Assembly: GCA_017541665.1 (NCBI GenBank)
Contig: JAFXYP010000008.1
Location: 1-64,000, forward strand
Direction of reading: 5' to 3'
DNA length: 64,000 bases
Source: Lentisphaeria bacterium
Lineage (GTDB): Bacteria; Verrucomicrobiota; Lentisphaeria; Victivallales; UBA1829
Part shown: positions 1-64,000 of the stretch, in pieces
Layout of the letters: the number at the start of each line of letters is the position of its first letter
Position numbering within the stretch: position 1 is the first letter of the stretch
Position numbers and translations under genes: made by a program
Notes under the pieces: model-generated
Databases searched by the model: none
Seen by the model: only the letters and a program-made list of their open reading frames with translations
Told to the model about the DNA's origin: nothing

Positions 1-1
1 C

Positions 2-88
2 GATGCCCTGGCAGACGCTTCCGCCTTCGGTCTTGCTGATTCTCAGCTGATCGACGACAAGCAGTCCGCCCTCGGCCTCCTTGCCTGA
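2..88 (+). CDS. C-terminal end of an unknown protein (partial)
   Basis: The first bases of the window read as an open frame of 28 codons ending in TGA at 86-88. It is rich in Ala, Leu, Asp and Ser and ends in ALGLLA. A perfect rho-independent terminator follows 52 bases downstream, which supports this being the end of a real gene that begins before the window. The fragment is too short to assign a family. Confidence 0.5.
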   Translation, partial: DALADASAFGLADSQLIDDKQSALGLLA

Positions 89-140
89 TCGGCTGACAGC
101 CGCAACCCGGCGACAGGTGACAACACCTGAAGCCACAACG

Positions 141-174
141 GCCCCCGCGCCCGGAAACGGACGCGGGGGCTTTT
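141..174 (+). terminator. rho-independent terminator
   Basis: A perfect 9-bp stem (GCCCCCGCG at 141-149 with its complement at 162-170), a 12-nt loop and four T residues. It closes the partial gene at the left edge. Confidence 0.85.
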
Positions 175-224
175 CTCTGCCTGCGGCCTGCCGGGAAAAA
201 AACGGAAAAAAACGCGGAATCCGC

Positions 225-253
225 TTGACAAATGGAGTAAACAGATGTAAGTT
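225..253 (+). promoter_or_regulatory. sigma70-type promoter of hpf
   Basis: A consensus -35 TTGACA at 225-230 is followed after 17 bp by TAAGTT at 248-253, a weak -10. It lies between the upstream terminator and the hpf ribosome-binding site. Confidence 0.5.
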
Positions 254-322
254 GAAGGAGAAGAGGTCGGAACCGGACGGATCCGGCCCGCTCAAGGAAC
301 CATTCTAACCAAGGAGGTCATT

Positions 323-673
323 ATGGACATTACCGTCAGCGTTCGTCACTTCGAACTGGACAATGAAGTACGCGAATACGCCGTGAAAGCGGCTGAGGAT
401 GCCTTCTCCGAATTCAGGCTGCGGATCAGCAGCGTGAACATCGTTCTCGACATGCAGAGGAATACGATCACGGCGCATCTTGACGCGGCCGTGAAAGACC
501 ACCCTGTCACCGCGGCTTCGCAGGCGTTCGACAACGTCTACAAGGCCATCGACGAAGTCGTCGCGAAGGCGTCCGCGCAGATGCGGCGCTACCTCGACAA
601 GAAACAGGACCATAAGCATACGCCGTCCATCGGCGCGGCGACCGCGCAACCGGAGACGGAAGCGGAGTCCTGA
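323..673 (+). CDS. hpf: ribosome hibernation promoting factor, short HPF/YfiA family
   Basis: A 116-aa protein of the HPF/RaiA family, which binds the 30S decoding region and inactivates or dimerises ribosomes during stationary phase or starvation. The N-terminus (MDITVSVRHFELDNEVREY) and the following alternating strands and helices over about 95 residues are typical. The last 20 residues are a short polar tail, so this is the short form without the dimerising C-terminal domain of long HPF. A strong ribosome-binding site (AAGGAGG) lies 6 bases before the ATG. It is monocistronic, with its own promoter upstream and a terminator downstream. Family assignment is secure; the exact hibernation mode is inferred from length. 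Confidence 0.9.
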   Translation: MDITVSVRHFELDNEVREYAVKAAEDAFSEFRLRISSVNIVLDMQRNTITAHLDAAVKDHPVTAASQAFDNVYKAIDEVVAKASAQMRRYLDKKQDHKHTPSIGAATAQPETEAES

Positions 674-722
674 GTCCGTCGAACCATACCGCGACGGCAT
701 GATCTGAGCCTGTCGCATCCCA

Positions 723-768
723 CGGCATGTCCCGGCAGTCGAAAGCACCGGAGCATGCCGTTTTTTTT
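723..768 (+). terminator. rho-independent terminator after hpf
   Basis: CGGCATG at 723-729 pairs with CATGCCG at 754-760. An inner CCGG/CCGG pairing extends the hairpin, and eight T residues follow. Confidence 0.85.
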
Positions 769-828
769 CGGTTTTCGGCGCATCCGATGGAAAATCAATG
801 AAAAAATGGAAAAAAAGCTGAAAAAAGA

Positions 829-856
829 TTGTTTTCTATAAAAAATGTGCTATAGT
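829..856 (+). promoter_or_regulatory. promoter of the argD operon
   Basis: TTGTTT at 829-834, a 16-bp AT-rich spacer, then TATAGT at 851-856 with TG one base upstream (extended -10 TGC-TATAGT). Confidence 0.75.
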
Positions 857-897
857 AACTCTTTTCCACATCTATCAGGAAAGGATACCGGGAAAAA

Positions 898-2115
898 ATG
901 AAACAGGACCTCACGAAAAAACTCCAGAAACTCTACGAAAAGAACGTCATGAACACCTACGGTACTCCGTCGACGCTGTTCGTGCGCGGCGGCGGCGTCA
1001 ACCTGTACGACGCGAACCGACGCAAATATCTGGATTTTTCGTCCGGCATCTCCGTCTGCAGCCTCGGGCACTGCCATCCCGCCGTGACCGAGGCGATCTG
1101 CCGCCAGGCGCAGACGCTGGTGCATGTGTCCAACCTCTTCCTGAATGAAAATATGCCGCGCCTGGCCGAGATCATCGTGAAGAAGACGTTCGGCAAGGGG
1201 CGCGTCTTCTTCTGCAACAGCGGCGCCGAGGCGAATGAGGGGCTGATCAAACTCGCGCGCAAGTGGGGCAACGCCACCGGCCGCAACGAGATCGTCGTGA
1301 TGGAGAATTCATTCCACGGGCGCACGCTCGCCACGCTCGCCGCAACCGGCCGCAGCAAATACCGCGAGGGATTCAACCCCGACATGCCCGGGTTCAAGTT
1401 CGCGAAGTTCAACGACCTGAAGTCCGTGAAGAAAGCCATTGGGGCGAAGACCTGCGCCGTGCTGCTTGAGGCCGTGCAGGGGGAGGGCGGCATCCTGCCC
1501 GCCGACGAGGATTTCATCAAGGGCCTTGAAGCGCTTTGCAGGGAAAAGAACGTCCTGCTGATGTTCGACGAGGTGCAATGCGGCATGGGCCGTACCGGCA
1601 CGCTCTGCGCGTGGCAGGGATACGGCGTCAAGCCCGACGCGTTCTCGTTTGCCAAAGCCATTGCGAACGGCATCCCGATGGGTGCCTTCGTGTGCAACGA
1701 ACGGCTCTCCGGCGTGCTGACTCCCGGCACCCACGGCAACACGTTCGGCGGCAACGCACTCGCGACCGCCGCGTCCCTGGCCGTCTTCGAGACGATCTAC
1801 GGGGATAAGCTCCTGGAGAACGCCAAAGAGATGGGCGCGTACCTGCGCGGCAAACTGGAAAAGTTCGTTGAGAAATACGATTTCGTCAAGGAAGTCCGCG
1901 GACGCGGCCTCATGCTCGGCGTCGTGCTGGACTTCCCGGCGAAGGAGATCCTTCCCGTCCTGCGCGAAAAAGGCCTGGTGGCCCTGTCCGCGGGGGAGGT
2001 CGTGCTCCGTCTTCTGCCCCCGCTGATCGTGAAGCGGGAGGACATCGACAAGGCCGTGCGCATCATCGGCGCGGCATTCAAGGAATATTCTGCTTCGAAA
2101 GGAGGCAAGAAATGA
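898..2115 (+). CDS. argD: acetylornithine aminotransferase (class III PLP aminotransferase)
   Basis: 405 aa, full length for ArgD. It converts N-acetylglutamate semialdehyde to N-acetylornithine in arginine synthesis, and may also act on succinyl-diaminopimelate precursors. Visible features are the N-terminal YDANRRKYLDFSSGI block, the substrate and cofactor loop CNSGAEANE, the LLEAVQGEGG segment, the FDEVQCGMGRTG cofactor-binding block and the PLP lysine in SFAKAIANG (about K253). The ATG at 898 follows AGGAAAGGA. The next gene, argF, starts inside its stop (ATGA), so the two arginine enzymes are translationally coupled. A GABA or succinylornithine transaminase is possible from sequence alone, but the pairing with argF makes ArgD most likely. 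Confidence 0.9.
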   Translation: MKQDLTKKLQKLYEKNVMNTYGTPSTLFVRGGGVNLYDANRRKYLDFSSGISVCSLGHCHPAVTEAICRQAQTLVHVSNLFLNENMPRLAEIIVKKTFGKGRVFFCNSGAEANEGLIKLARKWGNATGRNEIVVMENSFHGRTLATLAATGRSKYREGFNPDMPGFKFAKFNDLKSVKKAIGAKTCAVLLEAVQGEGGILPADEDFIKGLEALCREKNVLLMFDEVQCGMGRTGTLCAWQGYGVKPDAFSFAKAIANGIPMGAFVCNERLSGVLTPGTHGNTFGGNALATAASLAVFETIYGDKLLENAKEMGAYLRGKLEKFVEKYDFVKEVRGRGLMLGVVLDFPAKEILPVLREKGLVALSAGEVVLRLLPPLIVKREDIDKAVRIIGAAFKEYSASKGGKK

Positions 2116-3020
2116 TCAGACACCTGCTCACAGGGCGCGAATTCGACCGCGCCGCACTGGAACAGCTTATCGAAACGACCGCGAAACTGAAGGCCGGACG
2201 CGGGAAGCCGGGACAGCCCCGCCCGCTGGACGGGAAGTCCATCGGCATGATCTTCGCGAAATCCTCGACCCGCACGCGCGTTTCGTTCGAGGTCGGGATC
2301 CACGAGCTCGGCGGCCAGCCGATCTACCTGGACGAGAGCAAGACCCAGATGGGCCGCGGCGAGACCATCGCCGATACCGCCCGCGTGCTCAGCCGGTTCC
2401 TGCACGGCATCGTGATCCGCACGTTCCGGCAGTCCGACGTGGAGGGGCTCGCGCAGTACGGGTCCATCCCGATCGTAAACGCCCTGACAGACGACTACCA
2501 TCCGTGCCAGGCGTTCGCCGACCTCTTCACGATCTGGGAACGCAAAGGCAAGCTTGACGGACTGAAGATGGCGTACCTCGGCGACGGCGCCAGCAATATG
2601 GCGAATTCCCTCATGATGGCATGCAAGCTCGCCGGCATGACGTTTGCCATCGGCGCGCCGGAGGAATTCCGCCCGCGTCAGTCGATCATGGACGAAGACC
2701 TCGGCCCCGGCAAGGTGGAGTGGACCATCGATCCCGCCGCCGCCATGAAGGATGCCGATTTCGTCTACACCGACGTCTGGGTGAGCATGGGCTTCGAGAA
2801 GGAGTCCCGCGAACGCATGAAGATACTGGAGCCTTACCGGCTCGACATGAAGATGCTCGGACACGCCCGCCCCGACGCAAAGGTGATGCACTGCCTGCCC
2901 GCCCACCGCGGCGAGGAGATCACCGACGAGGTCATGGAGTCCGAACACTCCATCGTCTTCGACGAGGCCGAGAACCGCCTCCATATGCACAAGGCGATCC
3001 TCTGCACGCTCTTCCGGTAA
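2112..3020 (+). CDS. argF: ornithine carbamoyltransferase
   Basis: 302 aa, standard OTC length. It makes citrulline from ornithine and carbamoyl phosphate. The carbamoyl-phosphate loop SSTRTRVSF lies near residues 50-58, the DDYHPCQAFADL motif lies centrally and the ornithine-side HCLPAHRGEE motif is near residues 260-269. The start overlaps the argD stop by 4 bases. Arginine genes argD and argF are adjacent here, with no other arg gene in the window. The gene is followed after 24 bases by comEC, so the same transcript may continue. Confidence 0.93.
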   Translation: MIRHLLTGREFDRAALEQLIETTAKLKAGRGKPGQPRPLDGKSIGMIFAKSSTRTRVSFEVGIHELGGQPIYLDESKTQMGRGETIADTARVLSRFLHGIVIRTFRQSDVEGLAQYGSIPIVNALTDDYHPCQAFADLFTIWERKGKLDGLKMAYLGDGASNMANSLMMACKLAGMTFAIGAPEEFRPRQSIMDEDLGPGKVEWTIDPAAAMKDADFVYTDVWVSMGFEKESRERMKILEPYRLDMKMLGHARPDAKVMHCLPAHRGEEITDEVMESEHSIVFDEAENRLHMHKAILCTLFR

Positions 3021-3044
3021 GAAGAGTCGCCCGGGCGCCGCGCC

Positions 3045-5252
3045 ATGGAATCCGTGCCGGAACACAGGTCTGTTTCTCCGCGCGCGCTGTTCCGCCGAAT
3101 CCGAATAAGCGCGACAGCGTTCGAACAATCCTGCCCCGCCGCACTCTTTCTGTCGGCAGCCGTTACAGCCGTTCTCTCCGCCAGAGGGAACGGCTTTCCT
3201 TATGTCCTGGTCCCCGCAGCGGCAGTCCTGCTGATATGGACTTTGGTCCCGACGCGGGATGCGCTGGTCCGGTTCGCGCTGCCGATGCTGCCCGTGCTGA
3301 TCGTCGCGTTGTTCTGGCAGGGACAGCAGAAGAATTTCGTCGCGGAGGCGGCGGGGCGAGCGCGTTTTGCCGCCGAAGCAGAACTGACGATCGATGATCC
3401 GTCGGCATCCTCGCGGTCCGGCGAAGCGTTCCGCGTGCGGAATCTGCAATGCCGCGTAAAACGGATCCGTTATGGCGAGAACGTCCCGTGGATCGAGTTC
3501 GAAGACGTTTCTCCGCGCGTTCTGCTGGACCTGGGGAGGGAAGGGGAGCTTGCCGCAATGCCGCTTGGGTTCGGCGACACGGTGCGCGCGAAAGGCGTTT
3601 TCTCCGCTCTCGAGACGCCTCTTTTTCCGGGGGCGTTCGACTACGCCGCCTATCTGGAGAACGAGGGCATCTACGAGATATTCCGTCCTGAATCGATCGG
3701 GATCGTTTCGCATGGACGCGGGTTCCGGCGGTTGCTCTACGACTGCCGCGACGCCGCTTTGGCCGCCGCTTGCGCCGGGTTCCGCAGCGTCGAGAACGCC
3801 CGAATGGCCGGCGCGATGCTCGGAGGGCGGAAGGTCTCGCTGGAAAAGGAGACCCGTGCCGGTTTCCTCTCCAGCGGTACGATCCACATCCTGACGGTCA
3901 GCGGCACGCATGTCGGGATCTTCGCCTCGCTGCTCATGCTCGTGATGATCTGGGCGCCGTTCCGCAGGCGCTGCCTCGCCGTTCTGGCGCCGCTCCTGCT
4001 GTATGCGCTGTCAACCGGGATGCGGGAACCCGCGATGCGCGCCTATGTGATGATCGCAGTGTTCCTGGGGCTGCGGGCCCTGCTGCTGGCGTCCTCGCAC
4101 ATCAATACACTGATGCTCGCCGCATATGTGATTCTGGTCGTCTCCCCGGCCAGCCTGATGAAGCCGGGGATGTACTATTCCTTCCTGTCCGTCGGCCTGC
4201 TGCTGAGCCTGCCGCGCGACATGGGCTCCATCCTGCTCGGTTTCTTTTCCCGCGGGCTGTCGCAGCCGCTTCCCGCGCAGTATCTGCCGGAACGCCGCCG
4301 CGGGGCGGCGCATGCGGCCAGGGTGTTTTTCTCGATTCTTGCGGCGACCTTTGCGGCAAGTCTGGGCAGCGGCGTGCTTTCCATCCTGTATCAGGGGCTG
4401 TTTCCGATCTCCGCGGTCCCCGCCAATATGCTGGTGATGCCGCTCGCTTTCCTGGCATTCGTTCTGGCAGGTGCAGCACTGCTGTTATCCTGGGCGGGAC
4501 CCGTCGCGGTCTTCTTCTCCGGGCTGCTCGAACAGACCTTCCGGCTGATCGGATGGCTGGGGCGCTTCTTCGGCGGGCTTTTTGAAACAGCCGTCCCGCG
4601 TCCTCCGGTCTGGACGGTCGTGCTGTTTCTCGCCGCGCTCTTCTTCCTGCTCCGCACGAAATGCTGGCGCAGAGGTGTTTCCGCAGCCGCGATCATGACG
4701 GCGCTTTTCGCATTCTGGTTCCTCCGTGCGGCATTCCTGCCCGCCGAGGTCATGGTCGTAAATGGCGGCGGGAGCGAACTGGAACCGGCGGTCGTCGTTA
4801 CGGATCCCGCGCTCGGGCGCGCCGATGTGGTGAACGTGCCGGATTACCGGACCGCAAACGCTCTGGCGGACTATCTGGAGGAACGAGGCATCACGGCCTG
4901 CCGCACCGTCGCGGTTTCCAGCGGCCGCAAGGCGTCTTTCGACGGGCTTGAGGCGCTTGCCGCGCGGATGCCCGTCCTGAATGTCTGCTGCCCATCCAAT
5001 GCACTGAAAAAGATGCCGGACGGCCCGGCCGTCTCGGCCCTTCCGTATGACGGCGCCGCACGGTCATACCATCTTTCCGACGATCTTTTTTCCTTTTCCA
5101 TCGGAACAATTGACGGTATTCTGCTGTCCAATCATACCGGTTGCGGACATCTGACGCTGAGGAAGGACGGTATCACGTTCCTGGATGCCGGAATCCAACA
5201 GACATCGGCGCGGCAGCTGACCATCCAAACCATTGAAAGCATTTCTCCATGA
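3045..5252 (+). CDS. comEC: ComEC/Rec2-type DNA uptake channel, C-terminal domain degenerate
   Basis: 735 aa. ComEC forms the inner-membrane channel for single-stranded DNA during natural transformation. Several hydrophobic helices lie in the N-terminal part (residues 25-90), then a soluble OB-like region, then the Competence domain with the diagnostic HILTVSGTHVGIF segment (about residue 282) and many membrane helices to about residue 570. The last 160 residues sit where the metallo-beta-lactamase-like domain is normally found, but I see no HxHxDH metal-binding motif, so this domain looks inactive or replaced. pilT lies 26 kb downstream, so pilus-linked uptake is conceivable. Family certain; competence is inference. 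Confidence 0.85.
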   Translation: MESVPEHRSVSPRALFRRIRISATAFEQSCPAALFLSAAVTAVLSARGNGFPYVLVPAAAVLLIWTLVPTRDALVRFALPMLPVLIVALFWQGQQKNFVAEAAGRARFAAEAELTIDDPSASSRSGEAFRVRNLQCRVKRIRYGENVPWIEFEDVSPRVLLDLGREGELAAMPLGFGDTVRAKGVFSALETPLFPGAFDYAAYLENEGIYEIFRPESIGIVSHGRGFRRLLYDCRDAALAAACAGFRSVENARMAGAMLGGRKVSLEKETRAGFLSSGTIHILTVSGTHVGIFASLLMLVMIWAPFRRRCLAVLAPLLLYALSTGMREPAMRAYVMIAVFLGLRALLLASSHINTLMLAAYVILVVSPASLMKPGMYYSFLSVGLLLSLPRDMGSILLGFFSRGLSQPLPAQYLPERRRGAAHAARVFFSILAATFAASLGSGVLSILYQGLFPISAVPANMLVMPLAFLAFVLAGAALLLSWAGPVAVFFSGLLEQTFRLIGWLGRFFGGLFETAVPRPPVWTVVLFLAALFFLLRTKCWRRGVSAAAIMTALFAFWFLRAAFLPAEVMVVNGGGSELEPAVVVTDPALGRADVVNVPDYRTANALADYLEERGITACRTVAVSSGRKASFDGLEALAARMPVLNVCCPSNALKKMPDGPAVSALPYDGAARSYHLSDDLFSFSIGTIDGILLSNHTGCGHLTLRKDGITFLDAGIQQTSARQLTIQTIESISP

Positions 5253-5280
5253 AAACCATAAGGAAAGGATTCCCGATGCC

Positions 5281-6453
5281 ATGAAATCCGTTTTCAATAC
5301 GCTTTTTTCGATCCTTGCGGGCGGATGCGCCGCCCTCCTGGCACTGAAATTCGTCAGCCGGCTGCCGGAAGAGCAGGAGGATTACCAGACGAAGATGCGT
5401 TCCTACACGGAACCGTTGGAACAGGTCCCCGCTCCGGCGTCTGCCTGGCCGGACTTCACCGGCACGATCGAACGCGCCATGCCCGCCGTGGTCTGCATCT
5501 CCAACCAGCGGATCGTCCCGTCTCGCCGCGGATGGGGACGCCCCGCGCAGTATTACGAAGTGCCGGCGGGGCAGGGGTCCGGCTTCTTCATCCGCGAGGA
5601 CGGCTACATCCTCACGAACTACCATGTGGCGAGCGGGGCGAACGCCCTGCTGGTCACGGATAACGAGGGGCGCGAATACCATGCCGACCTGGTGGGCGCG
5701 GATCCGACGTCCGACCTGGCCGTGCTGAAGATCGAGCCTCCGAAGGGGAAGAAATTCATGGCGCTGACGTTCGCCAACCCGAAGAACATCCGGCTGGGGC
5801 AGTGGACGATCGCCATCGGAGCGCCGTTCAGCCTGGAGCACAGCGTGACCGCAGGCATCGTGTCCGGCGTGCAGCGCTCCGGCGTCGGAGTGAACCTTTA
5901 CGAAAATTACATCCAGACGGACGCCTCCATCAATCCGGGCAATTCCGGCGGTCCGCTGCTGAACACCGCGGGCGACGTCATCGGCGTGAACGACTGCATC
6001 CTCGCGCCGTCGGGCGGTAATATCGGCATCGCGTTCGCCGTGTCCGCCGAAATCGCCAAGGCGGTCGCGGACACGCTCATCGAACACGGAGAGATCGTGC
6101 GTCCGTGGCTTGGCATCATGGGTGCGCCTCCCTCACAGCGGCGTTCGCCCGGAGAGGAGAACGAGGATCTGCAGAAAGGCGCGGTCATCAGCGGGATCAT
6201 CCAGGATTCCCCGGCGGCCCGCCTGGGACTGCGCGACGGCGACGTGATCGTGAAGCTGGACGGAGTCGATGTGAACGACACCTACGAGCTCCGGAACCGG
6301 ATCCTCTCGCTGGATCCTGGCACGATCATCAAGATCACGGTCCTGCGCCGGAATCTGCTCCACGAAACGAGTGTCAAGCTCGAACGCGCCCCGACCAACT
6401 GGTTCCGCAGCATCCCGCGGATCGCCGCCGTCAACGACGCGATCCCGCTTTGA
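5281..6453 (+). CDS. HtrA/DegP-type periplasmic serine protease with PDZ domain
   Basis: 391 aa from the ATG at 5281. I prefer this start over an in-frame ATG at 5233 because AAGGAAAGGA sits 11 bases before it and the protein then opens with a signal anchor. The trypsin-like domain carries the triad H115 (LTNYHVASG), D145 (PTSDLAVL) and S222 (NPGNSGGPL). One PDZ domain occupies about residues 280-380. HtrA proteases degrade or refold misfolded envelope proteins. One PDZ is the DegS-like layout, and the membrane anchor agrees with that. The gene starts within 30 bases of the comEC stop and ends at a strong terminator. Confidence 0.9.
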   Translation: MKSVFNTLFSILAGGCAALLALKFVSRLPEEQEDYQTKMRSYTEPLEQVPAPASAWPDFTGTIERAMPAVVCISNQRIVPSRRGWGRPAQYYEVPAGQGSGFFIREDGYILTNYHVASGANALLVTDNEGREYHADLVGADPTSDLAVLKIEPPKGKKFMALTFANPKNIRLGQWTIAIGAPFSLEHSVTAGIVSGVQRSGVGVNLYENYIQTDASINPGNSGGPLLNTAGDVIGVNDCILAPSGGNIGIAFAVSAEIAKAVADTLIEHGEIVRPWLGIMGAPPSQRRSPGEENEDLQKGAVISGIIQDSPAARLGLRDGDVIVKLDGVDVNDTYELRNRILSLDPGTIIKITVLRRNLLHETSVKLERAPTNWFRSIPRIAAVNDAIPL

Positions 6454-6480
6454 TGCCGTTCCCTGTTCGTTCCGGGGCAG

Positions 6481-6519
6481 GGCGGTCCGGCTTTCGAGCC
6501 GGGCCGCCTCATTCTTTTT
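6481..6519 (+). terminator. rho-independent terminator after htrA
   Basis: A 12-bp stem with one G-T wobble (6481-6492 with 6497-6508) closed by a TTCG tetraloop, followed by a T-rich tract. It ends the arg-comEC-htrA run. Confidence 0.9.
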
Positions 6520-6593
6520 CCGTTCGCGGCGGCATGCCGGTCCGACAGGGAATCCTCCTGTGCGACTGCCGGACTATTTTTTGCGGAAACGAT

Positions 6594-6622
6594 TTGAAAG
6601 TGGAAGAGGAATGCTGTATATT
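6594..6622 (+). promoter_or_regulatory. promoter of the M48 protease gene
   Basis: TTGAAA at 6594-6599, a 17-bp spacer and TATATT at 6617-6622 with TG directly before it. The leader to the ATG is about 105 nt. Confidence 0.75.
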
Positions 6623-6732
6623 AGAAAGGATTTGCACATGCGCCCGAGGCGCATTCTCAAGAGATCCTCTTCCGGGCTTCTCCGGACCGCATTCGACAAT
6701 CATCCTTTCCATTCATTCAGGAGCGAAATACT

Positions 6733-7572
6733 ATGACGACAGCCGGAAAAAAAAGTTTTCAGCACAAGCACACCTCTCTGGTCCTGATTCTGGCAGTCCT
6801 GGCCTGCTGCCTCTGCAGCTGCCGGAGCGTCCCGGTCACGGGGCGTTCGCAGTTCCTGCTGACGACCGAATCCTATGAGAACAGCCTCGGAGCCGAGTCC
6901 TACGAAGAATACAAGCAGGAGTATCCGAAGAGCACGAACGCCGAATACAACGCTGCGCTGGAACGCTGCGGCAACGCGATCAAGGCCGTCGCGAACGAAG
7001 TGGGCGACACCAATGATTTCGAATGGGAGTTCACGGTGCTGGATTCCGAGATCCAGAACGCATTCTGCCTGCCCGGCGGCAAGGTGGCGGTCTACAGCGG
7101 CATCATGGACTACATGGACAATGAGGCCGAGCTGGCGTTCGTGGTCGGGCACGAGATCGGCCATGCCATCGCCCGCCACGGCGGCGAACGCATGTCGCGT
7201 TCCATCCTCCAGTCCGTCGGCGCCGTGCTCGTTTCGGCGGCGTTCGACAGCGAAGTGATCGACGCCATCTACGGCACCGGCACGGAGATCGGCGTGATGC
7301 TGCCGTACAGCCGGAGCAACGAATCCGAGGCGGACGCCATCGGCCTGATCCTGATGGCGCGCGCCGGATACGACCCGAGCGCGTCCTACACCTTCTGGAA
7401 ACGCTTCACGAACAACGCCGAGGGCTCCAGCAAGCTGGAGGCCATCCTGTCCACGCATCCGTGCGACTCCGACCGCATCAAGGCCATGCAGGACAACGAG
7501 GCTGCCGCCCGCGCGGAATACAACAAGGCGAAGACCAAGTACGGCTTCGGAAAGACGTTTTCCCACAAATAA
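6733..7572 (+). CDS. M48 family zinc metalloprotease, lipoprotein
   Basis: 279 aa. The N-terminus has a basic stretch, a hydrophobic core and a Cys-rich lipobox (LCSC, followed by RSVPVTGRSQF), so it is probably a lipid-anchored periplasmic protein. The zinc motif HEIGHAIAR has H140, E141 and H144, and the downstream ESEAD supplies the third ligand. This layout matches the LoiP/YcaL/BepA group that clears misassembled outer-membrane proteins. It follows the HtrA protease gene but has its own promoter. AGGAGCG precedes the ATG. The exact substrate is unknown. Confidence 0.9.
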   Translation: MTTAGKKSFQHKHTSLVLILAVLACCLCSCRSVPVTGRSQFLLTTESYENSLGAESYEEYKQEYPKSTNAEYNAALERCGNAIKAVANEVGDTNDFEWEFTVLDSEIQNAFCLPGGKVAVYSGIMDYMDNEAELAFVVGHEIGHAIARHGGERMSRSILQSVGAVLVSAAFDSEVIDAIYGTGTEIGVMLPYSRSNESEADAIGLILMARAGYDPSASYTFWKRFTNNAEGSSKLEAILSTHPCDSDRIKAMQDNEAAARAEYNKAKTKYGFGKTFSHK

Positions 7573-7655
7573 CAATTGCGGAAACATGCGGCGTCCGGGG
7601 GCTTCGTCCCCGCCGCCGATTCGATCCGTCCGTCTGAACGATCCCCGTTTCTCCC

Positions 7656-9074
7656 ATGCGAACCTTCCGGCGATACAGTTTCCTGATCGGATGGATCCCC
7701 GTGGTCGCCGCGGTGGCGTCCGCGGCCCTTGCGCTCCGGCGCGAGCTCTGGTTCGATGAAGCGATCACCGTGACTCTGTACATGCTGCCGCTTCGTCTGC
7801 ACGAGATCTACCTCTCTTACGTCATCCCGAACAACCAGATCGCATATACGGTCCTGCTGAAACTGTGGAACTGCCTGCTGCCGGCCTCCTCTCCTGCCAA
7901 CGTGGCGTTCTGGCGCATTCTCTCGCTCCTGGTCTCGGTCGCGGCGTTCGCGATCCTGTTCCGTATGCGCGGGAAGATGCACGACCCGACGCCCTGGGGC
8001 ATAGTGACCGTGCTGGCCGTGTTCGCCGTTTCCCCGGTGTTCCGGAACTACGCCACGGCCCTGCGCGGGTATGCGCTGAGCTGGCTCTGGATCGCGCTTG
8101 CGCTCGACGGCGCATGGCGCATCTTTCACGGGCGCCCCGGGGCCGGGTGGTGCCTGTATGCCGCCGGGATGCTCGGCGCGGTCGGGACTGTGCCGACGAA
8201 CCTGCTGGCATGTGCCGGCGTGGCGGTCTACGCTTTCCCGTGGTGCAGGCGCGACTGGCTCCGGGATAAGAGGATCTGGCTGCTTGCGGCGGGGCCGTTC
8301 CTCGCTGTGGCGGTCTTCTATTTCCCGATCCGGGATGCCTTCCTGAAGACTTTTTTCCTGAATGAAGGGTTCTCAAGCCGTTTCGGTGCGCTGGCGGTCG
8401 TCTATGGCGCGGTTGCGGTCACGTTCGGCATCCTTCCCCTCGCCGAGATTCCGCGCCTGATGCGGCGCGGCTGGCGCAGGCGTCTCCGCTGTGCGATCTG
8501 GCTTCTTCCCGTGCCCGCCGTCTTCCTGCTCCGCAACGTGCCGTTTCCGCGCGTCTTCTGCACGCTTTTCCCCCTGTATGTCATGCTGATGGCGGATGGA
8601 ATCGCAGCCTTGGGGCGGATGTCCCGGCTTCGGACTGCCGCTTCGGCCGGATGCCTGCTGCTCTCCCTGGTGTTGTTCCGGTTGTGTGCCCCTGCGGCGG
8701 CTTCGGCGGCGGGATTGAGCGAATACGAGGACGACTACTTCCGGCCGTGGTACATGGCGGAGGACTATAGTGTGCGCGAACTCCTGCCCGAACTGGAAAA
8801 GCACCCGGATGTCTCCACCGTCTTCCTGAGCTTCGGCAGCGACCCGTGCCCCCTGATGTTCTATGCCGCGCTCCGCGACATCCGGAAGGAATTTCTCCCG
8901 GACCAGCCTGTCGGCCGCGTGAAGGCGCTTCCTCCGTCCGCACTGTTTATCCTGAGGCGGGACGAATCGCCGGAGGACTACGGGGCAAGATTCGCAGGGA
9001 GATTATCCCCTTTGTTCGCGGGGCACGACTGCACCTTGTTTTTGTTTGCCGGGGATGCGCCGCCTGCGGAATAA
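7656..9074 (+). CDS. polytopic membrane glycosyltransferase, GT39/ArnT-like
   Basis: 472 aa with about ten predicted membrane helices. After the first helix comes LWFDEAITV, the acidic loop typical of C-superfamily (PMT/ArnT) transferases, which use lipid-linked sugars on the outer face of the inner membrane. The last 110 residues form a soluble domain. No partner sugar-lipid gene is adjacent, so the acceptor is unknown. I see no good ribosome-binding site before the ATG at 7656. A GC hairpin without a T-run lies between this gene and the M48 gene, so read-through is possible. Confidence 0.7.
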   Translation: MRTFRRYSFLIGWIPVVAAVASAALALRRELWFDEAITVTLYMLPLRLHEIYLSYVIPNNQIAYTVLLKLWNCLLPASSPANVAFWRILSLLVSVAAFAILFRMRGKMHDPTPWGIVTVLAVFAVSPVFRNYATALRGYALSWLWIALALDGAWRIFHGRPGAGWCLYAAGMLGAVGTVPTNLLACAGVAVYAFPWCRRDWLRDKRIWLLAAGPFLAVAVFYFPIRDAFLKTFFLNEGFSSRFGALAVVYGAVAVTFGILPLAEIPRLMRRGWRRRLRCAIWLLPVPAVFLLRNVPFPRVFCTLFPLYVMLMADGIAALGRMSRLRTAASAGCLLLSLVLFRLCAPAAASAAGLSEYEDDYFRPWYMAEDYSVRELLPELEKHPDVSTVFLSFGSDPCPLMFYAALRDIRKEFLPDQPVGRVKALPPSALFILRRDESPEDYGARFAGRLSPLFAGHDCTLFLFAGDAPPAE

Positions 9075-9145
9075 AACAACGCGCCCCGCGCTGCGCACCG
9101 GTTTTTCCGCGAAAAAAATGAACTTGTTTTTTTGTGTTCCGGCAC

Positions 9146-9174
9146 TTGATTTTTCGCTTCGAACGGTGTACATT
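9146..9174 (+). promoter_or_regulatory. promoter of the peptide-binding protein gene
   Basis: TTGATT at 9146-9151, a 17-bp spacer and TACATT at 9169-9174 with TG directly before it. Its position inside the longer open frame that starts at 9134 is evidence that translation starts later, at 9245. Confidence 0.8.
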
Positions 9175-9244
9175 GGATGCAGTAAATCAGGATAAACAAC
9201 CCTGCGGCCGGATTCCCCGGAACCGCACAACCGCGAGATATTTC

Positions 9245-11110
9245 ATGTCGAACCGATCTTTCCTCACACCCGTTCTTCTTTTCCTCTGTCTCATCGTCCT
9301 GGCGGTCATCGGCGCCGGGGTCGTGACCTCGATCGACCGCCAGAGATTCCAGACCGAGGCGCTCACGAAGGCCGTCTCCGACCTGTCCGACCGCATCGAC
9401 CGTCTCTCTGCGGGCGGATTCGCACCCGCACTGTTCGGCGCGAGCGGGGCGACGGCCTACAACGAGCCCCCGGCGGGCAATGCGGAGTTCTACGACCCGA
9501 AAGCGGAGCAGGGCGGGCGTTTCATCGGCGCGATCACCTCGGACACGGGCAATATGAACATGCTGATCAACAACGACGCCACCGTGTCGGATTTCTGGAG
9601 CCTCACCTGCGACACGCTCGCGGAACGCCACATGAAGGATATCGACCGCTTCGTGCCGCGCATGGCGGAGTCATGGACGCTCTCCGAGGATAAGCTGACG
9701 TACCGGATCAAGCTCAGGAAGGGCATCCTGTGGCACGATTTCACCGACCCGGAAACGGGGAAGAAATGGGAGAATGTCGAGGTCACGGCGGACGACTTCA
9801 AGTTCTATGTGGACGTGATCAAGGACGAGACGGTGAACGCCGCGCCGCTGCGGAGCTATCTTGCCGACCTGAAGCAGGTCAACGTCATCAATGACCATGA
9901 ATTCGAGGTCGTGTGGGAACGCCCCTACATCCTCTCCGAGGAGATCACGCTCACGCTCATGCCGCTGCCCCGCCATCTCTACCATGCCTACGACGGGCCG
10001 TTCGACGGCGCGAAGTTCAACGACGACCATGTCCGCAACCGCATCATCGTCGGCTGCGGCCCGTACCAGTTCGACAGCTGGGAGAAGGGCAAGCGCGTCG
10101 TCTTCAAGCGGTTCGAGAAGTATTACGGCAGGCGCCTCGGCATCATGCCCGCATTGAAGACCGTGGTCTACGACCTCATCCAGCACCCGAACACCCGCCT
10201 GCAGGCGCTCCGTTCCCAGACGCTCGATGCCGACAGCCTCACGACCGAACAGTGGGTGAACAACACCGGTACGCCGGAATTCCAGGAGGGCGGCTTCTTG
10301 CGGAAGATGCGCCTGCCGAGCATGGCATATTCTTACATCGGGCTGAACCAGAAGAACCCGCTTTTCCAGGACCGGAACGTCCGCGTCGCGCTCAGCCACC
10401 TGGTCGACCGCAAACGCATCATGCACGATGTCTATTCCGACCTCGTGCGCCCCGTCTCCGGGCCCTTCTTCATCGACTCCAAGGCGAATGACCCTGCCAT
10501 CGAACCCTACGAATACGACGTCGAAAAGGCGAAGAAAATGCTCGCGGACGCCGGCTGGAAGGACACCGACGGCGACGGCGTGCTGGACAAGGACGGCAAG
10601 CCGTTCGTGTTCACCGTGATCTACACCAATTCCAGCACAACCGACCAGAAGCTCCTCCCGATCCTGAAGGAGGATTTCGCACGCGCCGGCGTCAAGCTCG
10701 AGATCCTCTCCCTCGAATGGTCCGTCCTGCTCGAACGCGTCGACAAACAGCAGTTCGACGCGGTCCGACTGGCCTGGCGCATGTCCGTCTCCAACGACCC
10801 GTACCAGCTGTGGCACTCCGAGACCATCGGACAGGACGGATCCAGCAACTACATTTCGTTCAACAACCCGGAGGCCGACCGCATCATCATGGAGATCCGC
10901 ACGTGCTTCGACCTCGACAAACGCACGGAGCTCTACCACAAGTTCCACCGCCTCATCCACGAAGAGGAGCCGTATATCTTCCTCTTCTCCTCCTACGACC
11001 TCTTCGTCATCAACAAACGGTATCAGAACGTCGTGGAATATCCGCTCGGAGTGTACCAGAACACCTTCTGGGTGCCGAAGGCGCAGCAGATGGCCGTGCC
11101 CGGCCTCTAA
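9245..11110 (+). CDS. membrane-anchored family 5 (oligopeptide-type) solute-binding protein
   Basis: 621 aa from the ATG at 9245; an in-frame ATG at 9134 lies upstream of the mapped promoter. Residues 5-28 form a signal anchor, and a short coiled coil (about residues 30-60) and linker follow. The SBP_bac_5 domain then runs to the end, with the typical stretches LTYRIKLRKGILWHDF and NPLFQDRNVRVALSHLVDR. Members bind peptides, nickel, haem or oligosaccharides for ABC importers. No cognate permease or ATPase is nearby, so it is an orphan component. In Lentisphaerota-like genomes such proteins can be anchored rather than freely periplasmic; that point is inference. Confidence 0.85.
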   Translation: MSNRSFLTPVLLFLCLIVLAVIGAGVVTSIDRQRFQTEALTKAVSDLSDRIDRLSAGGFAPALFGASGATAYNEPPAGNAEFYDPKAEQGGRFIGAITSDTGNMNMLINNDATVSDFWSLTCDTLAERHMKDIDRFVPRMAESWTLSEDKLTYRIKLRKGILWHDFTDPETGKKWENVEVTADDFKFYVDVIKDETVNAAPLRSYLADLKQVNVINDHEFEVVWERPYILSEEITLTLMPLPRHLYHAYDGPFDGAKFNDDHVRNRIIVGCGPYQFDSWEKGKRVVFKRFEKYYGRRLGIMPALKTVVYDLIQHPNTRLQALRSQTLDADSLTTEQWVNNTGTPEFQEGGFLRKMRLPSMAYSYIGLNQKNPLFQDRNVRVALSHLVDRKRIMHDVYSDLVRPVSGPFFIDSKANDPAIEPYEYDVEKAKKMLADAGWKDTDGDGVLDKDGKPFVFTVIYTNSSTTDQKLLPILKEDFARAGVKLEILSLEWSVLLERVDKQQFDAVRLAWRMSVSNDPYQLWHSETIGQDGSSNYISFNNPEADRIIMEIRTCFDLDKRTELYHKFHRLIHEEEPYIFLFSSYDLFVINKRYQNVVEYPLGVYQNTFWVPKAQQMAVPGL

Positions 11111-11132
11111 AGTCTTTAAAAAATAATGAGTT

Positions 11133-11164
11133 CGATTTGCTTTTCGATCAAATCGTGATATAGT
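11133..11164 (+). promoter_or_regulatory. promoter with overlapping palindrome, pseudopilin gene
   Basis: TTGCTT at 11137-11142, a 16-bp spacer and TATAGT at 11159-11164. The inverted repeat CGATTTG (11133-11139) and CAAATCG (11149-11155) covers the -35 and most of the spacer, so it is a plausible operator. It could instead be the end of the upstream transcript, although no T-run follows. Confidence 0.55.
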
Positions 11165-11223
11165 ATATACTTGATTTTTTATTTCACCTGCTTGTCCGGC
11201 ACGATCGAAAAAGGATTTTTTCA

Positions 11224-12105
11224 ATGAAACGTTCACTTGCCCGTCATTTCACGCTCATCGAACTCCTTGTCGTCATCGCCATCATCGCGATTCTGGCGGC
11301 CCTGCTGCTCCCCGCGCTCGGTTCCGCCAGAGAAACGGCGAGGAAAGCCCAGTGTGTCTCCAACGAGAAAAACATGGGGCTCTATATCCATCAGTACGCG
11401 ACGAACAACAACCAGTGGATCAGGGCGCTCGAGAACTACGCGACCTGGTACAAATGCCTGCTGCTCGCGAACAACGGCCTGAAATCCGATTCCAACGACT
11501 ATCTGCATCCCGATATGAACGTGCGCGCCAATTGCCTTACCCCGGAAGGGCTCGGCATGACCCGCGTGTTCAAATGCCCCGCCGACAGAACCAGCGGCAC
11601 CGCAAGCTACGCCCGCAACGACCCGACCGGCGGCGGCACCATGAAATGGGATGGCGACACGCCGAATACGAGCAGAAGGATCGTGACCAGCCGCCTCAAC
11701 AACTTCCGTGCTCCTTCGGACCTGATCCTCCTCACGGACCGCTATGACAATTCCCACCGTCCGGGACAGTCCTGCAACCTGACCGGCGGACTTCAGGACG
11801 ACAACGGCAATACGATTTCGCGGTCCGCCGGTGAAAACGACACGACCAACGCGTTCCACATCCGCCGGGAAGCCCATCTGGACGTCGGCGAAGGACGCGC
11901 GCCGGTCCCCCGCCACAAAGGCGACTCCCCGATCCTGTACGTCGACGGACATGTCACCTCCACGGACTACCTCAAGACGATCCCGAGCGGATATTACAAG
12001 CTGTCCGCGACCAGCACGGGCAACCTGACGAAACTCAAGTGGAACGGCTATGCGGTCGGAAGCTGGAGCGACGACCCCTACGGGAAGACCAGGACGTATC
12101 GCTGA
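11224..12105 (+). CDS. DUF1559-type pseudopilin (prepilin N-terminal methylation domain, H-X9-DG C-terminus)
   Basis: 293 aa. Residues 9-30 carry the type IV pilin-like leader [17 protein letters not shown], with the +5 Glu needed for assembly. The -1 residue is His rather than the usual Gly. The C-terminal half contains the family signature, a His-rich turn followed by a YVDGHV stretch. Such proteins are expanded to hundreds of paralogues in Planctomycetes and Lentisphaerota and probably form type II-secretion-like or surface pseudopili. It has its own promoter and a terminator after it. A decayed fragment of a second family member lies just downstream. No secretion machinery is adjacent; pilT is 20 kb away. 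Confidence 0.88.
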
Positions 12106-12140
12106 GCCGACAAGCATCCGATTTCTATCCGGAACGATCC

Positions 12141-12174
12141 GAGCTGCCTGTTTTTCGCGGGCGGCTCTTTTTTT
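12141..12174 (+). terminator. rho-independent terminator after pseudopilin gene
   Basis: GAGCTGCC at 12141-12148 pairs with GGCGGCTC at 12160-12167 (one wobble), followed by seven T residues. Confidence 0.85.
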
Positions 12175-12216
12175 CGTTTTGCCGGGGGGATTCCTTCCCG
12201 GGAAATGCGCCTGGAC

Positions 12217-12401
12217 GGCCGGCCGGCGACTATGACAACGACGCATCCTGCCGCAAGGGATTGCCGCCAATCCTGTATCTCGATGGCCATGTGGATGCCA
12301 CGGATGTCCTGAAGATCATCCAGGGGCGGGAATGGGAGAACATGCAGAAGCGGACCGGGACCGCCAACGGGCGCCGGTCCGATGATCCCGAGCTGATATG
12401 A
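12217..12401 (+). pseudogene. remnant of a second DUF1559 pseudopilin (C-terminal piece)
   Basis: One open frame reads CRKGLPPILYLDGHV followed by DATDVLKII and ends at a TGA at 12399-12401. The intact gene 200 bases upstream reads [15 protein letters not shown] then TSTDYLKTI at its C-terminus, so this is clearly the tail of a related gene. There is no leader peptide, start codon or ribosome-binding site for it, and it sits after the terminator of the intact gene. It is best seen as a decayed duplicate that lost about four fifths of its length. Confidence 0.7.
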
Positions 12402-12461
12402 TGAGAATCTGAAAAACAACGGATTCTGAATTCCCTTATGGCGGCTGTCGCGGAGTCGGCA

Positions 12462-14219
12462 CTACTTCAGTGGAGGCTTTGCCTCCGGCGGAATACGCTG
12501 GCCCCAGACGGCGATACCCTTGTCGGTGAGTCCGGTGAAGAACACGGTCTGGCATTTGCGATCCTGGTCCCAGCCGTAGGCGCACGAGCCATTCGCCTTC
12601 ACTCCGTTCGGGAGTTCAACGGTCATGCGGATCCCTTCGTCGGATGGCCAATACGTCCTGGCATACCGCTGTGTCGTCCCGTCGGGCGCTTTCCATGGCA
12701 GACCGTCTTTAATGATCGCATTCCGATCGTCCAGCGTCCACTTGCCGCCGCCTTCGATGGTCCCGTCTTTCCTGAGCGTATAGACGGTCGATTCGTCGAT
12801 GCGCCGGAACGTGGTGTCGTCCGTGACGCTGAAGACGATGAAATCCCACTGCGCCGAGTCGCCGGAATTCAGGATATTCTCTATCCCGACCGCAGTATTG
12901 ACTGGGACCAGTTCGTCTCCGACGACCCGGTATCCGTCTTCCATCGTCGTGTCTTCGCCCGCGTAGATACAGGGCGAGAGCATGGGCCAGCCGTCATCCG
13001 ACCAGAAGACCCGTCGCAGGCCGACGAACGACCCGGGGACGCCCTGCCACTTGCAGTTGCTGCCGAAGAACAGACTGCCGAAATCGTTTTCCGGTTTTTT
13101 CCGGAAGAGCGTGGTGTGTCCTGTCCCGACCCAGCCCGCGCCGGTCGATTTCCAGCGGTACGGACCGATGAGCTTGGTTCCGTTCACTTCCTCGGGGCCC
13201 TGTTTCTCCTGGTCGTACATCAGCGGGCGTCCGTTGTAGTCGAGGTAGGGGCCTTCGACTTCCTTCGAGCGGCCGACGCGCACGTGGTAGGTCCAGTCCA
13301 GCCGGTCGTAGGAGACGAAGAGATAGTAATATTTTGTGGAAGAATTGTAGACGATGCTCGCACCCTCGATGCCGTAGGCGGAGAACTTCTCCCCGCGCAC
13401 GCTTGTGGTCGGATTGCCCTGGAATCCGTCCTGTTCGTAGACCTTCTCATAGCCGCGGCAGGCGATGGTCTTGCCGTGCGTGCCGGGGTGAAGCAGTTTT
13501 GCGGGATCCTTTGGGTCCAGCTCCACGAGGGCGATGCCGCCGAAGAACGAACCGTAGATCATCCAGAGTTTGCCGCCGGCGTCCTTGAAGACCGTCGGAT
13601 CAATGGCGTTGTACAGTTTACCGTCGCCGGTGCGGGTGTGGATGAGCTGGCCGCAATCCTCCCAGCCTTTGTCCAGTGTCCTGCTCTTCGCGCAGCCGAT
13701 GAATGAATTTCGCGTGCCGTAGGCGGAGCAGGAATAGTACAGGTAGTAGGTCCGGTCCGCGGCGTTGTAGTAGATGCACGGCGCCCAGAACGGCTGGTTG
13801 GAACCGAGCCGGTAGTTGTTCGCACCGGGTGAGCGTTCGGTCAGGAACTCGTATTCGCCCTTGTCGTCGATCTTCACGGCGTTGAACTCGTAGCTCCAGC
13901 CGCGCGGTCCGAAGTTCAGTATCTTCGGCGCATTCTCCCGCGTGAAGACTTTTCCGACGTCCTTCCAGTTCACCAGGTCGTCCGACCGCCAGATCGTGAT
14001 GCCATGGCCGCGGACGTCCGTGCCGACCGCGAAATAATGCTCCTTCCCGTCGGAGCCGCGTCCGTAGATCATTTCCTCGTCGTGCGAGGGACCGAGCATC
14101 CCGGCGGTGCGCGGCGCGTCCCTGTTCACCTTGAATTCGAGCACGGGCTCCGCGGCGGAGAGTGAGCAGGCGAGGGCGGCGGCGAGGAGTGAGGTCGTCA
14201 GAATGGTCTTGGATATCAT
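12462..14219 (-). CDS. GH43 family endo-arabinanase-like glycoside hydrolase, secreted
   Basis: 585 aa with a cleavable signal peptide (residues 1-22, SLSAAE). The five-bladed GH43 catalytic domain occupies about residues 25-430. Visible elements are HDEEMIYG near the start with the presumed catalytic base, the IDPTVFKDAGG motif with the pKa-modulating Asp, FFGGIALVELD, and IEGASIVY with the general acid Glu. The last 130 residues resemble the C-terminal domain of extracellular endo-alpha-1,5-L-arabinanases. Predicted role: cutting arabinan side chains of pectin outside the cell. It is transcribed divergently from a furanose-type ABC transporter, which fits arabinose uptake. AGAAAGG precedes the ATG. 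Another GH43 specificity such as xylosidase is possible. Confidence 0.85.
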   Translation of the reverse strand: MISKTILTTSLLAAALACSLSAAEPVLEFKVNRDAPRTAGMLGPSHDEEMIYGRGSDGKEHYFAVGTDVRGHGITIWRSDDLVNWKDVGKVFTRENAPKILNFGPRGWSYEFNAVKIDDKGEYEFLTERSPGANNYRLGSNQPFWAPCIYYNAADRTYYLYYSCSAYGTRNSFIGCAKSRTLDKGWEDCGQLIHTRTGDGKLYNAIDPTVFKDAGGKLWMIYGSFFGGIALVELDPKDPAKLLHPGTHGKTIACRGYEKVYEQDGFQGNPTTSVRGEKFSAYGIEGASIVYNSSTKYYYLFVSYDRLDWTYHVRVGRSKEVEGPYLDYNGRPLMYDQEKQGPEEVNGTKLIGPYRWKSTGAGWVGTGHTTLFRKKPENDFGSLFFGSNCKWQGVPGSFVGLRRVFWSDDGWPMLSPCIYAGEDTTMEDGYRVVGDELVPVNTAVGIENILNSGDSAQWDFIVFSVTDDTTFRRIDESTVYTLRKDGTIEGGGKWTLDDRNAIIKDGLPWKAPDGTTQRYARTYWPSDEGIRMTVELPNGVKANGSCAYGWDQDRKCQTVFFTGLTDKGIAVWGQRIPPEAKPPLK

Positions 14220-14266
14220 GGCGAAAACCTTTCTTTTATGAAATCATACATCGAAAAACCGGCATA

Positions 14267-14295
14267 AATATACTTTGCGGCGCCCTGAAAATCAA
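14267..14295 (-). promoter_or_regulatory. promoter of the GH43 gene
   Basis: Reading leftward: TTGATT (14295-14290), a 17-bp spacer and TATATT (14272-14267), 47 bases before the GH43 start codon. Confidence 0.8.
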
Positions 14296-14366
14296 GAGAA
14301 AAAAAAGACGTGCGGAAAATATTTGAAATTCGAAACAAATTATTTCGGAAAAAAGCCATTCTCTTA

Positions 14367-14394
14367 TTGAAAAATGCCGATTTTGTGCTATCTT
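14367..14394 (+). promoter_or_regulatory. promoter of the furanose ABC transporter operon
   Basis: TTGAAA at 14367-14372, a 16-bp spacer and TATCTT at 14389-14394 with TG one base upstream (TGC-TATCTT). It lies back to back with the GH43 promoter. The AT-rich stretch between them (14296-14366) includes ATTTG/CAAAT arms around 14330-14350 that could hold a shared operator. Confidence 0.65.
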
Positions 14395-14451
14395 TCTTAG
14401 AATATATTTTTTGTCAAATAATCACATCACCCCACACATCAGGATAGACGG

Positions 14452-15945
14452 ATGGATTTACTGCAAACCAAAAGTGTCGAGAAGCAATTCCTCGGCGTCA
14501 AGGCTCTGAAGGGCGTCGATTTCTCGGTGAAAGCCGGCGAAATCCACGCGCTCATGGGCGAGAACGGCGCGGGAAAAAGCACGCTCATCAAGATCATCAC
14601 CGGCGTCTACCCGGCGTCTGCCGGTTCGGTCTATTTCAACGGCAAGGAGTGCAAATTCCGTTCCCCGCTCGACGCGGAACATGCCGGCATCAGCACGGTC
14701 TACCAGGAAGTGAACCTGCTGCCCGACCTCTCCGTGGCCGAAAACATCTGCATCGGCCGTGAACCCCGCACGAAGCTCGGGTTCATCAGCAAGAAACAGC
14801 GCAAGGTGCAGGCGCGCAAGGCGCTCGCCCGGCTTGACATCGACATCAACGTCGGCGAAAACCTCTCCAGCTACTCCATCGCCATCCAACAGCTCGTTGC
14901 GATCGCCCGTGCGCTGGACGTGGACTGCAAGCTCCTGATCCTCGACGAGCCGACCTCCAGCCTCGATGAAAACGAGGTCAAGGAGCTTTTCAAGGTCATG
15001 AAGAAGCTCCGCGAGGAAGGCATGGCGATCATCTTCATCACGCACTTCCTCGACCAGGTCTACGAGGTCAGCGACCGCATCACCATCCTCCGCGACGGCC
15101 AGCTCGTCGGCTCCTACGACGCGAAGGACCTCCCGCGCATCGAAATGGTCGCCAAGATGATCGGCAAAACGCCCGAGGAGATCAACCAGATGCAGGCCGG
15201 CATCGTGAAGAACACCAAGTTCGGCGATGTCGTCTACGAGGCGAAGGGCATCGGCCGCGTCGGCACCGTCAGCCCGGTCGACGTCAGCGTCCGCGCGGGC
15301 GAACAGCTCGGCCTCGCGGGACTGCTCGGGTCCGGCCGTTCCGAGATCGCCCAGATCATCTTCGGCGTCGATCCGCACGACTCCGGCACCATGACCATGT
15401 GCGGCAACTCCGTCAATTTCAACTCCCCGCAGAAGGCGGTCAAGGCGAAGGTCGCACTGATCGCTGAAGACCGCAAGGTCACCGGCATCATCCCCGACCT
15501 CACCATCCGCGAGAACATCATCCTCGCGCTCCAGGCGTCGAACGGTATATGGAAGACCATGAGCCTGAAGCAGCAGGAGGAGATGGCCGACAAATACATC
15601 AAGCTGCTCCGCATTAAGACTCCGAGCGGCGAACAGCTCATCAAGCACCTGAGCGGCGGCAACCAGCAGAAAGTCCTGATCGCGCGCTGGCTCGCCACCA
15701 ATCCGAGGCTCCTGATCCTCGACGAGCCCACGCGCGGCATCGACGTCGGCGCGAAGGCCGAGATCGAATCCCTGACCCAGGAGCTCTGCGGCGAAGGCAT
15801 GGCCGTCATCTTCATCAGTTCCGAACTGGAGGAAGTGGTCCGCGACTGCGACCGCGTGATCGTGCTCCGCGACCGCAAGAAGGTCGGCGAGGTCGCCGGT
15901 GAGGACATCTCCCTCAAGAACATCATGAAACTCATCGCAGGTTAA
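14452..15945 (+). CDS. ytfR: sugar ABC transporter ATPase, YtfR/RbsA-type, two nucleotide-binding domains
   Basis: 497 aa, two fused ABC ATPase domains as in the ribose/galactofuranose class. The first domain has Walker A GENGAGKST (residues 37-45) and Walker B LLILDEPTSSLDE. The second has the signature LSGGNQQKVLIARWL and Walker B LLILDEPTRGIDVG. The second Walker A region is degenerate, as is usual in this class. It is the first gene of a four-gene operon (ATPase, permease, permease, binding protein), the same component set as E. coli ytfQRT-yjfF, which imports galactofuranose. With the GH43 gene next door, an arabinofuranose-type substrate is as likely here. Confidence 0.9.
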   Translation: MDLLQTKSVEKQFLGVKALKGVDFSVKAGEIHALMGENGAGKSTLIKIITGVYPASAGSVYFNGKECKFRSPLDAEHAGISTVYQEVNLLPDLSVAENICIGREPRTKLGFISKKQRKVQARKALARLDIDINVGENLSSYSIAIQQLVAIARALDVDCKLLILDEPTSSLDENEVKELFKVMKKLREEGMAIIFITHFLDQVYEVSDRITILRDGQLVGSYDAKDLPRIEMVAKMIGKTPEEINQMQAGIVKNTKFGDVVYEAKGIGRVGTVSPVDVSVRAGEQLGLAGLLGSGRSEIAQIIFGVDPHDSGTMTMCGNSVNFNSPQKAVKAKVALIAEDRKVTGIIPDLTIRENIILALQASNGIWKTMSLKQQEEMADKYIKLLRIKTPSGEQLIKHLSGGNQQKVLIARWLATNPRLLILDEPTRGIDVGAKAEIESLTQELCGEGMAVIFISSELEEVVRDCDRVIVLRDRKKVGEVAGEDISLKNIMKLIAG

Positions 15946-15960
15946 GGGCTCCCGGACACC

Positions 15961-17199
15961 ATGAAACAATCATCGAATAAATTCCGCCACCTCGTATGGC
16001 CCCTTGTCTCGCTCGCTTTGCTTCTGCTGTTCAATGCGATCTTCACCGACAATTTCTTCAAAGTCGAAATCAAGAAAATGGATTCCGCACAGGAATCCGT
16101 CCGGGACCAGATCCCTGAAATCCCCGACGAACTCCCCGGTACGGCTGTTGAAGCTGCCGCGAAGGCGGAAGCGGAAATCCAGGCTCCTGCCGAACAGCCC
16201 ACTGCCGCACAGGTTCCCGCGGAACAGGCTCCCGCCCAGAAAAGCAAAGGCGTCTCCATTTTCGGCTATTACCTCTACGGCACCCCGATCGACATCCTGA
16301 ACCAGGGCGCAAAAGTCATGGTCCTGGCGATCGGCATGACACTCGTGATCGCCACGGGCGGCATCGACATCTCGGTCGGTGCCGTGATGGCAATCGCGGG
16401 CGCTATTGCCGCACTTCTGATCTCCATGCTCGATGCGGGAAGTTTCCCCGGCGCGTCCATGGGGCCGGCATTCTACTGGATCATCCCTGTCATCGCCGCG
16501 CTCATTCTGGCGACCCTTGCCGGGTTCTGGAACGGCATGCTGGTCGCCGGATTCGGCATCCAGCCCATGGTCGCCACGCTGGTCCTGATGGTCGCGGGAC
16601 GCGGCGTGGCGCAGCTGATCACGGACGGCCAGATCATCACCTTCACGAACCCCGGACTGGTGTTCCTCTGCAACGGTCATGCACTCTTCCTGCCGTTCTC
16701 GGTATGGATCGTCGTAGCCATGTATGTGGTTTTCGGCCTGTTGACGCGCAAGACGGCGTTCGGGCTCTTCATCGAGTCCGTCGGCAATAATGAACGCGCC
16801 AGCCGTTATGCCGGCATCGAGGCGCGCCGTATCAAATGGCTGACCTACGTCATCTGCGGATTCTGCGCGGGCGTCGCGGGACTCCTCGCCGCATCCAACA
16901 TCAAGTGCGCCGACTCCAACAACGCCGGCCTCAACCTCGAACTTGACGCCATTCTTGCCACTGTGATCGGCGGCACGTCCATGGCGGGCGGGCGCTTCTT
17001 CCTCTCCGGTTCGCTGGTCGGCGCCATCCTGATCCAGACGCTGACGACCACGATGTACATGAAGAACGTGAGCCCGGCGATCGTTGCCGTGCCGAAAGCC
17101 ATGGTGGTCATCATCGTGTGCCTGCTCCAGTCGCCGGTGTTCCGCGCGAAAGTCCTGTCCATCTTCGCCTCGAAGGCGGCGAAAGGAGGCGTCCAATGA
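15961..17199 (+). CDS. ytfT: sugar ABC transporter permease, YtfT-like, with low-complexity insertion
   Basis: 412 aa. After a first helix (residues 12-25), residues about 40-95 form a hydrophilic stretch rich in Ala, Glu, Pro and Gln that ordinary YtfT/RbsC permeases lack. The standard BPD_transp_2 fold follows: GTPIDILNQGAKV, then IATGGIDISVGAVMAIAGA, and the EARRIKWLTY cytoplasmic loop late in the protein. The GxPIDILN stretch is particularly like YtfT. It starts 15 bases after the ATPase gene and overlaps the next permease gene by 4 bases. The insertion would face the periplasm and could contact the binding protein; that is inference. Confidence 0.88.
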   Translation: MKQSSNKFRHLVWPLVSLALLLLFNAIFTDNFFKVEIKKMDSAQESVRDQIPEIPDELPGTAVEAAAKAEAEIQAPAEQPTAAQVPAEQAPAQKSKGVSIFGYYLYGTPIDILNQGAKVMVLAIGMTLVIATGGIDISVGAVMAIAGAIAALLISMLDAGSFPGASMGPAFYWIIPVIAALILATLAGFWNGMLVAGFGIQPMVATLVLMVAGRGVAQLITDGQIITFTNPGLVFLCNGHALFLPFSVWIVVAMYVVFGLLTRKTAFGLFIESVGNNERASRYAGIEARRIKWLTYVICGFCAGVAGLLAASNIKCADSNNAGLNLELDAILATVIGGTSMAGGRFFLSGSLVGAILIQTLTTTMYMKNVSPAIVAVPKAMVVIIVCLLQSPVFRAKVLSIFASKAAKGGVQ

Positions 17200-18182
17200 A
17201 ACAGTTCAAATTCCCGATGCGCTACGTGCCGATTTCGGCCACGATCCTCGTCTTCTTCATCGTCTATCTGATCGGCATCATCTGCTTTGATAACTTCGGC
17301 TCCCCGAAGGTCTTCATGAACCTCTTCCTCAATTATGCCTACCTCGGCATCGCCGTCATCGGCACCGCGCTGGTGATCCTGACCGGCGGCATCGACCTTT
17401 CGGTCGGATCCGTCATCGCCTTCACCAGCATCCTGATCGCGAAGATGATCAACACCGGCTGCAACGCACTCGCCGCCATCGCCCTGGCGCTCGTGATCGG
17501 CATCCTCTTCGGCATGCTCCAGGGGTGGCTGATCCACAGCTTCAGCCTGCCGCCGTTCCTTGTGACGCTCGCCGGCATGTTCTTCATCCGCGGCTGCGGC
17601 TTCATCGTGAGCGAGGAATCCCTCAGCATCCAGAACGATCCGGTGTTCAGTTTTATCCAGGACAATCTCACGATCACGCTGTCCAAAGGGCTGCACCTTC
17701 GCTTCATCGTGATGCTTTACGTCGCTGTCCTGATCATCGCGGTCATCTTCTCCCAGCGCACCCGCGCCGGGCGCAGCATCTACGCCATCGGCGACAACGA
17801 GCTCGCCGCCACGCTGATGGGCATCCCGGTCGGCCGCACGAAGATCATGACCTACACCATTGCCGGATTCTGCTCCGCGCTCGCCGGTGTGGTCTATGCG
17901 ATCTACCTGAAGGCCGGCAACCCGCTGAACTGTGTCGGACTGGAAATGGACGCCATCGCCGCAGTCGTCATCGGCGGCACGCTGCTGACAGGCGGCGTCG
18001 GGTATGTCTTCGGCTCGCTCTTCGGCGTGCTCGTCCTCGGCCTGATCCAGACGCTGATCCAGTTCAACGGGCATATCAACTCCTGGTGGACCCGCATCAT
18101 CGTCGGCCTCCTCGTCCTTGCATTCATCTTCATGCAGAACCTCATCACGAAGATATCCAAATCCAAATCGAAATCCCATTAA
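17196..18182 (+). CDS. yjfF: sugar ABC transporter permease, YjfF-like
   Basis: 328 aa from the ATG at 17196, which overlaps the previous stop (ATGA); the longer frame from 17118 lies inside the upstream gene. It is the second permease of the YtfT/YjfF heterodimer, with about nine helices, the core motif LTGGIDLSVGSVIAFTS and the loop GIPVGRTKIMTYTIAG. The terminal helix is followed by a basic Lys/Ser tail. The context (ATPase and YtfT-like permease before, YtfQ-like binding protein after) gives a complete importer. Confidence 0.9.
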   Translation: MKQFKFPMRYVPISATILVFFIVYLIGIICFDNFGSPKVFMNLFLNYAYLGIAVIGTALVILTGGIDLSVGSVIAFTSILIAKMINTGCNALAAIALALVIGILFGMLQGWLIHSFSLPPFLVTLAGMFFIRGCGFIVSEESLSIQNDPVFSFIQDNLTITLSKGLHLRFIVMLYVAVLIIAVIFSQRTRAGRSIYAIGDNELAATLMGIPVGRTKIMTYTIAGFCSALAGVVYAIYLKAGNPLNCVGLEMDAIAAVVIGGTLLTGGVGYVFGSLFGVLVLGLIQTLIQFNGHINSWWTRIIVGLLVLAFIFMQNLITKISKSKSKSH

Positions 18183-18222
18183 CTTCCATACCTGTCCAAC
18201 AACACAAAGAAAGGCAAGCAAC

Positions 18223-19182
18223 ATGAACAAGTTTGCAACCGTCATCATGGCCGCCGCAGCCGCGACGCTCCTCGTCACCGCCTGCTCCAAGGGCGACAGC
18301 TCCCAGATCAAAGTCGGGTTCGCCCAGGTCGGCGCGGAAAGCGACTGGCGCAAGGCCAACACCGAGTCCATCAAGGGCGAGGCTGACAAGCGTTCGAACA
18401 TCGACCTGACGTTCTCCGATGCCCAGCAGAAGCAGGAAAACCAGATCTCCGCCATCCGCACCTTCATTACGAAGGGCGTGGACGTGATCTCCTTCTCCCC
18501 CATCGTGAAGACCGGTTTCGAAGACGTCCTGAAGGAAGCCAAGGAAGCCGGCATCCCGGTCGTCCTCTTCGACCGCGGCGTTGAAGTGTCCGAGCCCGGC
18601 CTCTACAAATGCCTCATCGGCTCCGACTTCGTGGAAGAAGGCCGCCGCGCCGCCCGCTGGGTCATTGAGAACGTCGGCGAAAACGCCAACGTCGCCGAAC
18701 TCGTGGGTACCCCCGGTTCCGATCCTGCCGTCGAACGCAAAAAAGGTTTCGAAGAGATCATCAAGGACCATCCCGGCATCAAGATCATCAAGTCCCAGAC
18801 CGGCGATTTCACCCGCGCCAAAGGCAAGGAAGTCATGGAATCGTTCCTGAAGTCCCCTGAAGCCGACCAGATCAACGTCCTCTTCGCCCACAACGACGAC
18901 ATGGCTCTCGGCGCCATCCAGGCCATCGAAGAAGCCGGCAAGAAGCCCGGCAAGGACATCATCATCGTCTCCATCGACGGCGTGAAGAGCATCTTCGAAG
19001 CCATCCTCGCCGGCAAGGCCAACTGCACGGTCGAGTGCAACCCGATCATCGGCGCGCAGCTCTTCGACGTGGTCGAGAAGATCCATGCCGGCGAGACCGT
19101 CCCCGAACGCGTCTACTCCGTGGAAAGCGTCTACGACTCCAAGAACATTACGCAGGAAGTCGTCGACAGCCGCAAGTACTGA
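18223..19182 (+). CDS. ytfQ: furanose-type sugar ABC transporter substrate-binding lipoprotein, YtfQ-like
   Basis: 319 aa from the ATG at 18223, with AAAGAAAGG upstream; the longer frame from 18118 overlaps the permease gene. The signal peptide ends in VTAC (Cys21), so it is probably a lipoprotein. The mature protein is a periplasmic-binding type I fold very close to YtfQ: KVGFAQVGAESDWR, FSDAQQKQENQISAI, the VVLFDRGVEV strand, FTRAKGKEVMESFL and HNDDMALGAIQAIEEAG. E. coli YtfQ binds galactofuranose, and related systems take arabinose-type sugars. It is the last gene of the operon, followed by a terminator. Confidence 0.92.
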   Translation: MNKFATVIMAAAAATLLVTACSKGDSSQIKVGFAQVGAESDWRKANTESIKGEADKRSNIDLTFSDAQQKQENQISAIRTFITKGVDVISFSPIVKTGFEDVLKEAKEAGIPVVLFDRGVEVSEPGLYKCLIGSDFVEEGRRAARWVIENVGENANVAELVGTPGSDPAVERKKGFEEIIKDHPGIKIIKSQTGDFTRAKGKEVMESFLKSPEADQINVLFAHNDDMALGAIQAIEEAGKKPGKDIIIVSIDGVKSIFEAILAGKANCTVECNPIIGAQLFDVVEKIHAGETVPERVYSVESVYDSKNITQEVVDSRKY

Positions 19183-19242
19183 TCGTCCGACAGCTGCTTG
19201 AACGGAGCCGGCTTTGCGGTTCCGCTCAAAACGATCATTCCG

Positions 19243-19274
19243 ACCGGGAAGGCCCAGCGCTTTCCCGGTTTTTT
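19243..19274 (+). terminator. rho-independent terminator after transporter operon
   Basis: ACCGGGAA at 19243-19250 pairs with TTCCCGGT at 19262-19269, followed by five T residues. Confidence 0.85.
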
Positions 19275-19297
19275 CATGGCTTTTTTCCGGTTCCGGA

Positions 19298-19326
19298 TTG
19301 TTTTTCCGCCGCTTGCGGTGTATGGT
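19298..19326 (+). promoter_or_regulatory. promoter of the CE12 esterase gene
   Basis: TTGTTT at 19298-19303, a 17-bp spacer and TATGGT at 19321-19326 with TG directly before it. Confidence 0.6.
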
Positions 19327-19367
19327 AAGGAACAAAACACTTTATCCCGTTTTCAGGAGTCCCACCC

Positions 19368-20216
19368 ATGAAAGAAATGCTTGCCGCCGTCCTCCTCGTT
19401 TCCGCCTCGTTGATCCTCGCCGCCGACATCCACATGGCGGGCGACTCCACCATGATGACCTACCGCGGCGGCTATGCGCCGCAACAGGGCTGGGGACAGC
19501 GCATGCAGGAGCTCGCGAAGGACGGCGTGACCGTGAAGAACCGTTCCATCGGGGGGCGTTCCACGAAGAGCTTCAAAGCGGAAAAACGCTGGGAGGACCT
19601 GCTCCGCGAGATCAGGGAGGGCGACTTCGTGATCATCCAGTTCGGGCACAACGACGGCACGAAGGCAAAGCCGGAACGCTATGCCGACCCGCGGGGCGAA
19701 TACAGGGAGAACATGAAGGGATTCGTGGAGGACGTCCGAAGGGCAGGGGGCATCCCGGTCATTGCCACATCCATCCCCTTCGGCACCTATCTGGCGGACG
19801 GCTCGCTGAAACCTGCCGGGTTCCTGAACCCGTATCTGCAATCCGCGCGCGAGGTCGCCGCCGAGACGAAATGCGATCTGGTGGACCTGTACGCGTATGC
19901 CGAGAAAGAATTGAACGCCGCCGGGGAGAAGAACGGCACGCGGCTGTATCTGGTGCTGAATCCCGGCGACTACCCGAACTTCCCCGAGGGCAAATCCGAC
20001 CGCTGCCACATCAATTTCCGCGGCGCGCTTTTCTATGCGAAGGCGTTTGTCCTGCTCGCGAAGCGGAACAAGCTCCCGATCGCGGATCTGTTCCGGGATT
20101 CCGACGAGTCTCCGATGGACGCCGCGCTGAACGAGAAAGATGTCTACATCATCAAAAAGGAAGATGCGAAAAACGCAGGCGGGGAGAAAAAGCCGGAAGC
20201 CGCGGCGAAACCGTGA
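19368..20216 (+). CDS. SGNH/GDSL esterase, rhamnogalacturonan acetylesterase-like (CE12)
   Basis: 282 aa with a signal peptide (residues 1-19). All four SGNH blocks are present: MAGDSTMM with the nucleophile S27, the Gly block RSIGGRS near residue 60, FGHNDG (N95) and DRCHIN with the catalytic Asp/His pair D211 and H214. This pattern and length match CE12 enzymes, which remove acetyl groups from rhamnogalacturonan or xylan. The C-terminal tail (about 20 residues) is Lys/Glu/Ala rich. Its place after an arabinanase and a furanose importer supports pectin side-chain processing. The ATG follows an AGGAG box. Confidence 0.87.
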   Translation: MKEMLAAVLLVSASLILAADIHMAGDSTMMTYRGGYAPQQGWGQRMQELAKDGVTVKNRSIGGRSTKSFKAEKRWEDLLREIREGDFVIIQFGHNDGTKAKPERYADPRGEYRENMKGFVEDVRRAGGIPVIATSIPFGTYLADGSLKPAGFLNPYLQSAREVAAETKCDLVDLYAYAEKELNAAGEKNGTRLYLVLNPGDYPNFPEGKSDRCHINFRGALFYAKAFVLLAKRNKLPIADLFRDSDESPMDAALNEKDVYIIKKEDAKNAGGEKKPEAAAKP

Positions 20217-20248
20217 CCTCATTTTTTCTGAAAATTAGTCCTCCTTGC

Positions 20249-20277
20249 TTGATTTTGCACGCATTCGGCTGTATAAT
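20249..20277 (+). promoter_or_regulatory. strong promoter of the PAS/periplasmic sensor gene
   Basis: TTGATT at 20249-20254, a 17-bp spacer and a perfect TATAAT at 20272-20277 with TG directly before it. Transcription would begin near 20284, only about a dozen bases before the ATG at 20297. Confidence 0.85.
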
Positions 20278-20317
20278 ATTTTGATATTTATTTTGAATGC
20301 TGTTCAGGAGAACGGAT

Positions 20318-22141
20318 TTGAATCATTTTTTGTTTAAGCTGATCTTGATGACCGTCATGGTGATGGCCGGCCGGACCGTATTCGACTGCGGCATCCCCGC
20401 GAGCGCGGAGCAGATGCAGCCTCCGCCGGATTTCATGCGGGTCCTGATCCTGTTCCCCGCCGAAGCGGGACCCGGTGCCCGGGCGGATTTTATGGCCGGG
20501 CTTGATGAGGTGCGTGTCCGCCGCGAGGCGGAATACCGCGAGATCATGCGGAAATGGCACGAAACCGCCCCCGAACGCGAACGGAAGAAGAAAGAAAAAC
20601 TGGACGAGCTGGTCCGGAAATACGGGGAAGACTGGGCGAAAGGCCGGGAGGATCCCGGTATTTACAGCATGCTGCCGGAAGAACGGGAGATGATGTATGT
20701 GAACCCGTCTTTTCTGTATGAACCGGATGTGGTTTCTGTTCAAATAGATGAATCGTTCCACAGCAGCACCGGACCTCTTTCCGCGGATGAATTCAAAAAG
20801 CTGTGGGACGCGAAGGAACAGTACGATGCCGTGATCGTCGTCGGATCCGACAGGATCGCCTGTTCGATCGCCCGAATGTTCAGCGGGGAAAATACCCCCT
20901 TGAAACAAAAATCCCTGAACGGCCGGATCGCCGTGGTGTTTGCGGGCGTGAGCTCGTTCGACGAATCGCTCCGCAAAAGCAGCGATGCTGCCCGTTCGAC
21001 ACGGGATGAACTCAACAATTTCGCGATCGTGCATCCGGCGGACCCGTGGCCGAATGTCGATCTGGCGCTGCGGACATTCCCCGGGACAAAGAAGGTCGTC
21101 CTGCTGGCATCCGGCATAAACTGGGACGAAAAGAAGGAGACGGATCTGCGCGATGAGCTCGGCACGGGGAAGACGTTGAAGACCATCCTGCTCCCCGATT
21201 CCGTGATGCCGTCCGGGGAAACGAGCGGAGATCGCCCCCTGATCCTCCGGCAGCAGTATTCGTCTCTTGCCGAGGTCCCCGGCGAGGAGATCGAAGCGTT
21301 TCGGGCGGCGGTCCAGGCGGAGATGCAGCCGGACACGGTCATCGTCTCGATGTCCTCGCTCGAGTGGGGACTCGACCCCGTGGAATGGCTGCCCGACGAC
21401 TTCGACGCATGCCCGATCTTCGCGGATACGCCGCCCCGGCGGAAAAACGCGGTCGGCGGGTTCTGCCGGTCCATGAAGAAACTTGCGCTTCAGGTCGGCG
21501 ACCTTCTGGAAGAGCTCGGGAAAGCTCCTCTGCCGGTGTCCCGGAAAAGCATTCCGATGACCATTGCGGAAAGCGATGAGCTCTGGCTTAACGAGGCGGC
21601 GCTGAAGCACTACAAACTGAACGTCGCCGATTTCCCGATCAATGCCATGCTCGCCAATACGACGACGAAGAAAGCGCCGCAGATGAGAGTGTATCGGACC
21701 TGGACAAGGAAACGCGTCCTGCTCGTGCTCGCCGTGAACGCCTTCGCACTTTTCTGCATGGCCGTGTTCACACTGCTCTCCGCGCGTGCCCGCCGCAGAA
21801 GACGCCTTCTGTCGGAAAAAGTCTATGAGTCTTTGCCGGCGCGCGTGCTGGTGACGGACCGGGAAGGCCGCATCATCGACTATCACATGCAGTTCGGCGA
21901 GCTGGAGCAGAAGGGCGAACTCCTGTGGAAGAACATCAACGAGGTGCCGTGGCTTCGCGATATCGGCATGGACCGGGCGGTGCACGAGGCGTTCGACTCC
22001 GGCAAGACGGTGATCCGCGAATTCGTGGTCGATGGGGAACGCCGCGTCGTCGTGCTCTCGCTCGTGCCGTCGGATGTCTTCGGCCGGGCAGCCGTGATCG
22101 CGGTCAGCAGCGATTCGCCCGCACGGGAAACGCAGGCGTAA
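20318..22141 (+). CDS. membrane sensor-like protein: periplasmic binding-type domain, one TM helix, PAS domain, no kinase
   Basis: 607 aa from a TTG at 20318 (614 aa from the in-frame ATG at 20297). I prefer the TTG because AGGAGA lies six bases before it and the protein then starts directly with a signal peptide. Residues about 40-450 look like a two-lobed periplasmic domain with binding-protein-like strands (DAVIVVGSD, KVVLLASG, GRIAVVFAG); a charged helical insert is near residues 75-110. A membrane helix (about 467-490) leads into a basic patch and a PAS-like domain (ARVLVTDREGRIIDY). Sensors of this layout normally continue into a histidine kinase or GGDEF domain, but this one stops. The ligand is unknown, and the family is not one I can name. 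Confidence 0.65.
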   Translation: MNHFLFKLILMTVMVMAGRTVFDCGIPASAEQMQPPPDFMRVLILFPAEAGPGARADFMAGLDEVRVRREAEYREIMRKWHETAPERERKKKEKLDELVRKYGEDWAKGREDPGIYSMLPEEREMMYVNPSFLYEPDVVSVQIDESFHSSTGPLSADEFKKLWDAKEQYDAVIVVGSDRIACSIARMFSGENTPLKQKSLNGRIAVVFAGVSSFDESLRKSSDAARSTRDELNNFAIVHPADPWPNVDLALRTFPGTKKVVLLASGINWDEKKETDLRDELGTGKTLKTILLPDSVMPSGETSGDRPLILRQQYSSLAEVPGEEIEAFRAAVQAEMQPDTVIVSMSSLEWGLDPVEWLPDDFDACPIFADTPPRRKNAVGGFCRSMKKLALQVGDLLEELGKAPLPVSRKSIPMTIAESDELWLNEAALKHYKLNVADFPINAMLANTTTKKAPQMRVYRTWTRKRVLLVLAVNAFALFCMAVFTLLSARARRRRRLLSEKVYESLPARVLVTDREGRIIDYHMQFGELEQKGELLWKNINEVPWLRDIGMDRAVHEAFDSGKTVIREFVVDGERRVVVLSLVPSDVFGRAAVIAVSSDSPARETQA

Positions 22142-22175
22142 GACCTGTTTTCCGTGGCTGATCCGGGGAAGGCGG

Positions 22176-22222
22176 GGAGGCGAACGCCTCCACTGCGGCA
22201 GTGCCGTGCCGCATGACGGCAC
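22176..22222. terminator. two hairpins between convergent genes
   Basis: GGAGGCG/CGCCTCC at 22176-22191 and GTGCCGT/ACGGCAC at 22201-22222 are perfect 7-bp stems in the 95-base gap between convergent genes. Neither has a T-run, so termination is inferred from position only. Confidence 0.4.
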
Positions 22223-22236
22223 AGGGGGAATCCTCT

Positions 22237-23325
22237 TTATGTTGGGATCCAGCCGCCGCCGAGGAGATTTTCCCCGTCGTAGATGACCGCCGCCTGTCCG
22301 GGCGTGACCGCCCTCTGCGGCACGTCGAAGCGGATGAAGACCACACCGTTCGGAGAGAGCAGGACCGAGGCATCCGCGGGGCGTGACCGGTACCGTATCT
22401 GCACCTGTGCGCGGAATGTCACGGTTTCGACTGGTTTCGTGATCCAGCGGGCGCACGGCAGCACGATCGAATCGCGCAGGAGATCGTCCGGGTTGGTCGT
22501 GAGCCAGACCTTGTTTTCGCCTGCGTCGATCCGGCTGACCCAGGCCGGGACGCCCATCGCCACGCCCGTTCCCTTGCGCTGCCCGATGGTGTATGCATAG
22601 ATGCCGTCGTGATGCCCGAGAATGCGTCCGTCGGAGACGGCGGCGAACGTTCCCGACGGCACCTGCTCGCCGAAGTGCTCGTGCAGAAATTCCGCGGCGG
22701 TCCTGTCCGGCGGCATGAAGCAGGCGTCCTGGCTTTCCTTCGATTCGGCGTTCGGGAGCGCGAGTTCGCGGGCTATCTCGCGCACCTCGGGTTTCGTCAT
22801 GCCGCCGATCGGAAAAACGATGCGCGCGAGCTGTTCCTGCGAGAGTCCGAAGAGAAAATACGACTGGTCCTTTTCCCTGTATGCGCCCCGTGCGAGGATC
22901 GTGCTCCCGTCGGGAGCGTCGATCGCCTTCGCGTAGTGGCCGGTGGCGAACGCCGCGCAGCCGTACCGCTCCATGAGCGGCATGAGCGAACCGAATTTGA
23001 CGGCGGGATTGCAGATCGCGCAGGGATTGGGCGTAAAACCGGACTTGTACATATCCCAGCTCGGACGCAGCACGGCGCGCTCGAATTCCGCGGAACAGTC
23101 CGCATGAACGAGTTCGATCCCGAGCTTGTTGGCGGCCTCTTCCGCTTTCCGGCGCGCGTCTTCTCCCCCGGGCAGAAGCGTCATATGCACGGCGGTGACA
23201 TGGTATCCCGCCCGGAGTGCGAGGACGGCGGCGACGGCGGAATCGACTCCGCCGCTGAACGCCATCAGGATGCGGGATCCCTGCGGAATCCGCCGGAAAG
23301 GGGCATAGGAAGCGTTCTGCGGCAT
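22237..23325 (-). CDS. mnmA: tRNA-specific 2-thiouridylase MnmA
   Basis: 362 aa from the ATG at 23325, 4 bases after the previous gene's stop and with GGAG upstream; an in-frame start 42 bases earlier lies inside that gene. MnmA adds sulfur to U34 of tRNA Lys, Glu and Gln. The PP-loop SGGVDS (residues 24-29) activates the uridine with ATP. The catalytic cysteines are in PNPCAICN and SQDACFM. The GHYA and LGHHDGIYAYTIGQRKG segments are typical. It is the last gene of the FHA-ftsH-DUF167-mnmA operon. Confidence 0.93.
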   Translation of the reverse strand: MPQNASYAPFRRIPQGSRILMAFSGGVDSAVAAVLALRAGYHVTAVHMTLLPGGEDARRKAEEAANKLGIELVHADCSAEFERAVLRPSWDMYKSGFTPNPCAICNPAVKFGSLMPLMERYGCAAFATGHYAKAIDAPDGSTILARGAYREKDQSYFLFGLSQEQLARIVFPIGGMTKPEVREIARELALPNAESKESQDACFMPPDRTAAEFLHEHFGEQVPSGTFAAVSDGRILGHHDGIYAYTIGQRKGTGVAMGVPAWVSRIDAGENKVWLTTNPDDLLRDSIVLPCARWITKPVETVTFRAQVQIRYRSRPADASVLLSPNGVVFIRFDVPQRAVTPGQAAVIYDGENLLGGGWIPT

Positions 23326-23329
23326 GGTT

Positions 23330-23632
23330 TCACTCCAGCGCGGCGGCGAGTGCGTCCGCCGTGACACCGGGCAGGAAGACCACTTTGTCGCGCGAAGTCT
23401 GGCCGGAGACCAGCGAGACGGCGCTTTTCGGGAGCTTCAGCTTCTTCGCCAGGAAGACGCACAGTTCTTTGTTCGCTTTGCCGTCGACCGGGGGCGCCGC
23501 CAGCGAGACTTTCAGCGCCGTGCCGTAGACGCCAGCGACAGCAGTCCGTTTTGCGCCGGGCTGGACGTGGCACGACAAAAACACCCCTGAATCGCTTATG
23601 CGGATCAGGGGTGCGAGAATATCGGCCGTCAT
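23330..23632 (-). CDS. DUF167/YggU family protein
   Basis: 100 aa, the usual YggU size. The conserved core is visible: VQPGAKRTAVAGVYGTALKVSLAAPP, then VDGKANKEL, and LVSGQTSRDKVV. The family is widespread and small, with structures but no established function. The gene lies 16 bases after ftsH and 4 bases before mnmA on the same strand, so it is co-transcribed with both. The N-terminal 25 residues may be slightly over-extended. Confidence 0.88.
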   Translation of the reverse strand: MTADILAPLIRISDSGVFLSCHVQPGAKRTAVAGVYGTALKVSLAAPPVDGKANKELCVFLAKKLKLPKSAVSLVSGQTSRDKVVFLPGVTADALAAALE

Positions 23633-23648
23633 GGCGGGCGCCCCGGGG

Positions 23649-25790
<2,142 letters not shown>

Positions 25791-25793
25791 GGA

Positions 25794-26366
25794 TTAGACG
25801 ATCCGGGTCAGGGATGTTTCCTGTGCGGGGATGGACGCGTTCGCCTTCTGGCTGTCCATGAAGCTCTTCACGAAGAGACCGAGGATGGCGAGGAAGATGA
25901 GCGCGAGGAGAACGACGATGATGATCATGAGCTTGTTGGAAAGCCCGCTGCTCTGTTTGCGTTCGGTGAAACCGGAGTTGGCGACGGACTTGATGGTCTG
26001 CGTCATGCTGGCGGCGTTGATGTCGATGCCGGTTTGCGTCTTCTGGATCGACATGGTCATGGTCTTGTCCTCGGTATCGTAGAGGAGCTCGAACGCGCCG
26101 ATGCGGACGATGTCGCCGTTCTGCAGTTCGTATTCTTCCGTGAGCGGGTTGCCGTTGACTTTGGTGCCGTTGGTGGATCCGGCATCGGCGATCATGAATT
26201 TCCCGTCGTTGCGGGTGATTTTGCAGTGAAGTGTACTGACCGTGGGATCCTTCAGGCAGATGGTGCGTTCGTCGGAACGTCCGATGGTGATCTCATCCTG
26301 GTTCAGTTCAAACATCCGGCCGCGAAGCTGTTCGCTGAGAACGACAAATTTCGGAATAGCGGGCAT
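25794..26366 (-). CDS. FHA domain protein with C-terminal membrane helix
   Basis: 190 aa. The FHA domain (about residues 8-100) reads EITIGRSDERTICLKDPTVSTLHCKI and GSTNGTKVNG, the conserved phosphothreonine-binding loops (Gly-Arg, Ser, His and Asn-Gly). A Thr-rich linker (about 105-140) follows, then a hydrophobic segment MIIIVVLLALIFLAILGLFV (about 145-165), so the protein is tail-anchored with FHA in the cytoplasm. It should recruit a Thr-phosphorylated partner to the membrane. The linker (TMTMSIQKTQT) itself could be a kinase target. It is the first gene of an operon with ftsH, suggesting a link between phosphosignalling and membrane proteolysis; that is inference. Confidence 0.9.
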   Translation of the reverse strand: MPAIPKFVVLSEQLRGRMFELNQDEITIGRSDERTICLKDPTVSTLHCKITRNDGKFMIADAGSTNGTKVNGNPLTEEYELQNGDIVRIGAFELLYDTEDKTMTMSIQKTQTGIDINAASMTQTIKSVANSGFTERKQSSGLSNKLMIIIVVLLALIFLAILGLFVKSFMDSQKANASIPAQETSLTRIV

Positions 26367-26453
26367 TTCCTGATAAACTCCTGATTTGAATCGCCGTCCG
26401 TTTCGTTGTAGTGCGGAGACGAAATTGTTGACGAGAGTCGAGATTTATCTTTT

Positions 26454-26480
26454 AATATAGCACAGAAAAACGGATTTCAA
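26454..26480 (-). promoter_or_regulatory. promoter of the FHA-ftsH operon
   Basis: Reading leftward: TTGAAA (26480-26475), a 15-bp spacer and TATATT (26459-26454) with TG one base upstream. The leader to the ATG is about 80 nt. Confidence 0.65.
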
Positions 26481-26583
26481 AACCGAAAATGAGTTTTTTC
26501 GGAATTTTCTCAATAAAAAGATCAAACACCGCAAGGCGAAACGGGGAGGGCGGCGAACCGGCAGGCATGGGCAGTGTGCAAAC

Positions 26584-26613
26584 GAAAAAAACGGCCGCCC
26601 TCTCGACGACCGT
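26584..26613 (-). terminator. rho-independent terminator, TSCPD operon
   Basis: On the minus strand ACGGTCG (26613-26607) pairs with CGGCCGT (26597-26591), one wobble, followed by six or more T residues (26590-26584). It ends the operon transcribed from 27543. Confidence 0.8.
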
Positions 26614-26665
26614 CCGGTCGATCCGGTATCGAAAGGAAAACCGAAGGAAAGGGGGAAAGACCCGG

Positions 26666-27280
26666 TCATTCCTTCGGGATGAGATGGTGGTCCTGCGCCG
26701 CTTCCAGGAGGACCCGGAGCAGGATCGACTTCTCCGAAGGGGTCTCCACATGGAACCGTTCCGGAGCTTCTGCGAGTTCACGCCAATAGGCGCGGACTTC
26801 GGCGGAGGCCGTGGATCCGGATCGATCAGGGAAAAGGTCGAGGAGGAAATCCATGATCTGAAAAATGATCTTGACCTGCGGCTGCGTGAAAGACGAGATG
26901 AAGTCGTCGGTCACGCGTTTCATTTCCGGGTAGACCCATCGGCCGCGGATCGACCAGGCGAGCGGCATCATGCAGCGGAAGAGCATTTCCGGCTCGGGCA
27001 GGCGCGAGAGGTCGGCGCCCGGCAGGACGGGATTGCAGAATGTCTCCGGGTCGTCGTCGCTGCCGGCGCGTTCGTAGACGAAATCAAGGATGCCGAAAAA
27101 TATCTCGGCAAGTTCCTTCCGGCGGTCCGGCGGATAATAGCGGGGATTGTCGGAGATTGCGTCTTCGAGCTTCTTCTTCGTGTCGTAAATCGGCGCTTCG
27201 TTCGAACGATGAAAGAGCTTGTCAAGCTCATGCTGGAACGCCTCGATGTCGCGCTGGATGGCGTGTCTGTCGGATGGCAT
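26666..27280 (-). CDS. conserved hypothetical helical protein
   Basis: 204 aa from the ATG at 27280; the longer open frame upstream belongs to the TSCPD gene in another frame. The protein is acidic, rich in Phe, Leu and Arg and predicted mostly helical. It has no signal peptide, membrane helix or catalytic motif I can identify. Recurrent aromatic-acidic patches (DNPRYYPPDRRKELAEIFFGILDFVYE) suggest a soluble helical bundle. It starts 2 bases after the TSCPD gene, so the two are translationally linked and probably work together. Function unknown. Confidence 0.75.
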   Translation of the reverse strand: MPSDRHAIQRDIEAFQHELDKLFHRSNEAPIYDTKKKLEDAISDNPRYYPPDRRKELAEIFFGILDFVYERAGSDDDPETFCNPVLPGADLSRLPEPEMLFRCMMPLAWSIRGRWVYPEMKRVTDDFISSFTQPQVKIIFQIMDFLLDLFPDRSGSTASAEVRAYWRELAEAPERFHVETPSEKSILLRVLLEAAQDHHLIPKE

Positions 27281-27282
27281 GG

Positions 27283-27543
27283 TCAACCGAGTCTTCCCGC
27301 GAGGATTTCCTTCATGGCCTTGGCGAGCTGGTCGGTGCAGGACGTGCCTTTGCCGCCGCAGTCGACGCCTTCCAGCAGATCGATGACTTCCTGCGGAGTC
27401 TTCCCCTTCACGAGGATGCCGATGGCCGTAAGGTTGCCGGGGCAGCCGCCCGTGAATGAAACATCCGTGATGACACCATTGTCGATATCGATGTCGATTT
27501 GCGAGGAGCAGACGAGCTGACTGGTTTTGTAGGTGTAGTGCAT
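27283..27543 (-). CDS. TSCPD domain protein (TIGR03905-type)
   Basis: 86 aa, the full length of this small family. The core motif FTGGCPGNL occurs near residue 31, and CGGKGTSCTDQLAKAM follows, giving the conserved Cys pair that may bind a metal. TSCPD domains also occur at the C-terminus of some ribonucleotide reductases; the free-standing proteins have no known role. The ATG at 27543 is preceded by GAAAGGA. It is the first gene of a two-gene operon with the hypothetical protein downstream. A possible promoter (TGC-TACATT near 27590) lies about 50 bases upstream. Confidence 0.85.
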   Translation of the reverse strand: MHYTYKTSQLVCSSQIDIDIDNGVITDVSFTGGCPGNLTAIGILVKGKTPQEVIDLLEGVDCGGKGTSCTDQLAKAMKEILAGRLG

Positions 27544-27643
27544 GGCGGAGTCCTTTCTGAAAAGGGATGAGAAGGTTTTTCCATAATGTAGCACGAAAAA
27601 CAAAAAAGACCAGTGCAAACGGGAAGAAAAGAGAGAAAAAGTC

Positions 27644-27671
27644 TTGCAATCGGGAAAAAGCACGCTATATT
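27644..27671 (+). promoter_or_regulatory. promoter of the ribD operon
   Basis: TTGCAA at 27644-27649, a 16-bp spacer and TATATT at 27666-27671. The leader is only about 80 nt and shows no FMN riboswitch. Confidence 0.8.
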
Positions 27672-27759
27672 TTCGGGGTGTTTTGAATGATGTTCGGAAA
27701 AACCGCACGTGCCGGCGATGGCTGCCCGGCCGAAGCGGATCAACTTGGAGCGGAATCAC

Positions 27760-28797
27760 GTGGACAGCGGAAACGACCGTTATTTCATGAGCGAAGCCCT
27801 GCGCGAAGCGGAACTCAGCGCCGGATACACCAGCCCGAACCCCGCAGTCGGGGCCGTGATCGTGCGCGATGGCAGGATCATCGGGCGTGGGCGGCACAAG
27901 CGCTGTGGCGGTCCCCATGCCGAAATCGAGGCGATCATGAGCCTGCCGAACGAATCCGACGCGGCAGGAGCCGACCTGTTTGTCACACTGGAACCGTGCA
28001 GCACCGCGGGACGCACGCCACCCTGTTGCGACGCCATTATCCGGAATCGTTTCCGGCGCGTGATCGCAGGCTGCCTCGACCCGAACCCGAAGCACGCCGG
28101 ACGCGGCATCGAAATCCTGCGCGCCGCGGGAATCGAGGTGAAAACGGGTATCCTGGAAGAGGAGTGCCGCAGCCATCACGAGGCGTTTTTCAAGTGGATT
28201 ACAACAGGACGCCCGTTCGTGGCCTTGAAAATGGCCGAGACGCTCGACGGGAAGATCGCGACCGCGAACGGGGATTCCAAATGGATCTCGTCCGATCTTG
28301 CACGGGAACGCGTGGCGCACCTGAGACGGCTGTCGGACGCCGTGCTCGCAGGCGCGGAGACTTTCCGCCTCGATTCTCCACGGTTCACATCCCGGGCGCC
28401 GGACGGCACGGTCCTGAAAACGCCCCGCAGATTCATCGCCACGCACCACCCGGAGATCCTGTCCGACGCAGGGGAAGGATGGGAATCCGTCGCGCTCGAC
28501 CGTGCGGATGACTGGCAGGCATTCCTTGCTCGTCTGGGACGGGAGAATGTGACCATGCTCCTGATCGAGGGCGGCGGCGAACTGGCGGCGTCGGCGATCC
28601 GCGCCCAGGCCGTCGACAAAATCGAATTCCATATCGCGCCGAAACTGCTCGGCGGACGCGGCAGCCGTCCCGTGCTCGGAGGACCCGACCCGGCGGCTTT
28701 GTCCGAAGCGGTCCGGCTGGACCGGATGCGCGTAACGCCGATGGGCTGCGACCTGCGGATCGAAGCTTATCCGCTGTACCCCGAATCCGAATCCTGA
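27760..28797 (+). CDS. ribD: bifunctional riboflavin deaminase-reductase RibD
   Basis: 345 aa from a GTG at 27760 with GGAG 9 bases upstream. This start gives the usual RibD opening (DRYFMSEALREAELS); an in-frame ATG at 27709 would add 17 unrelated residues. It performs the second and third steps of riboflavin synthesis. The N-terminal deaminase has the zinc motifs HAEIEAI and PCSTAGRTPPCCDAII. The C-terminal reductase domain (from about residue 145) shows RPFVALKMAETLDGKIAT and IEGGGELAASAI. It begins a three-gene operon with ribE and an unknown gene. Confidence 0.92.
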   Translation: MDSGNDRYFMSEALREAELSAGYTSPNPAVGAVIVRDGRIIGRGRHKRCGGPHAEIEAIMSLPNESDAAGADLFVTLEPCSTAGRTPPCCDAIIRNRFRRVIAGCLDPNPKHAGRGIEILRAAGIEVKTGILEEECRSHHEAFFKWITTGRPFVALKMAETLDGKIATANGDSKWISSDLARERVAHLRRLSDAVLAGAETFRLDSPRFTSRAPDGTVLKTPRRFIATHHPEILSDAGEGWESVALDRADDWQAFLARLGRENVTMLLIEGGGELAASAIRAQAVDKIEFHIAPKLLGGRGSRPVLGGPDPAALSEAVRLDRMRVTPMGCDLRIEAYPLYPESES

Positions 28798-28810
28798 GGA
28801 GATATTCAAC

Positions 28811-29464
28811 ATGTTTACAGGTTTGATCGAAAAGACCGGAATCCTGACCGGACGCGAAACCGGCGCGAAAGCCGGACGCCTGTTTGTAAAACCCGATGCC
28901 CCTTGGACCGACCTGGAGGCCGGCGAAAGCATCGCCGTGAACGGCGCCTGCCTCACATTCGAAAAGGAATCGGGCGGGAACCTGACGTTTTTCGTGATGA
29001 AGGAAACGCTGGACCGGACGAACCTGGGAGCGCTGAAGCCAGGGGCGCGCGTCAATCTGGAACGCGCATTGAGCCTCGGAAGCCGTCTGGGCGGACATCT
29101 GGTCAGCGGACATGTCGACGCCGTCGCAAAGGTGGTGTCGTTCGGGCGCGTCGGCGAAGACTATGAACTCCGCATGGAAATGCCGTCCGAGCTGAGGATT
29201 TTCTTCGTGACGAAGGGAAGCGTGTGCGTGAACGGGGTCTCCCTCACGCTCACCGATGTGACGGATGAGACATTCGCGGTGCGGCTGATCCCGACGACCC
29301 GCCGCGAGACAAACCTCGACGAATTGAAACCCGGTGAACTCGTGAACATCGAGACCGACCTGATCGGCAAATACGTCTGCGAACAGCTCCGCCATTTGGA
29401 CGGAGGGCAGGGGGGAAAACGCAGGCCGCTTTCCATGGACGATCTGACGGGGGCCGGATTCTGA
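28811..29464 (+). CDS. ribE: riboflavin synthase alpha subunit
   Basis: 217 aa, standard length. It makes riboflavin from two molecules of 6,7-dimethyl-8-ribityllumazine. Two tandem lumazine-binding repeats are visible: MFTGLIEKTG and GESIAVNGACLTF in the first, GHLVSGHVDAVAKV between them, and GSVCVNGVSLTLTDV in the second. GAGGAGA precedes the ATG, 13 bases after ribD. Its stop overlaps the next start (TGATG). No ribBA or ribH is in the window. Confidence 0.94.
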   Translation: MFTGLIEKTGILTGRETGAKAGRLFVKPDAPWTDLEAGESIAVNGACLTFEKESGGNLTFFVMKETLDRTNLGALKPGARVNLERALSLGSRLGGHLVSGHVDAVAKVVSFGRVGEDYELRMEMPSELRIFFVTKGSVCVNGVSLTLTDVTDETFAVRLIPTTRRETNLDELKPGELVNIETDLIGKYVCEQLRHLDGGQGGKRRPLSMDDLTGAGF

Positions 29465-30273
29465 TGAAAAAGATCGACTTCAAGAACATCCGTTTCGGTC
29501 TGGCACTCAGCCACGCCGCCATGGACCCCGCATCCGTGCAGGATTTCCTCACGCCGGGAACGTTCGACGCCATCGAGGTGCCGGCGGAGTGCTTTCTTCA
29601 CCGCGATGCCGAATTCCTGCGTCGTCTGGCATCCTGCAAATTCAAAGTCGTGCGGGCGGGGCACCTGATGGAGCCCGACCTCACGCGAAACATCCCGTTC
29701 CTCTCGGAAAACTACCGCCGCGATTTTGCCGAACAGGCTTCGATCATGGTCGGGACGCTGGCGGCGGCAGGCGTATCCGGGGCGTTCCTCGGGCTTGACA
29801 TAAGGCGGATCCTCGGCGACGATACGGCCGAGAAAACCGCGTTGGAGATCGTACACCGACTGGCGCCCGCCCTCCGCCGGAACCGCTTCGAATTGCTGAT
29901 CCCATACCGCATCCCGTTCAAAAGCGAACGCGAGATCATGACGACACAGCTGATGGGGCGTTTCATGCGCGGGACGCTGAGCCCTCAGGTGAAATTAAGT
30001 CTGGAAATCCACCCCTTCGAGGTGAAACCGGAAGAAGACAGGCCGGGACTGCTCGGCATGCTCGGATGCGAGGCGCATCAGGCAGTCCTGATCTACGATG
30101 CCGACAGCGGACTCCATATTTCCACGACACAACTCAGGCCGTGGGCGGAGCTTCTGGAACAGCGTCTCTTCCGCGGCCCGTATCTGCTCTGTCCGCGATC
30201 CATCCGCAACCGCATGGCGATCCCGGAGTCGGATTTGTTCGCAAAAGTGGTTTCGGACTTGCGAAATGAATAA
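29464..30273 (+). CDS. conserved hypothetical protein, possible TIM-barrel sugar isomerase/endonuclease IV-like fold
   Basis: 269 aa, soluble, no signal peptide. The pattern of strands followed by helices (FDAIEVPAECF, FKVVRAGHLM, ASIMVGTLAAAGVSGAFLGLD, ELLIPYRIPF, VKLSLEIHPFE, QAVLIYDADSG) resembles an AP-endonuclease-2/xylose-isomerase-like TIM barrel, with Glu, His and Asp residues at strand ends where metal ligands would sit. I cannot assign a reaction. It starts inside the ribE stop codon, so it is translationally coupled to riboflavin synthesis, although the link may be only transcriptional. Confidence 0.7.
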   Translation: MKKIDFKNIRFGLALSHAAMDPASVQDFLTPGTFDAIEVPAECFLHRDAEFLRRLASCKFKVVRAGHLMEPDLTRNIPFLSENYRRDFAEQASIMVGTLAAAGVSGAFLGLDIRRILGDDTAEKTALEIVHRLAPALRRNRFELLIPYRIPFKSEREIMTTQLMGRFMRGTLSPQVKLSLEIHPFEVKPEEDRPGLLGMLGCEAHQAVLIYDADSGLHISTTQLRPWAELLEQRLFRGPYLLCPRSIRNRMAIPESDLFAKVVSDLRNE

Positions 30274-30287
30274 AAACGTGCTAAAGT
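30259..30287 (+). promoter_or_regulatory. promoter of pdxJ
   Basis: TTGCGA at 30259-30264 (inside the end of the preceding gene), a 17-bp spacer and TAAAGT at 30282-30287 with TG one base upstream. Confidence 0.65.
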
Positions 30288-30336
30288 AATAGATACCGTT
30301 TTTTTCGTAAAAAGGACTTTATTTGGAGTTGTCAAT

Positions 30337-31077
30337 ATGCCCGGAACTTTGAAACTCGGTGTCAATATCGACCACGTGGCGACGGTCCGCCAGGCCCGCC
30401 TCGCTTCACAACCGTCCCCGCTTGAAGCCGCACGGATCTGCATGGCCGCCGGCGCGGACGGCATCACCGCCCACTTGCGCGAAGACCGCCGCCATATTCA
30501 GGATGCGGACGTCATCGCATTGTCGCAGGCCGGGATCCGCCTCAACATGGAAATGGCGCTGACCGAAGAGATGGTCCGCATCGCGAGCACGCTGGTTCGG
30601 CCGCAAAGCTGCTGCCTGGTGCCGGAGAAGCGTCAGGAGCTTACGACCGAGGGCGGCCTTGACGCCGTCGCGAGCCTCGACAAGCTCATGCGCTGGGTCC
30701 CCGTTCTCCAGGGCGCCGGGATCGCCGTCAGTCTCTTCATCGCGCCGGATTTCGCACAGATCGACTGCGCCAAACAGTGCGGCGCGGAGTTCATCGAGCT
30801 TCACACGGGTTCCTTCGCAAATGCCGTTTCCGCCTCCGATCAGGCCGCCGAGCTGGACCGTCTGGCGAAGGGTGCGGAGTATGCGCATTCGCTCGGGATC
30901 GGCGTAAATGCCGGACACGGCATCGACTACGAGAACATCAAGCCGCTCCTTGGCGCAGTCCCGCATCTCCATGAACTCAACATCGGGCACAGCATCATCG
31001 CACGCGCCATCATGAAGGGCATCGGCGCGGCGGTCGAAGACATGCTCGACCTGATGAAACACTATCCGGGCGAATAA
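30337..31077 (+). CDS. pdxJ: pyridoxine 5'-phosphate synthase PdxJ
   Basis: 246 aa, full length. It condenses 1-deoxyxylulose 5-phosphate with 3-amino-2-oxopropyl phosphate in DXP-dependent vitamin B6 synthesis. Visible blocks are LGVNIDHVATVRQAR near the start, ADGITAHLREDRRHI, NMEMALTEEM, CCLVPEKRQELTTEGG and GVNAGHGIDYENI, then HELNIGHSIIARA at the phosphate-binding end. It has its own promoter. Translation starts 43 bases before the next gene, pilT, which has its own ribosome-binding site; the pair may share a transcript. Confidence 0.95.
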   Translation: MPGTLKLGVNIDHVATVRQARLASQPSPLEAARICMAAGADGITAHLREDRRHIQDADVIALSQAGIRLNMEMALTEEMVRIASTLVRPQSCCLVPEKRQELTTEGGLDAVASLDKLMRWVPVLQGAGIAVSLFIAPDFAQIDCAKQCGAEFIELHTGSFANAVSASDQAAELDRLAKGAEYAHSLGIGVNAGHGIDYENIKPLLGAVPHLHELNIGHSIIARAIMKGIGAAVEDMLDLMKHYPGE

Positions 31078-31119
31078 GCCCCCTCCCGAACACTCCCTCA
31101 GCAGAAAGGATTTCATAAA

Positions 31120-32211
31120 ATGGCCTCGGAAATCATCCAAACCTTCCATCAGATCCTCGCACAGTGCGTGGAGCACGGCGCATCGGACGTCCTGCTCAAA
31201 GAAGAAGCCCCCGTCAATCTCCGGATCGCGGGTGCGCTTTATCCCGTCGATTTCGTCACGACGCACGAATTCCTCGACACTCTCCTCCATGAGATCATGG
31301 ACGCCCGTATGCTGAAGGAGTATGAGGAAAACGGCGATGCCGACTTCTCCTACTGCGTGGAAGAGCTCGGACGGTTCCGTATCAATGCGCACCGGCAGCG
31401 CGGGATGCACGGCATCACGCTGCGTTATGTGAAGAGCAAGATCAGCTCCATCGAAGAGCTTTCCCTGCCGACGGTCCTCCGCTCCATCGCAGAGACCCCC
31501 CGCGGCATCATCCTGGTCTGCGGCACCACCGGCAGCGGAAAATCGACTACGCTGGCGGCCATGATCCAGCACATCAACGAGCATTTCACCAAGCACATCA
31601 TCACCATCGAAGACCCGATCGAATACGAGTTCCGCGACGGCAAGTCGTTCGTGGAGCAGCGCGAAGTCGGGCTGGACTGCCCGTCGTTCTACAGTGCCCT
31701 GACGCATGCCATGCGCCAGGCCCCGGACGTCATCATGGTCGGCGAAATGCGCGACAAGGAAAGTTTCGAAGCCGCGCTTCAGGCCGCCGACACCGGTCAC
31801 ATGGTCATCAGCACCGTGCATGCCGCCGACGCCTCGCAGGTCGTCGGACGCATCCTCGACCTCTACCCGATCCAGGAACAGGACACCATTCTCGAAGCGC
31901 TCGCGGCAAACCTGAAGGCCACGGTCGCGCAGCGCCTGCTCCCGAAAGCGCTCGGCAAGGGGGTGGTCCCGGTCGTCGAGGTCATGATCTGCGATCCGGT
32001 CGTCCAGCGCTACATCTCCAAGAAGGAATTCGAAAAACTGCCCGAAGCGATGGAAAGCGCGCGTGAAGCCGGCATGCAGACGTTCAACATGGCGATCCTC
32101 GACCGCATCAACAACGGCGAGATCACCGAGGAAGTCGGCCTTGCCGCGTCCAGTTCGCCCACCGCCCTGAAGATGAACCTGAAGGGCATCTTCCTGAACA
32201 GCTCGAAATAA
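31120..32211 (+). CDS. pilT: type IV pilus retraction ATPase PilT family
   Basis: 363 aa, typical of PilT. Walker A GTTGSGKST starts at residue 135, the Asp box HIITIEDPIEY and the VGEMRDKESFEAALQAADTGH Walker B/His box follow. PilT powers pilus retraction, twitching and DNA uptake; in genomes without classical pili it can serve type II-like systems. It lies alone among metabolic genes, but the same window has comEC and a pseudopilin. AGAAAGGA precedes the ATG. PilU is a close alternative. Confidence 0.9.
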   Translation: MASEIIQTFHQILAQCVEHGASDVLLKEEAPVNLRIAGALYPVDFVTTHEFLDTLLHEIMDARMLKEYEENGDADFSYCVEELGRFRINAHRQRGMHGITLRYVKSKISSIEELSLPTVLRSIAETPRGIILVCGTTGSGKSTTLAAMIQHINEHFTKHIITIEDPIEYEFRDGKSFVEQREVGLDCPSFYSALTHAMRQAPDVIMVGEMRDKESFEAALQAADTGHMVISTVHAADASQVVGRILDLYPIQEQDTILEALAANLKATVAQRLLPKALGKGVVPVVEVMICDPVVQRYISKKEFEKLPEAMESAREAGMQTFNMAILDRINNGEITEEVGLAASSSPTALKMNLKGIFLNSSK

Positions 32212-32255
32212 CAACCGCCTGACGTGTCCGGGCCGTCCGCCCGGACGGACCTGCA

Positions 32256-33326
32256 ATGAAAAGAATGATTCTTGTCAAGATGGCGGGTGCGGTCAGTGCC
32301 GTCGCCGCGATCATCCTTTGCTGCATCCTTGCGTTCAGAAGCGCTTCGGTGGACCTTACGCTTTATCTTCAGGCTCTGGTCCAGGGAATCGTGGAGGGCG
32401 TGACCGAGTTCCTCCCGGTCAGCAGCACCGGCCACATGATCATCGTGGACAGCTTCTTCCCCATGAAGGATGCCGAATTCGCGAAACTGTTCGAGGTCGT
32501 GATCCAGCTCGGCGCGATCCTGTCCGTGCTGGTGTATTTTTATAAGACGATTTTTCCGAAGAAGTGGAATGTCGACGGGTTCATGGACATGATCCCGCTG
32601 TGGTCGCGCGTGGTGGTCGGCGTGATCCCCGCCGCCGTGATCGGATTCCTGCTCGACGATTTCATCGAGGCGCACCTCTTCAACGTCGTGGTCGTCTCGG
32701 TTGCGCTGGTCGTGTGGGGCGTGGCGCTCGTCTTCAGCGGATATCTGGAAAAATGCAAATCGAACACGCCGGAGATCGTGAAGATGAGCTACCACATGGC
32801 GCTCGCGGTCGGCTTCTTCCAGTGCCTCGCCATGGTCCCCGGCACATCGCGCTCCGCCGTGACCATTCTCGGCGCAATGTGCCTCGGCTGTTCCCGCGCC
32901 TGTGCCGCAGAATTCTCGTTCTTTCTGGCGATCCCGACCATGTTCGGCGCTTCGCTGCTGAAACTGTTGAAAGGCGGGGCGCACCTGACTCCGCCGCAAT
33001 GGATCGCGCTCGGGATCGGCTTCGTGACCGCGTTCTTCGTGGCATGGGCCGTGATCGCATGGTTCATGGACTACGTGAAGAGACACGACTTCAAGCTGTT
33101 CGGCTGGTACCGGATCGTCCTCGGCATCATCCTGCTGATCCTCCTCTTCTGCGGAGTCATTAGGTTGTCCACCGAAAAAGATGCCTCCGTCCCGGAAACG
33201 CAGATTGAAGCCCAGGCCGAAACGTCTCTCGGAGCTCAGTCCGGAGCCGATGCATTGGTCGAATCACAGGTCGAAACACCTCAGATAGAAGCTTCGGGCA
33301 TGGAGACTCCTCCCTCAAATCCCTGA
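32256..33326 (+). CDS. uppP: undecaprenyl-diphosphatase UppP/BacA with acidic C-terminal tail
   Basis: 356 aa. UppP recycles the undecaprenyl pyrophosphate carrier for peptidoglycan and polysaccharide synthesis. After an N-terminal hydrophobic segment, the first catalytic motif reads QGIVEGVTEFLPVSSTGHMI and the second PGTSRSAVTILGA. About eight helices end near residue 300. The last 50 residues are hydrophilic, rich in Glu, Gln, Ser, Thr and Pro with loosely repeated ETQIEAQ-type units. E. coli UppP (273 aa) has no such tail. The gene is followed by a strong bidirectional terminator. Confidence 0.92.
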   Translation: MKRMILVKMAGAVSAVAAIILCCILAFRSASVDLTLYLQALVQGIVEGVTEFLPVSSTGHMIIVDSFFPMKDAEFAKLFEVVIQLGAILSVLVYFYKTIFPKKWNVDGFMDMIPLWSRVVVGVIPAAVIGFLLDDFIEAHLFNVVVVSVALVVWGVALVFSGYLEKCKSNTPEIVKMSYHMALAVGFFQCLAMVPGTSRSAVTILGAMCLGCSRACAAEFSFFLAIPTMFGASLLKLLKGGAHLTPPQWIALGIGFVTAFFVAWAVIAWFMDYVKRHDFKLFGWYRIVLGIILLILLFCGVIRLSTEKDASVPETQIEAQAETSLGAQSGADALVESQVETPQIEASGMETPPSNP

Positions 33327-33374
33327 ACACGTGTGGGGAGAGTCCCCGGCGGAGTCGTTTTCCGAAAATGAAAG

Positions 33375-33403
33375 AGGCATACCGGAGCGGTTCCGGTATG
33401 CCT
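33375..33403. terminator. bidirectional terminator between uppP and the GH29 gene
   Basis: A perfect 12-bp stem (AGGCATACCGGA at 33375-33386 with its complement at 33392-33403) and a 5-nt loop between two convergent genes. T-rich sequence follows on both strands. Confidence 0.8.
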
Positions 33404-33433
33404 GAATTGTCTTAATACGTTATTCGAGGTGGA

Positions 33434-35026
33434 TCACTTTTCGAATTCGACCTTGAAGCAGAGGGCGATCTTCAGGTTCGGATCGGACTCGGGCGCGTCG
33501 ATCTCAAGCGCGGAACCGCTGTTTGTCCACTTCACATCTTTTGCGGAGCCGAGGAGTGAGACCTTTTTGACCTTTGTGTCGAGGTCGGGGACAGTGACCT
33601 TCGCGCCCGGCTTCGGGATGTCGAGCGTGAAGACGTAGAGGATGCCGTCCCTGGTTGTGTAGCGGAGGTCTTCTGCCGTAGCGGGCTTGCCGCGTCCCTC
33701 ATTGAATCCCTGCGCGTTGAGGCGTTCGCCGGGACCGTTCGCCTGAGGCCCGGACCCGAATCTCTTCCATGTGCGCGTGCCGTAGATGCCCTCGCCGTTG
33801 ACCTTCATCCAGTCTCCGATTCCCGCGCAGACGGCGTGTTCCTTCTCGTCGACCGTGCCGTCGGCGCGGATGGGCACGCTGAGGAGCAGATTGCCGCCCT
33901 TGCTGACGATGTCGATCAGCATGCGGACGACGGTGCCGGCGGACTTGTAGCCGTTGCGGTCGTAGACGCCGCGGTCGTAGTGCCATGAGCCGATGCAGGT
34001 ATCCGTCTGCCAGTACGGCGTCACCATGCCGCCGGGCACGCCGCGTTCGACGTCCCAGACCATGGCCTTGCGCTGCTGTTCGTTCAGGACCTTGCCGCAT
34101 GCCACGACTTCCTGACGGCCGCCGTTCCTGCGGAACATGGTGTTGTAGAAATACGCCGTGAGCTCGACTCCATCGTTGAACGTGGGGTAGAACGGGACCA
34201 CGGTGTCGTCGTAGTAGATGATCTCCGGCTCGTATTCGTCAATGAGCTGCTTATGGCGTTTCATGAACTTGTCGCGGTATTCCTGCGAGGGCGGCACGAC
34301 ACGTTTCGGGTCCCAGTCCCAATGGCGGTTGTCGGGAGACGCCTCGTGATTCTGCGCGTAGAGTTCCTGCGGGTCGAGTCCCATTTCACCCCACCACGTG
34401 CCCGCGCCGTCCTCCTTCTTCAACAGCCCGTCGTAGTTCCGTGCCGGTTCGTACCAGCACCATGCGTGCGACGCGTGGATGCTGGCGCCCCAATGCATGC
34501 CGGCGTCCTGCACGGCCTTCTTCCATTCCTTCGCGATGTCGCGCTTCGGGCCGAGGCGGACGGAGTTCCATTCCTGGTATTTGCTGTCCCAGAGGTCGAA
34601 GTTGTCGTGATGATTGGCGAGGGAGACCACGTATTTCGCGCCCATGCTGCGGAAAAGGTCCGCCAGGTCCGCGGGATCCCATTTCTCCGCTTTCCACTCA
34701 TGGATGATGTCCTTGAACCCGAACTCCTTCTGGTCGCCGTACTTCTGACGGTGGACATTGAACTGCCATTCGCGGGGGATGTACATGTTCCGGGCGTACC
34801 AGTCGCCGGACTCGGGCTGGCACTGCGGCCCCCAGTGTGCGAAGATGCCGAACTTGGCGTCCTTGAACCATTCCGGCGTCCGGTAGTTCGCCTCCAGGGA
34901 TTCGAGGGTGTTTTCGAATGGAGGCGGAGTCTGGGGGGAGGCCGGGGAATCCGCCGCGCAGGATGCGGCGAAGACTGCCGTCAGGAATACGGCGGCCCGG
35001 GCGGTTTTTACGGTGCGTTTCTTCAT
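33434..35026 (-). CDS. GH29 alpha-L-fucosidase, lipoprotein
   Basis: 530 aa from the ATG at 35026 (AGAAGGA upstream); an earlier in-frame start lies upstream of the promoter. The signal peptide ends in AASC, so it is probably lipid-anchored. The GH29 TIM barrel starts with KFGIFAHWGPQCQPESGDWYARNMY and YVVSLANHHDNFDLWDS, and the expected nucleophile Asp is in IIYYDDTVV. A C-terminal beta-sandwich (about residues 430-530) follows. Predicted role: release of fucose from glycans or plant polysaccharide. It is divergent from the GH115 gene, sharing an operator-like repeat. Specificity for particular linkages is unknown. Confidence 0.9.
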   Translation of the reverse strand: MKKRTVKTARAAVFLTAVFAASCAADSPASPQTPPPFENTLESLEANYRTPEWFKDAKFGIFAHWGPQCQPESGDWYARNMYIPREWQFNVHRQKYGDQKEFGFKDIIHEWKAEKWDPADLADLFRSMGAKYVVSLANHHDNFDLWDSKYQEWNSVRLGPKRDIAKEWKKAVQDAGMHWGASIHASHAWCWYEPARNYDGLLKKEDGAGTWWGEMGLDPQELYAQNHEASPDNRHWDWDPKRVVPPSQEYRDKFMKRHKQLIDEYEPEIIYYDDTVVPFYPTFNDGVELTAYFYNTMFRRNGGRQEVVACGKVLNEQQRKAMVWDVERGVPGGMVTPYWQTDTCIGSWHYDRGVYDRNGYKSAGTVVRMLIDIVSKGGNLLLSVPIRADGTVDEKEHAVCAGIGDWMKVNGEGIYGTRTWKRFGSGPQANGPGERLNAQGFNEGRGKPATAEDLRYTTRDGILYVFTLDIPKPGAKVTVPDLDTKVKKVSLLGSAKDVKWTNSGSALEIDAPESDPNLKIALCFKVEFEK

Positions 35027-35147
35027 GGGATGTCCTTCTGGGAGCGATTGATGTGGAAATATGAAAAGCTCTTCCCGGAGAACCGAAACGCTTATGCGCA
35101 TCGATGCAGACAGGCATGGTTGGATTTCAGGTTCCCGGCCGTCCGAT

Positions 35148-35175
35148 AATATAAACGTTTCCATGACGATTTCAA
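35148..35175 (-). promoter_or_regulatory. promoter of the GH29 gene
   Basis: Reading leftward: TTGAAA (35175-35170), a 16-bp spacer and TATATT (35153-35148). It directly abuts the TAACG repeats at 35181-35207. Confidence 0.8.
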
Positions 35176-35180
35176 TCACC

Positions 35181-35207
35181 ATAACGGATCATAACGCAAA
35201 CTTAACG
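35181..35207. promoter_or_regulatory. operator-like TAACG repeats, GH29/GH115 control region
   Basis: Three hexamers, ATAACG (35181-35186), ATAACG (35191-35196) and TTAACG (35202-35207), are spaced 10 and 11 bp apart, one helical turn. They sit just upstream of the GH29 -35 and about 85 bp upstream of the GH115 -35. The same hexamer in the same phasing occurs upstream of the GH2 gene (44706-44742). Activator binding is inference. Confidence 0.55.
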
Positions 35208-35292
35208 TAAAAGAAAATGTGCGACGGATCGTCCGGATAAGCCGCTAATACCGGAAATATTGAAAAAAAGGGGGCCGGAGCACGGAAACCAT

Positions 35293-35320
35293 TTGAAAAA
35301 AATCATTCGGATATTATAGT
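35293..35320 (+). promoter_or_regulatory. promoter of the GH115 gene
   Basis: TTGAAA at 35293-35298, a 16-bp spacer and TATAGT at 35315-35320. The sequence between this promoter and the TAACG repeats (35208-35292) shows no other clear feature. Confidence 0.75.
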
Positions 35321-35384
35321 ATTGCTTTGGAATGAAACAAACATTCTCTCGTCATATTTTCACAACAACATGAGGAAATCCAAC

Positions 35385-38291
35385 ATGCTGAAAAAAGTAT
35401 TTCTCTCCGCCTGCTGCATCCTCGCGCTCTCTGTTGCCCGGGACGTTTCCGCGCAGCAGCAGTCGCAGATGAATGCGGCCGCCATCCCCTACGTGATGTT
35501 CGACAGCGCGCCCGGCGCATTCCAGCTCGCGAAGGACGGCGTCTCCGCAAAGATCCTGGTCGACGCCAACGACTGGGCGGGCGTCATCCGCGCCGCGAAG
35601 GACCTCGGCGACGACGTCGGCAAGGTCACCGGAAAGCCGTCGGAAGTCGTCACGACCGCGGGCACGATGGAACGCGGCTCGGTCGTGGTCGGCACGATCG
35701 GCAAAAGCAAATTCATCGACAGCCTGATCGCGAACAAAAAGATCGACGTGTCGAAGATCAAGGGGCAGTGGGAATCGTTCCTGATTCAGACCGTGGACGG
35801 CTGCCTCGTTGTCGCCGGCAGCGACAGGCGCGGCACCATCTTCGGCATCTATGACATCTCCGAGAAGATCGGCGTCTCCCCGTGGTACTGGTGGGCCGAC
35901 GTCCCCGCGAAGAAGCACGACTCCCTCTTCATCGTCCCCGGCACGTTCCTGCAGGGACCGCCGAAGGTGAAATACCGCGGCATCTTCATCAACGATGAGG
36001 AGCCGGCGTTCGGCCCGTGGTCGCGTGCGAAGTTCGGCGGCATCAATTCGAAGATGTACGTCCACATGTTCGAGCTCATCCTGCGCCTCAAGGGCAACTA
36101 CCTGTGGCCCGCGATGTGGGGCAAGGCGTTCAACGAGGACGACCCGGACAATCCGCGCCTCGCCGACGAATACGGCATCGTGATGGGCACCAGCCACCAC
36201 GAGCCCATGATGCGCAACCAGGAGGAATGGACGAAGCGCAACCGCGGCAACCGGCTCGGCGCCTGGAACTACAACACGAACAAGGACAACCTTTATTCCT
36301 TCTGGAAAGAAGGCATCACCCGCAACGCCAAGTACGATAATCTCGTCACGGTCGGCATGCGCGGCGACGGCGACGAACCCATGGCCGGCCGCGGTTCGAA
36401 GATGGAAGACAACATCAGGATCCTGACGAACGTCATCAACGACCAGCGCACCCTGATCGCCGAGGCTTACGGCAAGCCCGCTTCCGAGGTCCCGCAGATG
36501 TGGGCCATCTACAAGGAAGTCCAGGACTACTACGACGCAGGCATGCGCGTCGCCGACGACATCACCATCCTCTGGTGCGACGACAACTGGGGCAACGTCC
36601 GCCGTCTGCCCACCCCGGAAGAACGCAAGCGTTCCGGCGGCGCGGGCATCTACTACCACGTCGACTACGTCGGCGGCCCTCACAGCTACCGCTGGCTGAA
36701 CACCAACCCGCTCCCGAAGATGTGGGAACAGCTGAACCTGACCTACCGCTGGGGCGCGGACCGCGTGTGGATCCTGAACGTCGGCGACCTGAAGCCGATG
36801 GAGATCCCGATCGACTTCTTCCTGAAATTCGCCTACGACCCGGACGCCATCCCGCAGAGCAAGATCGGGGAATACACGCTGAACTGGGCGAAGGAGCAGT
36901 TCGGCGACGAGCACGCCGAGGAGATCGCCGATATCGTGGCGAAGTACGCGAAGTACAACGGCTGGCGCAAGCCCGAAATTCTCGAGGCAAACACGTTCAG
37001 CGTGGCGAACAACTATGAGGCCGACGGCGTCGTGGAAGCCTGGCTGAAGCTCGTCGACCGCGCCGAAACGCTCAGGAAGAAAATCCCCGCCGAATACAAG
37101 GACGCCTATTTCGAGCTCGTCTACCATCCGGTGAAGGCTTCCGCGCAGGTCGCCGAACTCCAGGTCGACGTCGGGAAGAACCGCCTCTACGCCCGCCAGG
37201 GACGCGCCTCCGCAAACAATTTCGCCAAGTATGCGCGCGACCTCATGGAAGAGGACCAGAAACTCGCCGACGTGTACAACAACGAACTCGCGGGCGGCAA
37301 GTGGATCCATATGATGGACCAGCCGCACATCGGCACCTCGAAAGGCTGGGATACTCCCGACCGGAACAACCAGATGCCGCAGCTCTCCGGCCTGAACGTC
37401 CCGGACGTCTCCGAGATCGGCGTGGCGGTCGAGAACAGCGAACAGGCCTGGCCCGCGACCGAGGAGCTCATGCTCCCCGTGTTCGACAGCTGGAACCCCG
37501 TCAAGCACACGTTCGAGGTCTTCGCGCGCGGCTCGAAGGAAGCCAAGTTCACGGTCAAGTCCACGGAAAAATGGATCAAGACCGACATTAAGGAAGACTA
37601 CGCCGCCGTCGTCGACGTCCCCGTGAACGTCGAGATCGACTGGTCCGCGGTGAAGAACGGCACGAACACCGGCTACATCGAGGTCACCGGCCCGAACGGC
37701 ACCGCGAAGATCCGCGTCGCCGCCGTCAAGGCCGACGCTCCGGCCGCGAAAAACGGCGTGAAGGCCGTCTGGGGCGCACTTGCCGGTCCGATCTCCATCC
37801 CCGCCGGCAAACCTGCCAAAATCAGTCCCGCGGGCGGCGTGACCTGGGACTACATCCCGGATTACGGACGCGGCCCCGGCGGCATGTGCGTCTTCCCCGT
37901 GACCGCCGACAGCGTGACCGACTACACCAAGGCGCCGAGCATGGAGTATCCGGTCTACATCTCCGAGCCCGGCAGGTACGATGTGACGCTCTACACGTCC
38001 CCGACCCTGAACTTCGTCCCGGGGCGCGGCCTCCGCATCGCAGTCGGCATGGATGACGACAAGCCCGCCGTGATCGACGCCTACGCCGGACGCATGAACT
38101 GGGATGCCCTCGTGAAGGACAACTGCCGCCAGATGCGCGCGCAGCTCGAAGTCGCGACCGTCGGCATCCACATCTTCAAGATCTACATGGTCGATCCCGC
38201 GGTCGTCGTGGAGAAGATCGTGATCTCTTCCGGCAGGCTTCCGCAGACCTACTTCGGTCCTGATTTCACCACCCCGGTGAAGACGAAGTAA
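35385..38291 (+). CDS. GH115 xylan alpha-1,2-glucuronidase-like glycoside hydrolase, secreted
   Basis: 968 aa from the ATG at 35385 (GAGGAAA upstream), with a signal peptide ending in DVSAQ. The GH115 architecture is clear: an N-terminal domain ending at WYWWADVP, the catalytic barrel from VKYRGIFINDEEPAFGPW with RLKGNYLWPAMWGKAFNED and GTSHHEPMMRN, the linking region IWCDDNWGNVRRLPTPEERKRSGG, then helical and C-terminal beta domains. GH115 enzymes remove 4-O-methyl-glucuronic acid from xylan or glucuronoarabinoxylan. Its length matches typical members. It shares a control region with the GH29 gene and ends at a perfect terminator. Confidence 0.93.
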   Translation: MLKKVFLSACCILALSVARDVSAQQQSQMNAAAIPYVMFDSAPGAFQLAKDGVSAKILVDANDWAGVIRAAKDLGDDVGKVTGKPSEVVTTAGTMERGSVVVGTIGKSKFIDSLIANKKIDVSKIKGQWESFLIQTVDGCLVVAGSDRRGTIFGIYDISEKIGVSPWYWWADVPAKKHDSLFIVPGTFLQGPPKVKYRGIFINDEEPAFGPWSRAKFGGINSKMYVHMFELILRLKGNYLWPAMWGKAFNEDDPDNPRLADEYGIVMGTSHHEPMMRNQEEWTKRNRGNRLGAWNYNTNKDNLYSFWKEGITRNAKYDNLVTVGMRGDGDEPMAGRGSKMEDNIRILTNVINDQRTLIAEAYGKPASEVPQMWAIYKEVQDYYDAGMRVADDITILWCDDNWGNVRRLPTPEERKRSGGAGIYYHVDYVGGPHSYRWLNTNPLPKMWEQLNLTYRWGADRVWILNVGDLKPMEIPIDFFLKFAYDPDAIPQSKIGEYTLNWAKEQFGDEHAEEIADIVAKYAKYNGWRKPEILEANTFSVANNYEADGVVEAWLKLVDRAETLRKKIPAEYKDAYFELVYHPVKASAQVAELQVDVGKNRLYARQGRASANNFAKYARDLMEEDQKLADVYNNELAGGKWIHMMDQPHIGTSKGWDTPDRNNQMPQLSGLNVPDVSEIGVAVENSEQAWPATEELMLPVFDSWNPVKHTFEVFARGSKEAKFTVKSTEKWIKTDIKEDYAAVVDVPVNVEIDWSAVKNGTNTGYIEVTGPNGTAKIRVAAVKADAPAAKNGVKAVWGALAGPISIPAGKPAKISPAGGVTWDYIPDYGRGPGGMCVFPVTADSVTDYTKAPSMEYPVYISEPGRYDVTLYTSPTLNFVPGRGLRIAVGMDDDKPAVIDAYAGRMNWDALVKDNCRQMRAQLEVATVGIHIFKIYMVDPAVVVEKIVISSGRLPQTYFGPDFTTPVKTK

Positions 38292-38323
38292 CGTTGATTC
38301 GAAGCATATAACCCGAATCCCAG

Positions 38324-38360
38324 CCATGCCGGACGCGCAAAAACGCCCGGCATGGTTTTT
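38324..38360 (+). terminator. rho-independent terminator after GH115 gene
   Basis: CCATGCCGG (38324-38332) pairs perfectly with CCGGCATGG (38347-38355), followed by five T residues. Confidence 0.88.
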
Positions 38361-38372
38361 CTTTTCCCCGCC

Positions 38373-38400
38373 TTGCAATCGGATTAAACAGCGTTATATT
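38373..38400 (+). promoter_or_regulatory. promoter of the LRR protein gene
   Basis: TTGCAA at 38373-38378, a 16-bp spacer and TATATT at 38395-38400, the same combination as the ribD promoter. Confidence 0.8.
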
Positions 38401-38448
38401 ATCTTTTATATATGCGAAACAGCCTCAATCCGAAATGGAGAATAAGAC

Positions 38449-39171
38449 ATGGGCGAAGAGACGAACCATATTCCCGAAACCGATGAACAGCTCCGCGCGA
38501 AGAAGCGGAAACGCCGTGTGCGGTCTGCGATTCTGTATCCCGCTATCCTGATCGCGCTTTCCTTCCTGTGCTATTTTTTGTACAGGATTGACGATTTCGT
38601 GCATGTCTGCCGCATCGAGCCCGGGACGACCATCGTCGATTCCAGTTCGATCAGACCGTACGACTCGGTTTTCGACGGTTTCTTCCGAAGCGGAAAATAT
38701 CCGAAACTGCTGCCATACCTGCTGTATCGGCATTTCGTCATCCCGGAGGGCGCCACAGAGATCGGCGAGCGGGCATTCCTTGAAAGCGGGTGCCTCTTAC
38801 TTCGCAGCGTCGAGATCCCCGCCAGCATGGAGAAGATCGGCCGGCAGGCGTTTGCGGAGTGCCGCAATCTGACAACGATCGAGCTCCCGGAGGGGGTGGA
38901 GACGATCGAATCCTTCGCGTTCCGCAGATGCGTCAATCTGAAGCGCGTCGAGCTCCCAAACAGTCTGAAGACGATCGGCGGGGGCGCGTTCGCCGGCTGC
39001 ACGGCACTGGAGAGAATCCGCATCCCGGACGGCGTGAAGGAGATCGGGCTCGGAGCGTTTCTCGGCTGCTCCTCCCTCGCGGATGTCGAACTGCCGCCCG
39101 GCGTGAACGTCGCGCCGGAGGCGTTTTCGGGGACACTCGTCCCGCCGGAAAAGATTCCCGTCCAGGAATGA
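38449..39171 (+). CDS. BspA-type leucine-rich repeat protein with N-terminal membrane anchor
   Basis: 240 aa. A charged N-terminus (KKRKRR) precedes one hydrophobic segment (about residues 28-47), so the rest should be outside the inner membrane. From about residue 100, four to five LRR_5 (BspA/TpLRR) units of about 23 residues follow, each with the I-G-x-x-A-F-x-x-C-x-x-L and V-E-L/I-P pattern (for example IGRQAFAECRNLTTIELP). Such repeats mediate protein or surface binding, but the partner is unknown. There is no sorting signal or enzymatic domain. It has its own promoter; the next transcript is the tRNA pair. Confidence 0.82.
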   Translation: MGEETNHIPETDEQLRAKKRKRRVRSAILYPAILIALSFLCYFLYRIDDFVHVCRIEPGTTIVDSSSIRPYDSVFDGFFRSGKYPKLLPYLLYRHFVIPEGATEIGERAFLESGCLLLRSVEIPASMEKIGRQAFAECRNLTTIELPEGVETIESFAFRRCVNLKRVELPNSLKTIGGGAFAGCTALERIRIPDGVKEIGLGAFLGCSSLADVELPPGVNVAPEAFSGTLVPPEKIPVQE

Positions 39172-39360
39172 GTCCGTCTGCAAGCTGCCCTTCTATGCCC
39201 CGCTTCCGGGGCAGGGGGAAACATCCCGATCGGCTCAGAGCCGTCGGGTGCCGCATTCATGGCGCCGGGCGATTTCGTGTTCTACAGGAGTAAGGGAAGG
39301 GGCTCTCGGTTTGCCGCCGCATGCAAAGAATCTTTTTCCGCTTTTTCTTCAAAAAGCCGC

Positions 39361-39389
39361 TTGATTTTTCTGCGGATTCGGGGTATATT
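39361..39389 (+). promoter_or_regulatory. promoter of the tRNA pair
   Basis: TTGATT at 39361-39366, a 17-bp spacer and TATATT at 39384-39389, 17 bases before the first tRNA. A GCTTTTT/AAAAAGC inverted repeat (39340-39357) lies just upstream. Confidence 0.8.
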
Positions 39390-39405
39390 AAATAATCATG
39401 GTCGC

Positions 39406-39481
39406 TCCGGCATAGCTCAGTCGGTAGAGTAGGTGGCTGTTAACCACCCTGTCGCAGGTTCGAGTCCTGCTGCCGGAGCCA
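39406..39481 (+). tRNA. tRNA-Asn (anticodon GUU)
   Basis: A full cloverleaf: acceptor TCCGGCA pairs with TGCCGGA, the D-arm is GCTCAGTCGGTAGAGT, the anticodon loop CTGTTAA carries GTT, and the T-arm is CAGGTTCGAGTCCTG. The discriminator is G and CCA is encoded (39479-39481). Confidence 0.95.
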
Positions 39482-39502
39482 TTTTTTTGACAACTTCTGG
39501 TT

Positions 39503-39578
39503 GGCTGCTTAGCTCAGTCGGTAGAGCGATGGAATCATAATCCACAGGTCGCTGGTTCGAACCCGGCAGCAGCCACCA
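39503..39578 (+). tRNA. tRNA with CAU anticodon (elongator Met or Ile2)
   Basis: A full cloverleaf 21 bases after tRNA-Asn: acceptor GGCTGCT pairs with AGCAGCC, the anticodon loop ATCATAA carries CAT, the T-arm is CTGGTTCGAACCCGG, and CCA is encoded. It does not have the features of initiator tRNA. Elongator Met and TilS-modified Ile2 cannot be separated by eye. Its 3' end (from 39544) is repeated at 50963-50998 and, degraded, at 48503-48535, so it appears to be a recombination target. Confidence 0.92.
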
Positions 39579-39972
39579 TTTTTTTTGCCTGCGCACAAGC
39601 GACCTGAACTTGACCAGGCTCTCATATTCTTCCTAAATTCCTCAAAATTCGAGCTTAACGGAAGAAAAAAGAGTTCATACTTTCTCCGAAGAGAAAACGC
39701 GACCCCGCTTTCCCGGAGCATTCCTGAGCCGCTTTCCCCGCGCCGTTCTCTGTTAATCGACAGGTCGTGTTCTGTTGATTTTCTGAGCTTAATCGCAGAA
39801 TTGTGCGTAAATGTCGAAATATCCCATTTATCGGAATATCAGCACCTCCCACCTAAGAGCGACCTGTTAGTGAATTCTGGGCCGTTTTTTTGATTTTTTT
39901 GAGCTCAAACGTCATAAAAACAATAGTACGCCTGTGCAGATATGCGTGTGGACGGATACCATATGTCGGGAA
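39579..39972 (+). repeat. tRNA-associated repeat, copy A
   Basis: About 390 bp directly after the CAU tRNA, matched by copy B at 48739-49124 at roughly 85-90 % by eye and by a shorter, more diverged copy C at 50999-51240. It starts with a T-run that may terminate the tRNA transcript. Internal conserved blocks include GCGCACAAGCG, TCATATTCTTCCTAAATTCC, CGAGCTTAACGGAAGAA and GCACCTCCC. There is no convincing coding frame. The remaining bases up to 40030 show no feature I can support. Confidence 0.75.
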
Positions 39973-40030
39973 GTACGAACCTCTCTCCGCAATTTTCCGG
40001 GAGCCCCGATGCCGTTGAAAAGAAATATCG

Positions 40031-40068
40031 GGAAATCTTCGCATAAACAATGCCCTGTTATGCTCGGC
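40031..40068 (+). repeat. 38-bp direct repeat, left copy flanking the phosphate module
   Basis: The block starting GGAAATCTTCGCATAAACAA and ending TTATGCTCGGC is repeated at 44081-44118 with one mismatch (T to A at 40056/44106). The two copies bracket nptA-phoB-phoR. Confidence 0.8.
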
Positions 40069-40138
40069 TCTTTCGATGTTTTTTGCATAATCAATACATG
40101 TGTCACCAGTTTTTCAAGGTTTACATGTGCATTCAGAA

Positions 40139-40192
40139 TTAACAAAAAACTAACAAATCCTTAACCTGAATCTGACGAACAGCATCTATATT
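40139..40192 (+). promoter_or_regulatory. Pho-box-like array and promoter of the phosphate module
   Basis: Four hexamers with exactly 11-bp spacing: TTAACA (40139), CTAACA (40150), TTAACC (40161) and CTGACG (40172). The last ends nine bases before a -10 TATATT at 40187-40192, and there is no proper -35. Eleven-bp-phased direct repeats in place of the -35 are the known layout of PhoB/PhoP operators, and the operon encodes PhoB and PhoR, so autoregulation is likely. Confidence 0.7.
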
Positions 40193-40222
40193 ATCTGTAA
40201 CAAAACCAGATAAGGAGAATTC

Positions 40223-41905
40223 ATGTTATTCGTCAACGCACTCGGCGGTCTCGCGCTGTTCCTGTTCGGGATGAAACTGATGAGCAGCGGACTGCAAAAA
40301 GCCGCAGGGAAAAAAATGAGGAGCGTTCTGCGGTTTTTCTCATCCAACCGGTTCGCAGGCATTCTTTCCGGGAGCGTCGTCACCGCGGTCACGCAATCGT
40401 CGAGCGTCACGACCGTCATGCTCATCGGGTTCATCAATGCCGGTCTTCTGACCCTTCAGCAATCCATCGGGATCATTTTCGGAGCCAATATCGGATCGAC
40501 CATCACGGTGCAGCTGATCGCGTTCAAGATCGCCGTGATCATTATGCCGTCCATCATTCTGGGGCTGGCATTGAGCTATTTCAGGAACGAAAAGATCATG
40601 CAGCTGGGAGAAACGATCCTCGGTCTGGGATTGCTTTTCCTCGGAATGGAGATCATGAGCAGCGAACTGAAACAACTGGCTGAATACCCTGCATTCGTTT
40701 CCTCGTTTCAAATGTTCGAATGCGCTCCGGGAACGAACGGTATCATTCCGCTTGGTTCCCTGTTCGGCGCGATCGGGATCGGGCTGGTCGCCACCATGAT
40801 CGTTCAGAGCAGTTCCGCCTGTATCGGAATCGTGTTTGCGCTCAGCGCAAGCGGCATCATGGATCTGTACACCGCTGTCGGGATCCTGCTGGGAACCAAT
40901 ATCGGAACGACGATCACGGGGCAGCTGGCGGCGATGACCGCAAACCGGGTAGCCCGGCAGGCAGCCCTTGCCCATACGCTGTTCAATGTAATCGGGGTCT
41001 TGATCGCGGTCGCGTCTTTTCTGATCCCGTGGGGCGATGAACCGGCATTCTTCCATTTCGTACGGGCGATTTCCGGCAGCGGTTCGCTGCAGCGCCAGAT
41101 CGCGAATGCCCATACCTTGTTCAACGTGGCCACGACTCTGCTGCTGATCCCGTTCAGTTCCCTGCTGGTGAAGCTCTGCGAGCTGATCATCCCGCTGAAA
41201 CAGGACACCGTCAAGTATGTCAGGCTGGAACCGCACCTGCTGAATACGCCCGCGATCGCGCTGTCCCAGACGGCGGCCGAACTGAGGAAGATGCTGAAAC
41301 GGGCATGGAAGATGACGGATATCGCGCTGAACATCTACGGGCATAACGACGAACACAACCAGGAACGGGTCAGGACCCTGCCGCAGAGGGAAGATGAGAT
41401 CGACTCCCGGCAGAAAGCCATCGCGAACTATCTGACGGCGCTTATGCTGAAACCGCTTGTTCCGCGCGAAAGCCGTCAGATCCCCGTCCTGATCCACTGT
41501 TCCAACGATGCCGAGAAAATCGGGGATTATGCCATGGAGCTCCGCGACCTGATGGAGAGGATCACATCGGACGGGATTCAGTTCAGCGAACAGGCGGAAA
41601 GCGAATTGGAACAGCTGCACCGGACGCTGGAAGATCTTGTAAAATGCGCCGTCGATCTCATCAAGGAAAACCACACGCAGAATCCGGAAACCGCCCATGC
41701 GATGCATGCCGAACTCCAGAAGATGCTGGACGAGACCGAGCTGACGCACATGAACCGGCTTTACGAGGGCAAATGCGTGATCAGGAACGGCGTTCTGTTC
41801 ATGGAAGTATTGGAAATCATCCGCAAGATCGAGCGGCATGTGTTCAATATAGCGGAACGCGCAGGAGATTTCTACGGGAAACTTCCCCGATACCGGTTGA
41901 AATAA
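40223..41905 (+). CDS. Na/Pi cotransporter with C-terminal PhoU-like domain
   Basis: 560 aa. Two Na_Pi_cotrans repeats span about residues 1-320; each has the inverted-repeat signature with QSSS (VVTAVTQSSSVTTVM and ATMIVQSSSACIGIV) and an FGANIGSTIT or LLGTNIGTTIT segment. About nine membrane helices are expected. Residues about 340-555 form a helical PhoU-like domain in the cytoplasm. NptA-type proteins import phosphate with sodium; the PhoU part probably links transport to PhoR signalling. AAGGAG precedes the ATG, and a Pho-box-like array drives it. phoB follows after 38 bases. Confidence 0.92.
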   Translation: MLFVNALGGLALFLFGMKLMSSGLQKAAGKKMRSVLRFFSSNRFAGILSGSVVTAVTQSSSVTTVMLIGFINAGLLTLQQSIGIIFGANIGSTITVQLIAFKIAVIIMPSIILGLALSYFRNEKIMQLGETILGLGLLFLGMEIMSSELKQLAEYPAFVSSFQMFECAPGTNGIIPLGSLFGAIGIGLVATMIVQSSSACIGIVFALSASGIMDLYTAVGILLGTNIGTTITGQLAAMTANRVARQAALAHTLFNVIGVLIAVASFLIPWGDEPAFFHFVRAISGSGSLQRQIANAHTLFNVATTLLLIPFSSLLVKLCELIIPLKQDTVKYVRLEPHLLNTPAIALSQTAAELRKMLKRAWKMTDIALNIYGHNDEHNQERVRTLPQREDEIDSRQKAIANYLTALMLKPLVPRESRQIPVLIHCSNDAEKIGDYAMELRDLMERITSDGIQFSEQAESELEQLHRTLEDLVKCAVDLIKENHTQNPETAHAMHAELQKMLDETELTHMNRLYEGKCVIRNGVLFMEVLEIIRKIERHVFNIAERAGDFYGKLPRYRLK

Positions 41906-41943
41906 ACCGGATAAGGTGATATAATAAAGCAAAAGGAAATAAC

Positions 41944-42645
41944 ATGCCGCAGAAAACGATCCTGATCATAGACGACGAAGAACCCATCCGCGTGCTGCTG
42001 AAGCTGACCTTGCAGTCCGCGGGATACGATTCCGTGCTGGAAGCATCCAACGGAGAGGATGGTCTCGCCCTTGCCATGCGTTATAAGCCCGACCTGATCC
42101 TGCTGGATCTGATGCTCCCCGGAATGGACGGACTGAGCGTCTGCCGCCGTCTGAAGTCCTCGCCGGACACGCAGATGATCCCGATCATCATGCTGACGGC
42201 GAAAAGCGACGAATCCGATATCGTCATCGGACTGGAAATGGGCGCGAACGATTATATTACCAAGCCGTTCAACCGGAAAGTCCTGACGGCGCGAATCCGC
42301 ACGCAATTCAGGATCGCGGAACAGCAGGACCAGTCGCAGGTGCTTCAGGTCTCCGGCCTGACCCTCAACAAAGAACAGCACCGGGTCTCCGTTTCCGGAG
42401 AAACCATCGCCCTGACATTCAGCGAATTCGAGATCCTCGAACTTCTTTCGGCGCATCCGGGACGCGCCTTCACCCGCGGACAGATCATCCGCCGGATCAA
42501 AGGGGAAGACTACCCGGTCACGGACCGTGCTGTCGACGTGCAGATCGTCAATTTGCGCAGGAAACTCGGCGAATGGGGCACGGCGCACATCGAGACGATC
42601 CGCGGGATCGGATACCGCCTCACGCCGGAGGAAATCGTCCGATGA
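41944..42645 (+). CDS. phoB: OmpR/PhoB-family response regulator
   Basis: 233 aa. The receiver domain (1-120) has the acidic pair D10/D11, phospho-acceptor D55 (DLILLDLMLPG), T85 and K107 (ITKPFN). The winged-helix domain (about 135-233) has the usual RAFTRGQIIRRIKG and VDVQIVNLRRKLG elements. The position between an Na/Pi transporter and a PhoR-like kinase, and the array upstream, identify it as a PhoB-type phosphate regulator. Its stop overlaps the kinase start (ATGA). Confidence 0.9.
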   Translation: MPQKTILIIDDEEPIRVLLKLTLQSAGYDSVLEASNGEDGLALAMRYKPDLILLDLMLPGMDGLSVCRRLKSSPDTQMIPIIMLTAKSDESDIVIGLEMGANDYITKPFNRKVLTARIRTQFRIAEQQDQSQVLQVSGLTLNKEQHRVSVSGETIALTFSEFEILELLSAHPGRAFTRGQIIRRIKGEDYPVTDRAVDVQIVNLRRKLGEWGTAHIETIRGIGYRLTPEEIVR

Positions 42646-44096
42646 GGAACGAATCCTCCGTTTCTTCCGGAAGGCTCAAAGAGTATCTGCTGGTCCGTCT
42701 TCCCCTGATCCTGATGCTCGTCATGGATCTTCTGCTGCTTGCCGCATGGTGGGGAGAAAACCATTTCAGGCAGGTTCTCGATCAGGAAGTCATGAAGAAC
42801 CTGGCGCAGAAAGCGGACCTGACGTCTTCCGTCATCCGGGACAGGCTTCTGGCGGGAAATACCGAATCCGCGATCAAGTTCTGCCGCGATTTCGACAACC
42901 GCATCTTCCGGATCACGCTGATCTCTCCGCAGGGAACCGTGCTTGCGGACACTACCCCGAGCCATCTCGCCTTCGACAATCATTCCGGCCGCAGCGAATT
43001 CCAGACGGCAAAGAGCGGGAAGATCGGCTTTGCCAGAAGATACAGCGATACCTTGAACGAGCAAATGATCTATTACGCGGTTCCGGTGCAGACTCCGCAG
43101 GGGCTGTATGTCATCCGTTTTGCGCAGGAAGACTTTCCGTATATCGAAATCTTTCCCTGGATCACCGGGTGCATCATTCTGCTCCTGGCGGTTTCGACCG
43201 GACTTCTGTGCTGGCTGCAATCCTATCTGCTGAAAAGAGTCTATCGTCCGCTGGTCGAGGTCGGACGCTGTGCAGGGGATATCTTTGAAGGGAAAACGGA
43301 AGTTCAAATACCCATTCCTGACAGCGGACCTGTCGAACCTCTCGCAGAAATGCTTTCCAACATGACCGAGCAACTGAAAAAGCAGCTTGCCGAGATGAAG
43401 AAGCTGGAGTCCTTCCGCAGTGAATTTATTGCGAACGTTTCCCATGAACTGAAAACGCCGCTGACCTGCATCGTCGGCGCGGTCGAGACCATTCAGGAGG
43501 ACCGGGATCTCCCGAAGGAGCAGTACGACATGCTTCTGAAAATGCTGGGCGAGCAGTCCGGACGGCTGGACGCTCTGATCAAAGATATTCTGAGCCTTGC
43601 CGCGCTCGAAAACGATCCGGAACGCCAGCGCCGGGAGTTCCTGCCCGTCGATTTGCAGGATCTGCTGAAAATATGTGCGCAATCACTCCGGCAGGAAGCT
43701 GCCCAGCACGGCCAGACGATCAGAATCGTCCATGCGGAACCGCTTTCCGTATCGGGCGACGTCCAGCTTCTGGAACAGGCGCTTTCCAATCTGATTTCCA
43801 ATGCGATCAAATACAGCGGAAGTCCCGACATCGAATTGTCCCTATCCCGAGAGCAGAACTCCATCGTCATTTCCGTGACGGACCACGGATGCGGAATCCC
43901 CGCGGAAAACCAGCCCCGGATCTTCGAACGTTTCTACCGAGTCCACAAGGAGCGCAGCCGTGCCCTCGGCGGAACCGGTCTCGGACTGGCTATCGTGAAG
44001 CACATCGCCCAGCTTCATGGCGGCAAAGCCGAGCTTGATTCGGAATCGGAGAAAGGCTGCTGCTTCAAAATCGTCCTTCCGGAAATCTTCGCATAA
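42642..44096 (+). CDS. phoR: PhoR-like sensor histidine kinase
   Basis: 484 aa from the ATG at 42642, overlapping the regulator's stop. TM1 is at about residues 16-36, a periplasmic region of 130 residues follows, and TM2 at about 170-195 leads into a HAMP domain. The DHp helix reads FIANVSHELKTPLT with the phospho-acceptor His near residue 268. The ATPase domain has the N box NLISNAIKYS, G1 DHGCGIP, the F box IFERFYRV and G2 GGTGLGLAI. No PAS domain is obvious, unlike E. coli PhoR. Its last four codons and stop (EIFA) lie within the right copy of the 38-bp repeat. Confidence 0.9.
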   Translation: MRNESSVSSGRLKEYLLVRLPLILMLVMDLLLLAAWWGENHFRQVLDQEVMKNLAQKADLTSSVIRDRLLAGNTESAIKFCRDFDNRIFRITLISPQGTVLADTTPSHLAFDNHSGRSEFQTAKSGKIGFARRYSDTLNEQMIYYAVPVQTPQGLYVIRFAQEDFPYIEIFPWITGCIILLLAVSTGLLCWLQSYLLKRVYRPLVEVGRCAGDIFEGKTEVQIPIPDSGPVEPLAEMLSNMTEQLKKQLAEMKKLESFRSEFIANVSHELKTPLTCIVGAVETIQEDRDLPKEQYDMLLKMLGEQSGRLDALIKDILSLAALENDPERQRREFLPVDLQDLLKICAQSLRQEAAQHGQTIRIVHAEPLSVSGDVQLLEQALSNLISNAIKYSGSPDIELSLSREQNSIVISVTDHGCGIPAENQPRIFERFYRVHKERSRALGGTGLGLAIVKHIAQLHGGKAELDSESEKGCCFKIVLPEIFA

Positions 44097-44118
44097 ACAA
44101 TGCCCAGTTATGCTCGGC
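44081..44118 (+). repeat. 38-bp direct repeat, right copy
   Basis: Matches 40031-40068 except for one base. It covers the end of the kinase gene and continues beyond it. Two degenerate partial copies of its core follow (GGAAAAGTTCGCATAAAGCAA at 44135-44155 and a form around 44231-44250). Confidence 0.8.
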
Positions 44119-44274
44119 GTGGGAAGAAAATGCCGGAAAAGTTCGCATAAAGCAAGGGCATGGGGCGAATGTTCGAGAAAAAAAGACGAACCATGGGGTT
44201 GCGAGGGATGGTGAGGGAAAAGATATTTCGGGAAAAGTTAGCATAGTGCAACACGTTGCTTCTTTTTTGTGCAC

Positions 44275-44302
44275 TTGATTTATTCTGAATGCCGCATATA
44301 TT
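44275..44302 (+). promoter_or_regulatory. promoter without an intact gene
   Basis: TTGATT at 44275-44280, a 16-bp spacer and TATATT at 44297-44302. It lies 48 bases before a truncated open frame. Confidence 0.65.
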
Positions 44303-44349
44303 ATATGGTGGTACATACATAAATGACTCTTGTTTCGGAGAGATAAAAC

Positions 44350-44544
44350 ATGACAATCATCAATCCCTGGAGACTTTTTCGACTCTTGGCACTTCGTTCC
44401 GTCACGTTTTTTTGCATGATATTGTTTCTTTTTGCCGGAGCAATTTTGGGCGCGGAAAGAAAAACTCAGAAGGTTGTTCGAGTCCCATGCACCACCTTTC
44501 TGGACATGCTTTGCGTGATGTTGTGCTCCTTGAGCATCTGCTGA
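44350..44544 (+). pseudogene. truncated gene start with signal peptide
   Basis: 64 codons. A consensus-like promoter and GGAGAG box, 7 bases before the ATG, precede an N-terminus with a signal peptide (hydrophobic LRSVTFFCMILFLFAGAILG, then AERKTQ). The following VVRVPCTTFLDM resembles the first strand of a periplasmic binding-type sensor domain; the frame then degenerates into Cys/Leu and stops. The next 150 bases hold no continuation that I can join. It is best explained as the 5' end of a lost gene. The rest of 44119-44705 shows only degenerate copies of the 38-bp repeat. Confidence 0.45.
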
Positions 44545-44705
44545 TACTTCAAAACGGGGGAGGGGCAGGGGCATCGGGACAAAAACAATCCGAACGCGAT
44601 TCGAGCATTGGAACACCTCGGTGGAACGGAATGGTCCTCCCGGTTCCGGCTCGATGGGCATGAAATGGCTCCGGCCTCATGGGGTAGGGGGACAGATAGT
44701 GTTAA

Positions 44706-44742
44706 GTAACGTTAAAGAACGAAAAGTAACGTAAAAATCACG
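44706..44742 (+). promoter_or_regulatory. 10-bp-phased TAACG operator array upstream of the GH2 gene
   Basis: GTAACG (44706), AGAACG (44716), GTAACG (44726) and a weaker TCACG (44738) occur nearly every 10 bp, ending 20 bp before the -35. The hexamer matches the repeats between the GH29 and GH115 genes. Confidence 0.55.
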
Positions 44743-44762
44743 AATAATGAATGTTTCTTCTC

Positions 44763-44790
44763 TTGAAAACATCCCTCCGGACTGTATAAT
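44763..44790 (+). promoter_or_regulatory. promoter of the GH2 gene
   Basis: TTGAAA at 44763-44768, a 16-bp spacer and a perfect TATAAT at 44785-44790 with TG directly before it. Confidence 0.85.
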
Positions 44791-44846
44791 ATTTGGTGTA
44801 GAACAGGTTTTGTTTTTAACCCGGAATTCAACAGAAAGGGTATCCC

Positions 44847-47800
44847 ATGAATCTCCTTCCACGTTCACTTTTCGCATTTGCCATTGCGGGAGCAGTCTTC
44901 GGATCGCTCGCTCATGCCGCTGATGGAAATCAGGTGTCATCTACACATCCCCGTCATTTTGAGGACTTGCGGACGACCGGCGTCAACCGTGAACTCAGCC
45001 ATGCCCCGATCTACGGGACGTTCTTCGACGAATCCTCGGCCGAAGCGTACCGCAAGACGCCGTCGAAGTACACGCTCAATCTGAACGGAAAATGGAAATT
45101 CCAGCTGTTCGGCAAGCCGGACGATGTGCCGGCCGACGTGATCCGTCCCGATTTCGCCGATTCCTCCTGGCTGGATATGACGGTTCCCTCGAACTGGCAG
45201 AGCGATATGCGCGTCCCTGACCGCGGTGTTTACATCAACAACATTTATTTGTTCCAGAAGGAAGCGAATCCGCCGCTCCTGCCGACCGCGAATCCGACCG
45301 GATGCTACCGCCGCACGTTCGATGTCCCGGCGGACTGGCTGGAACGTGACGTCCGCATCGTGTTCGACGGCGTGGACAGCGCATACGATTTCTGGGTAAA
45401 CGGGCAGTACGCGGGCTATGCGGAAGACAGCCGTCTGCCGTCCGAATTCGCGATCACGAAGCTGCTGAAGCCCGGCAAGAACACCATCGCCGTGAAGGTG
45501 TACCGTTTCTCGACCGGAACTTTCCTGGAATGCCAGGACGTCTGGCGCATGAGCGGCATCTACCGCGACGTCCGCCTGATGGCGCTGTCTCCCGTGCATC
45601 TGCGCGACTGGTCGGTCAGGACCACGTTCACGGATCAGGCGAAGAACCAGCGTCATGAAAAATCCGACGCGAATCTGGAGGTCATGGCGTATGTGGAAAC
45701 ACGCGCACTGCCGCGTCAGCCCATCGGGGATCTCCCGATGTCATCGTATCCCGGCGTCCGCGTGAAGGCGCGTCTGCTGGATGCCGACGGCAAGCTTGTC
45801 GCCGAAAGCCGTGCGGAACGCTTCAGCGGCCAGTCCGGCATGTTCGGTCAGCGGTCGGAACGCGGCGCTGCGATCATTTCCATGCGAGTGGCCGCTCCCG
45901 AACAGTGGTCCCCGGATTCCCCGTATCTCTACAAACTCTTCCTGCACCTCGTCGATGATTCCGGCAAGACGCTGGAAGTGCAGTATGTGCCGGTCGGATT
46001 CCGCCAGATCGAGATCCGCAACCGGACCGTCTTCCTGAACGGCCAGCGCCTCATCGTGCGCGGCGTGGACCGTCACGACATCAGCGCGAAACACGCGTTC
46101 GCCGTGACAGAGGAGGACATGCGCCTCGACATCGAAACGATGAAGAAGCTCAACTTCAACGCAGTCCGCACCAGCCACTATCCGAACAACAACCGCTGGT
46201 ACGAACTCTGCAACGAATACGGCCTGCTGGTCGTCGACGAGACCAACATCGAGACGCACGGCATGGGCGCGCAGCTTTCGAAAGATCCCGCCTGGGCGCC
46301 GGTCTACCTCGAACGCGCCGAACGCATGGTGCTTCGCGACCGCAACAACCCGTGCATCGGGTTCTGGTCGCTCGGCAACGAATCCGGTTCCGGCGCGAAC
46401 CAGGCCGCCATGGCGAACTGGATCCGCTTCACCGACCCGACCCGTCCCGTGCAGTATGAAAGCGGCAACCCCGGACCGATCATCAGCGACATCCTGTGCC
46501 CCATGTACACGCGTCCCGACCGCATCCGCTCCATGATGAACGGCCGGAACGACAACCGCCCGATCATCCTGTGCGAATACGCCTATGCGAAGGGCAACTC
46601 CACCGGAAACATCTTCCAATACTGGGATCTCGTAAATGAGAACCGCGGATTCCATGGCGGATTCCTCTGGGACTGGGCGGACAAGGCGCTCCTGAACGTG
46701 ATCGCGAAGACCGGCGAGGTCAATTACGGCTACGGCAACGACTTCGGCGAGAACTACAATTACCAGGCCAACGGACAGAACCGCACCCAGGTCCTGAACG
46801 GCATCGTGGACGCCTCCGTCACGCCGCACCCCGGCGCGCAGGAAGTCCGCGTCTGCCAGGCTCCGATCCGCTTCAAGCTCGAAGGAAAGAACCTGACGGT
46901 CATCAACGAGCGCAACAACGCCTCGACCGCCGACCTGAAATTCCGCTGGGAAGCGACCGCGAACGGCAAAGTCGTCAAATCCGGCGTCCTGAACGTCCCG
47001 GTGACCCAGTGCTTCGAAACCACAACCGTCGAAGTCCCGTTCGATGCGCCTGCCTCCGATGACTGGTGCTTCCTGAACGTCTACTGCGACGGTCCGAAAC
47101 ACGAGATTACCCGTACGCAGTTTGCGCTTTCCGCTCCGGCCCAGGCTCCCGCCGCAATCTCGAAGCTCCAGGACGCCCGTTCCGGGAAGATGACCATCAA
47201 GGATTCCGACGTGAAGGAAACCGCGGACACGCTCACCATCGGATTCCTGACCTGGTCGAAAAAGACCGGCGAACTCGTTTCCATAAAGCCCGAAGGCAAG
47301 GAACTCCTTGCCGCGCCCGCTGAAGAAATCTTCTACCGTGCCCCCACCTGCAACGACCGCATGATGGATCATGACGGCTCGTTCGCGAAGGACTGGCCCA
47401 AGATCATCAACCCGAAACGCGAGCTGGTCAGTTTCGAGTGGAAAAAAGACGGCGGGATGTACACGGTCATCGCAAAAACCCGTATTGGCGGCGCTGTGGA
47501 ATCGGTCATTGTCTGGACCGTCGATCCCGCGAAGGCGCACCTCCTGAACTTCCACCAGTACGCGTTGTTCCGTCAGAACGATCTGCGTTCCGTGGCGCGC
47601 GTCGGTATGATGTTCCCGCTGGTCGAAGGCTTCGAAACTGCGAAGTATTTCGGACGCGGCCCGTATGAAAACTATCCGGACCGTTTCGTCGCTTCGCTCA
47701 TCGGCCGCTGGGAAAACAGTATCTCCGACATGCTGGAGAACTATCTCGTGCCGTCCGAATGCGGCAGCCGCGGCGACGTGGTGGAGCTGAATCTGACCGG

Positions 47801-48062
47801 AAAAGGCGGACAGCATCTTGGCGTTTGGGAAGACGGCGGCAAGCCGTTCCGCTTCTCCGCACTGCACCTCTCTCCGCAGGACCTGATGGCCGCGGACCAC
47901 AGCTGGGAACTGAAACCCGGCAAAAAGACCTGGCTGATCCTCGACGGCTTCCACATGGGCGTCGGCGGCGACGACGGCTGGTCGGTCAGCGTCCATAACG
48001 AATACCAGCTTCGTCCGAACCGGTACGAATGGAGCTGCACGCTGGATTTCCGCAAGCCGTAA
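44847..48062 (+). CDS. GH2 beta-galactosidase (LacZ-type), secreted
   Basis: 1071 aa with a signal peptide ending in AHAAD. The five-domain LacZ layout is present: a sugar-binding jelly roll (about 75-240; NGKWKFQLF, VPSNWQ, GVYINNIYLF), an immunoglobulin-like domain, the TIM barrel from about 395 (RLIVRGVDRHDI) with acid/base E512 (WSLGNESGSG) and nucleophile E577 (ILCEYAYAKGNSTGN), and the Bgal_small_N domain at the C-terminus (GRGPYENYPDR). Unlike E. coli LacZ it is exported, so it acts on extracytoplasmic beta-galactosides such as galactan or host glycans. It has a strong promoter and a phased operator array. AGAAAGGG precedes the ATG. Confidence 0.93.
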   Translation: MNLLPRSLFAFAIAGAVFGSLAHAADGNQVSSTHPRHFEDLRTTGVNRELSHAPIYGTFFDESSAEAYRKTPSKYTLNLNGKWKFQLFGKPDDVPADVIRPDFADSSWLDMTVPSNWQSDMRVPDRGVYINNIYLFQKEANPPLLPTANPTGCYRRTFDVPADWLERDVRIVFDGVDSAYDFWVNGQYAGYAEDSRLPSEFAITKLLKPGKNTIAVKVYRFSTGTFLECQDVWRMSGIYRDVRLMALSPVHLRDWSVRTTFTDQAKNQRHEKSDANLEVMAYVETRALPRQPIGDLPMSSYPGVRVKARLLDADGKLVAESRAERFSGQSGMFGQRSERGAAIISMRVAAPEQWSPDSPYLYKLFLHLVDDSGKTLEVQYVPVGFRQIEIRNRTVFLNGQRLIVRGVDRHDISAKHAFAVTEEDMRLDIETMKKLNFNAVRTSHYPNNNRWYELCNEYGLLVVDETNIETHGMGAQLSKDPAWAPVYLERAERMVLRDRNNPCIGFWSLGNESGSGANQAAMANWIRFTDPTRPVQYESGNPGPIISDILCPMYTRPDRIRSMMNGRNDNRPIILCEYAYAKGNSTGNIFQYWDLVNENRGFHGGFLWDWADKALLNVIAKTGEVNYGYGNDFGENYNYQANGQNRTQVLNGIVDASVTPHPGAQEVRVCQAPIRFKLEGKNLTVINERNNASTADLKFRWEATANGKVVKSGVLNVPVTQCFETTTVEVPFDAPASDDWCFLNVYCDGPKHEITRTQFALSAPAQAPAAISKLQDARSGKMTIKDSDVKETADTLTIGFLTWSKKTGELVSIKPEGKELLAAPAEEIFYRAPTCNDRMMDHDGSFAKDWPKIINPKRELVSFEWKKDGGMYTVIAKTRIGGAVESVIVWTVDPAKAHLLNFHQYALFRQNDLRSVARVGMMFPLVEGFETAKYFGRGPYENYPDRFVASLIGRWENSISDMLENYLVPSECGSRGDVVELNLTGKGGQHLGVWEDGGKPFRFSALHLSPQDLMAADHSWELKPGKKTWLILDGFHMGVGGDDGWSVSVHNEYQLRPNRYEWSCTLDFRKP

Positions 48063-48091
48063 TAACGCTCTCCGATCGTGATCTTGCAGGT

Positions 48092-48144
48092 ATTCCCAAT
48101 AGGACGAGGGTTCATATACCACGGCAAGGAGTCCAGCGAAACAG
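48092..48144 (+). repeat. 53-bp repeat, copy 1
   Basis: ATTCCCAATAGGACG...CAGCGAAACAG, matched at 54092-54144 (six differences) and more loosely at 48212-48265. It contains a GGTTC-type stretch like a tRNA T-arm, but the stem does not pair well. The region 48063-49271 has no gene; it holds this repeat, a palindrome, a tRNA fragment and repeat copy B. Confidence 0.65.
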
Positions 48145-48169
48145 AGAAGGGGCCATGCCCAGCCATAGC

Positions 48170-48197
48170 GGAGCGTTGGAATGCATTCCAACGCTCC
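48170..48197. repeat. 28-bp perfect palindrome
   Basis: Two 14-bp arms, GGAGCGTTGGAATG and its complement, with no loop, between two copies of the 53-bp repeat. No T-run follows. Confidence 0.7.
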
Positions 48198-48211
48198 ACG
48201 CTCAACAAGGC

Positions 48212-48265
48212 ATTCTCCAATCGGTCGCCAGTTCGTATGCCTCGGCAAGGATGGCAAACCGAAAT
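48212..48265 (+). repeat. 53-bp repeat, diverged copy 2
   Basis: ATTCTCCAATCGGTCGCCAG, then TTCGTATGCC and CGGCAAGGATGG align with copy 1 at roughly 70 %. A still shorter match (CAACAGGACGCGGGTGCATA) occurs at 48300-48320. Confidence 0.5.
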
Positions 48266-48502
48266 CCGGAAAACATGGAGTCATCGGCTTACGTGCAATC
48301 AACAGGACGCGGGTGCATAAATGATGGTGTTCGCACAATCATCATAATTATGTCTGTCACAAAAAAGTGTCCTGTTGATTTCTTCCCTCAAATTCGTAGC
48401 ATGAATGTTTTTCCCCATGAGACAAAAGTGGACATAGGTGTCCTTCCAAGAGCAGAGGCATCCTGCCGGTTCCGATGATTCTGCGCAGACTTATCTGTTT
48501 CC

Positions 48503-48535
48503 CAACAGGTCGCTGGTTCGTAAAACCCGGCAGGG
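48503..48535 (+). repeat. degraded 3' fragment of the CAU tRNA
   Basis: AACAGGTCGCTGGTTCG matches the tRNA variable loop and T-arm (39544 onward), then a 3-base insertion and ACCCGGCAG, then divergence. It cannot form a tRNA. Confidence 0.65.
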
Positions 48536-48732
48536 GTTCTGTTCTCGCTAAAAGAGCAAAAACAAATCACGAATATATGTTCTTATGTTCAGAGCTGCAA
48601 ATATTTATCTACGTTTCCAAAACAAAAGCTTGCGCGATATTCTTTGATTTTTGGGTGTTTGTTTTGGGTGTCCGAAATACATTGTAAGTGCTTGAGTGTG
48701 AACGAGTTAACGCTAAAAATCGCTCGCGCGGT

Positions 48733-49124
48733 CCACCATTTTTTTGTGCCTACGCACAAGCGTCCTGAACTTGACCCGTCTCTCATATTCTTCCTAAATT
48801 CCTCAAAATTCGAGCTTAACGGAAGAATAAAAAGTTCACTCTGTCTCTGAAGAGAAAACGTAATCCCGCTTTCCAGGAGCCTTCCCGGGGCGCTTTTCCG
48901 GCACCGTTCTCTATTAATCGACAGGTCGTGTCCTGTCGATTTTCTGAGCTTAATCGAAGAATTGTGCGTGAATGTCGAAATATCCCATTTATCGGAATAT
49001 CAGCACCTCCCGCCTAAGAGCGACCTGTTAGTGAATTTCAGGCCAATTTTTTTCTGTTTTTGAGCTTACGCTCCATAGTGCGCCTGTGCGGATATGCGTG
49101 TGGACGGATACCATATACCGGGAA
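48733..49124 (+). repeat. tRNA-associated repeat, copy B
   Basis: Begins with CCACCA and a T-run as after the tRNA and follows copy A (39579-39972) for about 390 bp with small substitutions and few indels. It ends at the shared GGATACCATAT block. No coding frame is convincing. Confidence 0.75.
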
Positions 49125-49271
49125 ACGCGAAACTTTCTCTGTCATATTCCAGCTTCCGTGCCGTCCGGGGAATGGTCGTCGGCGACGATGATCTCAAGTG
49201 TGGGAAGTATAATGGATGCTGTCATGATTTGTTTTTTGAAGCTTTCATGTCGAAAAAGGATAGTTCGGACT

Positions 49272-50585
49272 TTATGAAAGAGTATCCGGTTCCTGAACGG
49301 GAGACTTTTCCTGTTTTTTCTTCGGAACCGGCAGCTCAAAACGATACGGGTCTTTTACGTGCAGGTACAGATAAAGGCTCCACAGGGCAAGAGCAACTGA
49401 AAAAAGCGACATCACGGGAAAGACCGGACCATGGATTCGGTTTTCATACAAATACACGACAGCCCCCAGTTTCGGGATTCTTCCGATCCAGGATCCAAGC
49501 AAATCGTATGTAATTAAACGGGGAAGACACAAAAAGAGCGGAAACAGGAAAGTGATTCCGAAGAGGCTCCATTGTCTTGTCCGGGCAAAGTCAAAAAGAC
49601 GGATTGCGAGCAACGGATAGACCAGAATAATATCATAAATCCGGTGGTAGGTAACCAGCATGGTCAGACTGAAGGCCAAAAGAAACAGCGTGTCGGAAAT
49701 ATAATCCTTTTTGTGTTCACGCCAGAACAGCCACAGAACGACGCCGATGATCAGGGCTTTCAAACAATAAACGATGACGGGGCTTTTGAAAAGATCAAGA
49801 TGACACATGCCGACCGGATGGAAACTGTAATGGTTGATGCCTCCAGGCTGAACCGTTATTGCGACAGCTTTCACATACTCCGAATAGAGTTCCGCCAGGT
49901 TGTTGCCGAAGAAAACCGGAGAAATGGAGAGGAAAACGAAAACAGAAAAGGCCGCTATGCATAATTTCCAATGTCCCTTGAAAAAAAGCAGCGGAGCTGC
50001 GACCGGCAGCAAACTGTATTTCGCCACGGCGATGAACGAGAATAAAACCGTCCGCAGCCAGAAATGTCCCCGGTCTCCGATCCAGAATATCAAATAGAAA
50101 CATAAAGCCAGAACAATGGATATTTGTCCCCATTTCAATACATCCTTGGTACCGCAGCACATGAGGCAGAAAAAACAGCACAATGCATAAAAAAACTGTT
50201 TTCTCCCCGGTGTCCACAGATCGCGGACCTGATACCCGCATGCCTTGACGAGCGTCAAAGCAAACAGAAAGAAAACGATTCCGATATTCAGAGCAAGGTA
50301 GACAAATTGGATCATACGGCCCCAAAGATAACCGGGAATCACAAAAAACAGCATTTGCCCGGGATAGACGATCGGGACAGTCGATCCCCATTTATCCTGA
50401 TAAAAAAGGAGATCATAGTGATCGGGAAATGGGTTGTTGCCTTCAAACAGAGCGCGGGATATCGCGCTATAAGCACACAAATCAACTAAATAACGTTCGC
50501 TGAAAAAGTGCCGCACCACCAAGCCAACGGGAAACAAAAAGAGCGGCAGAGATAACAAAAACCAAATTCGATTCCTCTTATCCAT
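49272..50585 (-). CDS. polytopic GT87-type (DUF2029) membrane glycosyltransferase
   Basis: 437 aa from the ATG at 50585 (GGAG 10 bases upstream); an in-frame TTG at 50642 lies between the promoter elements. About eleven hydrophobic helices are expected. Diagnostic features are an acidic luminal loop after helix 1 (YLVDLCAYSAISRAL...NPF) and KWGQISIVLALC, which matches the GQ-x2-x-hydrophobic motif of GT87/DUF2029 mannosyltransferases using polyprenyl-phosphate sugars. The C-terminus is basic and Lys-rich. Base composition is clearly less GC-rich than the flanking genes, suggesting recent transfer. It is a single-gene unit with a repeat copy downstream and an IS remnant upstream. Confidence 0.75.
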   Translation of the reverse strand: MDKRNRIWFLLSLPLFLFPVGLVVRHFFSERYLVDLCAYSAISRALFEGNNPFPDHYDLLFYQDKWGSTVPIVYPGQMLFFVIPGYLWGRMIQFVYLALNIGIVFFLFALTLVKACGYQVRDLWTPGRKQFFYALCCFFCLMCCGTKDVLKWGQISIVLALCFYLIFWIGDRGHFWLRTVLFSFIAVAKYSLLPVAAPLLFFKGHWKLCIAAFSVFVFLSISPVFFGNNLAELYSEYVKAVAITVQPGGINHYSFHPVGMCHLDLFKSPVIVYCLKALIIGVVLWLFWREHKKDYISDTLFLLAFSLTMLVTYHRIYDIILVYPLLAIRLFDFARTRQWSLFGITFLFPLFLCLPRLITYDLLGSWIGRIPKLGAVVYLYENRIHGPVFPVMSLFSVALALWSLYLYLHVKDPYRFELPVPKKKQEKSPVQEPDTLS

Positions 50586-50620
50586 GAAAAATATGCTCCG
50601 AAGTTTGTTGAGAGACTGAC

Positions 50621-50649
50621 AACATACCGTGTTCCTTTTCAAAAATCAA
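50621..50649 (-). promoter_or_regulatory. promoter of the GT87-type gene
   Basis: Reading leftward: TTGATT (50649-50644), a 17-bp spacer and TATGTT (50626-50621). Confidence 0.6.
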
Positions 50650-50740
50650 AAAAGCACGATTCCCCGGCAAAGCGGAACTGCCCTGTCCCCTTGGGACTGG
50701 GCTGTTTTGATTGACGTGGCAGGTGTAAATGTTTATGGAT

Positions 50741-50768
50741 ACTATAGCATGCATTGACCGGATGTCAA
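50741..50768 (-). promoter_or_regulatory. near-consensus promoter reading leftward
   Basis: TTGACA (50768-50763), a 16-bp spacer and TATAGT (50746-50741) with TG one base upstream. It sits 160 bp before the GT87-type gene and just before a strong hairpin at 50702-50680. It may drive a leader or a small RNA. Confidence 0.65.
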
Positions 50769-50810
50769 GCCTGAATCCGAAAGAATATTGATATCTATGG
50801 TGCTTTGTCT

Positions 50811-50963
50811 GGGATGCACCTCTCTTCGTAGACGGAGATACGCCGGAGCCAAGTGAAGCCGTCTGCCGTTATAGAAGTACACGTAACTTTGGACGCCTCT
50901 GCGGAGTTGAGGCAGAGAAACGTAGTCCTTAAGCTTGATGTCCTCGTATTTCAGCGCCCCCCA
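50811..50963 (-). mobile_element. IS3-type transposase remnant (end of OrfB)
   Basis: The minus strand reads WGALKYEDIKLKDYVSL, then RRGVQSYVYFYNGRRLH and a REVHP end. This is the C-terminal signature of IS3-family DDE transposases (W-x-S-L-K-Y-E-x-I-Y-L, Y-x-x-F-Y-N-x-x-R-x-H, P-x-E-V). Only about 50 residues remain; the catalytic DDE core is gone. Its left end (in + coordinates, 50963) joins exactly to the duplicated tRNA 3' end. Confidence 0.7.
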
Positions 50964-50998
50964 ACAGGTCGCTGGTTCGAACCCGGCAGCAGCCACCA
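50963..50998 (+). repeat. exact 36-bp copy of the CAU tRNA 3' end
   Basis: Identical to 39543-39578, from the variable loop through the T-arm, acceptor strand and CCA. The 5' half of a tRNA is absent, so it is not functional. It is the type of duplication left by tRNA-targeting integrases or by recombination between repeats. Confidence 0.85.
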
Positions 50999-51240
50999 TT
51001 TTTTTATGCTTACGCACAAGCGATCTGAGCTCAATTCCTCGCTCATGCTCTTCCTAAACCACCTCAAAATCCGAGCTTAACGGAAGAATAAACAGTTCTC
51101 TCTGTCTCCGTAGAGGATGAGCTGAATCCATTCACAAATCAAGTCCCCCGACCCCTTCCACGAGCCATTCTCCGTTTCGGGCACAGGTAGACGCCACTGC
51201 TTTTTTTGAACTTGATTCCAGAATTGTTTGCGATTTCGCA
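50999..51240 (+). repeat. tRNA-associated repeat, copy C (diverged)
   Basis: Starts with the same T-run and TACGCACAAGCG block as copies A and B and retains CGAGCTTAACGGAAGAATAA, then diverges. No gene is evident from 50964 to 51340. Confidence 0.65.
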
Positions 51241-51340
51241 TGCCGATCCAGCACGCCGGTCTGGTCGGTCCTGCAAGATTCCCCTCATGCGCCTGTTCGG
51301 AGCAGGAAGAGACGAACAGCAGTCCGCACTCCCAGATGTA

Positions 51341-51913
51341 TTACCTTGACCTGCCACCGGAACGGGAGCGCAAATTTTCTTTGAGGTCAAGCATACCAAG
51401 CCGGAATTGTGCATCAGGATGACCGTTTTCCTTAGCCTTTTCAAGCCATCTTTTTGCTTCGGCTAAATCTTCCACTTCATCTTCGTGAAGATAGAGTGTG
51501 CCAAGTTCAAATTGCGCATTGACGTTGCCTTGTTCCGCACTTTTGCGGAACCATTCGACAGCTTTGGGAATGTTTTTTAATGTGTCATTATGCCAATAGA
51601 GGCGACCAAGATCATATTGCGCTTCAGCAAGGCCCTGTTCAGCAGCTTTGAGCAACCATTTTTCCGCATTCTGAGGGTCACTATACCTTGTGCGACTGCC
51701 AAGGTCGTATTGCGCCCTGGCATGGCCATTCCAAGCTGCTTTTTCGTACCAATACATGGATTGACGGAAATTACTGTTGTATAGAGTCTTGGCGTATTGG
51801 TATTGTGCTTCCGGTATGCCAAGGCTGGCGCCGATCGCCAAATCCAGTCGGGAGAAGAAATCCACGACAAGCAGGAGCGCAGACAGAACAATCGCAAACA
51901 GAATCCTCCTCAA
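51341..51913 (-). pseudogene. Sel1-repeat fragment, C-terminal part of a frameshifted TIR gene
   Basis: 190 codons. A hydrophobic segment (RRILFAIVLSALLLVVDFF) is followed by four to five Sel1-like repeats of 36 residues (KAAWNGHARAQYDLGS, KAAEQGLAEAQYDLGR, KSAEQGNVNAQFELGT, KAKENGHPDAQFRLGM). It has no ATG of its own: the only start is a TTG directly after a run of nine A, and there is no ribosome-binding site. Removing one A joins it in frame to the gene upstream. Sel1 repeats are protein-interaction scaffolds. I read it as the C-terminal domain of one large protein (51341-53649). Confidence 0.7.
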
Positions 51914-53084
51914 TCTTTTTTTTTCTGACCAGAACGGAATTCTTTTTCGCTGTTTCCTTCAGTTCTTCCACCTGTTCGGGCGCTGCGCATGACAATGCGG
52001 CCATGAAAGATGGATCCTTTTGCAACAGTGATTTGCAGCGCGCCAGCTCGGAGACATTGTAAATCCTGTGTTTTCCGAAACATTTCCGGAGAAACTCATC
52101 CGACTGAGCATACTGGATCCGCAGTAAACGCTCCCGGTCGTCCTGCCCAGCACAGAGGATTGCAGTCTTGAAATCGGTATCTTCGGACAGCGGTCTGTCA
52201 GAGCGGATCAGCCCGGCCTCATCGGATACATTGTTGGCTTCCATGCACTTTCCGAGGAAATAATTGCATTGATCACGCTGATATCCAAGCAGCTGATTCA
52301 GCCGTTCCTGCTCAGCAATCCGAATTGCAGCCTGAAAACTATCATCACTGGCCAGGGGAATACCGGATTGCGAAAGGAGATGAGGGGTCTGAATGTTTCT
52401 TGCATCCATGCATCGTTTCAGGTAGAAGTCAACCGCCATGTTTCGAGCGATCGAATCCAGTTGCTGTTTCCGCTTCGGCGAAGCATATTTCAGCGCGATT
52501 TGGAAATTTGTGTCGTTCAGGATGTCGCAACAGGCGTTTGAGGTAGCGCTTTCGTCCGGGATTCGGTGCTCAAGCAGACATATCAGGAAATACAGATCGG
52601 AGTTTTCCGGGTTGGAGTCGAGCCTTTTTTCGCAGAACGAGACAGCTTTTGCCCAGTCATTCTGTGCGATCAGGATGGAAACGCGCCGTTTGATCTTTTC
52701 GATTTCGGGAACATCGTCGGATGTGTCCGAAACGGCGGATTTCTCCCCGTTTCTTTCGGATTTCATGACCTTCATGATGCCATGAAGAAGGTCCTGCATG
52801 AATCCGATTTTGTTCATATCCTGACATTGGAACATCAGGAGTTCCTCCGGGATGTCGTAGGCATCCATGTCAAAGAAGCAGGGGACGAGAAGGCGGGAGG
52901 AATTCCTCTTCTTCAGTGCGAGGAATCGACTCCATTCGTTTTTCACCCAGACTGCCTCGAAAAACTCTTTTCTCGATCCGATCACGAGCATGACTTTTGA
53001 AGAGTTCAAGGCGGCGAAGATGTATGGTTCGTATAGCTGGCCAATCTTATCTTCCAATGTAATGCGCGAGAAAAAGACCTTCAA
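51771..53084 (-). pseudogene. TIR-domain and repeat region, middle part of the frameshifted gene
   Basis: 437 codons in the open frame, of which about 51916-53246 is the real coding part. It starts inside a TIR domain: KVFFSRITLEDKIGQLYEPYIFAALNSSKVMLVIGS, with the Glu of YEPYI in the position of the catalytic Glu of TIR NADases, then VWVKNEWSRFL and a CFFDMDAYDIPEELLMFQ tail. After a Ser/Glu linker come about four imperfect repeats of 65 residues, each ending in DDSFQAAIRIA or DTDFKTAILCA. The last 44 codons are out of frame with the Sel1 domain. Such TIR proteins with a zinc ribbon occur in many gut bacteria, and some act in phage defence. Confidence 0.7.
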
Positions 53085-53649
53085 TCCCTTGTTCGTGAGC
53101 TGATAATAGATGTCCTGCGCTCGCAGGGAATCCTTCGTGCGTTCGCCGTTTTCGGCTTCTTTGTAGCAGATGAAGACGTCGTAAGGCTCCTCCTGCGAAG
53201 ATATCCTGAGGATACTCTTCTGTATCTCCGCGATGCGGTGCGCTTCTTTTTTCGTAGATGCTGCGGTCGGTCTCAGAGGCGTACTTCAGTGCGTTCCGGT
53301 AGTCGGGATCGGCGAGGATGGAGTCGAACTGCACGCGGTGGCAGGTCGGGATGCGCTCGTGATTGGCGGGGTCCTCGACGTATTCGATGCCGTATTTTGA
53401 TATGAGCTGTCCCCACCAGGCTTCGGGGTCCTCCCCGTCGAGATCGAGAATGGCCGCATAGACGTTGGCGGCCTTGTCGAAGTTGTTGGCCTGGCGGAAA
53501 TGCTCCGCGCGGTTGTAGAGTTGTTCCCGCTGCTCCGTATCGATCCTCGGAAATGTCGTCAGCATGCCGCAATAAGTACATTCCCGGGAAGTCTCGCCTT
53601 CCCTGAGTTCGTTCATGCCGCCGCACATCTTACATTGGATTTTTGCCAT
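53047..53649 (-). pseudogene. zinc ribbon and start of TIR domain, N-terminal part of the frameshifted gene
   Basis: 200 codons, of which 53247-53649 is genuine. It has the ATG and GGAG box of the whole gene. The N-terminus is a zinc ribbon (CKMCGG and CTYCG), followed by a TPR-like helix pair (RQANNFDKAANVYAAIL) and LKYASETDRSIYEK. At a run of six A (T6 at 53247-53252 on the + strand) the frame slips. With one A fewer it continues EAHRIAEIQKSILRISSQ and EEPYDVFICYKE, the start of the TIR domain. The remaining codons of this frame are out-of-frame. Confidence 0.75.
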
Positions 53650-53685
53650 CGTATTCTGTTCTCCGAATCGTTAGTTTTTTCATGT

Positions 53686-53714
53686 AGTATATACCTCGGA
53701 TCGGGAAAAAGCAA
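53686..53714 (-). promoter_or_regulatory. promoter of the TIR gene
   Basis: Reading leftward: TTGCTT (53714-53709), a 17-bp spacer and TATACT (53691-53686), about 40 bases before the ATG. The stretch 53715-54091 holds no gene I can support; one minus-strand frame (54087-53851) encodes a short hydrophobic peptide of uncertain reality. Confidence 0.65.
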
Positions 53715-54091
53715 ATTCCTTTTCAAAAAAAACCGAGAAAAGAACGTCTCCTGTGTAAGATGAGATATTTGTTTGAACCATAAACAACTCGCCTTGAATA
53801 CTATTCCGAATTGTGAGATTAAGTGTAGCGCGGAAGAAGCCATGGATGTATTATCGCAATCGTATGCTTTGCCGGCAACCGCCCCGTGCAATACAGGTCG
53901 AGGTTGAACAGGACCGATTAAAAAAAGAACAACCAGATAGAAGACACACTACAATGAAGATAGCGACAACTGTTGCTATCCCGCATTCAATCATAACCTC
54001 TATCCAGCTCGGACAAGTATCTTTCGCTTCATTCTTTGAGGTTAAATGAGGAGAACCCCTGAAAAGACGGAGGAACTCCAAAAGCAATCAG

Positions 54092-54144
54092 ATTCCCAAT
54101 AGGACGCGGGTTCGTATACCACGGCAAGGTATTCAGCGAAACAG
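54092..54144 (+). repeat. 53-bp repeat, copy 3
   Basis: Same length and order as 48092-48144 with six substitutions. It marks the right end of the patchwork region. Confidence 0.7.
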
Positions 54145-54220
54145 GGTGGTATTGTCTCCGAATCTTTTTTTTTGAGAATGCGATCCTCGATTTTTTCCTA
54201 AAAATATATAGAAAATGCAT

Positions 54221-54248
54221 TTGACTTACGGCATCGGCGGGGTATATT
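54221..54248 (+). promoter_or_regulatory. promoter and structured leader of the PQQ-propeller gene
   Basis: TTGACT at 54221-54226, a 16-bp spacer and TATATT at 54243-54248. The leader of about 140 nt contains two GC-rich stems (CCCCTCCGA with TCGGAAGGGG at 54281-54305, and GCCGAA with TTCGGC around 54324-54349). Confidence 0.7.
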
Positions 54249-54393
54249 GTTATAACTTATCGGCAATCGGCGACTGTTCTCCCCTCCGAAACGCATCGGA
54301 AGGGGGGCCCGTACCGAACCTCAGCCGAATCCACAAACCAGCTTCGGCCCGAGAAAGACCGCGGCTGTATGCGTTAGCTTGGAGATCGACATC

Positions 54394-55662
54394 ATGAACA
54401 AGACTTTGTTAGCTGCAGCGATGGCTGTCATGGGCGCGGCGGCTCTGTTCGCAGGGGACGTGCCCAGGTTCCGCGGGGAAAACTCGCAGGGTATGTACAC
54501 GAATGAAAAAGGACTGATGAAGACCTGGCCGAAGGAAGGTCTGACTCCGAAATGGACTTATACCGGACTCGGCGAAGGCTGGTCCAGCGTGGCAAAGGTC
54601 GGGAACCGCCTGTACATCACCGGTACCGGCACGGGACGTCCGCGGAAGGAAACCGTGTTCTGCCTCGACCTGGACGGCAAGGAAATCTGGAAGACGGTCA
54701 CCGGTGGCGCATGGGAAAGGTCGTACCCCGGCGCCCGCTGCACCCCGACTTACGTGCCCGGGGAGAAGGAAGGCGAGGGACGTCTTCTGACGACAACCGG
54801 TGACGGCGAGGTCTTCTGCCTGAACGCCGCCGACGGGAAGATCCTGTGGCAGAAGAATATCGCGAACGAATACGGCTCGAAATTCGGTATGTGGGCCATG
54901 GCGGAATGCCCGGTGGTGAAGGACGGTGTCGTCTTCGTGACCGCGGGCGGCAGCAAGGCGCTCGTGGTGGCGCTGAAGGTCGCCGACGGCTCCGAGGTCT
55001 GGACCGCCAAGTCCAACGGCGACACGCTGGCCTACGTTACCCCGGTCATCGTCCGCGACCAGCTGGTCGTGATGACCGGCGCGAAAGTGAACGGCATCAG
55101 CCTCAAGGACGGCACCGTTATGTGGGAAGACAATTATGCACAGACCTCCGGCGTAAGCGGCATGGGCGGCGTCAACTGCAATTCCCCCACGGTGGAGGAG
55201 GACCGATTCTATGTATCCGCCGGATACGACCAGGGCGGCGTCCTGTATGAACTGAACAAGGACGGGAAGGGAGTCACGGTCATCTGGAAGAACAAGAAAC
55301 TTGACCCGCACCACGACTGCACCGTGCTGGTCAACGGCCTGCTCTACGGCTCGAACTGGACCGGCAACAACAGCGGCAACTGGATGTGCGTGGACTGGGA
55401 AACTGGCGAGACCATCTATGAAGTCCCGTGGGAACGCCTCGGCAAAGGATGCTTGATCTACGCGGACGGCCTGATCTACATGTACGAGGAGAAACGCGGC
55501 ACGATCGCCATCGCCAAGCCGGGCGAAAAGCTTGACGTCATCAGCAGTTTCCAGATCAAATTCGGTGACAAGGAACACTGGGCGCATCCCGTCATTTGCG
55601 ACGGCATCCTGTACGTGCGCCATGGGAACGTCCTCGGCGCGTTCGATATCAAGGCGAAATAA
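54394..55662 (+). CDS. secreted PQQ-type beta-propeller protein
   Basis: 422 aa from the ATG at 54394 (GGAG 10 bases upstream); a TTG 15 bases earlier is unlikely. A signal peptide (residues 1-20, LFAGD) precedes PRFRGENSQGMY, the PxFRGPxxxG-type opening common in PQQ-like proteins of the Planctomycetes group. Seven or eight propeller blades follow, each with an A-x-D-G-K-x-x-W-type strand (LDLDGKEIWK, LNAADGKILWQ, LKVADGSEVWT). No PQQ-dependent dehydrogenase active site is evident, so it is more likely a binding scaffold, BamB-like. It precedes the operon with a second propeller protein but has its own promoter. Confidence 0.85.
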   Translation: MNKTLLAAAMAVMGAAALFAGDVPRFRGENSQGMYTNEKGLMKTWPKEGLTPKWTYTGLGEGWSSVAKVGNRLYITGTGTGRPRKETVFCLDLDGKEIWKTVTGGAWERSYPGARCTPTYVPGEKEGEGRLLTTTGDGEVFCLNAADGKILWQKNIANEYGSKFGMWAMAECPVVKDGVVFVTAGGSKALVVALKVADGSEVWTAKSNGDTLAYVTPVIVRDQLVVMTGAKVNGISLKDGTVMWEDNYAQTSGVSGMGGVNCNSPTVEEDRFYVSAGYDQGGVLYELNKDGKGVTVIWKNKKLDPHHDCTVLVNGLLYGSNWTGNNSGNWMCVDWETGETIYEVPWERLGKGCLIYADGLIYMYEEKRGTIAIAKPGEKLDVISSFQIKFGDKEHWAHPVICDGILYVRHGNVLGAFDIKAK

Positions 55663-55888
55663 GCCTGTCGCATCCGCACGGAACCGGCAAGACTGACTGC
55701 GAAGCCGCTGCCGGATTCCCGGCGTTCGCACTTGCCCTCGCGCTGAATTCGAATGCGCAGGAATCCGTTTTTCCTGCAGCCGCATTCCTTTTCACGGTTC
55801 CTTTTTTCCGGGGGCCTTTCACGCGCGCACGTGTGCGCACTCAAATCGAACGGAATCAAAACGACCCTTTCCCAGCAAGGAACAGACC

Positions 55889-56515
55889 ATGACCAGCGAA
55901 GCTCCGATCAAAACAGAAAAACTCGTCATTTGCGCGTGCCGGAAATACCGGAAGATCCCGCAGGACGTGCTTGAGGAGGCCGTGAAAGTCGCGGCGTCCG
56001 AAGGTGTCCCCTGCGAAATCGTGCCGGATCTCTGCCTCGAAGCGGTTTCCGGCCGGACATTTTCGGACAATGAAAGGATCCTGGCATGTCAGACGCGGGC
56101 AGTCCGGGCGATGTTCGGCGCGGAAACCGACTGCCTGGACGGGCAGAAAGTCAATCAGGAGACGGTCCGCGAAGCCGTCCGCGCGCTCGCCACTCCGCAG
56201 AACTGGGTCCCATGGTTCCCCGTGATCGACGCTTCCCGCTGCGTCAACTGCGGCAAATGCGCCGATTTCTGCATGTTCGGCGTTTACGAGAAAGCCGATG
56301 GGGCCTTCCGCGTCGTGCATCCCGCGGCGTGCAAGACCGACTGTCCCGCCTGCGCCCGCATCTGCCCCGCGAACGCGATCATTTTCCCGAAATCCAGGGA
56401 AGGCCGCCTGAACGGCGCTTTGGACGAACCCGTGAAGCCGTCCCCAGACGACCAGACGTCGTTCCGCGAGCGCCTGGAGTACCGGAAGAAAGTACGGCTT
56501 TTCCGCGACAGCTGA
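55889..56515 (+). CDS. 4Fe-4S ferredoxin-type protein, first gene of the isoprenoid/radical SAM operon
   Basis: 208 aa. The N-terminal 110 residues have a conserved CACRKYRK segment with extra cysteines (CEIVPDLCLE) and no family I recognise. Two 4Fe-4S motifs follow: CVNCGKCADFCMFG (about 117-130) and CKTDCPACARICPANAI (about 149-165, atypical spacing). The C-terminus is charged. It probably passes electrons to the radical SAM enzyme encoded next. AAGGAAC lies before the ATG, and the next gene starts after 18 bases. The 226 bases upstream show no clear promoter. Confidence 0.8.
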   Translation: MTSEAPIKTEKLVICACRKYRKIPQDVLEEAVKVAASEGVPCEIVPDLCLEAVSGRTFSDNERILACQTRAVRAMFGAETDCLDGQKVNQETVREAVRALATPQNWVPWFPVIDASRCVNCGKCADFCMFGVYEKADGAFRVVHPAACKTDCPACARICPANAIIFPKSREGRLNGALDEPVKPSPDDQTSFRERLEYRKKVRLFRDS

Positions 56516-56533
56516 ACCGAAAACGAGGAACGC

Positions 56534-57730
56534 ATGAAGCTATCCGCCATCACACGAATCATGACCGGATGCTCCTGGCGGGCACAGCGGAATCTGCTGC
56601 GGTTCGCATGGAACGGGCATCGTGCGGTCCGTGCGTTCGAACGACGGATGAAGCGCGGCGAACCGTTCTTCCCGGCGTTCCTGATGCTCTCGGTCACAAA
56701 CCGGTGCAACCTGAAATGCCGCGGCTGCTGGGTCTCGCAGACGAATCCTCCGTGCAGCCTCACCCTGAAGCAGATGCAGGGGATCATCGACACTGCCGCC
56801 CGGCACAAGTCGCGGTTCTTCGGGATCCTGGGCGGCGAACCGCTGTTCCATCCCGACCTCATGGCGCTCTTCCGCAACAACCCCGGAGCCTATTTTCAGC
56901 TGTACACGAACGGGACGATGCTGGACAAAAAAACGGCGGACGAACTCGCGAAGCTCGGCAATGTGACACCGCTCATCAGCATCGAGGGGCTGGAGACCGA
57001 ATCCCGCCGCAGACGCGGCCGCGACGACGTGTTCGCGCGTTCGATGAACGGACTTGAGGCGGCGGTGAAGGCGGGGCTTTTCACCGGCGTGACCGCCAGC
57101 ATCAACCGGAAGAACTTCGATGAGCTCGTGAGCCGCGAATACCTCGATTTTCTCATCGGCAAAGGCGTGCATTACATCTGGTATTTCATCTATCGCCCAT
57201 GCGGGACCGACCCCGAATGCGAAAACGCCCTTGACCGCGACCATGTGCTGAAACTCCGGCAGTTCCTGGTGGAACAGCGCCGTACCGCAAAGATCCTGAT
57301 CCTGGACGCCTACTGGGACGCGGACGGGCGGGCTCTCTGCCCCGGCGCAATAGGGCTCTCGCACCACATCGCCCCGAACGGCGCGGTGGAATTCTGTCCG
57401 ATCATGCAGGCCGCGGGCGGCTTCCTGAATGCCGACGCGTCCAATCTGGAGGCCATCTTCCAGCAGGAAACGCTGCTGTCCGGGCTTCGGAAGTTCAGCG
57501 CGGGGCAGGGGCGGGACTGCATGGTCATGAAGTCACCGCATGAGCTTCGCGACTTCCTCGCCGCGAACGGCGCGCAGGACTCCTCCGGGCGCGACACGTT
57601 CTTCCGCGAGCTTGCGGAACGCGAGCCGATTTCCTGCCACGACGTCCCCGGCGCCGAGATTCCCGAACGCTCCGCGGCATACCGTTTCGGAAAACGCAAC
57701 TATTTCTTCGGATTCGGAGCCTACGGATGA
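56534..57730 (+). CDS. radical SAM enzyme of the isoprenoid operon
   Basis: 398 aa. The SAM-cleaving cluster motif is NRCNLKCRGCW with C58, C62 and C65, followed by the GGEPLFHPDL loop and TNGTMLDKKTADEL. A short basic N-terminal helix (about residues 8-45) may bind membranes. The C-terminal part has further cysteines (CGTDPEC, ALCPGAIG, EFCPIMQAAGG), which could hold an extra iron-sulfur cluster as in SPASM proteins or HpnH-like hopanoid enzymes. The adjacent ferredoxin and prenyl enzymes suggest it modifies an isoprenoid. Its stop overlaps the next start (ATGA). Substrate unknown. Confidence 0.85.
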   Translation: MKLSAITRIMTGCSWRAQRNLLRFAWNGHRAVRAFERRMKRGEPFFPAFLMLSVTNRCNLKCRGCWVSQTNPPCSLTLKQMQGIIDTAARHKSRFFGILGGEPLFHPDLMALFRNNPGAYFQLYTNGTMLDKKTADELAKLGNVTPLISIEGLETESRRRRGRDDVFARSMNGLEAAVKAGLFTGVTASINRKNFDELVSREYLDFLIGKGVHYIWYFIYRPCGTDPECENALDRDHVLKLRQFLVEQRRTAKILILDAYWDADGRALCPGAIGLSHHIAPNGAVEFCPIMQAAGGFLNADASNLEAIFQQETLLSGLRKFSAGQGRDCMVMKSPHELRDFLAANGAQDSSGRDTFFRELAEREPISCHDVPGAEIPERSAAYRFGKRNYFFGFGAYG

Positions 57731-59208
57731 ACGAGACCAGACAGACTGTCCCTCAGGACGCCGCACTCCGCGAAAGATTCCGCCTGGCCGCCGCCGACCA
57801 TGTGACCGCCGCCGGGCTGAATCCTCCTTTGAGCCTGCACCTGCTGGCACGGCATGCGGAACGCCTCGTCACCGAACTGGAACTGACCGGATGCGGATTT
57901 GACCATTATGCCATGATCGAACTGAACAATGCGCTCTGGCGTCCGTATTTCCCGCACATCGCCCGGAAACAGCGCCTGCTGCTCCTGCCATTTTGCCTTC
58001 GCAAACAGCCCGGCTGTCCTGCCGGCCACGACGACCTCGGCCTGATCTGCCGCGGCTGCGGCCAGTGCGGCATCCCGAGCCTTTCCGCCGAAGCGGATGC
58101 GCTCGACATGCCGGTGCTGGTCGCGGAGTCGAGTTCCGCCGTAGCGGACTGGGTGGAGCAGGGCGAGATCCAGGCAGTCGTCGGCGTTTCCTGCCTCGAC
58201 TCGCTCGAAAAATCGTTCCCCGCCATGCTGCGTTCCGCCGTGCCGGGGATCGCTGTGCCGCTGCTCCGTGACGGCTGCAAGGACACGGTGTTCGACCCGG
58301 ATAACCTGAAACGGGCTCTGGCCGTGCCGCAGGGGACGGAGCTGCATGCTTTTTCCTATCATGAAGTCCGGGAACGGATCGACGCTCTGTTCACGCCGGA
58401 TGGCATGGCAGCATACATCCCGGACAACATGCTCCGCGGGGAAACCGTCCGCGCCCTGAGCGCACATGGCAAGCATTACCGCCCGAAGATCACGGCGGGC
58501 TGCTGGGCGGCCCTGGCCGCGTCCGCGCCCGATCTGCCGGACTATCTGGAACCGATCGCGCTGGCCGTCGAGTGTTTCCACAAAGCATCCCTGATTCACG
58601 ACGATATCGAGGACGGCGATGCGGAACGCTACGGCGAACCGGCGTGCCACGTGCGGCTGGGACTGCCGGCTGCGCTGAACCTGGGCGACTACCTGATCGG
58701 CATCGGCTACCGTCTCTTCTGCCACGAATCCGTCCCCCCGGCGATGCGCGCCGCGCTCATCGCCGAAGCCGCCTCCGCCCATTGCGAACTTGCTCTCGGC
58801 CAGGCGCGCGAATTCGAGGCTCTGCAGAAACACGACCTCAAACCGGAAGGCTGCCTCGAAATCCACCGCCTGAAGACTGCGCCTGCGTTCCGCGTGGCGC
58901 TCTTCGCCGCCGCCATCGCCGCCGGGCGCTTCGATGAACTCCGCGCCATCTTCCATGCGTTCTCCGATAAACTCGGTGAAGCCTACCAGCTTTACGACGA
59001 CCTGGAGGACGAGGGGGAGAACCCGGCGTCGGCGGTCGACGTCCTGATGCGTTCGAACGGACATGACCGGGAGAAGGCTCGGGCGGAAACGGCCCGCATG
59101 TACCAGGCGAAACGCGAAGACATCTACGAACTTCTGGAACAGGTCGGCGACGTGCCGCTGAAGATCTTCCTGTATCGCCTCGCCGGAAAGGTGCTGAAAG
59201 ATGTTTGA
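57727..59208 (+). CDS. DUF116-polyprenyl synthase fusion
   Basis: 493 aa in two parts. Residues about 1-220 match the Cys-rich DUF116 family (CPAGHDDLGLICRGCGQCGIPSL, then VVGVSCLDSLEKSF), which is associated with iron-sulfur biochemistry. Residues about 230-493 form an all-helical prenyltransferase: KHYRPKITAG, the first Asp-rich motif HDDIEDGD (D292-D296) and the second YDDLEDEGE (D424-D428). Both motifs are intact, so chain elongation from IPP and allylic diphosphate is plausible. I know no other gene with this fusion, although DUF116 next to prenyl synthases is conceivable. It is coupled to the radical SAM gene by a 4-bp overlap and overlaps the next gene by 8. Confidence 0.85.
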   Translation: MNETRQTVPQDAALRERFRLAAADHVTAAGLNPPLSLHLLARHAERLVTELELTGCGFDHYAMIELNNALWRPYFPHIARKQRLLLLPFCLRKQPGCPAGHDDLGLICRGCGQCGIPSLSAEADALDMPVLVAESSSAVADWVEQGEIQAVVGVSCLDSLEKSFPAMLRSAVPGIAVPLLRDGCKDTVFDPDNLKRALAVPQGTELHAFSYHEVRERIDALFTPDGMAAYIPDNMLRGETVRALSAHGKHYRPKITAGCWAALAASAPDLPDYLEPIALAVECFHKASLIHDDIEDGDAERYGEPACHVRLGLPAALNLGDYLIGIGYRLFCHESVPPAMRAALIAEAASAHCELALGQAREFEALQKHDLKPEGCLEIHRLKTAPAFRVALFAAAIAAGRFDELRAIFHAFSDKLGEAYQLYDDLEDEGENPASAVDVLMRSNGHDREKARAETARMYQAKREDIYELLEQVGDVPLKIFLYRLAGKVLKDV

Positions 59209-59983
59209 CCTCGACTTTTTGAAGACCTGTTGCGCCGGGTTCGCCCGGATGACCGACGAGGCGCAGGACGCGCTCCGCGGGATCGTGCAGCTCATGCAGA
59301 CCCCGCGCGGGCTTTTCCCGGACCGGAGCGGACATGAGGATTTGTATTACACGCTGTTCGGGCTGTGCCTGGCATACGTGTCCGATGCGAAGATCGACCG
59401 GGAGGCGTGCGAAAAGACACTGGAACAAATGGCGCCCGCCGACCTCGTGCACCGGGCGGCTTTGAGATATAGCCGGAACCTCCTGAAACTGATGAATTTT
59501 CCCCGCGCGCTCCTGATGCTGCCTTTTCCCGTTGCGAAACTGGATTTCCCCGACCTGCCGGATTCCGCGTTCCCGCAGGGCGACCGTTATTCGCCGTATT
59601 CGTGTTTCCTGCGGAACGATGCATCCGCCGACTTGTCTCCGTACCGGTTGCCGGACGGGCTGTATTCGAATCTGAAAGGCTCTTCGGAATATGGCGTGGC
59701 GGCGACCGCGGCGGCGTTGTGTCTCCACCCCGACGAAACGACCGCGGCGGCGCTGGCAGGGCTTCAGGCCCCCGACGGGACGTTTCCCGGCGGCGATCTG
59801 CTGTCCGCGGCGGTCGCATTGTATGCGCTCAAACGCTCCGGTCATAAACCGTCATACGACGTGCGCGCATTTCTGAGCGGGTGTTTCCGCCCGGACGGCC
59901 TCTTCGGCGCGGTCCCGGGCGATCCCGCCGGCGACCTGGAATACACCGTGTACGGCCTGCTGGCCATGGGAGCGACGGCATGA
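59201..59983 (+). CDS. small alpha/alpha-toroid (prenyltransferase/squalene oxidase repeat) protein
   Basis: 260 aa, soluble and helical. It has repeats of the protein prenyltransferase/terpene cyclase type: RGIVQLMQTPRGLFPDRSG, AALAGLQAPDGTFPGGDLLSAAVALYAL and LSGCFRPDGLFGAVPGD, each ending in a QW-like turn (Q-x2-DG-x-F). There is no DxDD or zinc ligand set, so it is probably non-catalytic alone. It may be the second half of the cyclase encoded next, since the two together have the size of a squalene-hopene cyclase. The start overlaps the previous stop by 8 bases and the end overlaps the next start by 4. Confidence 0.78.
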   Translation: MFDLDFLKTCCAGFARMTDEAQDALRGIVQLMQTPRGLFPDRSGHEDLYYTLFGLCLAYVSDAKIDREACEKTLEQMAPADLVHRAALRYSRNLLKLMNFPRALLMLPFPVAKLDFPDLPDSAFPQGDRYSPYSCFLRNDASADLSPYRLPDGLYSNLKGSSEYGVAATAAALCLHPDETTAAALAGLQAPDGTFPGGDLLSAAVALYALKRSGHKPSYDVRAFLSGCFRPDGLFGAVPGDPAGDLEYTVYGLLAMGATA

Positions 59984-61590
59984 CGGACGCGCTGAGACAA
60001 TTCATCCTGTCGCACCGGCGCGAGGACGGCTTCATCGAGGGGCGCCTGTCGAGTTCGGCGGTCTCGACCGCGGTCGCATGCGTGGCGCTGGACCTGTACG
60101 GCGGGCATGACGACGCCGTGTCGGCAGGCAGACAATGGCTGCTCGCGCACCGCAATCACGACGGTCTGTACGGCGACTCCCCGGAATCTCCTGCGAATCT
60201 GACCGCGACATTCCTGGCCTACGCCGCGCTGCGCAACTCCCATGCCGACGCCGTGCACGAAGCGGAAAAATACCTGAACCGGACCTTCGGCGGGCTGGAC
60301 TTCGAATCGGTCCGCGCCGGACTGCTGAAGGAATACGGCAAAGATCTGACGTTTTCCGTGCCGCTGCTGGCGTTGGCGACGGCGTCCGGGTTCTTCCCCG
60401 ATGCCGCGGACGCCTGGCGGAGGATGCCCAATTTCCCGTTCGAGGCGGCCGTCCTGCCCGAATCGTGGTTCAAGTACCTGAATCTCCCGGTCGTGAGTTA
60501 CGCCATCCCCGCGCTCATCTGCGTCGGACTGGCCCAGCTTAAACACCGCCCGAACAAGCTTCGCGCGCTGGCCGTGAAAAAGGCGCTCCGCGTGCTCGTC
60601 GAGAAACAGCCGGAAGACGGCGGGTTCCTCGAAGCCGCTCCGCTGACCGGGTTCTGCGTGATCTGCCTTTGCGCCGCCGACCTGAGGGAACACCCCGCGG
60701 CAAAGCTCGCGGTGAACTTCCTGACGGAGACGCAGCGGGCGGACGGCTCGTGGCCCATCGACCGCGATCTGCGCCTGTGGACGACCTCACTCGCGCTGGA
60801 CGTACTCGCGCCTTCTCTGGACGCGGAGGAAAAAGCGCTCTACCGCACTCGCCTGCTGGCCGCGCAAACCAAGACCGAACACCCGTTCACGCGCTCCGCG
60901 CCCGGCGGCTGGGCGTGGACCACATATCCAGGCGGCGTGCCCGACGCGGACGATACATCGGCGGCGTTGATCGCGCTTCACGCGCTTGGCAAGGAGGCGT
61001 CCGAAGCCGTCTGCCATGGCATCGAATGGCTCCTGAACCTTCAGAATTCCGACGGCGGCATTCCGACCTTCTGTAAAGGCTGGGGCAAACTGCCGTTCGA
61101 CCGCAGTTGCCCGGACATCTCCGCCCACGCATACAAGGCGTTCTCGCTCTACGAAAACGAACTGCCGCCCGCACTGAAACGCCGTGTGGTCCGCGCGAAG
61201 ATGCGGATCGTGCGATATCTTCAGCGCGTCCAGCGGCCGGACGGTTCTTTCATCCCCCTCTGGTTCGGCGACCAGACGAATCCGTCGAAGGAAGCTCCCG
61301 AATACGGCAGCGCGGTCGTACTGAGCCATCTCGACGGCGCAGACCTGCCGTTCCTGGAGAAGACCCGCGAGTATCTCCGTTCGGTCCGCGGACCGGACGG
61401 CCTGTGGAATACGATCTGCGTCTCCGCCCGCTGTGCAACGGCGTTGAAACTGGACGGGGCATTCCTGAAACCCTACGCGGCGCATCCCGAAGCGCTACAG
61501 CCCGAACCGATCGGGCTGTATTTCGCGCATCTGTGGTACAGCGAAGAACTGTATGCGCCGCTTTTCCTCGCAAAGGCGGTGAACGCATGA
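59980..61590 (+). CDS. class II terpene cyclase-like protein (DxDD motif, squalene-hopene cyclase family)
   Basis: 536 aa from the ATG at 59980 (ATGA overlap). It is an alpha/alpha-toroid throughout. The proton-donor motif GGVPDADDTSAAL (D322-A-D324-D325-T) is the DxDD of class II cyclases. QW-like motifs are TQRADGSW, LQNSDGGIPTF, VQRPDGSF and VRGPDGLW. It is about 100 residues shorter than bacterial squalene-hopene cyclases. It would protonate and cyclise a linear prenyl chain, presumably the product of the adjacent prenyl synthase. The N-terminal 33 residues of the longer frame starting at 59881 are excluded because they lie inside the preceding gene. Confidence 0.82.
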   Translation: MTDALRQFILSHRREDGFIEGRLSSSAVSTAVACVALDLYGGHDDAVSAGRQWLLAHRNHDGLYGDSPESPANLTATFLAYAALRNSHADAVHEAEKYLNRTFGGLDFESVRAGLLKEYGKDLTFSVPLLALATASGFFPDAADAWRRMPNFPFEAAVLPESWFKYLNLPVVSYAIPALICVGLAQLKHRPNKLRALAVKKALRVLVEKQPEDGGFLEAAPLTGFCVICLCAADLREHPAAKLAVNFLTETQRADGSWPIDRDLRLWTTSLALDVLAPSLDAEEKALYRTRLLAAQTKTEHPFTRSAPGGWAWTTYPGGVPDADDTSAALIALHALGKEASEAVCHGIEWLLNLQNSDGGIPTFCKGWGKLPFDRSCPDISAHAYKAFSLYENELPPALKRRVVRAKMRIVRYLQRVQRPDGSFIPLWFGDQTNPSKEAPEYGSAVVLSHLDGADLPFLEKTREYLRSVRGPDGLWNTICVSARCATALKLDGAFLKPYAAHPEALQPEPIGLYFAHLWYSEELYAPLFLAKAVNA

Positions 61591-63020
61591 CGGCACAGAT
61601 CATGAACACCATTCTGAAGATACTTGCCGTCGCCGCGGCATGCCTCGGTATCTGGCATTACCTGACGTACACCACGCCGCGGCAGATCGACTATGCGGAA
61701 CCCGTCCGCGACAAATCGGAAAACCGCGTGGTGAAGAAGATGACGACAAAGATCGGCGCGGATTTCACAAGGTTCGACACGGACGTCTCCGTGCGGGATT
61801 TCGCGCCCGAATGGCCGTGTTTCCGCGGACCGGAACGCGACAACCGGGCGGAATTCGACGGGCATCTGACGAAAGCATGGGGCGAAGCCGGTCCGAAAAC
61901 CCTCTGGCGGCAGCCGCTCGGCGAAGGATACTCCGGCGCGATCATCGCGGACGGCCGCGTGTACGTGCTGGACTACGTCGAAGAGGATTCGTCCGACGCG
62001 CTTCGCTGTTTCGAGCTCTTCACCGGCACGGAACTCTGGCGGCGCGGCTACAAAAACCCGATCCGGCGCAACCACGGCAAATCCCGCACGATCCCGGCGT
62101 ATTCCGACGGCGTGGTCGTCACGCTCGGTCCGGCGACGCATGTGATGGCCGTCGATGCCGTGACGGGCGATCTGCTCTGGACCCGCGACCTCGTGGGAGC
62201 TTACGGCTGTGAGATCCCGCAGTGGTACGCCGGGCAGTGCCCCCTGGTCGAGGGGGGCAGGGTGATCCTGGGCGTCGGCGGCGAAAAGGTCCTCATGACC
62301 GCGCTCGACCTGAAGACGGGCGAAACCGTCTGGGAAACGCCGAACGACCACGGTCTGAAGATGTCCCACGCCTCCGTCCTGCCGGCGACCTTGTGCGGGA
62401 CGAAACAGTACATCTATGCCGGGATCGGGGGGATCGCCGCCTGCGACGTGCAGGGGAATCCGCTGTGGACCTGTACGAAATGGAAGCCCGCAGTGTGGGC
62501 TCCTACGCCGCTGGCGATCTCGGACGAAAAGCTTTTCCTGACCGCGGGCTACGGCGCCGGGTCCGCTGTGCTCGCCGTGAAGAAGGACGGGGACGGATTT
62601 GCGGCCGGGATCGAACAGGAATGGAAACCGACGCAGGGGCCGGCCTCGGAACAGCAGACTCCGATCCTGCTTGGCGACACGATGTTCGCGATCCAGCCGA
62701 AGGACGCCGGTGCGCGCCGGGCGGAATTCATCGCGGCGGACGTCGCCGAACTCCCCGCGATCAAGGCGGAAAGCGGCAAGGACGCTCGCTTCGGGCTCGG
62801 ACCATATATCTACGCGGACGGGGCGTTCTGGATCCTGGACGACGAGGGCGTGCTTTCGGTGTATGAATACAGGGAGGGCCGATTCGAACAGCTCGCCTCC
62901 CATAAAATCCTGCCCGGGGTGGACTCCTGGGGGCCGATCGCCTTCGCCGGCGGATTGATGATCTTACGGGACAGCACCTCGATGGTGTGTCTCGACTTGC
63001 GGAAAGAGGTGCAACCATGA
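61587..63020 (+). CDS. membrane-anchored PQQ-type beta-propeller protein
   Basis: 477 aa from the ATG at 61587 (ATGA overlap; the longer frame from 61107 lies in the cyclase gene). Residues about 7-26 are a signal anchor. After a 40-residue linker, PEWPCFRGPERDNRAEF opens a propeller with about seven blades (LFTGTELWRRG, VDAVTGDLLWT, LDLKTGETVWET, CDVQGNPLWTC). The CFRGP opening is shared with the propeller protein at 54394. No catalytic residues are apparent. As a periplasmic scaffold it may hold the exported Tat proteins encoded next. Confidence 0.83.
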   Translation: MTAQIMNTILKILAVAAACLGIWHYLTYTTPRQIDYAEPVRDKSENRVVKKMTTKIGADFTRFDTDVSVRDFAPEWPCFRGPERDNRAEFDGHLTKAWGEAGPKTLWRQPLGEGYSGAIIADGRVYVLDYVEEDSSDALRCFELFTGTELWRRGYKNPIRRNHGKSRTIPAYSDGVVVTLGPATHVMAVDAVTGDLLWTRDLVGAYGCEIPQWYAGQCPLVEGGRVILGVGGEKVLMTALDLKTGETVWETPNDHGLKMSHASVLPATLCGTKQYIYAGIGGIAACDVQGNPLWTCTKWKPAVWAPTPLAISDEKLFLTAGYGAGSAVLAVKKDGDGFAAGIEQEWKPTQGPASEQQTPILLGDTMFAIQPKDAGARRAEFIAADVAELPAIKAESGKDARFGLGPYIYADGAFWILDDEGVLSVYEYREGRFEQLASHKILPGVDSWGPIAFAGGLMILRDSTSMVCLDLRKEVQP

Positions 63021-63649
63021 AAATGACACGACGCGAATTTCTCACCTGGCTGGGCGGGACGTGCTGCCTCGGCCTGCTCGGCTGGCTGGTGGGACGCAGA
63101 CTTCAGACGCCTCCCGAACCCGTGCCGGAAACGCCGTTCGCACCGCCGGAATTCGCCGTGCGGCCGAAGCATATCCTGAACGGCATCGGCTACCGCGTGG
63201 ACCGGGCGAAACGGACGATCTGCGCCGACCGGGAATCCGACGGCGGCCGCGTGTGGGAGTCGCACGGCGAGGACAAGTTCATCGTCCCCGGTGCGGCGTT
63301 CCCGCTGGACCTGTCGTCGTCGGGCGAGCTCTGGGCGGCGAACATCGGCCGCAAGCGGCTGGAACAGCTCGACCCGGCCACGGGGCGTTTCATCGCCTCA
63401 TGGGAACCCCGCGAGATGTTCGGCGGCTGCTGCAATCCCGTGCGGTTCGCCGCTCTTCCCGGCGGACGGTTCGTGACCATGGAGAAAGGCGTCCGGCGTG
63501 CGTGCATCTATCTGCCGTCGGGCGAACTCGAACGCGTCATAACGGACGAGCTTTCGGCATCCGAATTCAACTACTACCTCGGGCGCGACGGAAACGGCAC
63601 GGTCCATCTGTACGACACCGGCACGAAACGGCACTGGGAGGTCTCATGA
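63017..63649 (+). CDS. Tat-exported protein with partial beta-propeller
   Basis: 210 aa from the ATG at 63017 (ATGA overlap). The N-terminus has the twin-arginine motif TRREFL, a hydrophobic stretch (about 12-28) and a Cys pair. The mature part has NHL/SMP-30-like blades (ILNGIGYRVDRAKRTI, LDLSSSGELWAANIGRKRLEQLDPATGRFI, YYLGRDGNGTVHLYDTG), about three blades, too few to close a propeller, so it may pair with the preceding protein. A Tat leader implies export of a folded protein. Confidence 0.75.
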   Translation: MKMTRREFLTWLGGTCCLGLLGWLVGRRLQTPPEPVPETPFAPPEFAVRPKHILNGIGYRVDRAKRTICADRESDGGRVWESHGEDKFIVPGAAFPLDLSSSGELWAANIGRKRLEQLDPATGRFIASWEPREMFGGCCNPVRFAALPGGRFVTMEKGVRRACIYLPSGELERVITDELSASEFNYYLGRDGNGTVHLYDTGTKRHWEVS

Positions 63650-63891
63650 ACACGAATACGCATCAAAACGCCATGACCCGCCGCGAATTCATCCGCTGGA
63701 GTACCCGACTGATGCTCCTGGGAGGACTCTTCGCGCTCGTCTCCCGCCACGGTTCGTCCCGCCGCAAAACGCAGGACGTCTGCACCGACCCGAAGGGATA
63801 CTGCCGGACGTGCGCCGCCCTGAAATACTGCGGGCACCCGACCGCGCGTTCGTTCAAGGCCGCCACCGGGCATGAGGAGGCGGATTCATGA
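63646..63891 (+). CDS. small Tat-leader Cys-rich protein
   Basis: 81 aa from the ATG at 63646 (ATGA overlap). MTRREFIRW carries the twin-arginine motif, then a hydrophobic stretch LMLLGGLFALV. The mature part of about 45 residues has four Cys (CTDPKGYCRTCAALKYCGHP) arranged like a small metal or iron-sulfur site. The end overlaps the next gene by 4 bases. No homologue comes to mind. Confidence 0.7.
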   Translation: MNTNTHQNAMTRREFIRWSTRLMLLGGLFALVSRHGSSRRKTQDVCTDPKGYCRTCAALKYCGHPTARSFKAATGHEEADS

Positions 63892-64000
63892 CCCGACGCG
63901 ACCTGCTCAGACTGGGATTCCTCGCCGTGATCCTTGCTCCGTTCGCCGCGCTGTTCCGGAAGCGTACCGAAACGGGGACGGGGTATTTCTGGCAGATCGA
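63888..64000 (+). CDS. Tat-leader protein, partial at the window edge
   Basis: 37 codons before the window ends. The start overlaps the previous stop by 4 bases. MTRRDLLRLGFLAVILAPFA has a twin-arginine motif and hydrophobic core, followed by RKRTETGTGYFWQI. This start is typical of exported iron-sulfur proteins (NapG/MauM type, in which a Cys motif would follow), but the rest is outside the window. Confidence 0.6.
   Translation, partial: MTRRDLLRLGFLAVILAPFAALFRKRTETGTGYFWQI

What the first reader, a model, noticed from the sequence alone, without database searches (positions are those of the whole stretch)
51341..53649. Zinc-ribbon/TIR/Sel1 gene interrupted by two one-base shifts, both in A-tracts
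Three frames join as one protein if one A is removed from A6 (53247-53252) and one from A9 (51916-51924). After that correction the length is 2307 bases, exactly 769 codons. Both shifts go the same way, and the Sel1 part lacks any ATG. The TIR domain has the YEPYI Glu expected of NADases. Options: true pseudogene, phase-variable A-tract switch, transcriptional slippage, or sequencing error at homopolymers.
Basis: partly seen in the sequence, partly recalled or inferred. Interest (0 to 1): 0.62.

Follow-up and report, generated by a model that had tools for sequence, protein, structure and literature searches.

The report
Recently broken TIR-Sel1 gene copy
This is one of four related TIR-domain genes (probable NAD-cleaving sensors) in an uncultured bacterium; two one-base shifts in runs of A recently broke this copy, an ordinary kind of gene loss rather than a proven switch.

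Summary
Three frames of one gene (51341-53649, minus strand) are separated by single-base shifts at A6 (53247-53252) and A9 (51916-51924). Three paralogs in the same genome read in frame across site 1. The one paralog that reaches site 2 is in frame there too, and is collinear on both sides of it. None of 99 intact homologous heads in other genomes has a shift at site 1, so this is not conserved recoding. No complete TIR domain can start in its own frame.

Sequencing error is unlikely. Three pairs of contig ends overlap by exactly 141 bp, the signature of a k=141 de Bruijn short-read assembly. A frameshift screen of 187 kb of this genome found no other interrupted gene (sensitivity about 73%).

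The head is otherwise undecayed: 1 of 70 strongly conserved positions differs, and there is no stop in 761 codons. Neutral divergence since loss is therefore about 2% or less.

Best reading: a very recent pseudogene of a duplicated, horizontally variable Zn-ribbon-TPR-TIR-TM-Sel1 gene beside a variable insertion site. Phase variation at A9 is possible, but A6 would also have to revert. Transcriptional slippage would mostly go the wrong way.

The parts
51341..53649 (-). interrupted gene: Zn-ribbon - TPR - TIR - unnamed helical repeats - TM - Sel1 repeats
53254..53649 (-). frame A piece: CxxC...CxxC zinc ribbon and TPR-like head (132 aa before the first shift)
   Evidence: 70-77% identical to three in-genome paralogs
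53247..53252 (-). A6 tract, shift 1: one base more than in the three paralogs
   Evidence: no shift at this joint in 99 homologs
51927..53243 (-). frame B piece: TIR domain (P0002 residues 23-144) followed by repeats of about 60 aa with no Pfam model
   Evidence: AlphaFold model pLDDT 87, best folds SARM1/AbTir/plant TIR
52935..52937 (-). codon of the likely catalytic Glu, WVKNE-W
   Evidence: invariant in 102 homologs; aligned to the WxxxE position of PDB TIRs
51916..51924 (-). A9 tract, shift 2, just before the TM helix
   Evidence: no other A/T run of 9 inside the scored coding segments (158 kb)
51341..51913 (-). frame C piece: TM segment and Sel1 repeats
53680..53720 (-). probable promoter region (TTGCTT...TATATACT), similar in paralogs C21 and C48
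   Evidence: read from the alignment; not found by the consensus scan, so inference
50742..51017 (-). fragment resembling an integrase-core (IS3-type) transposase, downstream of the gene
   Evidence: weak rve_2/rve_3 match, below the curated cut-off
50964..51115 (+). repeat of the 3' end of tRNA-Met (39503-39578) with its downstream flank
   Evidence: 83% identical over 154 bp

Best explanation
The locus is a recently inactivated paralog, an incipient pseudogene, of a Zn-ribbon-TPR-TIR protein fused to a transmembrane segment and Sel1 repeats. The intact proteins are probably membrane-tethered sensors: the Sel1/TPR part recognises a trigger, the TIR domains assemble and cleave NAD+, most likely as an anti-phage or stress response (inferred from TIR knowledge, not shown). 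This copy gained one base in an A-run twice, presumably by replication slippage, in a host with three other copies of the family. Translation now yields only a head fragment. No standard start codon allows a complete TIR domain to be made from its own frame.
For: Shown: collinearity of all three frames with the intact paralog C21, with one base more at site 1 than all three paralogs. None of 99 homologous heads has a frame mismatch at that joint. The first possible start in frame B is TTG 53084, after the first TIR strand (53183). The head is otherwise undecayed: 1/70 deviations at 95%-conserved columns and 0/45 at 98%, with no stop in the three pieces. Neutral simulation gives P = 0.04 at 0.02 substitutions/site and 0.01 at 0.03, so the loss is recent. 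Error is unlikely: three contig-end pairs overlap by exactly 141 bp, and no other gene was found interrupted in 187 kb. Accessory setting: absent from 12 congeneric genomes; the genus shares sequence only to the right of about 54190.
Against: Both lesions are one-base gains in A-tracts with no substitution decay, which is also what a population polymorphism or phase-variable tract would look like in one consensus. No reads were available. The frameshift screen has about 73% sensitivity (58/80) and itself missed the A9 shift. Whether a site-2 gain is the ancestral change rests on a single paralog.
Confidence: 0.77

Rival explanations
1. Phase-variable gene: slipped-strand mispairing at the A9 (and A6) tract switches the protein on and off in the population; the MAG shows the off state.
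For: A9 is longer than any A/T run inside the scored coding segments (158 kb). Homopolymers of 8 or more are predominantly variable in meningococcus (PMC5084427). The gene is not decayed.
Against: Two tracts must be right at once, and A6 is below the usual range. The other A6/T6 runs found in coding sequence (47 in all) sit in frame as far as the screen can tell. Neither tract is present at the matching place in the paralogs: GAAAAGGAA or GAGATAGAA at site 1, AGAAAATTG at site 2. 93 of 99 homologs have at most A4 at site 1.
Confidence: 0.12
2. Sequencing or assembly error at homopolymers.
For: Both lesions lie in homopolymers, go the same way, and the rest of the gene is intact.
Against: Contig ends overlap by exactly 141 bp in three independent pairs, the mark of a short-read de Bruijn assembly, and short reads handle A6 and A9 well. 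A/T runs of 6 (47), 7 (13) and 8 (4) in coding sequence gave no other detected frameshift (sensitivity about 73%).
Confidence: 0.06
3. The gene is still expressed full length by transcriptional slippage or ribosomal frameshifting at the tracts.
For: RNA polymerase slips on runs of 9 A (PMC5009743). The coding sequence is still conserved.
Against: Restoring the frame needs a one-base loss in the transcript, or a +1 ribosomal shift, at each of two sites. Measured transcription errors at A/T runs are mostly insertions, deletions rarely fall in homopolymers, and no case of restored frame was seen (PMC5574713). The tracts are not conserved.
Confidence: 0.04
4. Split gene: the three frames are separately translated, co-operating proteins.
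For: Each frame is long and open.
Against: No ATG/GTG/TTG start precedes the TIR in frame B; the first lies inside the domain. The frames overlap and are one polypeptide in the intact paralog.
Confidence: 0.01

Closest known systems
In-genome paralog C21 (L091:4559-9241; TIR, 12 Sel1 repeats, FGE-sulfatase domain, 1560 aa)
   Same: Same head, same unnamed repeats, TM, Sel1 order; 77% identity in the head and 66% over the TIR and following repeat
   Different: Intact; longer Sel1 array and an FGE-sulfatase C-terminus that the window copy lacks
Zn-ribbon-TPR-TIR proteins of gut Clostridia, Oscillospiraceae and Lachnospiraceae (77 loci)
   Same: TIR region 61-75% identical; invariant YEP and WVxNEW motifs
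   Different: Other C-termini (DUF6273, RCC1, none recognised); no frameshift; often in tandem arrays
TIR NADases with solved structures (SARM1, AbTir, SPARTA TIR-APAZ, plant TIRs)
   Same: Predicted fold (TM up to 0.7) and WxxxE motif
   Different: About 12-22% identity; NADase activity not tested for this family; this copy cannot make the domain
Homopolymer-frameshift pseudogenes, as in Buchnera and Blochmannia
   Same: Single-base indel in A-runs of an otherwise conserved gene
   Different: Here the genome is not A+T-rich and only this gene was found affected in 187 kb

Membership tests
Pseudogene (recently inactivated paralog) | Reading frame disrupted relative to intact homologs | tested here: met
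   three paralogs and 99 homologs in frame at site 1; paralog C21 collinear and in frame across site 2
Pseudogene (recently inactivated paralog) | Loss of constraint (accumulated substitutions, stops); expected only in an old pseudogene | tested here: inconclusive
   no decay seen: 1/70 conserved columns deviate, no stops; so if a pseudogene it is very recent
Pseudogene (recently inactivated paralog) | No functional product | not testable with these tools
   no transcript or protein data; no start codon for a complete TIR
Phase-variable contingency gene | Tract length varies within the population | not testable with these tools
   reads not available
Phase-variable contingency gene | Tract kept in relatives or paralogs | tested here: not met
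   site 1: paralogs lack the run, 93/99 homologs have at most A4; site 2: A4 in paralog C21
Programmed frameshift or slippage gene | Conserved shift site with downstream frame fixed in relatives | tested here: not met
   0 of 99 homologs shifted at site 1
TIR-domain NADase family | TIR fold | tested here: met
   PF13676 E=5.8e-11 over its cut-off; AF2 model and Foldseek
TIR-domain NADase family | Catalytic Glu in the WxxxE region | tested here: met
   WVKNE invariant 102/102, aligned to PDB TIRs
TIR-domain NADase family | NAD+ cleavage | not testable with these tools
   needs assay of an intact paralog
Known anti-phage TIR system (Thoeris, retron-TIR, PDC-S66) | Match to the system's own model over most of its length | tested here: not met
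   only TIR-region matches: PDC-S66 2.3e-6 over 106 of 282 positions, and Retron_TIR 1e-4 with 21 of 600 bits needed

The most novel reading that the evidence does not exclude
The A9 tract just before the membrane anchor is a length-variable switch that, together with A6, turns a membrane-bound TIR sensor on and off in an uncultured bacterium, giving phase-variable innate immunity by homopolymer slippage.
Probability: 0.08. Interest if true: 0.6.

Novelty: new member of a known kind. Interest (0 to 1): 0.2.

Why it matters
It shows a TIR sensor gene caught very soon after inactivation, beside an intact paralog in the same genome, which fits fast turnover of such genes. The family as a whole, a fixed Zn-ribbon-TPR-TIR head with exchangeable C-termini, is a better target for study than the broken copy.

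Tried and rejected
Programmed recoding: rejected, no shift in 99 homologs. Genome-wide frameshift noise: the screen listed five candidate switches without a clear ATG boundary; 5235 has a stop and start at its boundary, three others proved on reading to be ordinary gene ends, and only the TIR gene remained. A second 'frameshifted' Sel1 hit at C40:104-106 kb is two separate intact genes. Third lesion at the 3' end: no similarity to the C21 C-terminus downstream, undecided. Diversity-generating retroelement for the FGE domain of the paralog: no reverse transcriptase in this 77%-complete genome. Viral copies: none by tblastn. Orthologs in the order: 7 of 137 genomes have the family, none close enough to give the ancestral tract length.

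Full report
Check of the observation. The minus-strand gene 53649-51341 is open in three overlapping frames: 53670-53047, 53285-51771 and 51958-51341. The frames change at A6 (53247-53252) and A9 (51916-51924), as reported. The pieces carry a CxxC/CxxC zinc ribbon with a TPR-like stretch, a TIR domain (PF13676, E=5.8e-11) and Sel1 repeats (PF08238, E=6.6e-23). The zinc ribbon is read from the sequence; its Pfam match is not significant.

Is it one gene? The genome that holds the window (a MAG of 2.6 Mb, 87 contigs, 77% complete) has three paralogs, on contigs C21, C48 and C78. C21 is intact over 1560 aa; C48 and C78 are cut by contig ends. All three paralogs cross the site-1 joint in frame with 9 nt between the aligned blocks, where the window has 10. 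The end of the second piece and the start of the third align to C21 up to residue 682 and from 691. The two shifts therefore interrupt a single polypeptide of known order: zinc ribbon, TPR, TIR, helical repeats without a Pfam model, TM, Sel1.

Is it conserved? Of 77 loci fetched from other species, 99 head copies read through the joint. None has a frame mismatch, and 93 have at most four A in a row there. C21 has AGAAAATTG at site 2. The tracts are private to this copy, which rules out conserved recoding at site 1 and makes an evolved contingency tract unlikely.

Is it an error? The ends of contigs C48 and C78 are identical for exactly 141 bases, and two more contig-end pairs overlap by exactly 141 (C14/C43, C78/C52). 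That is the mark of a de Bruijn assembly with k=141, hence of short reads (that k value is the top of MEGAHIT's default list, from my own knowledge). A codon-usage Viterbi screen of 187 kb of this genome found the TIR gene as the only frame switch that is not a gene boundary. Simulated insertions at A/T runs of 5 or more were detected in 58 of 80 cases. The screen caught the A6 shift, but not the A9 shift, whose downstream part scores poorly. The coding segments hold 47 A6/T6, 13 of length 7 and 4 of length 8.

How old is it? At 70 columns conserved in at least 95% of homologs, the window copy deviates once (homolog median 1); at 45 columns conserved in at least 98%, never. There are no stops in 761 codons. 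Neutral simulation gives a probability of 0.04 for such a result at 0.02 substitutions per site and 0.01 at 0.03. If the gene is dead, it died within about 2% neutral divergence.

Could it still work? No ATG, GTG or TTG precedes the TIR in its own frame; the first is TTG 53084, about 100 bases into the domain. Rescue in the transcript needs a one-base loss at both tracts. Transcription errors at A/T runs are mostly insertions, deletions are rarely tied to homopolymers, and frame restoration was not observed in Buchnera (PMC5574713). Runs of nine A do slip (PMC5009743), and tracts of eight or more are predominantly variable in meningococcus (PMC5084427), so A9 is mutable; A6 is the obstacle for a switch.

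What the intact protein is. The TIR piece models well (pLDDT 87) and its best solved matches are SARM1, AbTir, SPARTA and plant TIRs. Both YEPYI and WVKNEW are nearly or wholly invariant, and their Glu residues are invariant, in 102 homologs. Relatives keep the head and change the C-terminus: Sel1 with FGE-sulfatase, DUF6273, RCC1 repeats, or nothing recognised. 20 of 72 loci hold two to four heads. A sensor with a fixed NADase head and exchangeable recognition part is the natural reading, and it is inference.

Setting. Twelve congeneric genomes lack the gene, and 7 of 137 genomes of the order, this one included, have any relative. In eight congeners, sequence shared with the window begins at about 54190-54390, at the PQQ gene, and nothing of 30000-54186 is shared; what lies there differs from genome to genome. 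A repeat of the tRNA-Met 3' end lies at 50964-51115 and a transposase-like fragment at 50742-51017. The gene therefore sits at a variable site.

Verdict. A real, very recent frameshift inactivation of one of four paralogs; ordinary in kind. Reads over the two tracts would settle the remaining chance of a switch.

Noticed in passing
L036, L021, L064, L078, L082, L089 and others: The Zn-ribbon-TPR-TIR head is fixed while C-termini change (DUF6273, RCC1, Sel1+FGE, none), and heads often lie in tandem arrays of 2-4, mainly in gut Clostridia: a modular TIR sensor family that the paper searches run here did not turn up.
   Followed up: partly
39503-39578, 48475-48560, 48733-49124, 50964-51115: The 3' end of tRNA-Met and its downstream flank are repeated to the right, partly diverged, as at a stacked integration site.
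   Followed up: partly
L092:13311-13451 and L093:16020-16160: Two paralogs on contigs C48 and C78 become identical at the contig ends (141 bp, probably the assembler's k), so their C-termini share a near-identical repeat; the continuation is not in the bin.
   Followed up: partly
52160-52640 and L091:5900-6600: A repeat of about 60 aa (KCMEANxVxDxxxL...DFxxAL..A.PERxxxL..IQ..Q) between TIR and TM matches no Pfam model.
   Followed up: no
G000:C25:12695-13383 (L121, L122): A decayed paralog of the neighbouring GT87 gene (49272-50642) with an internal TAA and a piece on the opposite strand.
   Followed up: no
48092-48144 and 54092-54144: A 53-bp repeat (91%) flanking the region at a distance of 6 kb; the right copy lies just left of the synteny breakpoint at about 54190.
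   Followed up: no
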